From Oscillospiraceae bacterium (GTDB taxonomy: Bacteria; Bacillota; Clostridia; Oscillospirales; UBA929), in assembly GCA_009782385.1 (NCBI GenBank), contig WRJE01000009.1, forward strand, positions 1 through 45,626: a DNA stretch of 45,626 bases. Direction: 5' to 3'. The position numbers were made by a program, and so were the translations under genes. This document shows, piece by piece, positions 1-45,626 of the stretch. The notes beneath the pieces were generated by a model. It was not told where the DNA came from and did not search any database. It saw nothing but the letters and a program-made list of their open reading frames with translations. Position 1 is the first letter of the stretch, and the number at the start of each line of letters is the position of its first letter.

Positions 1-2
1 TA

Positions 3-1115
3 ATTTTTGTGTTTCTAATACCTTACACCGCCTCGCTGTACAACGGGCTTTCGCGTCTGTTCGCGATGGCTTTTGATGTGCCTTTTGAATACTGTATAAT
101 CGCTATGGGAGTTTTGACCGCGATTTTTGTGGTTGCCGGCGGATACATCGCAACCGCCGTAAACAATTTAATACAAGGCACAATCACTATTGTCGGTATT
201 ATCGCGGTAATTGCCGCCGCGCTTAACCAAAAGGGCGGTTTCTCAGCCGCTGTTGATTCGCTTGGCAGAATCGATTATTTATCTTTCCCGCCCGGTCTCT
301 ACACATCACTTTTCGGACCCGACCCGCTTTCATTGTTGGGCGTTGTTATTCTAACATCGCTCGGCGCGTGGGGTCTGCCGCAGATGGTCGCCAGATTTTA
401 CTCGATAAAAAGCGAGAAAATGATAACGAAAGGCGCGGTCGTCTCTACTGTTTTTGCAGTGATTGTAGCGGGAGGATGTTATTTTCTTGGCAGTTTCGGG
501 CGTTTGTTTGTTGACAGAGGCTTTGTTGCTGATAACGGTTATGATTCAATTATTCCCACTATCCTTTCGGGAATGGGCGATGTATTGATTGGTATTGTCA
601 TTGTCTTGGTGTTTTCTGCTTCAATATCAACCCTCTCTTCACTTGTCATGGCTTCGGCATCTACTCTGACGCTGGACTTTCTGAAAGGTCATGTAATAAA
701 AAAGATGAACGACAGGAAACAGCTTATGTACATCCGCGTACTGATTGTTGTTTTTATCGTTATTTCCTCGGTTATAGCTATATGGATTTATAACGGCGGA
801 GTGACGTTTATCGCTCAGTTAATGGGTATTTCATGGGGCGCGCTCGCCGGGTCGTTCCTCGCGCCGTTCCTTTATGGGTTATATTGGAAACGCGCAAGCA
901 AGCTCTCCGTCTGGTGCTGCTTTATTTTCAGCACCTCCCTTATGACGCTGAACAGCGTTTTCAGAAGCGCGTTTCCGACTGTGCTGCAGTCGCCGATCAA
1001 TGCCGGGGCGTTCGCGATGCTTGCCGGACTGGTTATAGTGCCGATTGTAAGCCTAATTTCTAAAGCTCCCGATAGAGCGGAGATAGAAAAATACTTTTCA
1101 TGCTATGATTCGTAG
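3..1115 (+). CDS. Sodium:solute symporter (SSS family), 5' end outside window
   Basis: The reading frame is open to the left edge, so the N-terminus is missing and the GTG at 9 is not a trustworthy start. The visible part (about 370 residues) is very hydrophobic, with roughly ten membrane segments. It contains the stretch ASISTLSSLVMASAS (around residues 205-220 of the visible part), which resembles the sodium-site helix of PutP-type SSS transporters with its STLS motif. The family couples Na+ entry to uptake of a small solute. The substrate is not evident; the paaK-iorAB genes 44 bases downstream suggest an organic or aromatic acid, but this is inference. The stop codon TAG lies inside a GTAGGGGCG repeat fragment. 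Confidence 0.88.
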   Translation: MFVFLIPYTASLYNGLSRLFAMAFDVPFEYCIIAMGVLTAIFVVAGGYIATAVNNLIQGTITIVGIIAVIAAALNQKGGFSAAVDSLGRIDYLSFPPGLYTSLFGPDPLSLLGVVILTSLGAWGLPQMVARFYSIKSEKMITKGAVVSTVFAVIVAGGCYFLGSFGRLFVDRGFVADNGYDSIIPTILSGMGDVLIGIVIVLVFSASISTLSSLVMASASTLTLDFLKGHVIKKMNDRKQLMYIRVLIVVFIVISSVIAIWIYNGGVTFIAQLMGISWGALAGSFLAPFLYGLYWKRASKLSVWCCFIFSTSLMTLNSVFRSAFPTVLQSPINAGAFAMLAGLVIVPIVSLISKAPDRAEIEKYFSCYDS

Positions 1116-1120
1116 GGGCG
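1112..1120 (+). repeat. GTAGGG repeat fragment providing the symporter stop codon
   Basis: GTAGGGGCG matches the left arm of the dispersed palindromic repeat seen at 4769, 31708 and elsewhere. No right arm is visible. The TAG within it is the stop codon of the symporter gene. Confidence 0.5.
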
Positions 1121-1158
1121 ATGAAATATGAAATCATTGGAGGGAGGAAAACAACAAT

Positions 1159-2460
1159 ATGTGGCAGCCGGATATTGAAACTCTGCCGCGCAGAAATATA
1201 GAAACCCTTCAAAATGAGCGGTTAAGGGAAACCGTTTCACATATTTGGGCAAACGCTCCGGTTCAGAGGGCTAAATTGGAAGCGGCGGGGCTTGCTCCCG
1301 ATAATATCCGCACGACAGACGACCTCGTGAACGTGCCGTTCACTGTAAAAGAGGATTTTCGCGTTAACTATCCGTATGGACTGTTTGCCGTTCCTATGAA
1401 AAACATAGTGAGACTTCAAGGAACTTCAGGCACAACGGGCAAAAATACGATGGCGGGATACACCCGCCGCGACATGAAAATGTGGGCGGATTTAATAGCG
1501 CGGCTCGCAACCGCCGTTGGCGTTACGGATGAGGATGTCGCGCAGATTTGTTTCGGATACGGGCTGTTCACGGGCGGGTTTGGATTACATCAGGGAATGG
1601 AGCGCATCGGCGCGACCGTACTTCCGATGTCATCGGGCAATACGGAACGCCAGCTCATCATGATGGAAGATATGGGTACAACGGTTCTGATAGCAACCCC
1701 GTCATACGCGCTGTATATTTCGGAGATGGTAAATGAAGCGGGTATAAGGGACAAGCTCAAGCTGCGGGTCGGATTGTTCGGCGGCGAGGGATGCACGCCG
1801 GAAATGCGTCTCAAAATCGAGAACAACCTTGGAATAACGGCTACAAACAACTATGGTTTGTGCGAGCTTATAGGACCGGGGCTGTCCGGCGAATGCCGCG
1901 AGCGTGACGGATTGCACATCGCCGAAGACCATTTCTTTGCCGAAATAATAGACCCCGATACAGGCGAACGCCTGCCCCACGGCGAGCAGGGAGAGTTGGT
2001 AGTTACAACGCTGACAAAAGAGGCTCTGCCGCTTCTGCGCTACAGAACGCGGGACATAACCCGCCTTAATCCCGAACCTTGCGTTTGTGGGCGCACACAT
2101 ATGCGGATGATGCCGACACGCGGGCGCAGTGACGATATGCTGATAATAAAGGGTGTCAATGTATTCCCGTCACAGATAGAGAGCGTGCTTATCGGTATCG
2201 AGCATATCGGACCGCATTATTTGCTGTTGGTGCGCCGTGACGGAATATCGGATACGTTAGAGGTTAAAGTCGAGCTGACAGATACCTCGGTTTTGGAAAG
2301 TTTTTCGGAGTTGGAACGTATACAGCACCGTGTAAAGGACAGGCTGAGGGTTGTTTTGGGACTTAATGTAAAGGTCAGCTTGGTCGGACCGAACACTATA
2401 GAGCGTTTTCAAGGCAAAGCGAAAAGAGTAGTAGATTTACGAGAGGAAAAACAGATATGA
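1159..2460 (+). CDS. paaK: Phenylacetate-CoA ligase (PaaK-type, AMP-forming)
   Basis: Member of the adenylate-forming family that activates phenylacetate or a related arylacetate to its CoA thioester with ATP. The 433-residue length is normal for PaaK. The phosphate-binding loop GTSGTTGKNT lies at residues 88-97; the usual Pro after GK is Asn here. The C-terminal subdomain contains RGRSDDMLIIKGVNVFP near residue 325, where the family hinge is found. The ATG follows a strong GGAGGGAGG site. The 3' end overlaps iorA by four bases (ATGA), so the two are translationally coupled. With IorAB this forms the familiar archaeal/clostridial pairing in which arylpyruvates are oxidised to aryl-acetyl-CoA and interconverted with the free acid. 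Direction in vivo and exact substrate are inferred. Confidence 0.92.
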   Translation: MWQPDIETLPRRNIETLQNERLRETVSHIWANAPVQRAKLEAAGLAPDNIRTTDDLVNVPFTVKEDFRVNYPYGLFAVPMKNIVRLQGTSGTTGKNTMAGYTRRDMKMWADLIARLATAVGVTDEDVAQICFGYGLFTGGFGLHQGMERIGATVLPMSSGNTERQLIMMEDMGTTVLIATPSYALYISEMVNEAGIRDKLKLRVGLFGGEGCTPEMRLKIENNLGITATNNYGLCELIGPGLSGECRERDGLHIAEDHFFAEIIDPDTGERLPHGEQGELVVTTLTKEALPLLRYRTRDITRLNPEPCVCGRTHMRMMPTRGRSDDMLIIKGVNVFPSQIESVLIGIEHIGPHYLLLVRRDGISDTLEVKVELTDTSVLESFSELERIQHRVKDRLRVVLGLNVKVSLVGPNTIERFQGKAKRVVDLREEKQI

Positions 2461-4184
2461 AAAAGATGATGCTTGGCAATGAAGCTGTCGCGCGGGGACT
2501 GTATGAGGCGGGGTGTACCTTTGTTTCATCATACCCGGGTACGCCAAGTACGGAGATAACGCAATATGCTTCGGATTATGTCAGCATTTACGCCGAGTGG
2601 GCAACTAATGAGAAAGTAGCCGCTGAGGCGGCTTTCGGTGCATCGCTCGCGGGAGCGCGGGCATTCTCAGGCATGAAACACGTTGGATTAAATGTAGCGG
2701 CAGACCCCGTATTTACAGCGGCTTACACAGGCGTTAACGGCGGGTTGGTTATAGCCGTTGCGGATGATATGGGAATGCACTCGTCACAGAACGAGCAGGA
2801 CAGCCGCCATTATGCCGTTGCCTCTAAAATACCCATGCTCGAGCCGTCTGATTCGCAGGAGTGCAAGGATTTCACTAAGTTGGCGTTTGAACTCTCCGAA
2901 AAGTTCGATACACCTGTGTTTGTACGGCTTTCAACACGCATTTCACATTCGCTGGGTAGCGTTGAGATAAGCGAACCCGCCCCTGTTGAGCCGCGTGAGT
3001 ATGTGAAAAACACGCAAAAATATGTAATGACACCCGCAAACGGCCGCCCGCGCCACGCGGAGGTGGAGAAGCATATGGAGGAGCTGGGGGATTGGTGTGA
3101 AACGGCGGATATCAACAGCGTTGAATGGGGGACAGAGCGCAAAATCGGCGTTGTATCGGCGGGAATCGCGTATCAGACGGCGCGTGAGGCTTTCGGCGAT
3201 AAAGCAAGCTATATAAAATTGGGCATGATATATCCTCTGCCCGTTGCTATAATACAGGAACTTGCAGAAAAAGTCGAAACTCTGTATGTCATTGAGGAAC
3301 TGGACGATTTTATTGAGACGCACTGCAAAAAGCACGGTATAAGCGTTATAGGAAAGGCGGAGCTGTCGCCGCTTGGGGAATATACGCCTGAAATGCTGCG
3401 CCGCTTGGCGGGGGACAGTGTTCCCGATGTCACACATACCATTACCGTGCCGCCCGCGCGTCCGCCCGTGCTTTGCCCCGGCTGTCCGCACAGGGGAGTA
3501 TTTTCCGTGCTTAATAAAATGAAACTAACCGTTACGGGTGACATAGGATGTTATACTCTGGGGGCGGCGAAGCCGCTTGACGCGATGGATATGTGCCTGT
3601 GCATGGGGGCTTCGGTATCGTCACTTCACGGCTTGTTGAAAGCCAGACCCGAAATGGCAAGGCGTTCGGTTGGGGTAATAGGCGATTCGACATTTCTGCA
3701 CTCCGGTATTACAGGGCTTATTAACATTGTATATAACAGAAGCGCGGCGACCGTGCTGATATTGGACAACTCAATTACAGGCATGACAGGTCACCAACCC
3801 AACCCGGTTTCGGGCTTTACGCTGAAGAAAGAAGCCGCGCCTGTTGTCAATCTTGAAGTTTTGTGCAGAGGGTGCGGCGTTGAGCGCGTTCGCGTAGTTG
3901 ACGCATTTGACATGGAGGGATTGGAAGCCGCCCTTAAAGAAGAGTTGGCGGCGGACGAACCGTCTGTCGTGATTATGCGCCGCCCGTGTGCATTAGTTAA
4001 AACCTTTAAGAAAGGCTCGCCGCGAACGGTTGAGGATTGTAAGAAGTGTAAAGCCTGCCTGCGTGTGGGATGTCCCGCGCTCTACACTGTCGGCGAACTG
4101 ATACAGGTTGACCAGTCACTCTGTATGGGCTGCGGATTATGCTCGAAAATCTGCCGCTTCGGCGCGATTAAGGAGGGCAAATAA
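2457..4184 (+). CDS. iorA: Indolepyruvate:ferredoxin oxidoreductase, alpha subunit
   Basis: Catalytic subunit of the TPP- and Fe-S-dependent enzyme that oxidatively decarboxylates aryl pyruvates to aryl-acetyl-CoA and reduces ferredoxin. The N-terminal half is the pyrimidine-binding domain (SSYPGTPSTEI near residue 23). The TPP domain begins around CPGCPHRG (about residue 341) and includes GDIGCYTLG. The C-terminus carries two [4Fe-4S] motifs: CKKCKACLRVGCP (Cx2Cx2Cx4C, as usual for the first IorA cluster) and CMGCGLCSKICRF, in which Arg replaces the usual Pro after the fourth Cys. At 575 residues it is close to the family length of about 600. It overlaps paaK by four bases and is followed after one base by iorB. 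An oxygen-sensitive enzyme of this kind fits an anaerobe. Confidence 0.95.
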   Translation: MKKMMLGNEAVARGLYEAGCTFVSSYPGTPSTEITQYASDYVSIYAEWATNEKVAAEAAFGASLAGARAFSGMKHVGLNVAADPVFTAAYTGVNGGLVIAVADDMGMHSSQNEQDSRHYAVASKIPMLEPSDSQECKDFTKLAFELSEKFDTPVFVRLSTRISHSLGSVEISEPAPVEPREYVKNTQKYVMTPANGRPRHAEVEKHMEELGDWCETADINSVEWGTERKIGVVSAGIAYQTAREAFGDKASYIKLGMIYPLPVAIIQELAEKVETLYVIEELDDFIETHCKKHGISVIGKAELSPLGEYTPEMLRRLAGDSVPDVTHTITVPPARPPVLCPGCPHRGVFSVLNKMKLTVTGDIGCYTLGAAKPLDAMDMCLCMGASVSSLHGLLKARPEMARRSVGVIGDSTFLHSGITGLINIVYNRSAATVLILDNSITGMTGHQPNPVSGFTLKKEAAPVVNLEVLCRGCGVERVRVVDAFDMEGLEAALKEELAADEPSVVIMRRPCALVKTFKKGSPRTVEDCKKCKACLRVGCPALYTVGELIQVDQSLCMGCGLCSKICRFGAIKEGK

Positions 4185-4185
4185 T

Positions 4186-4755
4186 ATGACGAATATTGTT
4201 ATTTCCGGCGTTGGCGGTCAGGGTTCTATACTGGCGAGCCGTATATTATTCGCCCTGTATGAGACCAGAGGTGATATGGTAAAGGTCAGCGAGGTACACG
4301 GCATGAGCCAGCGCGGCGGCAGCGTCATAACGACCGTTCGCGCAGGGAAAACCGTTTACAGCCCGCTGATACCTGACGGCGAGGGCGATATTCTTATCGC
4401 GCTTGAGCAAATCGAGGCGTTGAGATACCTAAATCAGCTCAAGCCGGGCGGTACGGTTATCTCAAGTATTCAAAAGATACCGCCCATGCCCGTTCTGACG
4501 GGCGCGGCGGTATACCCCGATAATGTGTTTGACGAGATACGCGGCGCGGGATTCAAGCTGATTACTATAGACGCGCTGACACTCGCCAAACAGGCGGGAA
4601 ACAGCAAAGCGGCTAATGTCGTGGTTTTGGGCGCGGCTTCCGCCGCGCTTGGCGGCACAGACGCGGAATGGGACGCGGCACTGTCTGCCGCTGTTAAGCC
4701 TCAGTTTCTCGACCTTAACCGCCGCGCGTTTGAATTGGGGAAAACGGTCATTTAA
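4186..4755 (+). CDS. iorB: Indolepyruvate:ferredoxin oxidoreductase, beta subunit
   Basis: The gamma-type partner of IorA (COG1014 family), 189 residues. The frame is open upstream to 4108, but the ATG at 4186 is preferred: it follows AGGAGGG near the iorA stop, leaves one base between the genes, and places the family N-terminus TNIVISGVGGQGSILASRI right at the start. The second signature EVHGMSQRGGSV follows at about residue 41. Together IorA and IorB make the soluble cytoplasmic arylpyruvate oxidoreductase. No separate ferredoxin gene is visible nearby. Confidence 0.95.
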   Translation: MTNIVISGVGGQGSILASRILFALYETRGDMVKVSEVHGMSQRGGSVITTVRAGKTVYSPLIPDGEGDILIALEQIEALRYLNQLKPGGTVISSIQKIPPMPVLTGAAVYPDNVFDEIRGAGFKLITIDALTLAKQAGNSKAANVVVLGAASAALGGTDAEWDAALSAAVKPQFLDLNRRAFELGKTVI

Positions 4756-4768
4756 TATAAAGCGTCAT

Positions 4769-4816
4769 GTAGGGGCGGCTATTAGCCGCCCGCGGACGAC
4801 CAAAGGTCGCCCCTAC
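4769..4816 (+). repeat. Dispersed palindromic repeat (GTAGGGGCG...CGCCCCTAC), composite
   Basis: Outer 9-bp arms GTAGGGGCG and CGCCCCTAC enclose two smaller hairpins (GGGCGGCT/AGCCGCCC and CGACC/GGTCG). It lies in the 93-base gap between iorB and asnS, transcribed with them unless it stops transcription. There is no T-run, so it is not a typical intrinsic terminator. Confidence 0.85.
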
Positions 4817-4848
4817 ATTAAAACGCGCAATAAATACGGAGGTTCAAT

Positions 4849-6195
4849 ATGATAAAAGCATCATCCGTTTTAACGTTATACAACAACCATAAAAGCCTTG
4901 ACGGCAAAACAGTGACGCTCAACGGCTGGGTGCGCTCTGTCCGTGACGGCAAGGCGTTCGCGTTTGTTGAGCTGTCAGACGGTTCGGTCATTAAGACCGT
5001 TCAGCTCGTTGTCGGGGGCGATAAGCAGTGCTTCGAGACAGTTAAAAAGCTGAACATCGGCGCGGCTGTCACAGTCACGGGACTTGTCGTCAACACGCCG
5101 GATGCCCGCCAGCCTTTTGAAATCGCGGCTGAGGATATAACTGTGGAGGGCGGGTCACAACCTGATTATCCTCTTCAAAAGAAACGCCACACCTTGGAAT
5201 TTCTGCGTACAATACCTCATTTGCGCCCTAGAACCAATATGTTTCAAGCCGTGTTCAGAATCAGAAGCGAGGTTTCGTTTGCCATACACGACTATTTCCA
5301 CGGGCTTTGTTTTGTTTACGCGCACACGCCGATTATTACAGGCGCGGACGCGGAGGGCGCGCCCATGTTCCGCGTTACCTCACCCGGGACTGAGCGTGAG
5401 TTTTTCGGAAGACCCGCTCATCTCTCCGGTTCGGGGCAGTTAGAGGCGGAGACGTTCGCGCAGGCCTTCGGAAAAACGTATACTTTCGGACCTACATTTA
5501 GGGCAGAGAACTCAAATACCCCGCGCCACGCCAATGAGTTTTGGATGATTGAACCGGAGATGGCTTTCTGCGACCTTGAGGGCGACATGGATAACGCCGA
5601 GGGTTTAGTTAAGCATATAATAATTCATATTTTGGAAACCTGCCCGTATGAAATGGAATTTTTGAACCAATTTGTCGATAACACGCTTATTGAAAGACTT
5701 AAAGATGTTGCCAACGCCGAATTTGAACGCATGGAATATACAGAAGCAATCGAGCTTTTGGAAAAAGTCAAGGATAAGTTTGAGTATCCTGTCGGTTGGG
5801 GAGCGGATTTGCAGAGCGAGCATGAGCGTTATATCAGTGAGGAAATATGCAAAAAGCCTGTGTTTCTGACGAATTATCCCAAGGAATTGAAGTCGTTTTA
5901 TATGCGGCTTAACGATGACGGCAAAACCGTTGCCTGTATGGATTTGCTTGTGCCGCACGTTGGCGAGCTTGTCGGCGGTTCACAGAGGGAAGAACGCTAT
6001 GATGTGCTTCTAAAACGCATGAACGAGTTGGGTTTGAGCGTTGAGGATAACGAGTGGTATATGTCGCTGAGAAAGTACGGCACGACCCGCCATGCCGGAT
6101 ACGGTTTGGGATTGGAGCGTATGATTATGTATGTGACGGGTATTGCGAACATCAGGGATTCGATACCGTTCCCGCGAACACCGGGGGTTATGTAA
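4849..6195 (+). CDS. asnS: Asparaginyl-tRNA synthetase
   Basis: Class II aminoacyl-tRNA synthetase that charges tRNA-Asn. It has an N-terminal OB-fold anticodon-binding domain (VTLNGWVRSVRDGKAFAF, residues 22-39), the class II motif 2 region (FGPTFRAENSNTPRHANEFW) and motif 3 GLGLERMIMYVTGI near the C-terminus. The ending NIRDSIPFPRTPG is characteristic of AsnRS and separates it from AspRS. Length 448 is slightly below the usual 460. The start follows ATACGGAGG. I do not see a T-box leader in the short upstream gap. The gene is followed by an aspartate-type aminotransferase, a pairing that echoes the aspB-asnS linkage of Bacillus. Confidence 0.97.
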   Translation: MIKASSVLTLYNNHKSLDGKTVTLNGWVRSVRDGKAFAFVELSDGSVIKTVQLVVGGDKQCFETVKKLNIGAAVTVTGLVVNTPDARQPFEIAAEDITVEGGSQPDYPLQKKRHTLEFLRTIPHLRPRTNMFQAVFRIRSEVSFAIHDYFHGLCFVYAHTPIITGADAEGAPMFRVTSPGTEREFFGRPAHLSGSGQLEAETFAQAFGKTYTFGPTFRAENSNTPRHANEFWMIEPEMAFCDLEGDMDNAEGLVKHIIIHILETCPYEMEFLNQFVDNTLIERLKDVANAEFERMEYTEAIELLEKVKDKFEYPVGWGADLQSEHERYISEEICKKPVFLTNYPKELKSFYMRLNDDGKTVACMDLLVPHVGELVGGSQREERYDVLLKRMNELGLSVEDNEWYMSLRKYGTTRHAGYGLGLERMIMYVTGIANIRDSIPFPRTPGVM

Positions 6196-6245
6196 TTAAC
6201 AATTAACAGATAACAATTAACAATTATAATTAGATAATTAACAAT
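6194..6245 (+). repeat. Heptanucleotide tandem repeat tract (AATTAAC)
   Basis: Seven consecutive 7-base units follow AATTAAC, AATTAAC, AGATAAC, AATTAAC, AATTATA, ATTAGAT, AATTAAC, starting in the asnS stop codon and ending just before the GGAGGG ribosome binding site of the next gene. This resembles short tandemly repeated heptanucleotides known in several bacterial groups. Confidence 0.8.
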
Positions 6246-6257
6246 TGGAGGGTAATT

Positions 6258-7532
6258 ATGAAAAAATATTCTGAGATGAGCAAGGGTGAGTTGTCGGCGG
6301 TTCACGGTGAGTTGAACGCGAAGTTTGGCGGATACCGTAAAATGGGAAAGAAACTCAACATGACGCGCGGCGTTCCGTCAGACGACCAACTGGCGTTATC
6401 CGATGGAATGCTGACCTGCCTGTCGGCGGGTGACTACAAGGCGGCTAACGGTGCTGACTGCCGCAATTACGGCGGGCTTGACGGTATTCCGGAAGTAAAA
6501 AAGATTTTTGCGGATCTGTTGGATTTGACACAGGACGAGGTTGTCATTAGCGGCAACTCCTCGTTGGCTCTAATGTTCGATAATGTAGCGGTAAATATGT
6601 CCCACGGCGTTAGAGACGGCGAGCCTTGGCAGAAGCAGGGTAAGGTCAAATTCCTCTGCCCGTCTCCGGGCTATGATCGCCACTTCACTATCTGTAACTA
6701 TTTCCATATTGATATGATTCCGGTTGAAATGGGCGAAGATGGACCGGATATGGACTTTATCGAGAAGGCAGTCTCGTCAGACCCCATGATAAAGGGTATT
6801 TGGTGTGTGCCGAAATACTCAAATCCCACCGGGATTGTTTATTCCGAGGAAACAGTCCGCCGTTTTGCGCGGCTGAAGCCCGCCGCCGATGATTTCCGCA
6901 TCTATTGGGATAACGCCTATGCCATTCACGACCTTGGCGGTACGTATAAAACAATTCCGAACATCGTCCGCCTGTGCGAGGAGTACGGGAATCCCAATAT
7001 GCCGTATGTTTTCGCCTCTTTTTCAAAAGTGAGCTTTGCCGGGGCGGCGATATCCTGTATTGCATCGTCCAAATCCAACTGCGAGTATATAAAGAAACGC
7101 CTCACGGCACAAACCATCGGACCTGATAAGCTCTCGCAGCTCCGTCACGCTCGTTTTTTCAAAGACGCGGAAGGCGTTATGGCACACATGAAAAAACACG
7201 CGGAGATACTCAGACCTAAGTTCAAACTGGTAAGCGATACGCTGAACCGTGAGTTGGGCGGGTTGGGTATTGCCGCATGGACTGAGCCGATGGGCGGATA
7301 TTTCGTCAGTTTAGACGCTCTTGAGGGCTGCGCGAAACGTATTGTCGCGCTGTGCGCCGAGGCAGGTGTCGCGTTAACGCCCGCGGGAGCGACATATCCC
7401 AACGGAAACGACCCGAAAGACAGCAACATCCGTATCGCGCCCACGTTCCCGCCGCTCTCCGAACTCGGCGAGGCGTTGGAAATTTTTTGTGACGCGGTCA
7501 AACTGGCAAGCGTTGAAAAATTCTTGAATTAA
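6258..7532 (+). CDS. PLP-dependent aminotransferase, aspartate aminotransferase (MocR-like/class Ic) type
   Basis: Fold type I aminotransferase, 424 residues, of the family now often annotated as aspartate aminotransferase subgroup Ic (Pfam Aminotran_MocR). Visible signatures are RNYGGLDGIPEVKKIF near the substrate-binding N-terminal part, the PLP-contacting PKYSNPTGIVYS and WDNAYAIHDL, and the Schiff-base lysine region FASFSKVSFAGAA. It probably interconverts aspartate/oxaloacetate with glutamate/2-oxoglutarate. A role in transaminating aromatic amino acids for IorAB is possible from the neighbourhood but is inference. ATG at 6258 follows GGAGGG. The promoter of the next gene overlaps its stop codon. 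Confidence 0.85.
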   Translation: MKKYSEMSKGELSAVHGELNAKFGGYRKMGKKLNMTRGVPSDDQLALSDGMLTCLSAGDYKAANGADCRNYGGLDGIPEVKKIFADLLDLTQDEVVISGNSSLALMFDNVAVNMSHGVRDGEPWQKQGKVKFLCPSPGYDRHFTICNYFHIDMIPVEMGEDGPDMDFIEKAVSSDPMIKGIWCVPKYSNPTGIVYSEETVRRFARLKPAADDFRIYWDNAYAIHDLGGTYKTIPNIVRLCEEYGNPNMPYVFASFSKVSFAGAAISCIASSKSNCEYIKKRLTAQTIGPDKLSQLRHARFFKDAEGVMAHMKKHAEILRPKFKLVSDTLNRELGGLGIAAWTEPMGGYFVSLDALEGCAKRIVALCAEAGVALTPAGATYPNGNDPKDSNIRIAPTFPPLSELGEALEIFCDAVKLASVEKFLN

Positions 7533-7552
7533 TTCCGCAACTGTGTTATAAT
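7524..7552 (+). promoter_or_regulatory. Sigma-A-type promoter for the parvulin lipoprotein gene
   Basis: TTGAAT (7524-7529), 17-base spacer, TATAAT (7547-7552). It overlaps the aminotransferase stop codon and lies 30 bases before the downstream ATG. Confidence 0.75.
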
Positions 7553-7582
7553 GGACACACATAAACGCAAAGGCGGTCTAAT

Positions 7583-8938
7583 ATGAAAAAACTTTTACTC
7601 GCCATTCTTATATTGTTTCTGTTTGCCTGCTCGCCCGCTGAAGAAATAGGTGAAGACGGCGAATCTGCCGGAACACAGCCTTCCGGCAATCAGAACCCGT
7701 CATCTTCGGCGACTGAATACGGCGATATAGCCATGACGGTCGGCGGTATTGAGATTTCTAACAATGAATACCGTTATCATTTCTATTCAGAGGCAAGTGT
7801 TATAATAAGTTATTACGGCTCTTTTATGGAAATTGACCCGGACATTCCCTATGACGAGCAATATATCGATGAAACTACCACTTGGGCGGACGCTTTCAGT
7901 GAGAGAGCCGTTGCGGGTATACGCAATGCCGTCATACTGAGCGAACAGGCGAAAAAGAGCGGCATGACCCTCGATGCGTCTTTTGAAGAGCAAATTGAAG
8001 AGCAAATCGATATGTTAAACCAATACTACGAAAGCTCCGGCATAACGATGGAGAGCCTCCTTAACAGTTACTTCGGCGGAACTATAGACGAGCAAAAACT
8101 TCGGGATATATTGGAACGGGTTTATCTCGGATACCAGTTTGAGTTGAGCAAACGCGACAGCGTGGATGTCAGCGATAAGGTACTGCTCGACTACTACAAC
8201 GCGAATACCTCTGATTTTGACAGGGTCGATTACATCTTCTTTGAGTTCGGCACATCGGAAGAAGCCGATGCGTGTGTCGCCGCAGTAACGGACGAGCAGT
8301 CGTTTTATTCTTACATAAAAGACAATCATAATGATGATTTGAATGACTATCAGATGATAGGTGAAATAAACAAGGGCGATGAATTTTCGGACTGGCTGTT
8401 TGATGACGCGCGTAACGCGGATGATACCACCGTTCTTGAAGCATACGAAATGTACTATGTGCTGTACTTCAAGGATCGTTATCAGCCTGCGGATGAAAAA
8501 AATGTTTCCGTGCGTCATATCTTGATATCAAATGACGGCATGACAGATGAACAGGCTCGCGCGCAAGCGGAAGAGTTATATGAGGAGTGGATAAACAGCG
8601 CGGCGACCGAGGATTCATTTGCCGCGATGGCCGCCGCTCATTCCCAAGACCCCGGTTCGATTGGGAACGGCGGTCTGTACGAAAATGTATATCAAGGACA
8701 GATGGTCGTACCGTTTGATGAATGGTGTTTCGACCCGAACCGCAGAGCCGGGGATTCCGGACTTGTGGATACAAATTACGGAACACATATTATGTATTTC
8801 ACGGGAGATATTACATATGTTTCCGTCTGGAAAGATCAATTAAAGCAGATAATAATCGAAAACGCTTACGCTGAGTTTTACGAAGCTCTGATGGGTGATT
8901 ACGAAGTGGAACTGCTTAATACGGATGTCTCAAAATGA
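7583..8938 (+). CDS. PrsA/SurA-like peptidyl-prolyl isomerase lipoprotein
   Basis: Likely extracytoplasmic foldase of the parvulin class, anchored by a lipid. The N-terminus MKKLLLAILILFLFAC is a lipoprotein signal with Cys16 as the predicted acylated residue, followed by a Ser/Gly/Asn-rich linker. A helical SurA-N-like region spans about 50-200. The rotamase domain runs from about 307 to 405, with VSVRHILIS at its start and GSIGNGGLYENV plus GTHIMYF later. Length 451 is longer than PrsA of Bacillus (about 290). It has its own promoter and precedes a MoxR operon by 18 bases, so it may be co-transcribed with it. Confidence 0.88.
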   Translation: MKKLLLAILILFLFACSPAEEIGEDGESAGTQPSGNQNPSSSATEYGDIAMTVGGIEISNNEYRYHFYSEASVIISYYGSFMEIDPDIPYDEQYIDETTTWADAFSERAVAGIRNAVILSEQAKKSGMTLDASFEEQIEEQIDMLNQYYESSGITMESLLNSYFGGTIDEQKLRDILERVYLGYQFELSKRDSVDVSDKVLLDYYNANTSDFDRVDYIFFEFGTSEEADACVAAVTDEQSFYSYIKDNHNDDLNDYQMIGEINKGDEFSDWLFDDARNADDTTVLEAYEMYYVLYFKDRYQPADEKNVSVRHILISNDGMTDEQARAQAEELYEEWINSAATEDSFAAMAAAHSQDPGSIGNGGLYENVYQGQMVVPFDEWCFDPNRRAGDSGLVDTNYGTHIMYFTGDITYVSVWKDQLKQIIIENAYAEFYEALMGDYEVELLNTDVSK

Positions 8939-8956
8939 TTAAAACGGAGATTTTAT

Positions 8957-9877
8957 ATGCACCAAATATTAGGTAAAATTATACATAACGTGGAAAGTGT
9001 AATACGCGGAAAGCGCGATGCGGTCGAAGCGGTGGTTGCCGCGCTTATATGCGGCGGTCATGTGCTTATCGAGGATGTGCCGGGCGTTGGCAAAACGCGC
9101 CTTATTGTCGCGCTCGCCAAGAGTATCAACGCTTCTTTCGGGCGCGTTCAGTTTACGCCGGACGTACTGCCGTCAGACATCACGGGTTTTTCCATGTTCA
9201 ATCCCAAAACGAGGGAGTTCGAGTACCGCCCCGGCGTAATAATGAACGAGTTCCTGCTCGGCGACGAGATAAACCGCACATCGCCTAAAACGCAGTCCAG
9301 TTTGTTGGAGGCAATGGAGGAGCGGCAGGTGACTATTGACGGAGTTACCTATCCGCTGCCGGAGCTGTTTATGGTTATGGCGACACAGAATCCCATTGAA
9401 AACACAAGCACTTCACCCTTACCTGAGGCGCAGCTTGACAGATTCCTCATGAAGATATCCATCGGTTACCCTGAGAGGCGCGATGAACTTGAGATACTCT
9501 ATGATAACTTGCGCGACCCGCATGAACTCGCCGCCGTTGCGCGTGTCGAACATATACTTGAGTTAAGAAAAGAATTGAAGAAGGTATATATCAGCCGCCA
9601 GCTCGCGGCGTATATAGTTTCATTTGTCGCGGCAACACGCACACACTCCGGTATTCAGCTCGGCGCGAGTGTACGCGGAACGCTCGCGCTGGCGCAAGTC
9701 GCTAAAGCCTGTGCGCTCTTAGACAATAGGGAATATGTTATTCCAGATGACATACACCGTTGGCTTGAAGCGGTGCTGTCGCACAGAATGATACTTAAAC
9801 GCGGCGCGGCATACCACGGTGTCACGTTGGCGCAGGCAATCGGGGATATTAAGCGCGGCCTTTCCGTACCGAAATGA
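8957..9877 (+). CDS. MoxR-family AAA+ ATPase
   Basis: 306-residue AAA+ ATPase of the MoxR type. Walker A is GVGKTRL (about residues 43-49); the Walker B and following helix are LLGDEINRTSPKTQSSLLEAMEE-like (about residues 96-118); sensor region VMATQNPIEN is at about 137. MoxR proteins act as chaperone-like ATPases, often with a DUF58 and a transglutaminase membrane protein encoded next to them, exactly as here. The gene overlaps the DUF58 gene by four bases (ATGA). Confidence 0.93.
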   Translation: MHQILGKIIHNVESVIRGKRDAVEAVVAALICGGHVLIEDVPGVGKTRLIVALAKSINASFGRVQFTPDVLPSDITGFSMFNPKTREFEYRPGVIMNEFLLGDEINRTSPKTQSSLLEAMEERQVTIDGVTYPLPELFMVMATQNPIENTSTSPLPEAQLDRFLMKISIGYPERRDELEILYDNLRDPHELAAVARVEHILELRKELKKVYISRQLAAYIVSFVAATRTHSGIQLGASVRGTLALAQVAKACALLDNREYVIPDDIHRWLEAVLSHRMILKRGAAYHGVTLAQAIGDIKRGLSVPK

Positions 9878-10998
9878 AAAAGGCGATTTTTATCGCCGCG
9901 TGGGCGGCAAGCGGCATCTGCGCTTTGTTATTCGGCGGCAGATACCTATCACAGACATTTTATATAATCTCGGCAATATTGAGTTTGAGCGGAATATTTT
10001 CGCTCTGCGTGTATTTGACCTTGCGAGCGGGCATAGAGACGGATTCGCCAAGCGGTGTCACGGGCGGGCAGATAATGCTGACCGTTGCGTTTAGGAACAA
10101 ACTTTCGTTTCCCATACCGGCTGTTGCGGTCAATTTTTTAGAAACACCCGGAACTGATTGCATAAAGCAGTACGCGCTGACACTCGGCTCGCATGAGAAA
10201 AAGCAAATGCGCGCCGTTGTTGACTTAAAAAGCCGCGGCGAACATGAGGTCGGCGTTACACTGTGGCGAGCGTGGGACTTCTTCGGGGTGTTTACGGCGC
10301 GGCGGAATGTTAATTTGCGGCGAACGGTGACGGTGCTGCCGCGCGTTATCTCAATACGCGATAATCCCCCTTTGCCGCCACTGGAAACAGATTCAAACAC
10401 AGCGAGCCGTTCGGGTGATTTGTCGGGAGCGCGTCCGTATGTCGGCACAGACAGGATAAAAGACATACACTGGAAGCTCTCCGCAAAAGGGGATGAACTC
10501 TATACCAAGCAGTTTACGGGTGTAAAACGTCCGCCTGTTTGGGTTATCACGGATTTGAGCGATGTCGGCGGCGATGTGGTATTAGAGGATAAGCTGTTGG
10601 AATCCGCGCTGTCGCTGATAAGGTTCCTGTTGGAGTCAACTCCGGTAATGTGCGCCGCTGTCAACGATAATCTCGGGATAATGAAGCTGAAAAGCACGAG
10701 GGAATTTGACGACTATTACCAAACGCTGGGACTTGCGGAGTTTAAGGGCAGTGACTTTTACGGGACATTATCGGGTATCGGCATGGATAATCCCGGAATT
10801 GCGTGGTTGGTAACGACCGGCAGTGATATAGCGGGGACGGTTTCAAATTTCCTCTCACACGGGTGGGATGTCAAGTGGATAAACGTATCGCTTGAGCCGG
10901 ACATTACAAGTCATGACAGCGTGAGGAACACAGGAGCGTTAGTGCAACATATTCCTCTGTCCGATAATGTGAAATGCTGCGCGTGGATGTGCGATTAG
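9874..10998 (+). CDS. DUF58 domain protein (MoxR partner)
   Basis: 374 residues with two N-terminal membrane segments (about 4-15 and 28-48), a beta-rich middle part, and the DUF58 core around SGARPYVGTDRIKDIHWK (about residues 187-204). After it comes a vWA-like beginning, PPVWVITDLSDVGG. Start ATG overlaps the moxR stop. Proteins of this family are membrane-associated partners of MoxR; their biochemical role is not established. Ten bases separate it from the transglutaminase gene, so the three form an operon. Confidence 0.88.
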   Translation: MKKAIFIAAWAASGICALLFGGRYLSQTFYIISAILSLSGIFSLCVYLTLRAGIETDSPSGVTGGQIMLTVAFRNKLSFPIPAVAVNFLETPGTDCIKQYALTLGSHEKKQMRAVVDLKSRGEHEVGVTLWRAWDFFGVFTARRNVNLRRTVTVLPRVISIRDNPPLPPLETDSNTASRSGDLSGARPYVGTDRIKDIHWKLSAKGDELYTKQFTGVKRPPVWVITDLSDVGGDVVLEDKLLESALSLIRFLLESTPVMCAAVNDNLGIMKLKSTREFDDYYQTLGLAEFKGSDFYGTLSGIGMDNPGIAWLVTTGSDIAGTVSNFLSHGWDVKWINVSLEPDITSHDSVRNTGALVQHIPLSDNVKCCAWMCD

Positions 10999-11008
10999 CG
11001 GGGTTCTT

Positions 11009-13249
11009 ATGCGGTATACGAAACGTTACAGTTTAATATTGTTAACTGTTGCCGCGTTACTTAACACCGGTTCTGTTATGATAGCGCGGGCGATATTATA
11101 CGTTGAGCAAAACATTATTCTGTGTTTCCTTACGGGCGCGGCGTTTACTATGTTATTCTACGGCTGCGTTATGATTTACAGATACACTAATATTTGGACA
11201 AGTATTATTTTATCCGCGGCAATACCGTTAGTCGTCTGGCGTTTCGGCATTTTATCGTTTGTGAGAGAAATCGTTGAGGAATACTCGGCATGGATTTACA
11301 GCTACGATTTGATGACCGCCAATCCTCCCCCCTTTGCCGTGACAATAACAACCATTATCGCGGCGGCTGTTTCCGGGATTTATACCACGATTTTTGTTGT
11401 CCGAAGGCCGCGCCCGATTACAGTTGTACCGCTGTTTCTGGCGGCTGTGTTAGTACCGTACCAATGGGGCGACCCGGTTCAGCTCCGTATAGGCATTAAT
11501 ATAATACTGTTCGCGCTGCTGTATCTCATAGTATTGTCGGGGTATGATACCGTTTCGAGGAAAATGGACGGCAAACTGCGAGCGGTAACATACCAAAAGC
11601 TCGGAGCCGCGCTTTGCGCCGTCATAGTGCTTTTATCCAACCTTATTCCGTTCAGCGTGAGCGGGCGGCCTGATATTATCGACAGCTTGCAGGAAATCGA
11701 CGCTAAAACGATTTTTCAAAACTTAGGATCGGCATTTGAGACCCGAACACTGAGGATTAACACATCTGGCGAGGTAACGCTCGGAGGAGCTAATACGACA
11801 AAGGAAACTCTGCTGTTTGAACTAGAGACCAGAGAGCTGATTTATCTCTATGCCGATACATATGACCGCTATACGGGTTCTTCATGGTTGAAAACCGATG
11901 ATGAACGAGTAAATTTTACGCAGTACGATTATAACGAAAGACAGGACGCGCTTTATGTCAGAGATATAGGTTACAATCTGCCGCCGTTCTCATTTAATAT
12001 CACCTATGACAATCTGGTGACAAACAGGCTGTTAGTGCCTAGGCAGATTAGCAATATTAATATCAAATCCGGCAATAATTCGATTTTCATGAAAGACGAC
12101 CTCACGCTCTCGCTTAATTCCACCGCGCGCAGAGGGTTTTCATACTCCGGCACGACATCCAAGCGAACGCTGAATTACGCGATAGATATGTCTGATAATT
12201 ATATCAGCGGAAAAGGTGATTTTATGTTCCGCTATCTCGAATTGCCGGACAGTGTTACTCAGCGCACACGCAACCTCGCGCGGAACATAACGGAAGGCGC
12301 AGTGTCGTCAATTCAAAAAGCGTTGATAATTCAAGATTACTTGTCGCAGACATATTATTATACCTTAGACGCTCCCGCACTGCCCGAGGAAACGGACTTT
12401 GTCGATTTCTTTCTGTTCGAGGCTAAAACCGGATATTGCACTTCTTACGCAAGCGCGATGGTAGTTATGCTCAGGTCTTTAGGCATACCCGCGCGGTACT
12501 GTGAAGGGTTCACGCCTGATCCGAAGAACGGTAACAGGGGAGTATACTCCGTTTATGCCACCGATGCCCACGCTTGGGTAGAGATGTACGCGCCTTTCGC
12601 CGGGTGGGTGGAGCTTGACCCAACTGGTTCAAGTTCGGCGGCATTCTATCGCTCGACCCAAATCGCACCCGAGAAGACGGTTGAGGAAACAGATGAGTAC
12701 CCCGTACCTTTGACACCAACACCCGCGCCATTTCTCACGCCAACGCCCGCGCCTGTCAGCGATATTCCGGCGGCGGCTGTCTATACGGATGAAAAAACCG
12801 CGAACGCATTGTTTTTCAGTTCAATTTTCCGCTTCATTGTAATTGTCGCGATTATTGCATCTCCTGCCGTGATATGGTTTTTTGGCAGCCGTCTCTATAT
12901 AATAATCAGGCTCGATAACCTTAAACGGAAATCCGCGTCAAAACAGGCGCGTTTCTGGTACAATAAAATACTTGGTATTCTGAAAACCAGCGGGCTTGTC
13001 ATCAAGAGCCATGAGACGATGCGCGAATTTGAGGAACGGGTCAGAGAAACACTGCCCCTTTCGGATTTGCTGCCGGCTATTGCGCTTATGGAAATAATGG
13101 TATACAATGAAAAGGCGGTTAATACCAGAGAAATCCGTGTGCTTGCGAGTACGCACAGAAATCTTGCCGACGGACAGAGCCGTGGGTGGGGAACAATCAG
13201 ACGTTTGCTTGAAACTCATGTAACTTTGCGTTTATTATGGAGTAAATAA
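11009..13249 (+). CDS. Membrane transglutaminase-like protein (TgpA/DUF3488-DUF4129 type)
   Basis: 746-residue membrane protein. About six to seven helices in the first 215 residues are followed by a large extracytoplasmic part with a transglutaminase core. The catalytic triad is visible as Cys477 (TGYCTSY), His521 (DAHAWVEMY) and Asp537 (ELDPTG). A Thr/Pro-rich linker (TPTPAPFLTPTPAP) leads to a last helix near 610-632 and a cytoplasmic tail of the DUF4129 kind. Third gene of the MoxR-DUF58 operon. The role is likely in envelope protein or peptidoglycan processing, as inferred for relatives. It starts with ATG at 11009; the upstream ribosome site is weak (GCGGGG). Confidence 0.9.
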   Translation: MRYTKRYSLILLTVAALLNTGSVMIARAILYVEQNIILCFLTGAAFTMLFYGCVMIYRYTNIWTSIILSAAIPLVVWRFGILSFVREIVEEYSAWIYSYDLMTANPPPFAVTITTIIAAAVSGIYTTIFVVRRPRPITVVPLFLAAVLVPYQWGDPVQLRIGINIILFALLYLIVLSGYDTVSRKMDGKLRAVTYQKLGAALCAVIVLLSNLIPFSVSGRPDIIDSLQEIDAKTIFQNLGSAFETRTLRINTSGEVTLGGANTTKETLLFELETRELIYLYADTYDRYTGSSWLKTDDERVNFTQYDYNERQDALYVRDIGYNLPPFSFNITYDNLVTNRLLVPRQISNINIKSGNNSIFMKDDLTLSLNSTARRGFSYSGTTSKRTLNYAIDMSDNYISGKGDFMFRYLELPDSVTQRTRNLARNITEGAVSSIQKALIIQDYLSQTYYYTLDAPALPEETDFVDFFLFEAKTGYCTSYASAMVVMLRSLGIPARYCEGFTPDPKNGNRGVYSVYATDAHAWVEMYAPFAGWVELDPTGSSSAAFYRSTQIAPEKTVEETDEYPVPLTPTPAPFLTPTPAPVSDIPAAAVYTDEKTANALFFSSIFRFIVIVAIIASPAVIWFFGSRLYIIIRLDNLKRKSASKQARFWYNKILGILKTSGLVIKSHETMREFEERVRETLPLSDLLPAIALMEIMVYNEKAVNTREIRVLASTHRNLADGQSRGWGTIRRLLETHVTLRLLWSK

Positions 13250-13270
13250 AATAGAAAGGTTTGAAGTAAT

Positions 13271-14254
13271 ATGAAAACTAACACTGCGTTAAGGCGTATA
13301 GGTATCCTTACGAGCGGCGGAGACGCTCCCGGAATGAACGCCGTAATCCGCGCCGTCACGCGCACGGCGCATCACCACGGTATCAGTGTGCTTGGAATCA
13401 AGCGCGGTTACAACGGGCTGATTCACGGTGATGTCGTTGAGCTTGATTCTCAGTCTGTAAACGGGCTTATCACACGCGGCGGCACAATTCTCTACACGGC
13501 GCGGTGTCCTGAGTTCAACACCGAAGAAGGGCTTAAAAAGGCCGCGGATACCGTCAGGTATCTGGGAATAGACGGGCTTATCGTTGCCGGGGGCGATGGA
13601 ACTCTGCGCGGCGGACTTGATATATCAAGGCTCGGGGTAAATGTTGTGGGCATACCCTGTACCATAGATAACGATGTGGGCTGCACACATTATACAATCG
13701 GTTTTGACTCCGCCTGCAATACGGCGGTTGAGGCTATTGACAGGTTGCGCGATACAATGCAGTCTCATGAACGCTGCTCTATAGTTGAGGTCATGGGGCG
13801 CAGCGCGGGACACCTCGCGCTGTATGTCGCCATCGCGTGCGGAGCGAGCGCGGTGCTTGTGCCGGAGCTGCCGTTCGACTTTGAAAAAGACATTGCCGAA
13901 AAGATTCGCAAAGGGCGTATACGCGGGCGTTCGCATCACTTAATAATTGTCGCCGAGGGTGTCGCGGGTATATCTCATCTGGGGGAACAGATAAAAGACG
14001 CGACCGGAATGGATCCTCGCGTTACTATACTTGGACATATTCAGCGCGGCGGAATGCCGACAGCGCGTGACCGTGTCACGGCATCGCGTATGGGTGAAGT
14101 TGCGGTAAAAGCTCTGGTTGATGATAAAAAGAACAGGGTGATAACAATGTTCAAAAGCGAAATGCAGGAAATCGATATTGAAGAAGCACTCGCGATGAAG
14201 AAAGATCTTCAGCCCTCCATGCTTGAAGCCGCGTATGTGCTGACACAGAGTTAG
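13271..14254 (+). CDS. pfkA: 6-phosphofructokinase
   Basis: Phosphorylates fructose 6-phosphate, the committed step of glycolysis. Visible motifs are TSGGDAPGMNAVIR (residues 14-27), GGDGTLRGG (107-115), the catalytic TIDND (131-135, Asp133) and VMGRSAGHLAL. Gly110 corresponds to E. coli Gly104 and argues for ATP as phosphoryl donor; Cys130 sits where ATP enzymes usually have Gly124 and PPi enzymes Lys. Length 327 is standard. It follows the transglutaminase gene by 21 bases and converges with the next gene, separated by only eight bases without a clear terminator. The remaining glycolytic genes lie 11 kb downstream. Confidence 0.95.
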   Translation: MKTNTALRRIGILTSGGDAPGMNAVIRAVTRTAHHHGISVLGIKRGYNGLIHGDVVELDSQSVNGLITRGGTILYTARCPEFNTEEGLKKAADTVRYLGIDGLIVAGGDGTLRGGLDISRLGVNVVGIPCTIDNDVGCTHYTIGFDSACNTAVEAIDRLRDTMQSHERCSIVEVMGRSAGHLALYVAIACGASAVLVPELPFDFEKDIAEKIRKGRIRGRSHHLIIVAEGVAGISHLGEQIKDATGMDPRVTILGHIQRGGMPTARDRVTASRMGEVAVKALVDDKKNRVITMFKSEMQEIDIEEALAMKKDLQPSMLEAAYVLTQS

Positions 14255-14262
14255 ATACATAT

Positions 14263-15606
14263 CTATCTTTTTGACGGTTTTGTCAGCTCGATAAAATTCA
14301 AGACGGCGCATAGGGCGGTTGTCAGTAGATATGCCGCCATAAATCCCCAAAGACGCATATTCGGCATCGCCACAAGCTGCCATGTGAGAACTATTTGTAT
14401 AGCATCGCTTACCAAAATGTTTATTGCCGCCTGACGCTGTTTCCCTGCACCGTTCATCATACTGCCCGTGATATACTGAAAGCATGAAAATATTTCGGTT
14501 ATTGCCAGTATCTCAACATACTGTCCCGCGCCCTGACCCCTAAACAATACCGCGAGCAAAGGTCTTCCGAACGGGATAAGCAGCAGACACGCCGGGATTA
14601 CAAGAACAGCCGTCAAGCCCAACGCTTTCATTATCTGTCTGTTGAGCGCGGTCTTGTCACCCAATGCCGCGCTTTGAGCGGCACGCGGCATCATCGTCAA
14701 TGACAGCGGTATCACAAATACGGAGGGCAGTAATGTCAGGGGAAGCGTCATCCCGAATGTAACGCCGTAAGCGGACAGAGCCTCGCTCTGTCCCAAACCC
14801 GATACAATCAGCCGCCCCGGGATGATTATTGTGTTTATTGATGCCAAAAGGTTTCCGGCAAGCGTTGCGCCGCTGACCGGAACAGCTATACGGAACATCT
14901 CCGACAGAAGCGATTTGTCACCGATTATATTGGAATGTCCCGTTAAACGCTCATATCGCGGAGTTTTCTTTACCGACCTGCGGTAGAAAACCAAGAGCAT
15001 TGTACTTGAGCCTATTTCGCATAATACCATGCCTATCACGATTACGCCGACAGTCCACTCAAGATACGCCGGACGCAGAATCAGCAGCAACGACAAAACG
15101 CATCCTGTACGCATGATTTGCTCGAATACTTCGGAGACAGCCGGGGCGCGTACATCACCGGTACCATAGAAATAATTCTTATAAATATTTTCAAAGCCCG
15201 TAAAGAAAATACAGGGCAGCAATAACAATAGTCCTAAACGGGTACGCGCGTCGCTGAGGAGTGTCACGGAAATCCAATCTGAGAACGGCATGACAAAAGC
15301 GGCTGTCAGCCCGAATAGAATGAGAAATGCCTGTGTCGCGAGTTTTACTGTTTTTCTGACGGCGTAGAAAGCACCCTTCGCCGAATATGCCGCGGACATA
15401 CGCGCGACCGCAACGGTAAGCCCATATGCCGTCACGGACATGACAACGGAGTAAACGGGCATTATCAGCTGATAGAGTCCCATACCCTCCGAACCCACAA
15501 TTCTTGCCAAAAAAATGCGGAATATAAAACTTAGAACCTGTGAAAAAATCTGTGTCGCGGTGAGTACGATTACGCTGAATGTCAGCGATTTTGGGTCTAG
15601 TTTCAA
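14263..15606 (-). CDS. SpoVB-like polysaccharide/lipid flippase (MATE/MOP superfamily)
   Basis: 447 residues, about 12-14 membrane helices. The N-terminal pattern IFRIFLARIVGSEGMGLYQLIMPVY is typical of the stage V sporulation protein B / MurJ-type group. SpoVB proteins are thought to flip lipid-linked peptidoglycan precursors for the spore cortex; related proteins export polysaccharide intermediates. Other sporulation genes in the window make a SpoVB role plausible, but a general flippase cannot be excluded. It is transcribed alone on the minus strand between pfkA and the SLOG gene. Confidence 0.85.
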   Translation of the reverse strand: MKLDPKSLTFSVIVLTATQIFSQVLSFIFRIFLARIVGSEGMGLYQLIMPVYSVVMSVTAYGLTVAVARMSAAYSAKGAFYAVRKTVKLATQAFLILFGLTAAFVMPFSDWISVTLLSDARTRLGLLLLLPCIFFTGFENIYKNYFYGTGDVRAPAVSEVFEQIMRTGCVLSLLLILRPAYLEWTVGVIVIGMVLCEIGSSTMLLVFYRRSVKKTPRYERLTGHSNIIGDKSLLSEMFRIAVPVSGATLAGNLLASINTIIIPGRLIVSGLGQSEALSAYGVTFGMTLPLTLLPSVFVIPLSLTMMPRAAQSAALGDKTALNRQIMKALGLTAVLVIPACLLLIPFGRPLLAVLFRGQGAGQYVEILAITEIFSCFQYITGSMMNGAGKQRQAAINILVSDAIQIVLTWQLVAMPNMRLWGFMAAYLLTTALCAVLNFIELTKPSKR

Positions 15607-15674
15607 AAGTCCATCCCCCCATAGGACAGTCTATGACGGCGGGATAGGCATCATGATTACATCAGGGGTATTCA

Positions 15675-16199
15675 ATGGTCGATTTTTCCGATTTACGTAA
15701 AAAAACAGCCTGTTTCTCAGGTCACAGACCTCATCGTTTAGCTTGGGGTTTTGATGAGGACGACAGCCGCCACTCAGAACTTATAAAACGCCTTGATAAC
15801 GCCATAACCGTGGCGGTCGCCGCCGGAGTGACACGCTTTCTGTGCGGGGGTGCGCTCGGCGTTGATACATGGGCGGCGGAGGCGGTTTTCCGCGCGAAGC
15901 AAGAAATGGGCGGTGTCACGTTGGAAGTCGTAATACCGTTTCTGGGACAGGAGAAACGTTGGGCGGAGGAAGACAAGGAGCGTTACAAAAATATACTGCT
16001 CGCTTCCGATGGGTTTATTGTGCTTGAGCCGAGATATACGCCGTTTTGTATGATGAACCGCAACAAATATCTAACAGAAAACTCATCCCGCCTAATAGCC
16101 GTTTATGACGGCAATCAGACGGGAGGAACATGGCACACAATTAAAATGGCAATCGAACAGGGATTGGAATTGGATGTTATAAATCCGAACTATCTGTAA
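15675..16199 (+). CDS. SLOG family protein, YpsA-like (DUF1273)
   Basis: 174 residues. The start CFSGHRPHRL (about residues 13-22) and CGGALGVDTWAAEAV (about 55-69) are the nucleotide-binding-type motifs of the YpsA/DUF1273 branch of the SLOG superfamily, which may bind NAD- or ADP-ribose-derived ligands. Bacillus YpsA influences cell division, but the function is not settled. The last ten bases overlap the end of the convergent transglutaminase gene. Confidence 0.85.
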   Translation: MVDFSDLRKKTACFSGHRPHRLAWGFDEDDSRHSELIKRLDNAITVAVAAGVTRFLCGGALGVDTWAAEAVFRAKQEMGGVTLEVVIPFLGQEKRWAEEDKERYKNILLASDGFIVLEPRYTPFCMMNRNKYLTENSSRLIAVYDGNQTGGTWHTIKMAIEQGLELDVINPNYL

Positions 16200-17653
16200 T
16201 AGTCGCGCGATGTATCAACAACAATAACATTGTCTATTAAATCAACAAAAATATTGAATGCAATCGCTATATCACGCAGTCTGAAGTAATTGTTATCGCC
16301 AATCAGATAAGCCTTTATAATAACCTCGCTGCCATCCTTGAAAATTAACGAGGATGTCGGAACGGGGGTTTTTATTTTTCCATCGCCTGATTTCATCTCC
16401 GAACCGTCAGGCACATACGGTGTTTGGGATAAAAGCGATATTGCTCTTGTGCCTGTATCATAAAGCGCGTTGAACTGCTTGCTTGTCCCGTTAATTGCCC
16501 ACATAATGTCGCGCAGCTTAAAGTAATTCTCGTCCGCTATATTATAGCAGTCGAAAACAATCTCTCTGTCGTTAATCATAACTTTATTTCTGGTCGGGAC
16601 GGCGGAGGTGGCTTCCGATACGCTCTCCTTGGGAATATCATCCTCGGAATACTCATAAATCAAATGGTCAACGGAAAACACCTCAAGTGTAATATCGAAA
16701 TAGTAATGATTAATAAGTCCCGTATCCCTTGAAAACTCTCCGAGCGAATATGAATTATCGGTATTCCATGTGGTATCCGTTATCACCCAACGACCGTTTA
16801 CATAGAACTCGTTCCATGCGTGGTTAGCGTTGAGTTTGCCGGCTGCCGATTCGGCAGTCCACTCCTCTGTTTCGTCTTCCACCCACAAAGCGTACCCGAA
16901 AACAACCTTTGTCGGTATGCCGGCCGCCCGCATAAGCGCGGCGGTTAGATTCGCGTATCCGAGACATACTCCGCGCTTGGAGTTGAAAGTGGAGAGCGCG
17001 CTCTGTTCACCGTATGGAACTCTTTTGGACAGCACGTCCTCATCGTACCAAATATTGTCGCAGACCCAGTCGTGAATGGCGCGGGCGCGTTCAAAGTCGC
17101 CTTTTACGGTTGAGGTTATTCTCTCTGCAAGAGTGATAATGCCTATATTGTCACTTTGCACGCCCTCGGAAGGTTTAAGGTAGTATGAAAGAACTCCGCT
17201 GTCGGAGCGTTTAGAGCCGTAACGGCGCACATTATTCTCGTATGTAGGCGCGAGCTCAAAATAAACGGAGGTATTGGTGACAACAACCTTGAAAGCTCTG
17301 CCGTACAGGTAACTGACATAATTGCCGTACTGGGTGTGCAATGTGTAAAGCTGGAGATAGTATGTACCGTTACGGACACCGTCAAGACTGTAAACAGCGG
17401 TGGAATCCTGCTGACGCTGTGTCCAGAGCAGATTATGCTCGTCACCTCTCTCGTCCTCAAGTGAAATACGCAGATAGGCGAACTCACTGCTTGAAGGCAA
17501 GGTGAAAATAAGACTGTTCGGCGATGCCGATATGGAAAACGTTGATGTGTGTGAAAATTTTAACGATGGAGTGGCAACCGCCGCAAACGCATTAAGCGGT
17601 ATGCAGACAATAATCGCGATTGCGAGCAGCAGCGCGGTCATCCTCTTTTTCAT
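16190..17653 (-). CDS. Secreted transglutaminase-domain protein with copper-amine-oxidase-N-like repeats
   Basis: 487 residues with a signal peptide (about 1-25, ending NAFAA). The transglutaminase core contains Cys230 (KRGVCLGYAN), His278 (NHAWNEFYV) and Asp293 (VITDTTWN), so the triad is complete. The C-terminus has two related segments, FDCYNIADENYFKLRDIMWA (about 383-402) and IKAYLIGDNNYFRLRDIAIA (about 447-466), that match the copper amine oxidase N-terminal-like domain common in secreted clostridial proteins, probably for envelope attachment. It acts outside the cell. Its natural substrates are unknown. The gene is divergent from the SCP2 gene and converges on the SLOG gene. Confidence 0.9.
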   Translation of the reverse strand: MKKRMTALLLAIAIIVCIPLNAFAAVATPSLKFSHTSTFSISASPNSLIFTLPSSSEFAYLRISLEDERGDEHNLLWTQRQQDSTAVYSLDGVRNGTYYLQLYTLHTQYGNYVSYLYGRAFKVVVTNTSVYFELAPTYENNVRRYGSKRSDSGVLSYYLKPSEGVQSDNIGIITLAERITSTVKGDFERARAIHDWVCDNIWYDEDVLSKRVPYGEQSALSTFNSKRGVCLGYANLTAALMRAAGIPTKVVFGYALWVEDETEEWTAESAAGKLNANHAWNEFYVNGRWVITDTTWNTDNSYSLGEFSRDTGLINHYYFDITLEVFSVDHLIYEYSEDDIPKESVSEATSAVPTRNKVMINDREIVFDCYNIADENYFKLRDIMWAINGTSKQFNALYDTGTRAISLLSQTPYVPDGSEMKSGDGKIKTPVPTSSLIFKDGSEVIIKAYLIGDNNYFRLRDIAIAFNIFVDLIDNVIVVDTSRDYYR

Positions 17654-17771
17654 TTGAATCTCTCCCTATGTTAAGTTCTTTTGTGCGGTTTATAGAAATT
17701 ACCGTTGATTAAGCTCTTCTGTTATGTTAACATATACTAAGGAATAATACAATAGGAGGTTTTGAAGTATT

Positions 17772-18092
17772 ATGGACAAACATACACTTTCTTCGGAGAT
17801 GGAAGCGGTTCTGTCTCAGCTCAATGAAAAAACGGCGGGCGTTAAAGATGATTTTATATGTCTGATTAACGTAATCGGCGAGGGGTCGTTCACGCTCGAC
17901 CTATCGGCGGAGGGCGATAAGCTGTTCCCCGGAACGCCTGATAATCCCGAGGTCACAATCGAGTTATCCCAGAAAACAATGCAGGGATTGCTCTCGGGCA
18001 AAGTGCATCCGATGGTGGCGTATTCCTCGCGAAAGCTGAAAGTTAGAGGAGATATGGCAAAGGCAATGAAATTAGTCGGCATATTGGGGTAA
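17772..18092 (+). CDS. SCP2 sterol-binding-domain protein
   Basis: 106-residue single-domain protein resembling the SCP2 lipid-carrier fold: GEGSFTLDLSAEGDKLFPG in the middle and the typical ending VTIELSQKTMQGLLSGKVHPMVAY followed by KLKVRGDMAKAMKLVGIL. Small stand-alone SCP2 proteins bind hydrophobic ligands; the ligand here is unknown. AGGAGG lies 12 bases before the ATG, rather far but the only reasonable choice. Confidence 0.85.
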   Translation: MDKHTLSSEMEAVLSQLNEKTAGVKDDFICLINVIGEGSFTLDLSAEGDKLFPGTPDNPEVTIELSQKTMQGLLSGKVHPMVAYSSRKLKVRGDMAKAMKLVGILG

Positions 18093-18094
18093 AT

Positions 18095-18175
18095 GCTAAG
18101 TGCTAAGTGTTAAGTGTTAAGTGTTAAGTTATGGTGCGGTTTTACTTATCACTTTTCACTTAACACTCAACACTT
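18095..18175 (+). repeat. Heptanucleotide tandem repeats in inverted arrangement
   Basis: Five direct heptamers (two GCTAAGT, three GTTAAGT; 18095-18129) are followed, after a 13-base spacer, by about four degenerate heptamers on the opposite strand (ACTTATC, ACTTTTC, ACTTAAC, ACTCAAC; 18143-18170). The two halves are complementary and could fold into a long imperfect hairpin between two converging genes. Confidence 0.8.
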
Positions 18176-18208
18176 GTGGACGCATGAAGTTTCACTTCTT
18201 GCGTCCAC
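18176..18208 (+). terminator. Strong hairpin over the stop codon of the small membrane protein
   Basis: GTGGACGCA (18176-18184) pairs with TGCGTCCAC (18200-18208); after one mismatch an inner GAAGT/ACTTC stem closes on a 3-base loop. It covers the TGA of the minus-strand gene. No T-run follows on either strand, so termination is possible but not certain. Confidence 0.5.
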
Positions 18209-18425
18209 TCATGTCTTGGGCGTATGCCGAGCCGAAAATAGCGAAAAACAGAATCGCGGAGCAGGTTTGTCTCATTGTTTCAGACAACGCGAAGAATTCA
18301 TATGTATCCAAGCTGAGTGGCATAGCTTTGTATAGGAACAGCGCGGAGAACAGCAACAGCGCGATGGCTACCATAAACCCGCCGCGCAGTATGCTGCGTG
18401 CCGGCGGTGTCATATTTATTTTCAA
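18192..18425 (-). CDS. Small hypothetical membrane protein
   Basis: 77 residues with two hydrophobic segments (about 16-33 and 52-69) and a basic tail GRKK. I do not recognise a family. The TTG start is chosen because GAGGTG lies seven bases before it; the in-frame ATG four codons later would be 19 bases away. Convergent with the SCP2 gene, from which it is separated by the inverted heptamer repeats. It is divergent from the DUF6514-like gene. Confidence 0.6.
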   Translation of the reverse strand: MKINMTPPARSILRGGFMVAIALLLFSALFLYKAMPLSLDTYEFFALSETMRQTCSAILFFAIFGSAYAQDMSGRKK

Positions 18426-18514
18426 TGTTAATCACCTCATCATGAGGATAACATAATATATTCACGCTTTCAATGCTGAATTATTGGTATATTTACATAA
18501 TTTTTATAACAAAT

Positions 18515-18609
18515 AGAAATATTCGACAAACACCGGCACAGGGTAAACCGATGCTGCTGTTATTTAATACAATAAGTTATCATTTGTCGAATAATGTCGG
18601 AATATTTCT
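18515..18609 (+). promoter_or_regulatory. Paired Spo0A-box-like sites in nested inverted repeats
   Basis: TATTCGACAAA (18520-18530) and TTTGTCGAATA (18583-18593) are a perfect 11-bp inverted repeat. Each contains the Spo0A box TGTCGAA (18585-18591 on plus; 18522-18528 on minus). A second inverted repeat, AGAAATATTC (18515-18524) and GAATATTTCT (18600-18609), encloses them. The site lies between a minus-strand small membrane gene and a plus-strand small gene, so it could control either. Confidence 0.55.
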
Positions 18610-18626
18610 CTTTTTCAAAGCCGATT

Positions 18627-18654
18627 CATATGTTAATCTGTGAAAAAACATATG
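18627..18654 (+). promoter_or_regulatory. Inverted repeat CATATGTT...AACATATG at the ribosome binding site
   Basis: An 8-bp perfect inverted repeat with a 12-base spacer ends on the first G of the GGAGG site at 18654-18658 of the next gene. It could be an operator or an RNA hairpin affecting translation. Confidence 0.45.
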
Positions 18655-18667
18655 GAGGTAAACGGCG

Positions 18668-18940
18668 ATGAGAAAAATACGAGCGAGAAGGATTCCCATA
18701 TCAGCGGTTAAAGTAGGGGAATTGGAGTATTCTGTTATAATAAGGGATATATTTAATTATAACGGTGATGTTGTAGGTGAAATTTACGGAGTGGGCATAA
18801 AAAGTCAGGACGGATTTGCGGAAATTCACGATTTAACAACGCACTGGAGCAGTATTTATCAATTCGCGGAAAAACTCAGGGAGAATACCGTGACCCCCGT
18901 GACACTGCGTGATGTGGTCTACGACAGCTTGCCTTTATAA
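18668..18940 (+). CDS. Small hypothetical protein, DUF6514-like
   Basis: 90 residues, soluble, basic N-terminus (RKIRARRIP), mixed alpha/beta predicted from the sequence. YGVGIKSQDGFAEIHDLTT resembles the small clostridial family DUF6514, an assignment from memory and therefore tentative. No catalytic motif is visible. ATG at 18668 follows GGAGG by nine bases. Two Spo0A-box-like sites upstream suggest early-sporulation or transition-phase control. It is followed by a separate promoter for the CapA gene. Confidence 0.65.
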   Translation: MRKIRARRIPISAVKVGELEYSVIIRDIFNYNGDVVGEIYGVGIKSQDGFAEIHDLTTHWSSIYQFAEKLRENTVTPVTLRDVVYDSLPL

Positions 18941-18947
18941 AAAAATA

Positions 18948-18976
18948 TTGCATTATTTTACATTTCGTGCTAGAAT
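18948..18976 (+). promoter_or_regulatory. Sigma-A-type promoter for the CapA-like gene
   Basis: TTGCAT (18948-18953), 17-base spacer, TAGAAT (18971-18976), 25 bases before the ATG at 19002. Confidence 0.6.
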
Positions 18977-19001
18977 GGCGTAAAATCAAAGAGGGTTGTT
19001 A

Positions 19002-20240
19002 ATGAAGAAATTCCTGTTTCCGATGCTGCTGTTAATCGCGTTAACAGCCTGTGCCGCTCCTTTAGAAATAATATCACCGGATATTCCGGCTTCGGCGGCT
19101 ACACCCGAACCCACGCCGAAGCCGTCTTCCGCGCCTGAACTCGAGCCAACACCCGAGCCGACACCTGAACCCACGCCCGAACCGCCGCCCCCGCCCGTGT
19201 TACTGCAATTCGCAGGTGATGTGCTTCTGCACTCAAGGCTTATAAAATCCGCCGCAATCGGAAATGACAAGTACGACTTCTCACCGCATTTTACAGAGAT
19301 TGCCAAGTATATAACAGGCGACCTAAGCATCGTTAATATCGAAATGCCGATAGATGTTTTCGGGAACAATCAGAATCTCTCCACCTATCCCAGATTCAAC
19401 GCTCCGTTTGAGATTCTCGAAGCCGTGAGTGGCGCGGGGTTTAACTTTTTCGTCAACGCAAATAACCACAGCGTTGACAAGGGCTGGGACGGACTTGCGG
19501 CAACGCTTGAAAACTTCCGCAAGCTGAATATCGACAGTACCGGAACACTGGTTGAAGACGGCGACAACTTTTTCATCAAAGAGATAAACGGCATAACCTT
19601 CGGAATTATCGCGTATACAGATTCGCTTAACGGTCTGGATTCTCTGATACCCAGTGAAAAGCGCGGATTTGCCGTAAACGTGTTCTCGGGATTGCAGGGC
19701 GCGGAACGCATAGCGGGGGACATCGGACGCTGTCGCGCCGCGGGCGCGGAGTTTATCATCGTCAGCCTGCATTGGGGTGTGGAATACGTCAACGCCCCGA
19801 GCGAAACGCAGAAGCAGATAGCGCGTTTTCTGATTGACAGCGGCGCGGATGTTATCATGGGCAACCACGCGCATTGTGTGCAGCCAATAGAATTGTATGA
19901 GTCGGAAGACGGCAGGAACGGATTTATTATGTATTCGTTGGGCAACTTCTTTGCCGACCAAAACGACATGGAAACCCCAATCCGCAAGACACAGTACGGA
20001 ATGCTTGTGAATGTCACGGTCGAACGCGATGAAAGCGACAAACCTGTGATTACTCACAGCGATTTTATCCCAACTTTCATATATCGCTACTCAGACAGGA
20101 CTACACCGACCAGGGTTAATTACAAGCTCCTGCCCAGCGGTGAATTTTTAGACAACGAGGATTTCTTTGTGACAAAAGCCGATTTTGACAGAAACAGGGA
20201 AGCGTATGAGCATTTGAAAAAAATAGTCAGCATAGGATAA
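19002..20240 (+). CDS. CapA-family lipoprotein (poly-gamma-glutamate-synthesis-like phosphoesterase fold)
   Basis: 412 residues from ATG 19002, chosen over the TTG at 18996 because GAGGG lies just before it. Lipoprotein signal with ALTAC, Cys17. A Thr/Pro/Glu linker (about 30-62) precedes the CapA domain: FAGDVLLHSRL, ANNHSVDKGWDGL, SLHWGVEY, GNHAHCVQP and YSLGNFFADQ are its metallophosphoesterase-like metal-site motifs. CapA is needed for poly-gamma-glutamate capsules, but no capB or capC is nearby, so the stand-alone gene probably does something else at the cell surface. Confidence 0.9.
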   Translation: MKKFLFPMLLLIALTACAAPLEIISPDIPASAATPEPTPKPSSAPELEPTPEPTPEPTPEPPPPPVLLQFAGDVLLHSRLIKSAAIGNDKYDFSPHFTEIAKYITGDLSIVNIEMPIDVFGNNQNLSTYPRFNAPFEILEAVSGAGFNFFVNANNHSVDKGWDGLAATLENFRKLNIDSTGTLVEDGDNFFIKEINGITFGIIAYTDSLNGLDSLIPSEKRGFAVNVFSGLQGAERIAGDIGRCRAAGAEFIIVSLHWGVEYVNAPSETQKQIARFLIDSGADVIMGNHAHCVQPIELYESEDGRNGFIMYSLGNFFADQNDMETPIRKTQYGMLVNVTVERDESDKPVITHSDFIPTFIYRYSDRTTPTRVNYKLLPSGEFLDNEDFFVTKADFDRNREAYEHLKKIVSIG

Positions 20241-20256
20241 CCGGGGTGGTTTTTTT

Positions 20257-20442
20257 ATGTCTGTCAACCCGGAAGCCCTCGCGGCAAGCGTGACGGCGGC
20301 GGCAATCGCCATAGCGGACTCATTGCCGGAGGATGAGGCAACCCTGCTTGCATCGGTATTTATGCAGTTAGGCGACACTTTGACTACTATAATAACCGCG
20401 AGAGATATAAACAAAAAACGGGATGCTGATAACGCGTCCTGA
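20257..20442 (+). CDS. Small hypothetical protein (possibly DUF6774-like)
   Basis: 61 residues, Ala-rich and helical: ALAASVTAAAIAIADSLPEDEATLLASVF then QLGDTLTTI. Similar short proteins occur in many Clostridia and are, as I recall, grouped as DUF6774; function unknown. GGGGTGG precedes the ATG. It lies 16 bases after the CapA gene and 12 before the metal-binding lipoprotein gene, so it probably belongs to one transcript. Confidence 0.7.
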   Translation: MSVNPEALAASVTAAAIAIADSLPEDEATLLASVFMQLGDTLTTIITARDINKKRDADNAS

Positions 20443-20454
20443 CAGGAGGATTAA

Positions 20455-21294
20455 ATGAGACGCTTTGCTTTCGCGGCGTTGCTGCTGTTTTTAGTGTCAT
20501 GTACGCCTGAGCGTGAACAAACAGAGGATTTTACAGTTGTCGCGACATTTTACCCCATATGGTTGGCGGCGGAGAACATAACCCACGGCGTTGACGGTGT
20601 TTCACTGAAACTTCTCACTTCGCCCCACACGGGATGCCTGCATGATTATCAGCTAACGCCGGGAGAACTAGAGAGCATAAAAGGTGCCGATTTGGTGTTG
20701 GCATTGGGTGAAATGGAAAATTTTCTTGACAGGGTTAAGCAGTCATATCCCAATATTTCTATAAACGAGATAGGCGACCCCGATAATGAACATTGCTGGG
20801 TATATGTAAGGGACTATATAAAGTTCGTTAACCGTATCGGAAGCGCGATAATCAGCGCGGATATGGAGCGTTCCGGCGAATATGAACGCAATATTCAAAA
20901 TTATCTCGAGGAGTTGTCATTGCTCGCGATTGAGTTGGAATCAGATATGCAGGGGCTTGACGGTGTTCCGATAATAATGTTCCATGAAGGGTTTGAGCCA
21001 TGGGAGGATGCTTACGGCTTGAATATAGTTGCAACGGTGGAGAGTGAACCGGGCGTTGAACCCGCTCCGCGCGAATTTGCCGATTTGCTTGACCTCGCGC
21101 TTGAAAAGGGCGTTAAAGCCGTGTTTACCGAACCACAATACTCCGGCGCGTCGGCGTATACGGTTGCCCGTGAAATCGGTGCGCGGATATATGAGATAGA
21201 CTCGGTATCATCGGGCCCGGAGGATAAAGATTTTTACCGTAAGGCGATGCGCCGGAACGCCGAAACGTTCCGCGCCGCGTTGGGGGACGAGTAA
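20455..21294 (+). CDS. Metal ABC transporter substrate-binding lipoprotein (ZnuA/cluster A-I type)
   Basis: 279 residues. Lipobox LVSC, Cys16. The usual metal-site regions are present but altered: PHTGCLHDYQLTP carries the first His, NEHCWVYVRDY the second, and MFHEGFEPW the third; a final acidic position lies near YEIDSVSS. There is no His-rich loop. Zn2+ or Mn2+ is likely; the sequence does not decide. First gene of a three-gene transporter set, overlapping the ATPase gene by one base. Confidence 0.88.
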   Translation: MRRFAFAALLLFLVSCTPEREQTEDFTVVATFYPIWLAAENITHGVDGVSLKLLTSPHTGCLHDYQLTPGELESIKGADLVLALGEMENFLDRVKQSYPNISINEIGDPDNEHCWVYVRDYIKFVNRIGSAIISADMERSGEYERNIQNYLEELSLLAIELESDMQGLDGVPIIMFHEGFEPWEDAYGLNIVATVESEPGVEPAPREFADLLDLALEKGVKAVFTEPQYSGASAYTVAREIGARIYEIDSVSSGPEDKDFYRKAMRRNAETFRAALGDE

Positions 21295-22010
21295 TGCACA
21301 ACGATTCATGTTTCTGCATAACCGCAGTAGAAGGTCTGAGTGTGACATTGGGGCGTAACGAACTGCTTAAAGATGTCGGTTTCAGTCTTAATTGCGGGCA
21401 GCTTACCGCCGTTATCGGGCGTAACGGCGCGGGCAAAACAACGCTTCTGCGCGCGCTTATGGGACAAGTCCCGCACAGAGGAACGGTAAAATTTACAAAA
21501 CATGACGGCACGCCCGGTCCGTTGTCGTTGGGCTATGTGCCTCAGCGTGTGCCGCTTGACCCTAACTCGCCGACTAGTGTCTATGATTTGTGCGCCGCGT
21601 CATCGTCTAAATACCCTGTCTTCTTACCGGGCGGCGTAAGGCGGCGCGTTCTGTATATGCTGTCCGCGTTCGGCGCGGAAGAGCTTATTGACAGGCGGCT
21701 GTGTGAGCTGTCGGGAGGGGAGTGGCAGCGCGTCATGCTCTCGGTCGCGACAACGCCCACCCCGGAACTGCTTATTTTAGACGAACCACAGGCGGGCATT
21801 GACTTAGCCGGGATGGAACTTTTGTATGAAAAAATAGATGAACTCAAAAAAACACAGGATATGTCTGTGCTTATGGTCTCGCATGACTTCTCTTTTTTGA
21901 GAAAATACGCAGATAACATACTTTTGCTCTCGCATACAATACTGGTTCGGGGAACGCCTGATGAAGTATTTGAGAGTGCGGAATACAAAAAACTGTTTGG
22001 TGGTACATAA
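21294..22010 (+). CDS. Metal ABC transporter ATP-binding protein (ZnuC type)
   Basis: 238 residues. Walker A GRNGAGKTT (about 42-50), Q-loop YVPQR, signature LSGGEWQRVML, Walker B LLILDEPQAGID and switch His VSHDF are all intact. Powers import with the neighbouring permease and lipoprotein. One-base overlaps on both sides (TAATG arrangement) show tight translational coupling. Confidence 0.93.
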   Translation: MHNDSCFCITAVEGLSVTLGRNELLKDVGFSLNCGQLTAVIGRNGAGKTTLLRALMGQVPHRGTVKFTKHDGTPGPLSLGYVPQRVPLDPNSPTSVYDLCAASSSKYPVFLPGGVRRRVLYMLSAFGAEELIDRRLCELSGGEWQRVMLSVATTPTPELLILDEPQAGIDLAGMELLYEKIDELKKTQDMSVLMVSHDFSFLRKYADNILLLSHTILVRGTPDEVFESAEYKKLFGGT

Positions 22011-22807
22011 TGTTTACACATGAGTTTATGCGAAACGCCCTATGGGCATTGTTAATGATAACTCCGCTGTTGGGACTGTTGGGGACAGTTGTTGTCGAGA
22101 GCAAACTGGCCTTTTTTTCCGATGCCTTGGGACACTCGGCACTCACGGGAATCGCGCTCGGAACGCTCTTGGGTATTACCGACACAACGCTTTCAATGGT
22201 GCTGTTCGCGCTTGGGTTCGCGTATTTACTTAACCGTATACGCCGCTCGGGAGTTGCGTCAAACGACACTGTTATCTCAGTGTTTTCATCGACCGCGATA
22301 GCCTTGGGATTGGCGATTTTATCCCGAAGCGGCAGCTTTAATAAATTTTCCGGTTACTTAATAGGTGATATTTTAACAATTTCTTCAAAAGATTTACTTC
22401 CTTTAGCTTTACTTTCCGTATGTGTTCTGATATACTGGTTATTGTTTTATAACGATTTGCTGTTAATTTCGGTGTCGCCGCTGATGGCGGCGGCGAAAGG
22501 TACTCGCGTTAAGTCTATGCAGACGGCTTTTATGCTCATATTAGCGGTAGTTGTAATGGTCGCCATACGTTGGGTCGGAATACTTGTTATAAATTCACTG
22601 TTAATACTGCCCGCCGCCGCCGCGCGTAACGTCTCGCGCAATTCAAAGTCACTCATTCTGCTGTCCCTCATTTTCGCGCTCTGCTCCGGTGTCGGCGGCT
22701 TAATGTTCTCGTATTGGCTGAACACCGCGACAGGCCCGACTGTTACTCTCTGCGGAGCGGTACTCTTTTTCGCCACATTTCTGATTCGCGGGAGGGTCAA
22801 GGGTTAA
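22010..22807 (+). CDS. Metal ABC transporter permease (ZnuB type, ABC-3 family)
   Basis: 265 residues with about seven to eight membrane helices. The family pattern FFSDALGHSALTGIALG near residue 35 and WVGILVINSLLILPAAAARN near residue 190 identify the ABC-3 permease group for Zn/Mn/Fe. Its stop overlaps the trmL start. Confidence 0.92.
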   Translation: MFTHEFMRNALWALLMITPLLGLLGTVVVESKLAFFSDALGHSALTGIALGTLLGITDTTLSMVLFALGFAYLLNRIRRSGVASNDTVISVFSSTAIALGLAILSRSGSFNKFSGYLIGDILTISSKDLLPLALLSVCVLIYWLLFYNDLLLISVSPLMAAAKGTRVKSMQTAFMLILAVVVMVAIRWVGILVINSLLILPAAAARNVSRNSKSLILLSLIFALCSGVGGLMFSYWLNTATGPTVTLCGAVLFFATFLIRGRVKG

Positions 22808-23259
22808 TGAATGTAGTTCTGTTTGAACCCGAAATCCCTCAAAACACGGGGAATGTCGCGCGTACCTGCGCCGCAACGGGGACGGCTCTGCACCTGATAA
22901 AGCCGCTGGGATTTGATTTGTCGGACAAATATCTGAAAAGAGCGGGTCTGGACTATTGGCAGTATTTAGACTTGACAATACACGAGAATTTTTCAGATTT
23001 TAACGAAACGTGTAAGCCAAGCAGATTGTGGGCTGTGTCAACAAGGGGAACAAAACTATACACGGATATTGAATACCAAGCGGGCGATTATCTGCTCTTC
23101 GGGCGGGAGACAGCAGGATTGACGGAGGAGTTATACAGGGATTTGCCCCTGCTCCGCATTCCAATGCGAGAGGATATACGGAGTATAAACCTCTCAAACT
23201 CGGTGGCTTTGGTGTTGTTCGAGGCACTTAGGCAGACAGGTTTTGAAAAATTATCTTGA
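22807..23259 (+). CDS. trmL: tRNA (cytidine(34)-2'-O)-methyltransferase
   Basis: SPOUT methyltransferase, 150 residues, that methylates the wobble ribose of tRNA-Leu species in E. coli. The frame is open further upstream, but the ATG at 22807 overlapping the permease stop gives the family start MNVVLFEPEIPQNTGN. The AdoMet-binding knot is formed by LLFGRETAGLTEEL and IRSINLSNSVALVLFEAL. Linkage to the metal transporter looks like simple operon sharing. Confidence 0.94.
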   Translation: MNVVLFEPEIPQNTGNVARTCAATGTALHLIKPLGFDLSDKYLKRAGLDYWQYLDLTIHENFSDFNETCKPSRLWAVSTRGTKLYTDIEYQAGDYLLFGRETAGLTEELYRDLPLLRIPMREDIRSINLSNSVALVLFEALRQTGFEKLS

Positions 23260-23288
23260 TATACACGCTATGTTACAAGGAGGTTCAA

Positions 23289-24146
23289 ATGAAAATTTTA
23301 TTCGTAACCGATTCCTCATCGGATGTCCCCCGCGAGTTAATCGAGGGCAAGCCGGTCGTGGTTGTGCCGTCTAAAATAATAGTTTCCGGCAAGGAATACC
23401 GTGATTTTCACGACTTGACGCATGAAAAATATTGGGAGATTCTAAAAACCACGCCTGAAGTTCCCACAACCGCCGCCGCGTCTCCCGGCGATTATCTCGA
23501 TGTTTACAGAAAAGCGCGTGACGATGGATATACCCATATATGCGTGACACAAATCAGCTCAACCGCCAGCGCGACAATGAACAACGCGCTGATTGCGCGT
23601 AAAATGCTTGAAGAAGAGGGTGTAACCGATATGACCATCGAGGTCATAGATACCCTTAACTATACGATGACATACGGTCACACGGTTCTTGAAGGAATCG
23701 AGATGGCGGACAAAGGCTTTTCGTTTGATAAAATTGTTGAGCGTATGCGCGAACTCTGCCATAAAGCGGAAGTTGTTTTCAGCGTGTTTACGCTCAAATA
23801 TCTGCGCCGCACGGGACGCGCGTCCGGTATGGCCGCTTTCGCGGGCGAGCTGTTGGGGATAAGACCCGTAATGCTCGGAGGCAGAGGCGAGGTAAAACCG
23901 GTCAGCAAGGTTCGCGGTGATAAAAACGTTGTTGACGGCATAGTAGAGTATGTAAAGAAACGCAAAAACAGCGCGGAAACATATATGAGCATACTCTATT
24001 CCGACATTTCAAAGGAGGTTGTGGCAAAACTGGAATATTTATTGGAGAGAAACTTCGGCTTAAAGAATCTTCCCAAGTATAAACTGGGAGCGGCGATAAC
24101 CTCGCACACAGGTCCGTTTGCAGTAGGGGTTGTATTTTACACATAG
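23289..24146 (+). CDS. DegV family fatty-acid-binding protein (copy 1)
   Basis: 285 residues. DegV/FakB proteins hold a fatty acid for phosphorylation by FakA. ATG 23289 is chosen because AGGAGG precedes it and VTDSSSDVP, the family N-terminus, follows. The Thr-Ser ligand loop reads TTAAASPGDY rather than the canonical TTSQPSPG form; LGIRPVMLGG and the C-terminal SHTGPFAVG (His kept, Gly after Pro changed to Phe) are present. No fakA gene is visible in the window. Followed by a second copy after 15 bases. Confidence 0.9.
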   Translation: MKILFVTDSSSDVPRELIEGKPVVVVPSKIIVSGKEYRDFHDLTHEKYWEILKTTPEVPTTAAASPGDYLDVYRKARDDGYTHICVTQISSTASATMNNALIARKMLEEEGVTDMTIEVIDTLNYTMTYGHTVLEGIEMADKGFSFDKIVERMRELCHKAEVVFSVFTLKYLRRTGRASGMAAFAGELLGIRPVMLGGRGEVKPVSKVRGDKNVVDGIVEYVKKRKNSAETYMSILYSDISKEVVAKLEYLLERNFGLKNLPKYKLGAAITSHTGPFAVGVVFYT

Positions 24147-24161
24147 AAATGAGGAATAGAA

Positions 24162-25043
24162 ATGCAAAAAATAAAGTTTATTCTTGACGCGGCGGGAGAC
24201 TTGACGCATGAAGATATAAAAGGCAAACCCATAACAATTTGCCCCGCGCGTGTGCATATAGACGGCAGACCTGAAACACGCGATTTGTTCGGCATCACCC
24301 CTCAGGAATATTGGGAAGTACTTAAAACCTGTAAAATATCACCGCATACGAGCATGGCTCCCCCCATCGAGTGGATGACAGCTTATAAGGAAGCATATGA
24401 ACAGGGCTACACTCATGTAATCATGACGACCGTCAGCTCAACGGGCAGCGGCGTTTTCGATGCGGCATCGTCAATAGCTGTGGGTATGCTGCGCGAGGAG
24501 GGAATACACGATTTAGTGGTTGAACCCATTGACAGCTTGGGTTATTCGGCAATGTACGGTCACGCTTTTCTCAAGGGCGCGGAAATGGCGGAGGCGGGAG
24601 CATCGTTTGATGAGATTTGCGCGAAGATAAGAGAGATATTTAACAAAGTCGAAGCTATGTTCTCAGTATATACTCTCAAATATCTGAAAGCATCGGGGAG
24701 AATTAACGGCGTTGCCGCTTTCGCGGGTGAGGCGTTGGGCATAAGACCCGTGCTGTTAGCGTCCGGAGGTTCAATAAATCCGATTGATAAAGTACGAGGT
24801 GACGGTAATGTTATAAAAGGCGTGTTAAGCAATCTTAAAAAACGCTATAACGCGAACGATCAGGAACAGCAAGTCCATATAATTCACGCCGATGTTTCAG
24901 AGGAAATTATTTCTGAGTTGGAGGAGGGCTTGAAAGAAAATTTCGGCATCGAGAACCCAAAACGTGTTCCGTTAGGCTCGTCAATAACCACAAACACGGG
25001 ACCAACGTCAATCGGAGTAGTATATTACGGAAATCCAAGATAA
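24162..25043 (+). CDS. DegV family protein (copy 2, divergent)
   Basis: 293 residues, clearly paralogous to copy 1 along its length (LGIRPVLLASGG, KVRGDGNVI). It has lost several family features: the N-terminal TDS reads LDAAGD, the ligand loop is HTSMAPPIEW, and the C-terminal motif is TNTGPTSIG, with Asn for the conserved His. It may bind a different lipid or none. Tandem duplication directly upstream of the pgk promoter. Confidence 0.88.
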   Translation: MQKIKFILDAAGDLTHEDIKGKPITICPARVHIDGRPETRDLFGITPQEYWEVLKTCKISPHTSMAPPIEWMTAYKEAYEQGYTHVIMTTVSSTGSGVFDAASSIAVGMLREEGIHDLVVEPIDSLGYSAMYGHAFLKGAEMAEAGASFDEICAKIREIFNKVEAMFSVYTLKYLKASGRINGVAAFAGEALGIRPVLLASGGSINPIDKVRGDGNVIKGVLSNLKKRYNANDQEQQVHIIHADVSEEIISELEEGLKENFGIENPKRVPLGSSITTNTGPTSIGVVYYGNPR

Positions 25044-25047
25044 GGTA

Positions 25048-25076
25048 TTGATTTTCCTTTTTCTGGGGTGTATAAT
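25048..25076 (+). promoter_or_regulatory. Sigma-A-type promoter for the glycolytic operon
   Basis: TTGATT (25048-25053), 17-base spacer, TATAAT (25071-25076), 32 bases before the pgk ATG. Confidence 0.78.
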
Positions 25077-25108
25077 ACAACATATAAAATTCAGTGGAGG
25101 CTTTACTA

Positions 25109-26293
25109 ATGAACTATAATAAAATGACCGTTGAAGATTTAGCGGCAAAAGGCAAGCGCGTACTGGTGCGCTGTGATTTCAATGTACCACAGGACGAAAA
25201 CGGGAATATAACCGATGAAAAACGCATCATTGAATCCCTGCCCACGATTAAATCCTTGCTCAATCAGGGAGCGCGTATTATTCTCTGTTCGCATTTAGGC
25301 AGACCCAAGGGTGAGTTTAAGCCAAAGTACACTCTCAAGCCGGTGGCGGACAGGCTTTCGGAACTTCTGGGACTGAATGTGGTAATGTGTTCCGATGTAA
25401 TCGGTGATGATGCTAAAGCAAAGACAGCCGCTTTGCAGGACGGCGAAATTTGTCTGCTTGAAAACGTGCGTTTCCATGCCGAAGAGGAGAAGAACGATGC
25501 AGATTTTGCCAAGTCACTCGCGCTGTTGGCGGAGCTTTACGTAAACGATGCTTTCGGCACGTCTCACCGCGCCCATGCCTCAACGGCGGGTGTGGCAAAC
25601 TATCTGCCCGCCGTGTGCGGATACCTTATCAAAAAAGAAATAACCGTTATGGGCAAGGCACTTGAAAACCCAAGGCATCCGTTTGTCGCGGTTCTCGGCG
25701 GCGCGAAAGTATCCGATAAAATCGCCGTTATAGAGCATCTTGTGGATAAGGTTGACACAGTTCTTATCGGCGGCGCGATGGCGTATACTTTCAAGAAAGC
25801 GTGCGGTCGTCCGATAGGTATATCCCGATGTGAAGAAGACAAGTTGGAAATAGCCAAAAATCTTTTACTCAGAGCCGTTGGATTGGGTGTCAATATACTG
25901 CTGCCCAGCGACCACATAGTTTCGGATCATTACGGGCCCGATGCCAAGGCGCACTATACAAAGCATATTCCCGATGACATGATGGGCATGGACATCGGAC
26001 ACAATACAATCGAGAGGTTTTCAAGGGTAATACTGCGTGCCGGAACGATTGTGTGGAACGGACCGATGGGCGTGTTTGAGTTCCCCGATTTTTCCGAGGG
26101 TACAAAAACCATAGCTCGCGCGATGGCAAAATCAGTGGGCACAAGTATTGTCGGCGGCGGCGACAGCGCGGCGGCTGTCGAAAAATTCGGGTACGCGGGT
26201 TGGATGGATCATATCAGCACAGGCGGCGGCGCGTCTCTGGAGTTTATGGAAGGTCTGGAATTACCGGGAATAGCGTGCCTGAACGATAAATAA
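25109..26293 (+). CDS. pgk: Phosphoglycerate kinase
   Basis: 394 residues. Transfers phosphate from 1,3-bisphosphoglycerate to ADP. The ATG at 25109 follows GTGGAGG; the GTG further upstream lies in the ribosome site itself. RCDFNVPQDENGNITDEKRI (about 21-40), the hinge-region GGAKVSDKIAV and the nucleotide loop GGGDSAAAV identify it. First gene of pgk-tpiA-gpmI-eno; gap, which normally precedes it in Firmicutes, is absent here. Confidence 0.97.
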   Translation: MNYNKMTVEDLAAKGKRVLVRCDFNVPQDENGNITDEKRIIESLPTIKSLLNQGARIILCSHLGRPKGEFKPKYTLKPVADRLSELLGLNVVMCSDVIGDDAKAKTAALQDGEICLLENVRFHAEEEKNDADFAKSLALLAELYVNDAFGTSHRAHASTAGVANYLPAVCGYLIKKEITVMGKALENPRHPFVAVLGGAKVSDKIAVIEHLVDKVDTVLIGGAMAYTFKKACGRPIGISRCEEDKLEIAKNLLLRAVGLGVNILLPSDHIVSDHYGPDAKAHYTKHIPDDMMGMDIGHNTIERFSRVILRAGTIVWNGPMGVFEFPDFSEGTKTIARAMAKSVGTSIVGGGDSAAAVEKFGYAGWMDHISTGGGASLEFMEGLELPGIACLNDK

Positions 26294-26316
26294 TAATTAA
26301 CGAGAGGAGAAAGACA

Positions 26317-27087
26317 TTGAACAGAAGATACAGGAGAACAATAATTGCCGGAAATTGGAAGATGAACAAAACCCCGGCGGAATCGAAAATTCTTATTGAG
26401 GAGCTAAAACCCATTATCGCAAAAGCTAAATGGTGCGAAACCGTATTGTGCGTACCGTTTGTTGATATCCCGATTGCCGTTAGGCTCTTAAAAGATACTA
26501 GGGTTGCCGTAGGAGCGCAGAATCTGCATCAGAATGAATCCGGAGCGTTTACAGGCGAGGTTTCCGGAGCGATGCTGAAAAACGCGGGCTGCAAGTATGT
26601 AATTATCGGTCACTCCGAACGCCGCCAGTATTTTGGGGAGACGGACGCGCTTGTTAACGCCAAAGCGCATACCGCGCTCAACGCCGGGCTTCGCCCGATT
26701 ATCTGCGTTGGCGAGAGCCTTGAGCAACGCGAAATGGGACTGACAATGGATTTGGTATCGCTTCAAGTCAAAGCCGCGTTGGCAAATGTTACCGTTGAAC
26801 AGCTCAGAAAAGTTGTTTTCGCGTATGAGCCTATCTGGGCCATCGGCACAGGCAAGACAGCCACATCGGAACAGGCCGCCGAGGTCTGTGAGCATATACG
26901 CACAGTTATCCGCAAGATGTACGGGGCGCGTGCCGCGCGTTCGGTCACGATACAGTACGGCGGCTCAATGAACGCCGAAAACGCATCGGAACTGCTTGCA
27001 CAGCAGGATGTTGACGGAGGGTTAATCGGCGGCGCATCGTTGAAAGCGAAGGATTTTATCGCTATTGTCAACGCCGCTAACCAATAA
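26317..27087 (+). CDS. tpiA: Triosephosphate isomerase
   Basis: 256-residue TIM barrel. GNWKMNK holds the catalytic Lys, IGHSERR the His, and YEPIWAIGTGKTA the Glu and loop 6; YGGSMNAENA is the phosphate-binding part. The start is TTG, after GAGAGGAG at good spacing. Five bases separate it from gpmI. Confidence 0.97.
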   Translation: MNRRYRRTIIAGNWKMNKTPAESKILIEELKPIIAKAKWCETVLCVPFVDIPIAVRLLKDTRVAVGAQNLHQNESGAFTGEVSGAMLKNAGCKYVIIGHSERRQYFGETDALVNAKAHTALNAGLRPIICVGESLEQREMGLTMDLVSLQVKAALANVTVEQLRKVVFAYEPIWAIGTGKTATSEQAAEVCEHIRTVIRKMYGARAARSVTIQYGGSMNAENASELLAQQDVDGGLIGGASLKAKDFIAIVNAANQ

Positions 27088-27092
27088 CTATT

Positions 27093-28598
27093 ATGAAGAC
27101 ACCGATAGTTTTGGTTATTATGGACGGCTACGGGCAAGCCGCCTCCGGCGATGAAAACGCCATATCGGCGGCATTAACGCCGAATCTTGACAGATTGTTT
27201 GCCACTTGTCCCAATACTCTGCTGTCCGCGTCCGGACTTGATGTCGGTCTGCCCGAGGGTCAAATGGGTAACTCCGAAGTCGGACACACCAATATCGGAG
27301 CGGGGCGCGTTGTATTTCAAGATTTGCCGCGTATATCGCTCGCCATAAAAGACGGCAGTTTTTATGAAAACAAAGCGTATAACGCCGCAATCAGTCATTG
27401 TCTTGAAAAAGACACCGCGCTGCATCTGATGGGACTTATGTCTGATGGCGGCGTTCACAGTCATAATACCCACGTCTGGGCTATGCTTGAGCTGTGCCGC
27501 CGCAGAGGATTGAAAAAAGTATATCTGCACTGCTTTTTAGACGGGCGGGACGTGCCGCCTAAGTCCGGCGCGGGATTCGTTGCTGAGGCAATGAAAAAAT
27601 GTAAAGAGATAACCGGAAATATCGGCGCGGTTATGGGGCGTTTTTACGCCATGGACAGAGACAACCGCTGGGATCGCGTTGAACGCGCGTATAAGGCGTT
27701 GGTTTTAGGCGAGGGCGAGTACGCCGAAAACCCGGCAAAAGCCGTTGAGGAATCATATGCGCGAGGCGTAACCGATGAATTTGTCGAACCCATAATAGCT
27801 AATAAAAACGCGCGGTTATCCGAAAACGACGCGGTAATATTCTATAATTTCCGACCCGACAGGGCGCGGGAGATTACGCGCGTATTTGTTGATCCCGACT
27901 TCGCGGGATTTGAATGCGCTTATTTCCCCGTACATTACGTATGTACAACTCAGTATGACGCGCTGATGCCCAATATCAGCACGGCGTTTCCGCCGGACGG
28001 CTTAAAAAGCATATTCGGCGAGTATATCTCCGGTCTGGGGCTTTCGCAGCTTCGCATCGCCGAAACGGAAAAGTACGCTCACGTTACATTTTTCTTCAAC
28101 GGCGGCGAGGAAAAGGTTTTTCCGGGCGAGGATAGGGTACTAATCCCATCGCCCAAGGTAACGACATATGACCTAAAACCCGAAATGAGCGCGTATGAAG
28201 TTGCGGACGCGGCGATTGAGCGCATAAAGAGCCGCAAGTATGATGTAATAATACTTAATTTCGCCAACTGCGACATGGTTGGGCATACGGGCGTTTTCAA
28301 GGCGGCTGTAAAAGCTGTTGAAACGGTTGATGTTTGTATCGGAAAGGTTATTGACGCTGTTACCGAGACCGGGGGGATTGCCCTTGTAACGGCAGACCAC
28401 GGCAATGCCGACAAAATGCTTGAGAGCGATGGTTCACCGTTCACGGCGCACACAACAAATCCCGTGCCGCTTATACTTGTGGGCGCGAGCGCGGAACTCA
28501 AACCGGGGCGGCTTTGCGACCTCACTCCCACAATGCTGGATTTGATGGGGTTAAGCAAACCCGCGGAAATGTCCGGCGTATCGTTGATTAATCATTAG
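27093..28598 (+). CDS. gpmI: 2,3-bisphosphoglycerate-independent phosphoglycerate mutase
   Basis: 501-residue Mn2+-dependent mutase of the alkaline phosphatase superfamily. VIMDGYG starts the metal site, MGNSEVGHTNIGAGR contains the phosphorylated Ser, and NCDMVGHTG and TADHGNADKM complete the two-metal site. The upstream ribosome site is weak, so translation probably depends on tpiA. Confidence 0.97.
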   Translation: MKTPIVLVIMDGYGQAASGDENAISAALTPNLDRLFATCPNTLLSASGLDVGLPEGQMGNSEVGHTNIGAGRVVFQDLPRISLAIKDGSFYENKAYNAAISHCLEKDTALHLMGLMSDGGVHSHNTHVWAMLELCRRRGLKKVYLHCFLDGRDVPPKSGAGFVAEAMKKCKEITGNIGAVMGRFYAMDRDNRWDRVERAYKALVLGEGEYAENPAKAVEESYARGVTDEFVEPIIANKNARLSENDAVIFYNFRPDRAREITRVFVDPDFAGFECAYFPVHYVCTTQYDALMPNISTAFPPDGLKSIFGEYISGLGLSQLRIAETEKYAHVTFFFNGGEEKVFPGEDRVLIPSPKVTTYDLKPEMSAYEVADAAIERIKSRKYDVIILNFANCDMVGHTGVFKAAVKAVETVDVCIGKVIDAVTETGGIALVTADHGNADKMLESDGSPFTAHTTNPVPLILVGASAELKPGRLCDLTPTMLDLMGLSKPAEMSGVSLINH

Positions 28599-28618
28599 TA
28601 ATCGTCCCTGCTATTGCG

Positions 28619-28624
28619 TATAAT
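28619..28624 (+). promoter_or_regulatory. Possible -10 element upstream of eno
   Basis: A perfect TATAAT lies 27 bases before the eno ATG, but the -35 region (TTAGTA at 28595-28600, 18-base spacer) is poor. It may give eno extra expression inside the operon. Confidence 0.3.
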
Positions 28625-28639
28625 AAATTTTAATTATAA

Positions 28640-29956
<1,317 letters not shown>

Positions 29957-29979
29957 CGCGCAGCCTCTCTCTTTAAAGC

Positions 29980-30100
29980 GGTCGGGCATGTAAGCCCGAC
30001 CCTACGTAAAACGCGGATTTGTAGGGTGCGGCTTCCATGCCGCACCGTTAATTTAGGATATTGACATATAAAACGGTGCGCCGAGGGCGGCGCACCCTAC
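29980..30100 (+). repeat. Three palindromic GTAGGG-type repeats between eno and sigF
   Basis: Element 1 (29980-30005) is inverted: GGTCGGGC, loop, GCCCGACCCTAC. Element 2 (30021-30046) is direct: GTAGGGTGCGGC, loop TTCCAT, GCCGCACC. Element 3 (30075-30100) is inverted: GGTGCGCC, loop GAGGGC region, GGCGCACCCTAC. They fill the 160-base gap between the converging eno and sigF genes and may end both transcripts. Confidence 0.85.
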
Positions 30101-30116
30101 GACATTAAATCCACAT

Positions 30117-30830
30117 CTAATCCAACAATTTCTTTAATTCTTTCAACGCCGACCGCTCGATTCTCGATACCTGAACCTGACCCGTACCGATAATTTTCGC
30201 GGTCTTGTCTTGCGTCAAGCCTTTGTAAAATCTTAAAAATATAACCATCCTCTCGCGTTCGGGCAGTTTTTCAATAGCCTGCCTAAGCGCGAGATTTTCC
30301 GTTATTGTCTCCTCGCAGCTGTCAAGGCTCAAAACGGATTCCAACGTCATTCCGTCTTCGCCTGTCTCGTACTGGAGGCTCTCCGTGGGGCTTACCGCCA
30401 ACTCACAGGCGGCTATATCCTCCGGCGCAATCCCGCAATGTTCGCTGATTTCAGACAATGAGGGTTCTCGCCCTAACGCAAGCGCAAGCGTTTCACGTGA
30501 TGCGCGGACGCTTCTCGCGCGTTCTTTTAAGCTGCGCGATACCTTTATCATGCCGTCATCGCGTAAATAACGGCGTATTTCCCCCGCGATTTTCGGAACG
30601 GCATATGTGGAAAACTGAGTACCGAAGGATTCGTCAAAACCCCTGACAGATTTCAAAAATCCCAAACAGCCCAGTTGATAGAGGTCGTCCGGGTCTATGC
30701 CCTGACCGAAATACCGTCTCGCGACACTCCAAATAAGCCCCGCGTTTTCTTGCAGAGCTTGCTCACACGCGGCCTGATCTCCGCCTTGCGCTGCTTTTAC
30801 AAGGTCAATAGTTGTTGTCGATGCGCTCAA
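30117..30830 (-). CDS. sigF: RNA polymerase sporulation sigma factor SigF
   Basis: 237-residue sigma-70-family factor of the SigF/SigG type. Region 2 is LIWSVARRYFGQGIDPDD and GFDESFGTQFSTYAVPKIAGEI; region 4 ends with LTQDKTAKIIGTGQVQVSRIE. SigF directs early forespore transcription. Start is TTG overlapping the spoIIAB stop (TTGA, four bases), with AGGAG nine bases upstream; no better ATG exists. Third gene of the spoIIA operon, so the order AA-AB-sigF is the canonical one. Its C-terminus is followed by the repeat cluster at 29980-30100. Confidence 0.95.
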   Translation of the reverse strand: MSASTTTIDLVKAAQGGDQAACEQALQENAGLIWSVARRYFGQGIDPDDLYQLGCLGFLKSVRGFDESFGTQFSTYAVPKIAGEIRRYLRDDGMIKVSRSLKERARSVRASRETLALALGREPSLSEISEHCGIAPEDIAACELAVSPTESLQYETGEDGMTLESVLSLDSCEETITENLALRQAIEKLPERERMVIFLRFYKGLTQDKTAKIIGTGQVQVSRIERSALKELKKLLD

Positions 30831-31273
30831 CGCTGTGCGCTCCTGTACCGCACATTCAGCCTCTTACGCATAGTCACGGTCGTACCCTTGCCGACAACCG
30901 AACGCACTCTCAGCGTATCCATAAAGCTGTCCATTATCGTGAACCCCATTCCGGAACGCTCGGGACCTCCGGTTGTAAATAACGTCTGCCGCGCCCGTTC
31001 AATGTCGGGAATACCGCAGCCTGTGTCACGGACAATGACCTCTATGACTTCGTTATCATAGATTTTCGAGGTTATCAGAACACGCCCCAACCCATTGGGA
31101 TAGGCGTGAACGATACAGTTCGTGACAGCCTCGCTTACAGCCGTTTTTAAGTCTCCCAGCTCGTCCAATGTCGGGTCAAGCTGTGCCGCGAACGCGGCGA
31201 CAGCAGTACGCGCCATACTTTCGTTGACTGAGCGGCTGAGAAGCGTCAGTTTCATCTCATTTGTAATCTTCAT
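30827..31273 (-). CDS. spoIIAB: Anti-sigma F factor (serine kinase)
   Basis: 148-residue GHKL-type kinase. The N-box helix is SEAVTNCIVHAYPN, the G1 box is DTGCGIPDIERARQ, and the ATP lid is FTTGGPERSGMGFTIMDSFMD. It binds and inhibits SigF and phosphorylates SpoIIAA. Located between spoIIAA (15-base gap) and sigF. Confidence 0.96.
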   Translation of the reverse strand: MKITNEMKLTLLSRSVNESMARTAVAAFAAQLDPTLDELGDLKTAVSEAVTNCIVHAYPNGLGRVLITSKIYDNEVIEVIVRDTGCGIPDIERARQTLFTTGGPERSGMGFTIMDSFMDTLRVRSVVGKGTTVTMRKRLNVRYRSAQR

Positions 31274-31288
31274 ATGTACACTCCTTTT

Positions 31289-31600
31289 TTATGTGTATGA
31301 AATTTTTAGAAATTTTTCTAACCCGGCCGCCGCAAGCACACGCCGCGCCTGATTGGCGACCGATACAACCTCAAGTCTGCCCCCCAGTTCTTTCATGCGT
31401 CTGTAGCAGTTGAGTATAACCGCAATGCCCGATGAATCCATGAATCCGACACCGGAAAAATCCAGTACGATGGACAGCGGGTGCTGCGTATCCAGCAGAG
31501 CGGAGAGAGAGGACAGTAAACTTTGCGCCGTGTGGTGATCGATTTCTCCGGTTATGCTTACCGTTAGCGAGTCATTTGACTTTGTGTAACTGAGTTTCAT
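31289..31600 (-). CDS. spoIIAA: Anti-sigma F factor antagonist
   Basis: 103-residue STAS-domain protein. GEIDHHTAQSL (residues 18-28) and FMDSSGIAVIL (53-63) are typical; Ser57 is the likely phosphorylation site by alignment with Ser58 of B. subtilis. Unphosphorylated SpoIIAA releases SigF from SpoIIAB. First gene of the operon with GGAGCG before the ATG. I could not find a convincing Spo0A box or SigH promoter in the 150 bases upstream. Confidence 0.95.
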   Translation of the reverse strand: MKLSYTKSNDSLTVSITGEIDHHTAQSLLSSLSALLDTQHPLSIVLDFSGVGFMDSSGIAVILNCYRRMKELGGRLEVVSVANQARRVLAAAGLEKFLKISYT

Positions 31601-31707
31601 TTCTAACGCTCCTTTCAGACGTGCGGGACAACTTTATGTAAACAACATTATATGAGATGCAGCTTGTAAAATATTGGCATATTATGGGAATATAAAAACA
31701 AAAAATT

Positions 31708-31737
31708 GTAGGGGCGGGTTTCCATGCCCGCCCCTGC
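31708..31737 (-). terminator. Palindromic GTAGGG repeat acting as probable terminator of the SpoIVB-type gene
   Basis: GTAGGGGCGGG, loop TTTCCAT, CCCGCCCC. Read on the minus strand the hairpin is followed by TACAATTTTTTG, a T-rich tail, directly after the end of the peptidase gene (31751). It is also one copy of the dispersed repeat. Confidence 0.65.
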
Positions 31738-31750
31738 AAAAAACTGATAA

Positions 31751-32503
31751 TTACGTTCCGAAAATTTCATTCAGCATATTTTCGATGAATATACCGTATC
31801 CCTTTTTGGGGTCGTTTACCAATACGTGCGTCACAGCTCCGATTAACTTACCGTTTTGGATAATCGGGCTGCCGCTCATGCCCTGAACAATGCCGCCGGT
31901 TCTGTCTATGAGCGTTCGGTCATTGACCTTAATCGTGAAACTGCGCTGGCTGTCCTCTTCAAGGATTCTCGTTATCTCTATGTCGAAACTTTCGACTTTA
32001 TCGCCGTTAATATTCGATAACATTTGCGCGTATCCTATACTTACCTCTTCTTTTCCGGCAACGGGAAGCAAACTGCCTATATCGAATTTTTCGGGTGTCT
32101 CCAAAACGCCGAACAATCCGTTAGACGAGTTCATCAGCAGAGTACCGGACGGAATATTATCAAACGAGCCTTTCAGTTCTCCCGGCTGCCCCGAAGAACC
32201 CTTGCGTACATCAACAACTTCCGCGTCAAGAAGCGTTCCGCTGCCCATACGCATGAGCGTGCGTGTACCTGTCTCGTTGATACCGTGTCCGAGCGCACCG
32301 AACATTTTAGTTACAGGGTCGTAAAATGTCAGCGTGCCGATACCGGAAACATTTGTGCCGTCTGCTGTAAGCCGCAGTCCGGCAGTCTGCCCCATCGGTA
32401 TAAGCTCGTTCGGCCGCGCGGTTCTCTCAGCCGGAGGCGCGGCAAGAGCGGGGGTTATATTTATAATAAATGTCAGCAATAGCAAACATGATAATTTTTT
32501 CAT
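31751..32503 (-). CDS. SpoIVB-type S55 peptidase lacking a PDZ domain
   Basis: 250 residues with a signal peptide (about 1-22). The catalytic triad fits SpoIVB: His73 in FGALGHGI, Asp195 in VNDR and Ser210 in VQGMSGSPI; the Asp-Ser distance of 15 equals that of B. subtilis SpoIVB (363 and 378). ELIPMGQTAGLRL, normally upstream of the PDZ domain, passes directly into GIGTLTFYDP, normally downstream of it. SpoIVB of Bacillus is about 425 residues and triggers SigK activation from the forespore. Minus strand, next to the spoIIA operon but with a repeat hairpin between. Start ATG after GAGG. Whether it is the main SpoIVB or a paralogue is open. Confidence 0.87.
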   Translation of the reverse strand: MKKLSCLLLLTFIINITPALAAPPAERTARPNELIPMGQTAGLRLTADGTNVSGIGTLTFYDPVTKMFGALGHGINETGTRTLMRMGSGTLLDAEVVDVRKGSSGQPGELKGSFDNIPSGTLLMNSSNGLFGVLETPEKFDIGSLLPVAGKEEVSIGYAQMLSNINGDKVESFDIEITRILEEDSQRSFTIKVNDRTLIDRTGGIVQGMSGSPIIQNGKLIGAVTHVLVNDPKKGYGIFIENMLNEIFGT

Positions 32504-32599
32504 AGCTACCTCGTTGTTTTATGAATTTACGCTATGACAGTATGTGCAAATTAGCGTTAATACTTCATGTAATAAAAGGTCTTCATTCCATGGTAAATG

Positions 32600-32627
32600 T
32601 TGCGATTTTTCTCGTGTGTGTTATAAT
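32600..32627 (+). promoter_or_regulatory. Sigma-A-type promoter for the FliK-like gene
   Basis: TTGCGA (32600-32605), 16-base spacer, TATAAT (32622-32627), about 90 bases upstream of the ATG at 32716. Confidence 0.55.
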
Positions 32628-32715
32628 AGGGGAAGAGACATTTTTATCTTTCACAAAAATAGCAAAAATTACTCGTTCGCAAATGTAAATTGTGATTTTT
32701 GGGGTGGCAGTTTTT

Positions 32716-34380
32716 ATGAGAATAGGAAGTTTTGTTCCGCCGAATAATAACAATAACGCCGAGACCGCAGAGCTTACCGGGCGCGGCGACCTTGACGCGC
32801 CGCCTGAAACCTCCGCAGAAGGTGAAGAAGCTGTTTCGCGTCAAGGCGGCAGACCTTTACGCGCGACCATTGACCGTGCCGTTAATATAAGTGAGGTAGT
32901 TAAAGCCTTTCAACTGCCGGACACACCGTCCGTGCGCGGTTTAGTTGCCGAGATGGCACGCGGCGGAGTTGAAATCAATCAGCAAAATTTATCAATTTTA
33001 TCTAGGGCTGTCGATGCTGGTCTCGCGCCGGAGCAAGCCGTGTTTATGGCGCGTGAAGGTATTCCGATAAACGCCGCGAATATCGAACGTTTTCAACTTT
33101 TCCTTGAACATAAAAACCTTGTGGGCGAGCAGCTGTCGCAGATTTTGGAACAACTGCCGGAAGAAATAAAACAAACAGTCTCCGAACAACAACCTACAAC
33201 ACAAATCGTAGGGCGCGGCATCCCTGACGCGCCGTCCGTATCGGCACAACCTCAATCCGCGCAACCGCTAACAACCGAACAACCCATTCAAACCATACAA
33301 CCTCAACAAATAGTCCAAACCCCCGAACAACCCCCAATATTACAACAGCAAATACCCGAAAAAAACATACAAACTACTCAACCGCAACAACCCGCAAACT
33401 CACTTCAACCGCAACCATCGGCAACCGTCCCCAACGCGCCGCCTACCCTCGAACAACCCATTCAAACCGCACAACCGCAACAAACAACGCAAACCCCCGA
33501 ACAACCTGTTCAATCCGCGCAATCTCAAACCCCCGAACAACCCGCAACCGTCCCCGTAGGGCGCAACGCCCCCGGTGCGCCGTCCATACCCGCGCCGTCT
33601 TCCACCGCACAACCCGCGCAAATCCTCGAACAATCTATTGAAACCGCACAACCGCAACAAACAACAGAACAATCTACAACCTCAACCGTAGGGCGTAACG
33701 CCCCCGGTGCGCCGCCCATACCCGCGCCGTCCGCTCCAGCAACACCCGAACAACCCTCTGTAATTACAGTCGAACAAAAAATAATCTCGCTGTTCAAAAA
33801 AGTAGACCCCAAAAACCCTCACAAACTGCCCAATGAGCTCAACGCGCGTGAATTGGCGCGTGAATTAGACGAGGTAATCGAAACAGTCAGACAAAAACTG
33901 CCCGAACTCGAACCAAGCAGAAGGGAAGCACTTGCCAAAGCCGTGAACGAGTTGGAGCAGAGTGTAAAATTTCTTGATAATATGAACAGATTCACCCCCA
34001 TCGTCAACATACCCCTGCAATGGGGAGGGGAGCGCACGACCGCCGAGCTTTATGTGTTCAACGACTCGAAAGGCGGCAAAAAAATAGACCCTCAGAACGC
34101 CACGGTATTTATTTCGCTTATGACCGCCAACACCGGGCGAGTGGAAACAATGATAAAGGTCATCGGTAAAAGTGTTGAATGTGATTTCAGCGTTGACTCG
34201 CCGGATGCCGTTGATTTGGTACGCGGTGAAATGCACATCCTCTACAAATTGTTGGATTTACAGGGATATAAATTAGCGCGGACATCGGCGCAGGTCGCGG
34301 AAAAGACCGCCGACATCCTCGATGTGTCCAAAGCGCGTGAACAGCAAATGAGCCGTTACTTTTTTGACAGAACGGTATAA
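32716..34380 (+). CDS. Flagellar hook-length-control (FliK/YlqG)-like protein with Gln/Pro-rich repeats
   Basis: 554 residues from ATG 32716, preferred over an earlier in-frame start because GGGGTGG precedes it. Residues about 155-350 are Gln/Pro/Thr-rich (many EQPxQTAQPQ units). The C-terminal part (about 425-510) contains IPLQWGGERTTAELYVFNDS and DPQNATVFISLMTANTGRVE, resembling the C-terminal domain of FliK-like proteins such as Bacillus YlqG. It is followed by an FlhB-C-domain-like gene, the same pairing as ylqG-ylqH. No flagellar genes are nearby. Four copies of the dispersed palindromic repeat lie in frame at residues 21-30, 165-174, 281-290 and 325-334. Role inferred only. Confidence 0.7.
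   Translation: MRIGSFVPPNNNNNAETAELTGRGDLDAPPETSAEGEEAVSRQGGRPLRATIDRAVNISEVVKAFQLPDTPSVRGLVAEMARGGVEINQQNLSILSRAVDAGLAPEQAVFMAREGIPINAANIERFQLFLEHKNLVGEQLSQILEQLPEEIKQTVSEQQPTTQIVGRGIPDAPSVSAQPQSAQPLTTEQPIQTIQPQQIVQTPEQPPILQQQIPEKNIQTTQPQQPANSLQPQPSATVPNAPPTLEQPIQTAQPQQTTQTPEQPVQSAQSQTPEQPATVPVGRNAPGAPSIPAPSSTAQPAQILEQSIETAQPQQTTEQSTTSTVGRNAPGAPPIPAPSAPATPEQPSVITVEQKIISLFKKVDPKNPHKLPNELNARELARELDEVIETVRQKLPELEPSRREALAKAVNELEQSVKFLDNMNRFTPIVNIPLQWGGERTTAELYVFNDSKGGKKIDPQNATVFISLMTANTGRVETMIKVIGKSVECDFSVDSPDAVDLVRGEMHILYKLLDLQGYKLARTSAQVAEKTADILDVSKAREQQMSRYFFDRTV
32776..32805 (+). repeat. In-frame palindromic repeat, copy 1 (encodes TGRGDLDAPP)
   Basis: ACCGGGCGCGGC...GACGCGCCGCC with stem GGCGCG/CGCGCC. 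Residues 21-30 of the FliK-like protein; the leading GTA of the consensus is ACC here. Confidence 0.6.
33208..33237 (+). repeat. In-frame palindromic repeat, copy 2 (encodes VGRGIPDAPS)
   Basis: GTAGGGCGCGGC...GACGCGCCGTCC with stem GGCGCG/CGCGCC, residues 165-174 of the FliK-like protein. Nearly the same as the intergenic copy at 34388. Confidence 0.8.
33556..33585 (+). repeat. In-frame palindromic repeat, copy 3 (encodes VGRNAPGAPS)
   Basis: GTAGGGCGCAAC...GGTGCGCCGTCC. The stem is GGCGCA/TGCGCC, a compensatory change relative to copy 2. Residues 281-290. Confidence 0.8.
33688..33717 (+). repeat. In-frame palindromic repeat, copy 4 (encodes VGRNAPGAPP)
   Basis: GTAGGGCGTAAC...GGTGCGCCGCCC; stem GGCGTA/TGCGCC with one G-T pair. 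Residues 325-334; almost identical to copy 3, so the two may have arisen by a local duplication together with the flanking Gln-rich codons. Confidence 0.8.
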
Positions 34381-34387
34381 CCATGTT

Positions 34388-34413
34388 GTAGGGCGCGACG
34401 ACCCCGGCGCGCC
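34388..34413 (+). repeat. Palindromic GTAGGG repeat after the FliK-like gene
   Basis: GTAGGGCGCGAC...CGGCGCGCC, stem GGCGCG/CGCGCC, eight bases after the stop codon. It is the noncoding twin of the repeats inside the gene. Confidence 0.75.
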
Positions 34414-34455
34414 GCTATATAACCGCCCGTATTTATAACGTTAAGGTGATTAAAA

Positions 34456-34743
34456 ATGGACGAAGAAAAACGCAAACAACTAAAAGAGGCAGTCGCGCTG
34501 TCCTATGAGAATGAGGACTCCGCTCCAACGGTAGTTGCTGCCGGACGCGGAAAAGTCGCGGAGAACATTATCGCGAAGGCGCAGGAGGCAGGCGTGCCTA
34601 TCCATGCCGATGCCGATCTCGCCCACGCTCTCAATATGCTGCAAGTAGGGCAGGAGATACCAATCGAGCTGTATAACGTTGTGGCACAGGTGCTGATTTA
34701 TGTCCGAGATATTGATGAACAGCAAGGAAGAAAAAATTCGTAG
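34456..34743 (+). CDS. FlhB C-terminal-domain-like protein (EscU/YscU/HrcU family, YlqH-like)
   Basis: 95 residues equivalent to the cytoplasmic C-domain of FlhB: AVALSYENED, PTVVAAGRGKVAENII, AGVPIHADADLAHAL, and EIPIELYNVVAQVLIYV. It lacks the membrane part and also the NPTH autocleavage motif, the protein beginning just where the segment after cleavage would. Similar to Bacillus YlqH (FhlB), whose role is unclear. Stop codon TAG is within a GTAGGGCGCGG repeat fragment. ATG follows TTAAGGTG. Pairs with the FliK-like gene upstream. Confidence 0.85.
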   Translation: MDEEKRKQLKEAVALSYENEDSAPTVVAAGRGKVAENIIAKAQEAGVPIHADADLAHALNMLQVGQEIPIELYNVVAQVLIYVRDIDEQQGRKNS

Positions 34744-34750
34744 GGCGCGG
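34740..34750 (+). repeat. GTAGGG repeat fragment providing the FlhB-like stop codon
   Basis: GTAGGGCGCGG, left arm of the dispersed repeat, without a clear right arm. The TAG inside ends the FlhB-like gene; the context TTCGTAGGG is the same as at the end of the symporter gene (1110-1117). Confidence 0.55.
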
Positions 34751-34761
34751 GCAGAAAGTGA

Positions 34762-34790
34762 TTGACTAACAAATGAATATGATATACAAT
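34762..34790 (+). promoter_or_regulatory. Sigma-A-type promoter for the GH127 gene
   Basis: TTGACT (34762-34767), 17-base spacer, TACAAT (34785-34790), 24 bases before the ATG at 34815. No clear operator palindrome is visible around it. Confidence 0.7.
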
Positions 34791-34814
34791 GCGGTTATCT
34801 GTTAAAAGGATTGG

Positions 34815-36731
34815 ATGGTTCGGATAATGAACGGTATTAAGTCTCTGCCGCTGAAGAATATCACAGTAGACGATCCTTTTTGGGGAAGGGTCATTAATCT
34901 TGTGCGCGAAAAAGTAATCCCATATCAATGGGAGGTTCTGAACGACCGTATACCCGATGCCGCCAAGAGCCATTGCATCAAAAATTTTGAGATTGCGGCG
35001 GGGCGGCGTAACGGTGAGTTTTACGGTATGGTTTTTCAAGACAGCGACCTGTACAAATGGCTTGAAGCGGCGGCTTACAGTTTGGACACACGACCCGACC
35101 CCGAATTGGAAAAGCTGACCGACAGTGCCGTTGAACTGATAGGCTCGGCTCAACAAGCGGACGGATATATCAACACCTACTATACCGTTAAAGAACCGGA
35201 CGGACGTTGGTCTAATCTTCAGCAGGGGCATGAGTTATACTGCGCCGGACATTTGATTGAAGCGGCGGTCGCTTATTACAACGCGACAGGCAAAAGGGAT
35301 TTTCTCGATATCGCCATACGGTTCGCCGATTATATAGACAGCGTTTTCCGCAACACGGAAGGGTATCCCGGTCATCAGGAAATCGAATTGGCTCTCGCGA
35401 AGTTATATAGGGTAACGGGCGAGAAACGCTATTTGACTTTAGCCGGGAAGTTTATTCGCCGCCGTGGTTCGGGAGAACCCCATTATTTCATAAAGGAACG
35501 ACAAAAACCGCAGTACCGCACAATTTGGCCGCAGTTGGAAGAATTTGACGCTGCTTATTCTCAGTCCCACATCCCGCCATTGGAACAGCGGCACACCACC
35601 GGACACGCCGTCCGTGCCGTTTATATGTACACCGCTATGGCGGATTTAGCTTTGGAAGACGGTAACGCGCAAATGCGCGGCGTTTGCGAGGGATTATTTG
35701 ACAATATCACAAAGAAACAGATGTATATCACGGGAGCAATCGGGTCAACATCAATAGGCGAGGCTTTCACAACGGATTATGACCTGCCCTCCGACTTGAT
35801 TTACGGAGAGACCTGTGCCTCTATCGGTCTGATGATATTCTGCCAAAGGATGAACGCGCTCTCGGGCGATGCGCGGTATGCCGACACTATTGAACGGGCG
35901 TTGTACAATACCGTTTTGGCGGGAATGTCATTAAGCGGAACGGAGTTCTTCTATGTCAACCCGCTGGAAGCCGACCCCGCGCGGTTGGCGCACAGTCCCG
36001 ACTTGGCTCATATTAAAAACCCGCGTCAAAAATGGTTCGACTGTTCCTGCTGCCCGACCAATATTGCGCGTACAGTCATGGGACTTGGTGAGTATATTTA
36101 CAGAACCGCGCCGGACGGGTTATATGTCAACCTGTATTGTTCGGGTACGGCAGAAGACGGATTGAGGAGTATAGCGGTGAAAACCGGATATCCATATGCG
36201 GACAAAGCCGTTATAACCGTGTCGGGTGGGCGTTATAAATTGTTCCTCCGCAATCCGGAAAACGCGCCGATACTGTCATTGAGCGTTGGCGGTCTGGAGC
36301 TCGATGTACAGACGCAAAACGGATATGTTGTATTGGAGAGGGACTGGAACGGGAACGAGATTGTTTTGCGTTTCGATATGCGTCCGAAAATTATTTATAC
36401 ATCGCCTAAGTCGCAGAATAATAACGGGAAAGCGGCGGTTATGCGCGGTCCGTTGGTGTATTGTGCGGAACAGGCCGATAACGGTGAGAATTTAGGCGCG
36501 GTTATACTGCCGTCCGAGGCGGCGTTTGCCGAAACCGGAGCGGTTGACGGACTGCCGCCCGAAACCGTTATGTTAAAGTCACCCGCTCATCGGTATACCG
36601 GACAAGGAGACGTACTGTATACGGCAGCACCTCCGAAACTCTCGGATACAGAGGTCAAGCTGGTACCGTACTTCCTTTGGGCAAACCGTAACGTGGGCGA
36701 AATGCGCGTGTTCCTTCATCATCGGATATAA
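34815..36731 (+). CDS. Glycoside hydrolase family 127 (beta-L-arabinofuranosidase type)
   Basis: 638 residues, close to HypBA1 of Bifidobacterium (658). The active-site residues of that enzyme can be matched: Glu316 (SIGEAFT) to its Glu322, Glu332 and Cys334 (YGETCAS) to Glu338 and Cys340, and Cys412-Cys413 (CSCCPTN) to Cys417-Cys418, giving the zinc-thiolate site with nucleophilic Cys. It hydrolyses terminal beta-L-arabinofuranosides in the known cases. No signal peptide, so it acts in the cytoplasm on imported oligosaccharides. A second ATG at 34827 is possible. It precedes an ABC importer by 45 bases; the pair looks like a plant-glycan uptake and cleavage unit. Confidence 0.92.
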   Translation: MVRIMNGIKSLPLKNITVDDPFWGRVINLVREKVIPYQWEVLNDRIPDAAKSHCIKNFEIAAGRRNGEFYGMVFQDSDLYKWLEAAAYSLDTRPDPELEKLTDSAVELIGSAQQADGYINTYYTVKEPDGRWSNLQQGHELYCAGHLIEAAVAYYNATGKRDFLDIAIRFADYIDSVFRNTEGYPGHQEIELALAKLYRVTGEKRYLTLAGKFIRRRGSGEPHYFIKERQKPQYRTIWPQLEEFDAAYSQSHIPPLEQRHTTGHAVRAVYMYTAMADLALEDGNAQMRGVCEGLFDNITKKQMYITGAIGSTSIGEAFTTDYDLPSDLIYGETCASIGLMIFCQRMNALSGDARYADTIERALYNTVLAGMSLSGTEFFYVNPLEADPARLAHSPDLAHIKNPRQKWFDCSCCPTNIARTVMGLGEYIYRTAPDGLYVNLYCSGTAEDGLRSIAVKTGYPYADKAVITVSGGRYKLFLRNPENAPILSLSVGGLELDVQTQNGYVVLERDWNGNEIVLRFDMRPKIIYTSPKSQNNNGKAAVMRGPLVYCAEQADNGENLGAVILPSEAAFAETGAVDGLPPETVMLKSPAHRYTGQGDVLYTAAPPKLSDTEVKLVPYFLWANRNVGEMRVFLHHRI

Positions 36732-36776
36732 GAACGCCACGGCGTTTTTATATATAAAAAATTAGGAGGAGAAAAA

Positions 36777-38183
36777 ATGAAAAGAATCTTAGCCATCGTT
36801 CTCTCGGCAGTGATGATTTTGGCAGTGCTTGCCGCTTGCGGAAACGATTCGGCATCACCGTCAGGATCGGGCGCGACCGCAACCCCGGCGGGGAACAACA
36901 ACACGGCGGGAGACAGCACATCCTCAGGGGGCGGCGAACGTATCGAGATTGTCTTCTCAATTTGGGGCGACCCCGCTGAACAGGAGACGACACAAAAAGG
37001 GCTCGATGTTTACAACAGTATGCAGGATAAGGTGTATGTAAAAGCTCTGCAAATTCCGAACGAGGAATACGCCGATGTTTTGCAAACCATGGCTACGGCG
37101 GGCAATATGCCTGATTGCGGAATGGTCAACGAACCCACCGCTATCGGATGGGCGAGACAGGGCTTGCTGATGCCGATTGACATCTATGAGGGACAGGCGG
37201 ATAAGCCGCTCGATTACTTGGCGTTCAAAGACGGCGGCAAAACCGTTGCATATTCAGGCGCGAACGAAGTTCTCGGTCTATGGTACAACAGGACGATGTT
37301 CGATGCCGCCGGAGTTGACTATCCCCCGACATCGCTGGACAAAGCGTGGACATGGGATGAGTTCATCGAAGTAGCGAAGCAGCTCACCTTTGACTCGAAC
37401 GGAAACACCCCCAACGATGACGGATTTGACAAGAACAACATCGTGCAGTACGGTGCGTATGTGAATCAGTGGACATGGCAGCTCGAAGTTTGGGCTCTCT
37501 CCAACGGCGGCAAATGGTTCTCGGAAGACGGAAAATCAATAGTCTTTGACGATGCCGCAATCGAAGCGATGCAAAAGGTTGTTGACCTGCACTTAGTCCA
37601 CAATGTCGCGCCGTTTAACCCCGGAACAACGGACAGCGGCTTCGGCGACTCGGTTGGCGCGGGTAATGTCGCTATGTGTACCGAAGGTCAGTGGGCCACG
37701 GGATTTGCCGGCGATACGGATATAGACTACGGCGTGGCCGTGCTTCCGTATATGAAACGCAAAGCCAATATTGTTACAGGCGGTCCGGTCGGCGTATTCG
37801 CGGGGACGAAGTATCCCGATGAAGTCGCGGATTTCGTAAGATGGTATACCGATGAAGACAACAATTTCGGAACTATCGAAGCCGGGTGGTGGATGCCGAC
37901 CAAAATGAACTGGTATACGGACGAAGCACTTCTCAAAAAATGGATAGATGATGTACCTCTCCGCGCGAGACTGCCCGCCGATGCTTACAGAACGGCAATG
38001 AAAGACGTTGCGCTGGATTTAACCGTTTCTCAATCGACGGGTTGGTATTATACACCCAACACATTTGAAATCATAAACAGGGTTCTCAACCCCGCTATGG
38101 TTGAAGCAATCAACGGCAGCAAAACGGTTGCTCAGGTTATCGCGGATGTGCGCCCCGCTATGGAAGCGGCACTCGCCGGATAA
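36777..38183 (+). CDS. Carbohydrate ABC transporter substrate-binding lipoprotein
   Basis: 468 residues of the extracellular solute-binding protein family 1. Lipobox AVLAAC with Cys21, then a Ser/Gly/Thr/Asn-rich linker to about residue 55. The bilobal core shows IVFSIWGDPAEQ at its start and the family-typical WTWDEFIEVAKQL near residue 195. AGGAGG before the ATG is very strong. Likely binds an arabinose-containing oligosaccharide, inferred from the GH127 neighbour. A hairpin follows the gene. Confidence 0.92.
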   Translation: MKRILAIVLSAVMILAVLAACGNDSASPSGSGATATPAGNNNTAGDSTSSGGGERIEIVFSIWGDPAEQETTQKGLDVYNSMQDKVYVKALQIPNEEYADVLQTMATAGNMPDCGMVNEPTAIGWARQGLLMPIDIYEGQADKPLDYLAFKDGGKTVAYSGANEVLGLWYNRTMFDAAGVDYPPTSLDKAWTWDEFIEVAKQLTFDSNGNTPNDDGFDKNNIVQYGAYVNQWTWQLEVWALSNGGKWFSEDGKSIVFDDAAIEAMQKVVDLHLVHNVAPFNPGTTDSGFGDSVGAGNVAMCTEGQWATGFAGDTDIDYGVAVLPYMKRKANIVTGGPVGVFAGTKYPDEVADFVRWYTDEDNNFGTIEAGWWMPTKMNWYTDEALLKKWIDDVPLRARLPADAYRTAMKDVALDLTVSQSTGWYYTPNTFEIINRVLNPAMVEAINGSKTVAQVIADVRPAMEAALAG

Positions 38184-38203
38184 GATAATTTATGTATGAG
38201 CGG

Positions 38204-38236
38204 TAAAGGGTGTCACGGAAACAAGACACCCTTTTA
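38204..38236 (+). terminator. Hairpin between binding-protein and permease genes
   Basis: AAAGGGTGTC (38205-38214) pairs perfectly with GACACCCTTT (38225-38234) across a 10-base loop, followed by a short T-run (TTTTA). Such a partial terminator or RNA-stabilising hairpin commonly keeps the binding protein in excess over the permeases. Confidence 0.7.
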
Positions 38237-38261
38237 TCGCAGAAATGAGGTGCTGGTTTGT

Positions 38262-39200
38262 ATGAGCAATAAACCGAAAAAATCGGCAGCGGTAATAAAG
38301 GAACAGCGAGCGGCGTACATTTTTTTGATTCCCGCGTTCCTCGGGCTGTCACTTATAACATACATACCGTTACTGGCAGCTTTCGGCATAGGTTTTACAG
38401 ACCTCAAAGTGGGTCATTTCATGCCGAATACCCCTTTAGCTCCGCCCCGGTTTGTCGGGTTGGATAATTTTGTCAACATATTCAAAAATCCGAGCATAAA
38501 CTTCCAGAACTCCATATGGGTAACGGTATATTTCGCGCTGTTCGCGGTCGTATCAAGCGTTATATACTCTTTGTTCATAGCAATGCTTCTGAACCGCAAG
38601 ATGCCGGGACGCGGTTTTTTTCGCTCTATCTTCTATATCCCGTATATTTTGCCGGCGGCGGCGGTCATAATAAGCTGGCACTTTTTATTGATTTATGACG
38701 GCGGCGTTATCAACCATGTTCTTGTGCAATTAGGATTTGAAAGGTCTTTCTTCCTCGATTCCAAGTCCACGGTCATACCTACACTGGTTCTGATTGCCGT
38801 CTGGCAGTGCGGTAACCTGATTGTCATTTTTTTGGCGGGGCTGCAAAATGTACCCCGTGTTTATCAGGAGGCCGCGGAAATAGACGGCGCGAGTGCTTGG
38901 CGGCGTTTTTGGACAATTACTATTCCCTGTATGACCCCAATAATTTTTTATAACGTGCTCATGAGCCTTGTCGCAAATCTGCAAATCGTTGTACCCGCGC
39001 TTGCGCGTACAAGAGGCGGTCCGGGCAAGGCTACGATGTTTATGACATACATGATGTATCAGGAAGGATTCAGGGGCGGACAGTTGGGGACAGCGAGCGC
39101 AATCGCGGCCGTGTTCTTTATTATTGCCGCGATACTTGCTTTTATATTGTTCAAAACCTCTAAGAGCTGGATATTTTATGAGGGAGGTGAGCAAAAATGA
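38262..39200 (+). CDS. Sugar ABC transporter permease (MalF/UgpA type)
   Basis: 312 residues. The ATG at 38262 follows ATGAGGTG and gives MSNKPKKS; the upstream in-frame ATG at 38196 lies before the hairpin and has no good ribosome site. Six membrane helices and the EAA loop EAAEIDGASAWRRFWTITIP identify a type I carbohydrate permease. Overlaps the next gene by four bases. Confidence 0.93.
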   Translation: MSNKPKKSAAVIKEQRAAYIFLIPAFLGLSLITYIPLLAAFGIGFTDLKVGHFMPNTPLAPPRFVGLDNFVNIFKNPSINFQNSIWVTVYFALFAVVSSVIYSLFIAMLLNRKMPGRGFFRSIFYIPYILPAAAVIISWHFLLIYDGGVINHVLVQLGFERSFFLDSKSTVIPTLVLIAVWQCGNLIVIFLAGLQNVPRVYQEAAEIDGASAWRRFWTITIPCMTPIIFYNVLMSLVANLQIVVPALARTRGGPGKATMFMTYMMYQEGFRGGQLGTASAIAAVFFIIAAILAFILFKTSKSWIFYEGGEQK

Positions 39201-40087
39201 CCGGCGAAAATTACAGGAAATCCGGAATGTTGTTCAGCGGCTCTGTACGCAGCATGAAACGGAACAAAAAAATTGCCGATATTACCGCGTTTATTATAAT
39301 TATCTGTATGTCCGTCATTGTATTGCTGCCAATCTGGTGGATGATTCGCTCCTCGCTGATGAAAAGCCTTGACATCTTTATGCGGCCGCCGCCGTTTTTT
39401 CCGCCGGATTGGTTGTGGTCTAACTATAACATTCCGCCGACCACATTTAACTATTTCCGATATTTGATGAACACGCTGTCGATTGTTGTGCCATGTGTTG
39501 TTTTCGGGACGGTCACAGCCGTGCCGTGCGCTTATGCCTTTGCACGGCTGAAGTTTAAGGGTAAAAACTTCATATTCTCGCTCTGCGTGGGTTCAATGCT
39601 GCTGCCGACAATGGTTACGCTGATACCGCTGTATATCGTGTGGTCGAATTTGGGTTTTGTCGATACTTACTGGCCTTTGATACTTCCGTATCTCTGCGGG
39701 GGAGGGGCGTTTAACATTTTTCTTCTGCGGCAGTTTATAATGACAGTTCCCAAAGAGCTTGACGAAGCGGCTAAAATAGACGGCGCGGGCTATCTGCGAA
39801 CGCTTGTCAGCATCATCGTGCCATCGATAAAATCTGCCATAATTGTTGTTGCGCTGCTGATATTTATGACAACATGGAACGACCTTCTGCAGCAAATGGT
39901 TTATATCCATACGCCAAAGAACTATACTCTTGTGTTGGGTCTGACAATCTTTTTCGGCACATTCAAAACGGATTACGCGGGAGTGTTTGCGGCAACTGTT
40001 CTTTCGTTTATTCCCGGAGTGTTGGTCTATCTCTTCGGGCAACGCTATTTTGTCGAAGGAATCGTCATGACAGGAATGAAGAATTAA
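39197..40087 (+). CDS. Sugar ABC transporter permease (MalG/UgpE type)
   Basis: 296 residues, six membrane helices, EAA loop ELDEAAKIDGAGYLRTLVSI. The ATG overlaps the stop of the first permease (ATGA), with GGGAGGTGAG before it. No ATPase gene follows, so the transporter probably borrows a shared MsmK/MsmX-type ATPase encoded elsewhere. Confidence 0.93.
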   Translation: MTGENYRKSGMLFSGSVRSMKRNKKIADITAFIIIICMSVIVLLPIWWMIRSSLMKSLDIFMRPPPFFPPDWLWSNYNIPPTTFNYFRYLMNTLSIVVPCVVFGTVTAVPCAYAFARLKFKGKNFIFSLCVGSMLLPTMVTLIPLYIVWSNLGFVDTYWPLILPYLCGGGAFNIFLLRQFIMTVPKELDEAAKIDGAGYLRTLVSIIVPSIKSAIIVVALLIFMTTWNDLLQQMVYIHTPKNYTLVLGLTIFFGTFKTDYAGVFAATVLSFIPGVLVYLFGQRYFVEGIVMTGMKN

Positions 40088-40110
40088 AGGCAATAAATCA
40101 TTTTTTGTAA

Positions 40111-40136
40111 AGGCGGCACTTTTCGGAGTGCCGCTT
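40111..40136 (+). terminator. Hairpin after the sugar transporter operon
   Basis: AGGCGGCACT (40111-40120) pairs with AGTGCCGCTT (40127-40136), loop TTTCGG. A 10-bp stem placed 23 bases after the stop, but without a proper T-run, so efficiency is uncertain. Confidence 0.5.
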
Positions 40137-40146
40137 AGAAAAATAG

Positions 40147-40175
40147 TTGCAAATTGTAAAAAAATGTATTATACT
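40147..40175 (+). promoter_or_regulatory. Sigma-A-type promoter for the bactofilin gene
   Basis: TTGCAA (40147-40152), 17-base spacer, TATACT (40170-40175), 35 bases before the ATG. Confidence 0.65.
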
Positions 40176-40210
40176 CTAATTACAGTATTTCTGCGGAGGG
40201 TTGATTTGTT

Positions 40211-40693
40211 ATGACAAGAAGACAAAAGTATGATGAACAAAATATTGAACAAAGGGTTGCCAGCACTTATATAGGGCGCGGAAACAGGCTCGAGGGAGCT
40301 AAACTCAGCGGTTCCGACCCTATAGTAATCGATGGGACATATTTGGGTGACATAGACCTCGACAATACCCTTACGGTGGGAGAGTCCGGGAGCGTCATCG
40401 GTAACGTCAGAGCCAAGCAGATTATTATTTCGGGCAAGGTGAAGGGCGTTGTGTTCTGTGACGGCACGCTTCACTTGACATCGTCATCCTATGTGGAGGG
40501 TGCGATTGCGTCTCAGACCATAAAGATGGACGAGGGAGCGCGTATAAACGGGCAGTGCCGCATGACCGATGAGCAAATAGAAAACGCTACGCTTGAGCTG
40601 TTTGAAATAGAGGGCAAGCTGAACTTCGACTTCAAGAAACTTGGTGATACCTATATTCCCGAAAGCGGATTGCCGGATATGGACAACGGATAG
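40211..40693 (+). CDS. Bactofilin (polymer-forming cytoskeletal protein)
   Basis: 160 residues. The central part is a run of short beta-helix turns: VIDGTYLGDIDLDNTLTVG, GSVIGNVRAKQIIISGKVKG and AIASQTIKMDEGARINGQC, as in the bactofilin domain. Flanking tails are charged. Bactofilins polymerise without nucleotides and organise cell-shape, envelope or motility proteins. GGAGGG precedes the ATG by eight bases. It is a single-gene unit between the sugar transporter and a tRNA. Confidence 0.87.
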   Translation: MTRRQKYDEQNIEQRVASTYIGRGNRLEGAKLSGSDPIVIDGTYLGDIDLDNTLTVGESGSVIGNVRAKQIIISGKVKGVVFCDGTLHLTSSSYVEGAIASQTIKMDEGARINGQCRMTDEQIENATLELFEIEGKLNFDFKKLGDTYIPESGLPDMDNG

Positions 40694-40726
40694 TTTGACA
40701 GAAAATGGAAAGCTCAAAAATAGAGC

Positions 40727-40755
40727 TTGACAAACACCGATGGAGCGTTTATAAT
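40727..40755 (+). promoter_or_regulatory. Perfect consensus sigma-A promoter for tRNA-Leu
   Basis: TTGACA (40727-40732), exactly 17 bases, TATAAT (40750-40755). The tRNA begins 15 bases after the -10 box. Confidence 0.9.
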
Positions 40756-40769
40756 ACACAACAGTGTAT

Positions 40770-40853
40770 GCGAGTGTGCTGGAACTGGTAGACAGGCACG
40801 TTTGAGGGGCGTGTGTCAATGGCGTACGGGTTCAAGTCCCGTCACTCGCACCA
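40770..40853 (+). tRNA. tRNA-Leu (anticodon GAG), CCA encoded
   Basis: Acceptor arms GCGAGTG and CACTCGC pair fully; the T arm is ACGGG-TTCAAGT-CCCGT; the anticodon stem CACGT/GCGTG carries loop TTGAGGG with GAG at its centre, reading CUU/CUC. The CCA end is encoded at 40851-40853. It stands alone with its own promoter and terminator. Confidence 0.93.
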
Positions 40854-40859
40854 ATTTCT

Positions 40860-40900
40860 AAACCGCGAAAGCCTTGTACCACAAGGTGTTGCGCGGTTTT
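40860..40900 (+). terminator. Rho-independent terminator of tRNA-Leu
   Basis: AACCGCG (40861-40867) pairs with CGCGGTT (40892-40898), with an inner CCTTGT/ACAAGG hairpin, followed by TTT. A two-storey stem just downstream of the tRNA. Confidence 0.8.
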
Positions 40901-40986
40901 TGGTTTGTTAATAACCGCTTTTGAGCAATAATTACTGAAAATTTCTCAGATATGTCAAAAACATGGGAAAAAGGCAAAAAAATATC

Positions 40987-41015
40987 TTGCGGAAATCGGG
41001 ATAAAGTGTTACAAT
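40987..41015 (+). promoter_or_regulatory. Sigma-A-type promoter for the first chemoreceptor gene
   Basis: TTGCGG (40987-40992), 17-base spacer, TACAAT (41010-41015). About 93 bases of untranslated leader follow before the ATG; I recognise no known riboswitch in it. Confidence 0.6.
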
Positions 41016-41108
41016 TATAAAAGTGGCATTTGTAAGCGGACAGGCACATAAATTATTCAGCTTGTGCGTTCGCGATTGTGTGGTTAAGTTAAGTAGGAGG
41101 AAAATCAA

Positions 41109-42875
41109 ATGCGCTTGAAAAAGACTTCTAATGTCGTAAAAATCGCAGTCCCTATTATGCTCGTAATCATACTGGTTTTATTTGCTTTAATGAACTCTCT
41201 TATGTCACGCTCTCAGGTGCTGCATCAAGAGAGCACGGAGCTTATTATTCTCAGTAATGAGATGCTTCACAACAACGATTATCTGGTAAAACTCATGAGG
41301 GAGTATGCCGCGACACAAAACAACGCCGCTCTACGGGAGTATGAGACCATTCTGAATGACTATGACAGTTTGGACGGAAAACTGGACAGGATGGTTGAAA
41401 TCGGGTTGAGTGCCGATGAACAGCGGCGTGTGGACACGCTGCTGAGTATGCTCGATGACTTAGCCGCCATTGAGGATGACGCTTTTGCCGCTTTTGACGC
41501 GGGTGACGGTGACTTGGCATTTTCTATTATCTTTGGTGACGAGTATGCCAAATCCGATAGGGAACTCGCGGCGCAGACAAAGATGCTGATTGCCGACATA
41601 ACGGTCAGAACCACAGCCGAAATAGAAGCGGTACAGAACCAAGAGAAGATGTGGCTTATCATTATCGGCTTATTTATGATTTCCGTCATGGTGGGCGGAT
41701 TTGCGCTGTCGCAGATACTCAGCGGGATAGTTAAACCAATCGTTTTGCTGTCCTCATTTATGACAAAAGCGGGTACGACCGGAGATATTAACGTTACACA
41801 TGAAGAGGAACAGGTCTTGAACAGCTATATGTCCAGAAAAGACGAAATCGGGCAGTTGATAGCGGGTTCAGGGACGTTTATTGACCATGTGATTCATATT
41901 TCGCAAGAATTGGAATCCGTTGCCGGAGGTGATTTAACCACCGAGATTGAGGTTCTCTCCAATACGGACACAATAGGGCAATCACTGCACCATATGGTAG
42001 ACAGCCTAAACGCGATGTTTGGAGACATAAACGCTTCATCTGTGCAGGTTTCCATAGGAGCGAAGCAAATAGCCGATGGGTCTCAGTTATTGGCGCAGGG
42101 TTCGACTGAGCAGGCATCCTCTATAGAGCATCTATCATCTTCCATGTCTGTTTTGACAAGAAAAACAAAGGATAATTCCGAAAGAGCAGGGCAAGCCGCG
42201 TTGTTGGCAGATACAATCAAACGCAACGCGGAAAAAGGCAGCCGCCAGATGGATGAAATGACTGCCGCCGTAAAGGAAATCAACGATGCCAGCCAGAGCA
42301 TTCAAAAAGTTATGAAAGTCATTGACGACATCGCTTTCCAGACGAATATTCTCGCGCTCAACGCGGCTGTTGAAGCGGCGAGAGCCGGACAGCACGGCAA
42401 AGGCTTTGCGGTAGTTGCCGAGGAAGTACGCAGTTTAGCGTCAAAGAGCGCGGACGCGGCGAGAGAGACCGGAGCAATGATTGAGAACTCAATGGAGAAA
42501 GCGGAATTGGGTTCGCGTATCGCGGGTGAAACAGCTGCCAGTCTTGTGGAAATCGTCAGCGGCATCAACGAAAGCAATCAAGTCGTAAGCGAAATCGCCC
42601 GCTCAATCGGTGAACAGGCGACAGGGATAGAGCAAATCAATAGCGGCATAGACCAAGTGGCGAGTGTCGTTCAGCAGAACAGCGCAACGGCAGAGCAGAG
42701 CGCGGCAGCTTCGGAAGAAATGAGCGGTCAGTCGGCTATGCTGGAGGAATTGGTAGCGCAGTTTAAGCTGAAAGAGCAGTCTGCGGGTAATTTCGCGCCC
42801 GGCGCGGGACATAAAAAACAACTCGCAATGCCGGAGAAGACATCAACAAGCAACGGAGAGTTTGGCAAGTATTAG
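41109..42875 (+). CDS. Methyl-accepting chemotaxis protein (four-helix-bundle type sensor)
   Basis: 588 residues. A first membrane helix (about 11-29), an extracellular helical sensor (about 30-175, of the 4HB_MCP kind), a second helix (about 181-203), a HAMP-like region, and the long cytoplasmic coiled-coil. The hairpin tip contains [20 protein letters not shown] and [20 protein letters not shown]. The C-terminus [12 protein letters not shown]...EFGKY is shared with the second receptor in the window. AGGAGG precedes the ATG. Ligand unknown. Confidence 0.94.
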
Positions 42876-42877
42876 TA

Positions 42878-42900
42878 GTAGGGTACGGCTCGTCCGTCCC
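42878..42900 (+). repeat. Degenerate GTAGGG palindromic repeat
   Basis: GTAGGGTACGG, loop CTCGT, CCGTCCC: stem GGG-ACGG/CCGT-CCC with one bulged T. It begins three bases after the receptor stop codon. Confidence 0.6.
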
Positions 42901-42950
42901 GCCTGTCAACCCATGCGTTATAAACATATAAAATATAAGGAGGAAGCAAT

Positions 42951-43805
42951 ATGCTTTGGAAGGATTCATTAAAAATTGGTGTAGAGAAAATTGACGAACA
43001 ACATAAGACGTTGTTCGCACAGGCAAACCAGTTGGCAAGCAGTTTGGATTACGGCAGAGAGTACCAAAAGGAAAAGGCGATTTCCACCATCGTTTTCTTG
43101 AAAGAGTACGCCGTCACACACTTTGCGGACGAAGAAGAATATCAGCTATCCATCAATGACGCAAATTATACGGAACACAAAAAATTGCACGATCAATTTG
43201 TTGTGACCGTGTTAAAACATGAAAAAAAGATGCTTGCATCGGATTTCGCGTATGCTGATGTTTGCGAGTTTACCGGCACTTTACTGGCATGGCTTACATA
43301 CCATGTCGCCGATGTTGACCAGAAAATCGGTAAAGCGGCGGCAGAAAAATCGGCAGATGACAGCTATGCTGATATTATCTGCGAGTGCTTCCGCGATGTA
43401 ATAAGCATAGAGATAGACGCGGATAAGGACTCTATTGTAAAGGTCGAAGAGCATAACGAAGCGTTTGATAACTCTGTCATAGTCAGGCATCCTTTTACCC
43501 ATACCATCAAAGGTCATGTCGTTTTTGATTTTTCGGTTCCGTTTGTACACGAATTATTAAATAAAATGTTGTATTCCTTAATTGGAATTTCACCCGCCGA
43601 AACCGAAATAGGTGATTTTGAAAAAGCACTCTTGTTACAGATTTCGACTACAATAGTTGAAAACATATATCGGCGGCTAAACGACCGGAGTGAAGTCAAT
43701 GACATTGACATATCTATAGCCGGGACACATGAAACACAGCCAAATGATAAAATCTCATTTGACACGGGGATTGGTATCGTTGAGGTTGGTCTTACGATTA
43801 CATAA
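42951..43805 (+). CDS. Bacteriohemerythrin fused to a CheX-like domain
   Basis: 284 residues in two parts. Residues 1-127 form a hemerythrin domain with all seven di-iron ligands visible: His18, His57, Glu61, His76, His80, His118 and Asp123. Such domains bind O2 or sense redox state. Residues about 135-284 resemble CheX/CheC-type phosphatase domains (IKGHVVFDFSVPFVHELLNKML, ...ETEIGDFEKALLLQIS), but the catalytic ExxN motif is not apparent, so phosphatase activity is doubtful. AAGGAGG before the ATG. It sits between two chemoreceptor genes, which suggests oxygen-linked control of motility (inference). Confidence 0.83.
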   Translation: MLWKDSLKIGVEKIDEQHKTLFAQANQLASSLDYGREYQKEKAISTIVFLKEYAVTHFADEEEYQLSINDANYTEHKKLHDQFVVTVLKHEKKMLASDFAYADVCEFTGTLLAWLTYHVADVDQKIGKAAAEKSADDSYADIICECFRDVISIEIDADKDSIVKVEEHNEAFDNSVIVRHPFTHTIKGHVVFDFSVPFVHELLNKMLYSLIGISPAETEIGDFEKALLLQISTTIVENIYRRLNDRSEVNDIDISIAGTHETQPNDKISFDTGIGIVEVGLTIT

Positions 43806-43807
43806 TT

Positions 43808-43833
43808 GTAGGGTCGGGCTTCCATGCCCGACC
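43808..43833 (+). repeat. Palindromic GTAGGG repeat
   Basis: GTAGGGTCGGGC, loop TTCCAT, GCCCGACC; a clean copy of the dispersed repeat, three bases after the hemerythrin-fusion stop codon. Confidence 0.85.
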
Positions 43834-43864
43834 GTTTTATATGTTTTATATGGACATAAACAAC

Positions 43865-43895
43865 AAAGGACGGGGCTGTTAAAGCCCCGTCCTTT
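43865..43895 (+). terminator. Bidirectional terminator hairpin between converging genes
   Basis: AAAGGACGGGGCT (43865-43877) and AGCCCCGTCCTTT (43883-43895) pair over 13 bp with loop GTTAA. Placed between the plus-strand hemerythrin gene and the minus-strand chemoreceptor, it can serve both. Confidence 0.85.
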
Positions 43896-43905
43896 AATAT
43901 TAGGT

Positions 43906-45626
43906 TTAATACTTACCGAACTCTTCGTTCCCGTTTTGTGTTTTTTCCGGCATTGCCAACTGTTTCTTGTGTCCGCCAATCGCGGCCGCGGGCTGACCTT
44001 TCAGCTTAAACTGTGCAACTAAGTCTTCCAACGCGGATGACTGCCCGCTCATTTCCTCACTGGCGGCGGCACTTTCTTCCGCAGTCGCGCTGTTTTGCTG
44101 GACAACTTTCGCCACTTGGTCGATACCTTGGTTAATCTGCTCAATACCAACTGACTGTTCCGAAGAGGATGTTTCAATTTGATTCACAATATTACTGCTC
44201 TCGTTAATACCTTCTACAATTTCAGTCAGGCTTGCGGCGGTTTCTCCGGCTATGCGTGTGCCAAGCTCGGCTTTTTCCATAGAGTTTGCGATAAGAGTTC
44301 CGGTATCTCTGGCGGCGTTCGCGCTCTTTGCGGCTAGACTGCGTACTTCCTCGGCGACAACCGCAAAACCCTTGCCGTGCTGTCCGGCTCTCGCCGCTTC
44401 AACAGCCGCGTTGAGAGCGAGGATATTCGTCTGGAACGCTATATCGTCAATGACTTTAATAACCTTGCTGATGCTCTGGCTTGCCGCGTTAATGTCTTTT
44501 ACGGCTTCCATCATTTCATCCATCTGGCGGCTGCCTTTTTCCGCTTTGCCCTTAATTTCGTTGGCAAGGGAAGCCGCCTTATGCGCCATATCTGAGTTGG
44601 TTTTTGTAACATCGGCTATTGCGCCGATTTCGGCGGATAACTGCTCTACCGAAGCTGCCTGTTGCGTTGAACCGGATGACAAAGATTGCGCGCCATCGGC
44701 GATATGCCTTGCGCCGGTAGCAACCTGCGAGGTGACTTGGTTAATTTCGCCAAACAGGTTGTTAAGGTTATTAACCATATGCTTTAGAGCAACTCCCATA
44801 ACATCTCTGTCTGAAATAACATCAAGATGCGTAGTCAAGTCGCCTTTTGCGACAATTTCCAGTTCCTCGGATATTTTAATTACGTGTTCGACAAACTTGG
44901 CGGTGTTTCCAATCGTGTCGCCTATCTCATCGCTGCGCTTAGAATATTCGCCGATAAGTGAGGTTTCCTCGGGGGTCATATTGATGTCGCCCGTTGTTCC
45001 CGCTTTGTTCATGAAAGCTGAGAGAACTTTCATCGGTTTAACTATTCCGCCGACAATCTTTAACACAACAATAACACCAACCGCGGCAAGTAAAAGACTT
45101 ATGCCGATTAGCATAATCAATGCCATTGTTCGCTGTGATTCGATATTTTCCATGATAACATCTATATCTATCAGGTAGTTACCTGTGCTGACATACCAAC
45201 CGTAAGGCTCAAATATCCGTGTAAAACTTCTCTTTAGATATGCACCGTCCAAGTCATCGGGGTGGTTGGTGTAAAATTCGGTAAATCCGCGTGTCTTGCT
45301 GAAATCCTGTTGTAAGAGTGCTCTGACATAATACGTCTTTTCACTTTCGATGGGGTTGCGGTCAAGGGTGTCCCAACGGTTTCTGGGTATAACGATTCCG
45401 TTTTCGTCAAAGTTGCCGCTGTCTTTTATATCGGCCTCATAGTGCTGATAGTGGGCGATACAAGTTCCGTCCGTCATATCCGCCCAAAAGTAGCCGTCGT
45501 CCACATGACCCTCCGATGTACTGAACCTTGCCCAACGAACCAAGTCTTTGGCATCCTCGTAGACCTCGTCCCATGTCGCTTCACCTCTGACAAACCGCTG
45601 ATGGTTTTGATTCAGCGAGCTAACTA
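43906..45626 (-). CDS. Methyl-accepting chemotaxis protein with Cache-type sensor, 5' end outside window
   Basis: Minus-strand gene open to the right edge; the TTG at 45543 is not the real start because the frame continues to the last bases (reading ...[20 protein letters not shown]). The sensor has the sCache_2 look: [17 protein letters not shown] and [16 protein letters not shown] membrane helix follows ([19 protein letters not shown]), then a HAMP-like region and a signalling domain nearly identical to that of the first receptor ([20 protein letters not shown]). Its tail ends [12 protein letters not shown]...EEFGKY. Small organic acids are typical Cache ligands, but the ligand is not known here. 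Confidence 0.93.

Follow-up and report, generated by a model that had tools for sequence, protein, structure and literature searches.

Dispersed GTAG-type REP hairpins as translated peptides in the linker of a clostridial FliK-like protein and as paired internal segments of RAYT genes

The window considered here is the whole of contig WRJE01000009.1 (45,626 nt) from an Oscillospiraceae MAG (GCA_009782385.1), and its features are collected in Table 1. The FliK-like identity proposed by the first-pass annotation, which was made from the sequence alone, is supported by a C-terminal Pfam Flg_hook domain (residues 454–529, E 1.3e-8) and by the neighbouring flagellar export gene. The domain is preceded by a Pro/Gln-rich linker at approximately residues 155–350, and the reading frame closes with TAA at 34378–34380.

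Five copies of a palindromic repeat, four within the gene in a single frame and one past its stop, had been recognised at this locus, and all of them are present. Each coding copy is read from codon position 1, yielding TGRGDLDAPP, VGRGIPDAPS, VGRNAPGAPS, and VGRNAPGAPP, in agreement with the peptide formula V/T-G-R-x-x-x-x-A-P-S/P given earlier. The exchange of GGCGCG/CGCGCC for GGCGCA/TGCGCC in the stem is a true compensatory change, and the stop ascribed to the closed frame is found where the TAG of the head is in register. All five copies fold with at least 5–6 outer pairs (−10.6 to −14.3 kcal/mol), the stem of copy 33688 bearing one G–T wobble. The repeat occurs at every site described. 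In four of the five copies GTAG heads the hairpin at its 5′ foot, but copy 32776 has ACCG in place of the head. With up to three mismatches allowed, the window holds six consensus matches versus 0.08 expected from dinucleotide shuffles.

Table 1. Genes and REP elements in the window, with parS loci of the same-genus MAG G002 in the last line (bits, covariance-model score)
Feature	Position	Strand	Remarks
Intergenic HH pair of shorter REPs	4769..4816		GTAGGGGCGGCTATTAGCCGCCCG + inverted partner
Intergenic REP, different stem subtype	29979..30005	-	GTAGGGTCGGGC...; 34.4 bits
Intergenic REP, left arm of GTAG-outside (HH) dimer	30021..30047	+	41.2 bits
Intergenic REP, right arm of the HH dimer begun at 30021	30074..30100	-	39.5 bits
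Intergenic REP	31708..31734	+	GTAGGGGCGGG...; 31.2 bits
FliK-like gene	32716..34380	+	554 aa; orthologues in relatives
REP copy 1	32776..32802	+	reads TGRGDLDAP; head degraded (ACCG); 31.0 bits
REP copy 2	33208..33234	+	reads VGRGIPDAP; 38.8 bits
Possible REP remnant (TVP-NAP), putatively internally deleted	33424..33447	+	
REP copy 3	33556..33582	+	reads VGRNAPGAP; 38.9 bits
REP copy 4	33688..33714	+	reads VGRNAPGAP; copy 3 and flanks locally duplicated; 35.9 bits
REP copy 5, intergenic	34388..34414	+	7 nt 3′ of the fliK stop; 40.5 bits
FlhB-C-terminal-like (FhlB) gene	34456..34743	+	TAG stop from truncated REP head (GTAGGGCGCGGGC at 34740; 34740-34752)
Intergenic REP, immediately after gene end	43808..43834	+	GTAGGGTCGGG...; 38.1 bits
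parS loci of G002	L135 (C38:429-930), L128 (C11:15897-16314), L129, L130-L140		

The repeat unit is a dispersed REP element of the GTAG, RAYT-associated type. The covariance-model search of the genome suggested in the first-pass annotation was performed with a model (R1) built from 14 copies; it returned more than 150 matches in the window's own genome, a lower bound, and 152 in a 788-kb sample of stretches from this fragmented MAG. A simpler rule, GTAGGG followed by a hairpin, finds 322 sites in the same sample, as against 13 with GGGATG and one with CTAGGG as the anchor. The copy number is high and mostly extragenic, 200 of the 322 hairpins being intergenic according to a simple codon-usage-based gene caller applied to the fragmented assembly. 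The elements are GC-rich imperfect palindromes of 6–9 bp with covarying stem subtypes and many stem variants genome-wide, and an associated RAYT gene (L002) is present in the genome, though with a 24-nt hairpin subtype. The 26-mer of FliK copy 33208 recurs letter for letter in 12 other copies of the sample, and all copies of this 26-mer together are divided into five intragenic and eight extragenic ones. Of the 63 intragenic copies of any kind, 34 have an identical 26-mer outside genes.

These observations bear on the simplest explanation, namely that a GC-rich Pro/Ala/Gly linker grew by slippage and became palindromic by chance, with no mobile element involved. The linker is indeed repetitive, and copies 33556 and 33688 share their flanks (67% and 74% identity versus a null mean of 33%; empirical p 0.012 and 0.005) and are therefore a local duplication, while the flanks of 33208 and 32776 are not shared. 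However, linker drift does not account for identical 26-mers between genes and within structured genes of no relation to fliK, or for the retention of the hairpin with its GTAG head, against which the two control anchors give so few sites. As a full account it is extremely improbable; it is refuted as the origin of the unit and holds for part of its multiplication within fliK.

In-frame copies in other genes, whose count had also been suggested, are numerous and lie in genes unrelated to fliK. About 62 GTAGGG hairpins (approximately 19% of REPs in the 788-kb sample) fall inside ORFs. A further 55 straddle a gene boundary, the REP's own TAG serving as the stop codon in 47 of these. The hosts include genes for DnaX, dihydrolipoamide dehydrogenase, an E2 acyltransferase, TrpF, TrpC, an amidase, a WYL regulator, a hybrid histidine kinase, and Jag/KhpB, as well as prophage genes, terminase among them. 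Since 89% of the sample is coding but only 19% of the hairpins are in ORFs, genes are strongly avoided, and polar and small residues are enriched around the sites that are used (0.65 versus 0.575 at random sites, p 1e-9). The intragenic load is lower in relatives (G002, 5 of 78; G014, 2 of 52; G009, 7 of 102), which rules out a high load as a general trait. A prophage-like region of the genome (L071 and L070, contig C6, approximately 33–52 kb) has a heavy load of in-frame REPs, and one 584-aa ORF in it contains at least four, in both orientations.

Same-strand copies are read predominantly in one frame: 22 of 23 matches to the 27-nt model are in frame 0, as are 13 versus none for the GTAGGGCGC type and 27 versus nine for all GTAGGG types together. 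On the opposite strand, the three frames are used 10:7:9, so that the idea of dispersed REPs favouring both frames used in RAYT genes is half true, valid for the same strand and without preference on the other. Frame 1 of the 27-nt GTAGGGCGC type is arginine-rich; therefore, ordinary selection suffices to explain the frame bias.

Host genes with alignable orthologues bear on how the copies arrive. TrpF has about six additional residues exactly at the REP compared with three relatives and with PDB 1lbm, i.e., a net gain. In lipoamide dehydrogenase, about seven residues have been exchanged for nine (VGRGIPDAP where a relative has QGRTESG) with the flanks retained, so replacement occurs too. In TrpC (L085:18387-19322, minus strand), the 15-nt stretch TTCCCCTTTGAAAAA between two inverted REPs repeats the adjoining host sequence, in what resembles a footprint of an insertion or template-switch mechanism. 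Both the exchange in lipoamide dehydrogenase and the spacer of the TrpC dimer, which repeats its flanking sequence, would suit gene conversion or template switching between hairpins, by which an existing loop is replaced, rather than transposition into an empty site. Such a process requires a resident hairpin, but none is found in the loops of the orthologues, and it does not predict the net gain in TrpF; we regard it as unlikely to be the main route. For fliK itself no empty orthologous site has been demonstrated, because the linkers of the other relatives are unalignable.

The earlier picture of a mobile palindrome residing in the linker holds in so far as the unit is a dispersed REP with identical copies elsewhere, but not in respect of four separate insertions into FliK: 33556 and 33688 form a segmental duplication, and in the same-genus G002 a REP-coded VGRDAHGAP occupies the site equivalent to that of the N-terminal copy. 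The REP near the FliK N-terminus is probably older than the split from the sister species. A search for named relatives by means of the FliK protein yielded none. The more distant G009 and G014 have other REP hairpins in the FliK linker, in opposite orientation, three in the former and about 12 in the latter. In the G014 orthologue (L014, contig C109), the roughly dozen GGRxNPAP-like units correspond to one REP hairpin in reverse orientation and have apparently spread through tandem duplication.

The recurrence of REP-like hairpins in the same gene of G002 (at the N-terminus), G009, and G014, together with the compensatory change in the stem, might mean that fliK is under selection to keep the hairpin or its peptide. 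The copies would then be functional, acting, for instance, as mRNA hairpins that retard translation or as a device for tuning the length of the FliK ruler. The length of the linker could matter for the FliK hook ruler. This explanation is nevertheless very unlikely, as the peptide, number, orientation, and position of the units vary among relatives, a different palindrome fills the linker of G002, and dozens of genes with no relation to fliK contain the same hairpins. With high probability, the FliK units are instead GTAG REPs spread by a RAYT-type system and tolerated as peptide inserts, in part duplicated locally. Such REPs are 24–27-nt hairpins of single-stranded DNA, headed by GTAG, and belong to the type that RAYT (TnpA-REP) Y1 transposases bind and cut. 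According to this scheme, a REP landing in the open frame of a gene would add an insert of 8–9 residues (V-G-R-x-x-x-x-A-P on the same strand), which would survive in a linker or a surface loop, while in the closed frame its TAG would become a stop codon. The FliK linker would have gained at least one or two REPs, one of which was multiplied when the low-complexity sequence around it was locally duplicated. The identity and dispersal of the hairpin, its reading frames, the further host genes, and the occurrence of RAYTs are observed directly; mobilisation by a RAYT and near-neutrality of the peptide are what we infer from this pattern.

Two Y1 proteins are encoded in the window's own genome, one IS200-type (L001) and one RAYT-type (L002). 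The L001 locus (G000:C10:4023-7382) holds the IS200-type TnpA beside a gene that, as judged by reading of its sequence, appears to be IscB-like (RuvC/HNH). L002 and its relatives match Y1_Tnp (PF01797) slightly above the cut-off and possess the HUH motif, as RAYT (TnpA-REP) proteins do, and the sole PDB sequence match of the RAYT is 4er8. Within the reading frame of L002 there are two inverted REPs, read as VGARIARP and GRAMRAPT, which flank the NHVH motif; the pair lies inside the ORF rather than on either side of the gene as in a REPtron. Six more RAYTs from five relatives (two in G001 and one each in G002, G009, G014, and G021) all have internal REPs, with both arms in five of them and only the forward arm detected in that of G002.

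A wider, genome-wide scan was seeded with an alignment of REP-bearing RAYTs, and its frequencies refer to the best 80 of 522 loci and not to RAYTs at large. These 80 loci are mostly clostridial but also come from Spirochaetes, Synergistaceae, Chitinispirillales, Chloroflexi, and others. Among the 79 intact ORFs at these best loci, a forward hairpin is found in 53, at 36–60 residues (typically about 42) before HUH and in frame 0 in 50 cases; a reverse hairpin is found in 62, at 8–28 residues past HUH, with 54 hairpins in one frame and nine in another; and 48 ORFs have both arms. Synonymous-codon shuffles give expectations of 2.0, 3.3, and 0.05, respectively. In the same 79 ORFs, the two arms have a median identity of 96% within a gene versus 58% between genes, there are 39 distinct forward hairpins, and only 15 loci have REPs of their own type within 500 nt of the scanned region.

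A structure model of the own-genome RAYT (pLDDT 88.6, pTM 0.83) places the REP-coded residues 41–48 in a predicted loop between strand 20–28 and helix 52–67, and residues 94–101 in a predicted loop between the HUH strand (82–89) and helix 102–117, both loops being among the least confident regions of the model. The closest solved fold is again 4er8 (E 6.9e-9), a RAYT bound to a REP hairpin, in which six residues of the reverse-REP loop are missing in the sequence alignment.

REP subtypes encoded in RAYTs are also found as dispersed copies. The L195 RAYT carries GTAGGGCGCGACGACCCCGGCGCGCC, read as VGRDDPGAP, whose 26 letters are those of window copy 34388, and the RAYT of G002 carries VGRGILDAP. 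In eight genomes whose RAYT has GTAGGGCGGGGGCTTGCYCCCGCC or a near variant, 8–75 copies were counted, versus 0–4 in eight genomes with other RAYT hairpins, apart from one with 23, mostly two-mismatch variants. Of the GTAGGGCGCGACGACCCCGGCGCGCC type carried by the L195 RAYT, the window's own genome has 58 dispersed copies, with 23 in G002, 117 in G009, 76 in G014, and 23 in the genome of L195. A REP-type RAYT was found in five of the six relatives with at least 60 model matches (G000, G002, G009, G014, and G021), while the majority of REP-poor genomes yielded none. The exceptions are G012, with 63 model matches and no RAYT found, and G001, with two RAYTs and only three matches; in addition, the hairpin of the own-genome RAYT is of a different, 24-nt subtype, the 27-nt subtype being found in the RAYTs of G002, L195, and L232.

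On balance, we lean slightly towards the view that, in a large, mainly clostridial RAYT clade, the transposase gene itself is the REP donor: both hairpin substrates would be coded in two loops beside the HUH strand, the arms would switch subtype together, and the VGRxxxxAP of FliK would be a transplanted RAYT loop peptide. If this is true, the REPs of these bacteria are protein-coding in origin. It also gives a specific twist to the RAYT/REP problem, as the protein sequence of the transposase has to encode its own DNA substrate twice. Several questions become testable: how a RAYT lineage switches its REP when this requires a joint change of both arms and of two loops of the protein, at which places new REPs are seeded, and whether recognition depends on the loop peptides.

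Rickettsia RPEs are small palindromes that occur in frame in many genes and are tolerated there. The comparison with them made in the first-pass annotation is apt. The elements of the window, too, have identical copies that are read in frame in numerous other genes, with a preference for polar or linker-like surroundings. The two differ in that RPE-4 and RPE-6 have a CGTC head and no known dedicated transposase (PMC3733652), whereas the present elements are headed by GTAG and have RAYTs in the lineage. GTAG REPs have been described as having a GTAG head and a 6–9-bp stem, forming HH, TT, or tandem pairs, being mostly intergenic, and often supplying a TAG stop (Di Nocera et al. 2013, PMC3733652); intragenic copies, including possible linkers and DNA-replication genes, and REPs that flank RAYTs or overlap their ends were reported there as well. 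The head, stem, pairing, use of the TAG as a stop, and presence of some copies in ORFs are common to both sets; here, however, a single clostridial-type MAG has approximately 19% of its REPs in ORFs. The terms “Firmicutes” and “Clostridi” are absent from the main text of that paper (PMC3733652), and REPs at conserved sites within the RAYT gene were not found described in it. The FliK case illustrates well, in a group that has been little described, a phenomenon that is already known, and clostridial bacteria join the clear cases in which a mobile palindrome has repeatedly been made into protein, both in linkers and in loops of core enzymes.

The arrangement inside the RAYT gene is what a specialist would find surprising. 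An earlier study stated that every RAYT gene lies between two inverted REPs and, applying this criterion, recovered such genes from gammaproteobacteria only (Nunvar et al. 2010, PMC2817692). The clostridial systems resemble such REPtrons in the Y1 HUH transposase, the inverted cognate REP pair changing in step, and the dispersal of the same REP, but REPs flank the gene in REPtrons (PMC2817692), while here both are part of the ORF and code for two loops on either side of the HUH strand. Single-stranded REP is cleaved by TnpA-REP at CT or CA beside the hairpin (PMC8266576). REPINs (Bertels and Rainey 2011, PMC3116915) are inverted REP pairs with a short spacer that disperse as a unit, and HH pairs are common here, but in FliK each copy is a lone REP and all share one orientation. 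The mainly open-access literature searched contained no description of REPs at conserved positions within RAYT genes, so that the arrangement is a candidate novelty. For annotation, peptides resembling VGxxxxRP or GRxxxAPT should raise the expectation of translated REPs.

Finally, another palindrome is abundant in the same-genus MAG G002, where the ParB centromere palindrome TGTTTCACGTGAAACA (parS) occurs 35 times without mismatch, as compared with at most six times in each of 244 other genomes of the order. Five copies are read in frame (NVSRET) in the FliK linker of G002, about eight lie within one 309-codon open frame, and a larger palindrome, AAATGTCGCACCC...GGGTGCGACATTT, encloses many of the intergenic copies.
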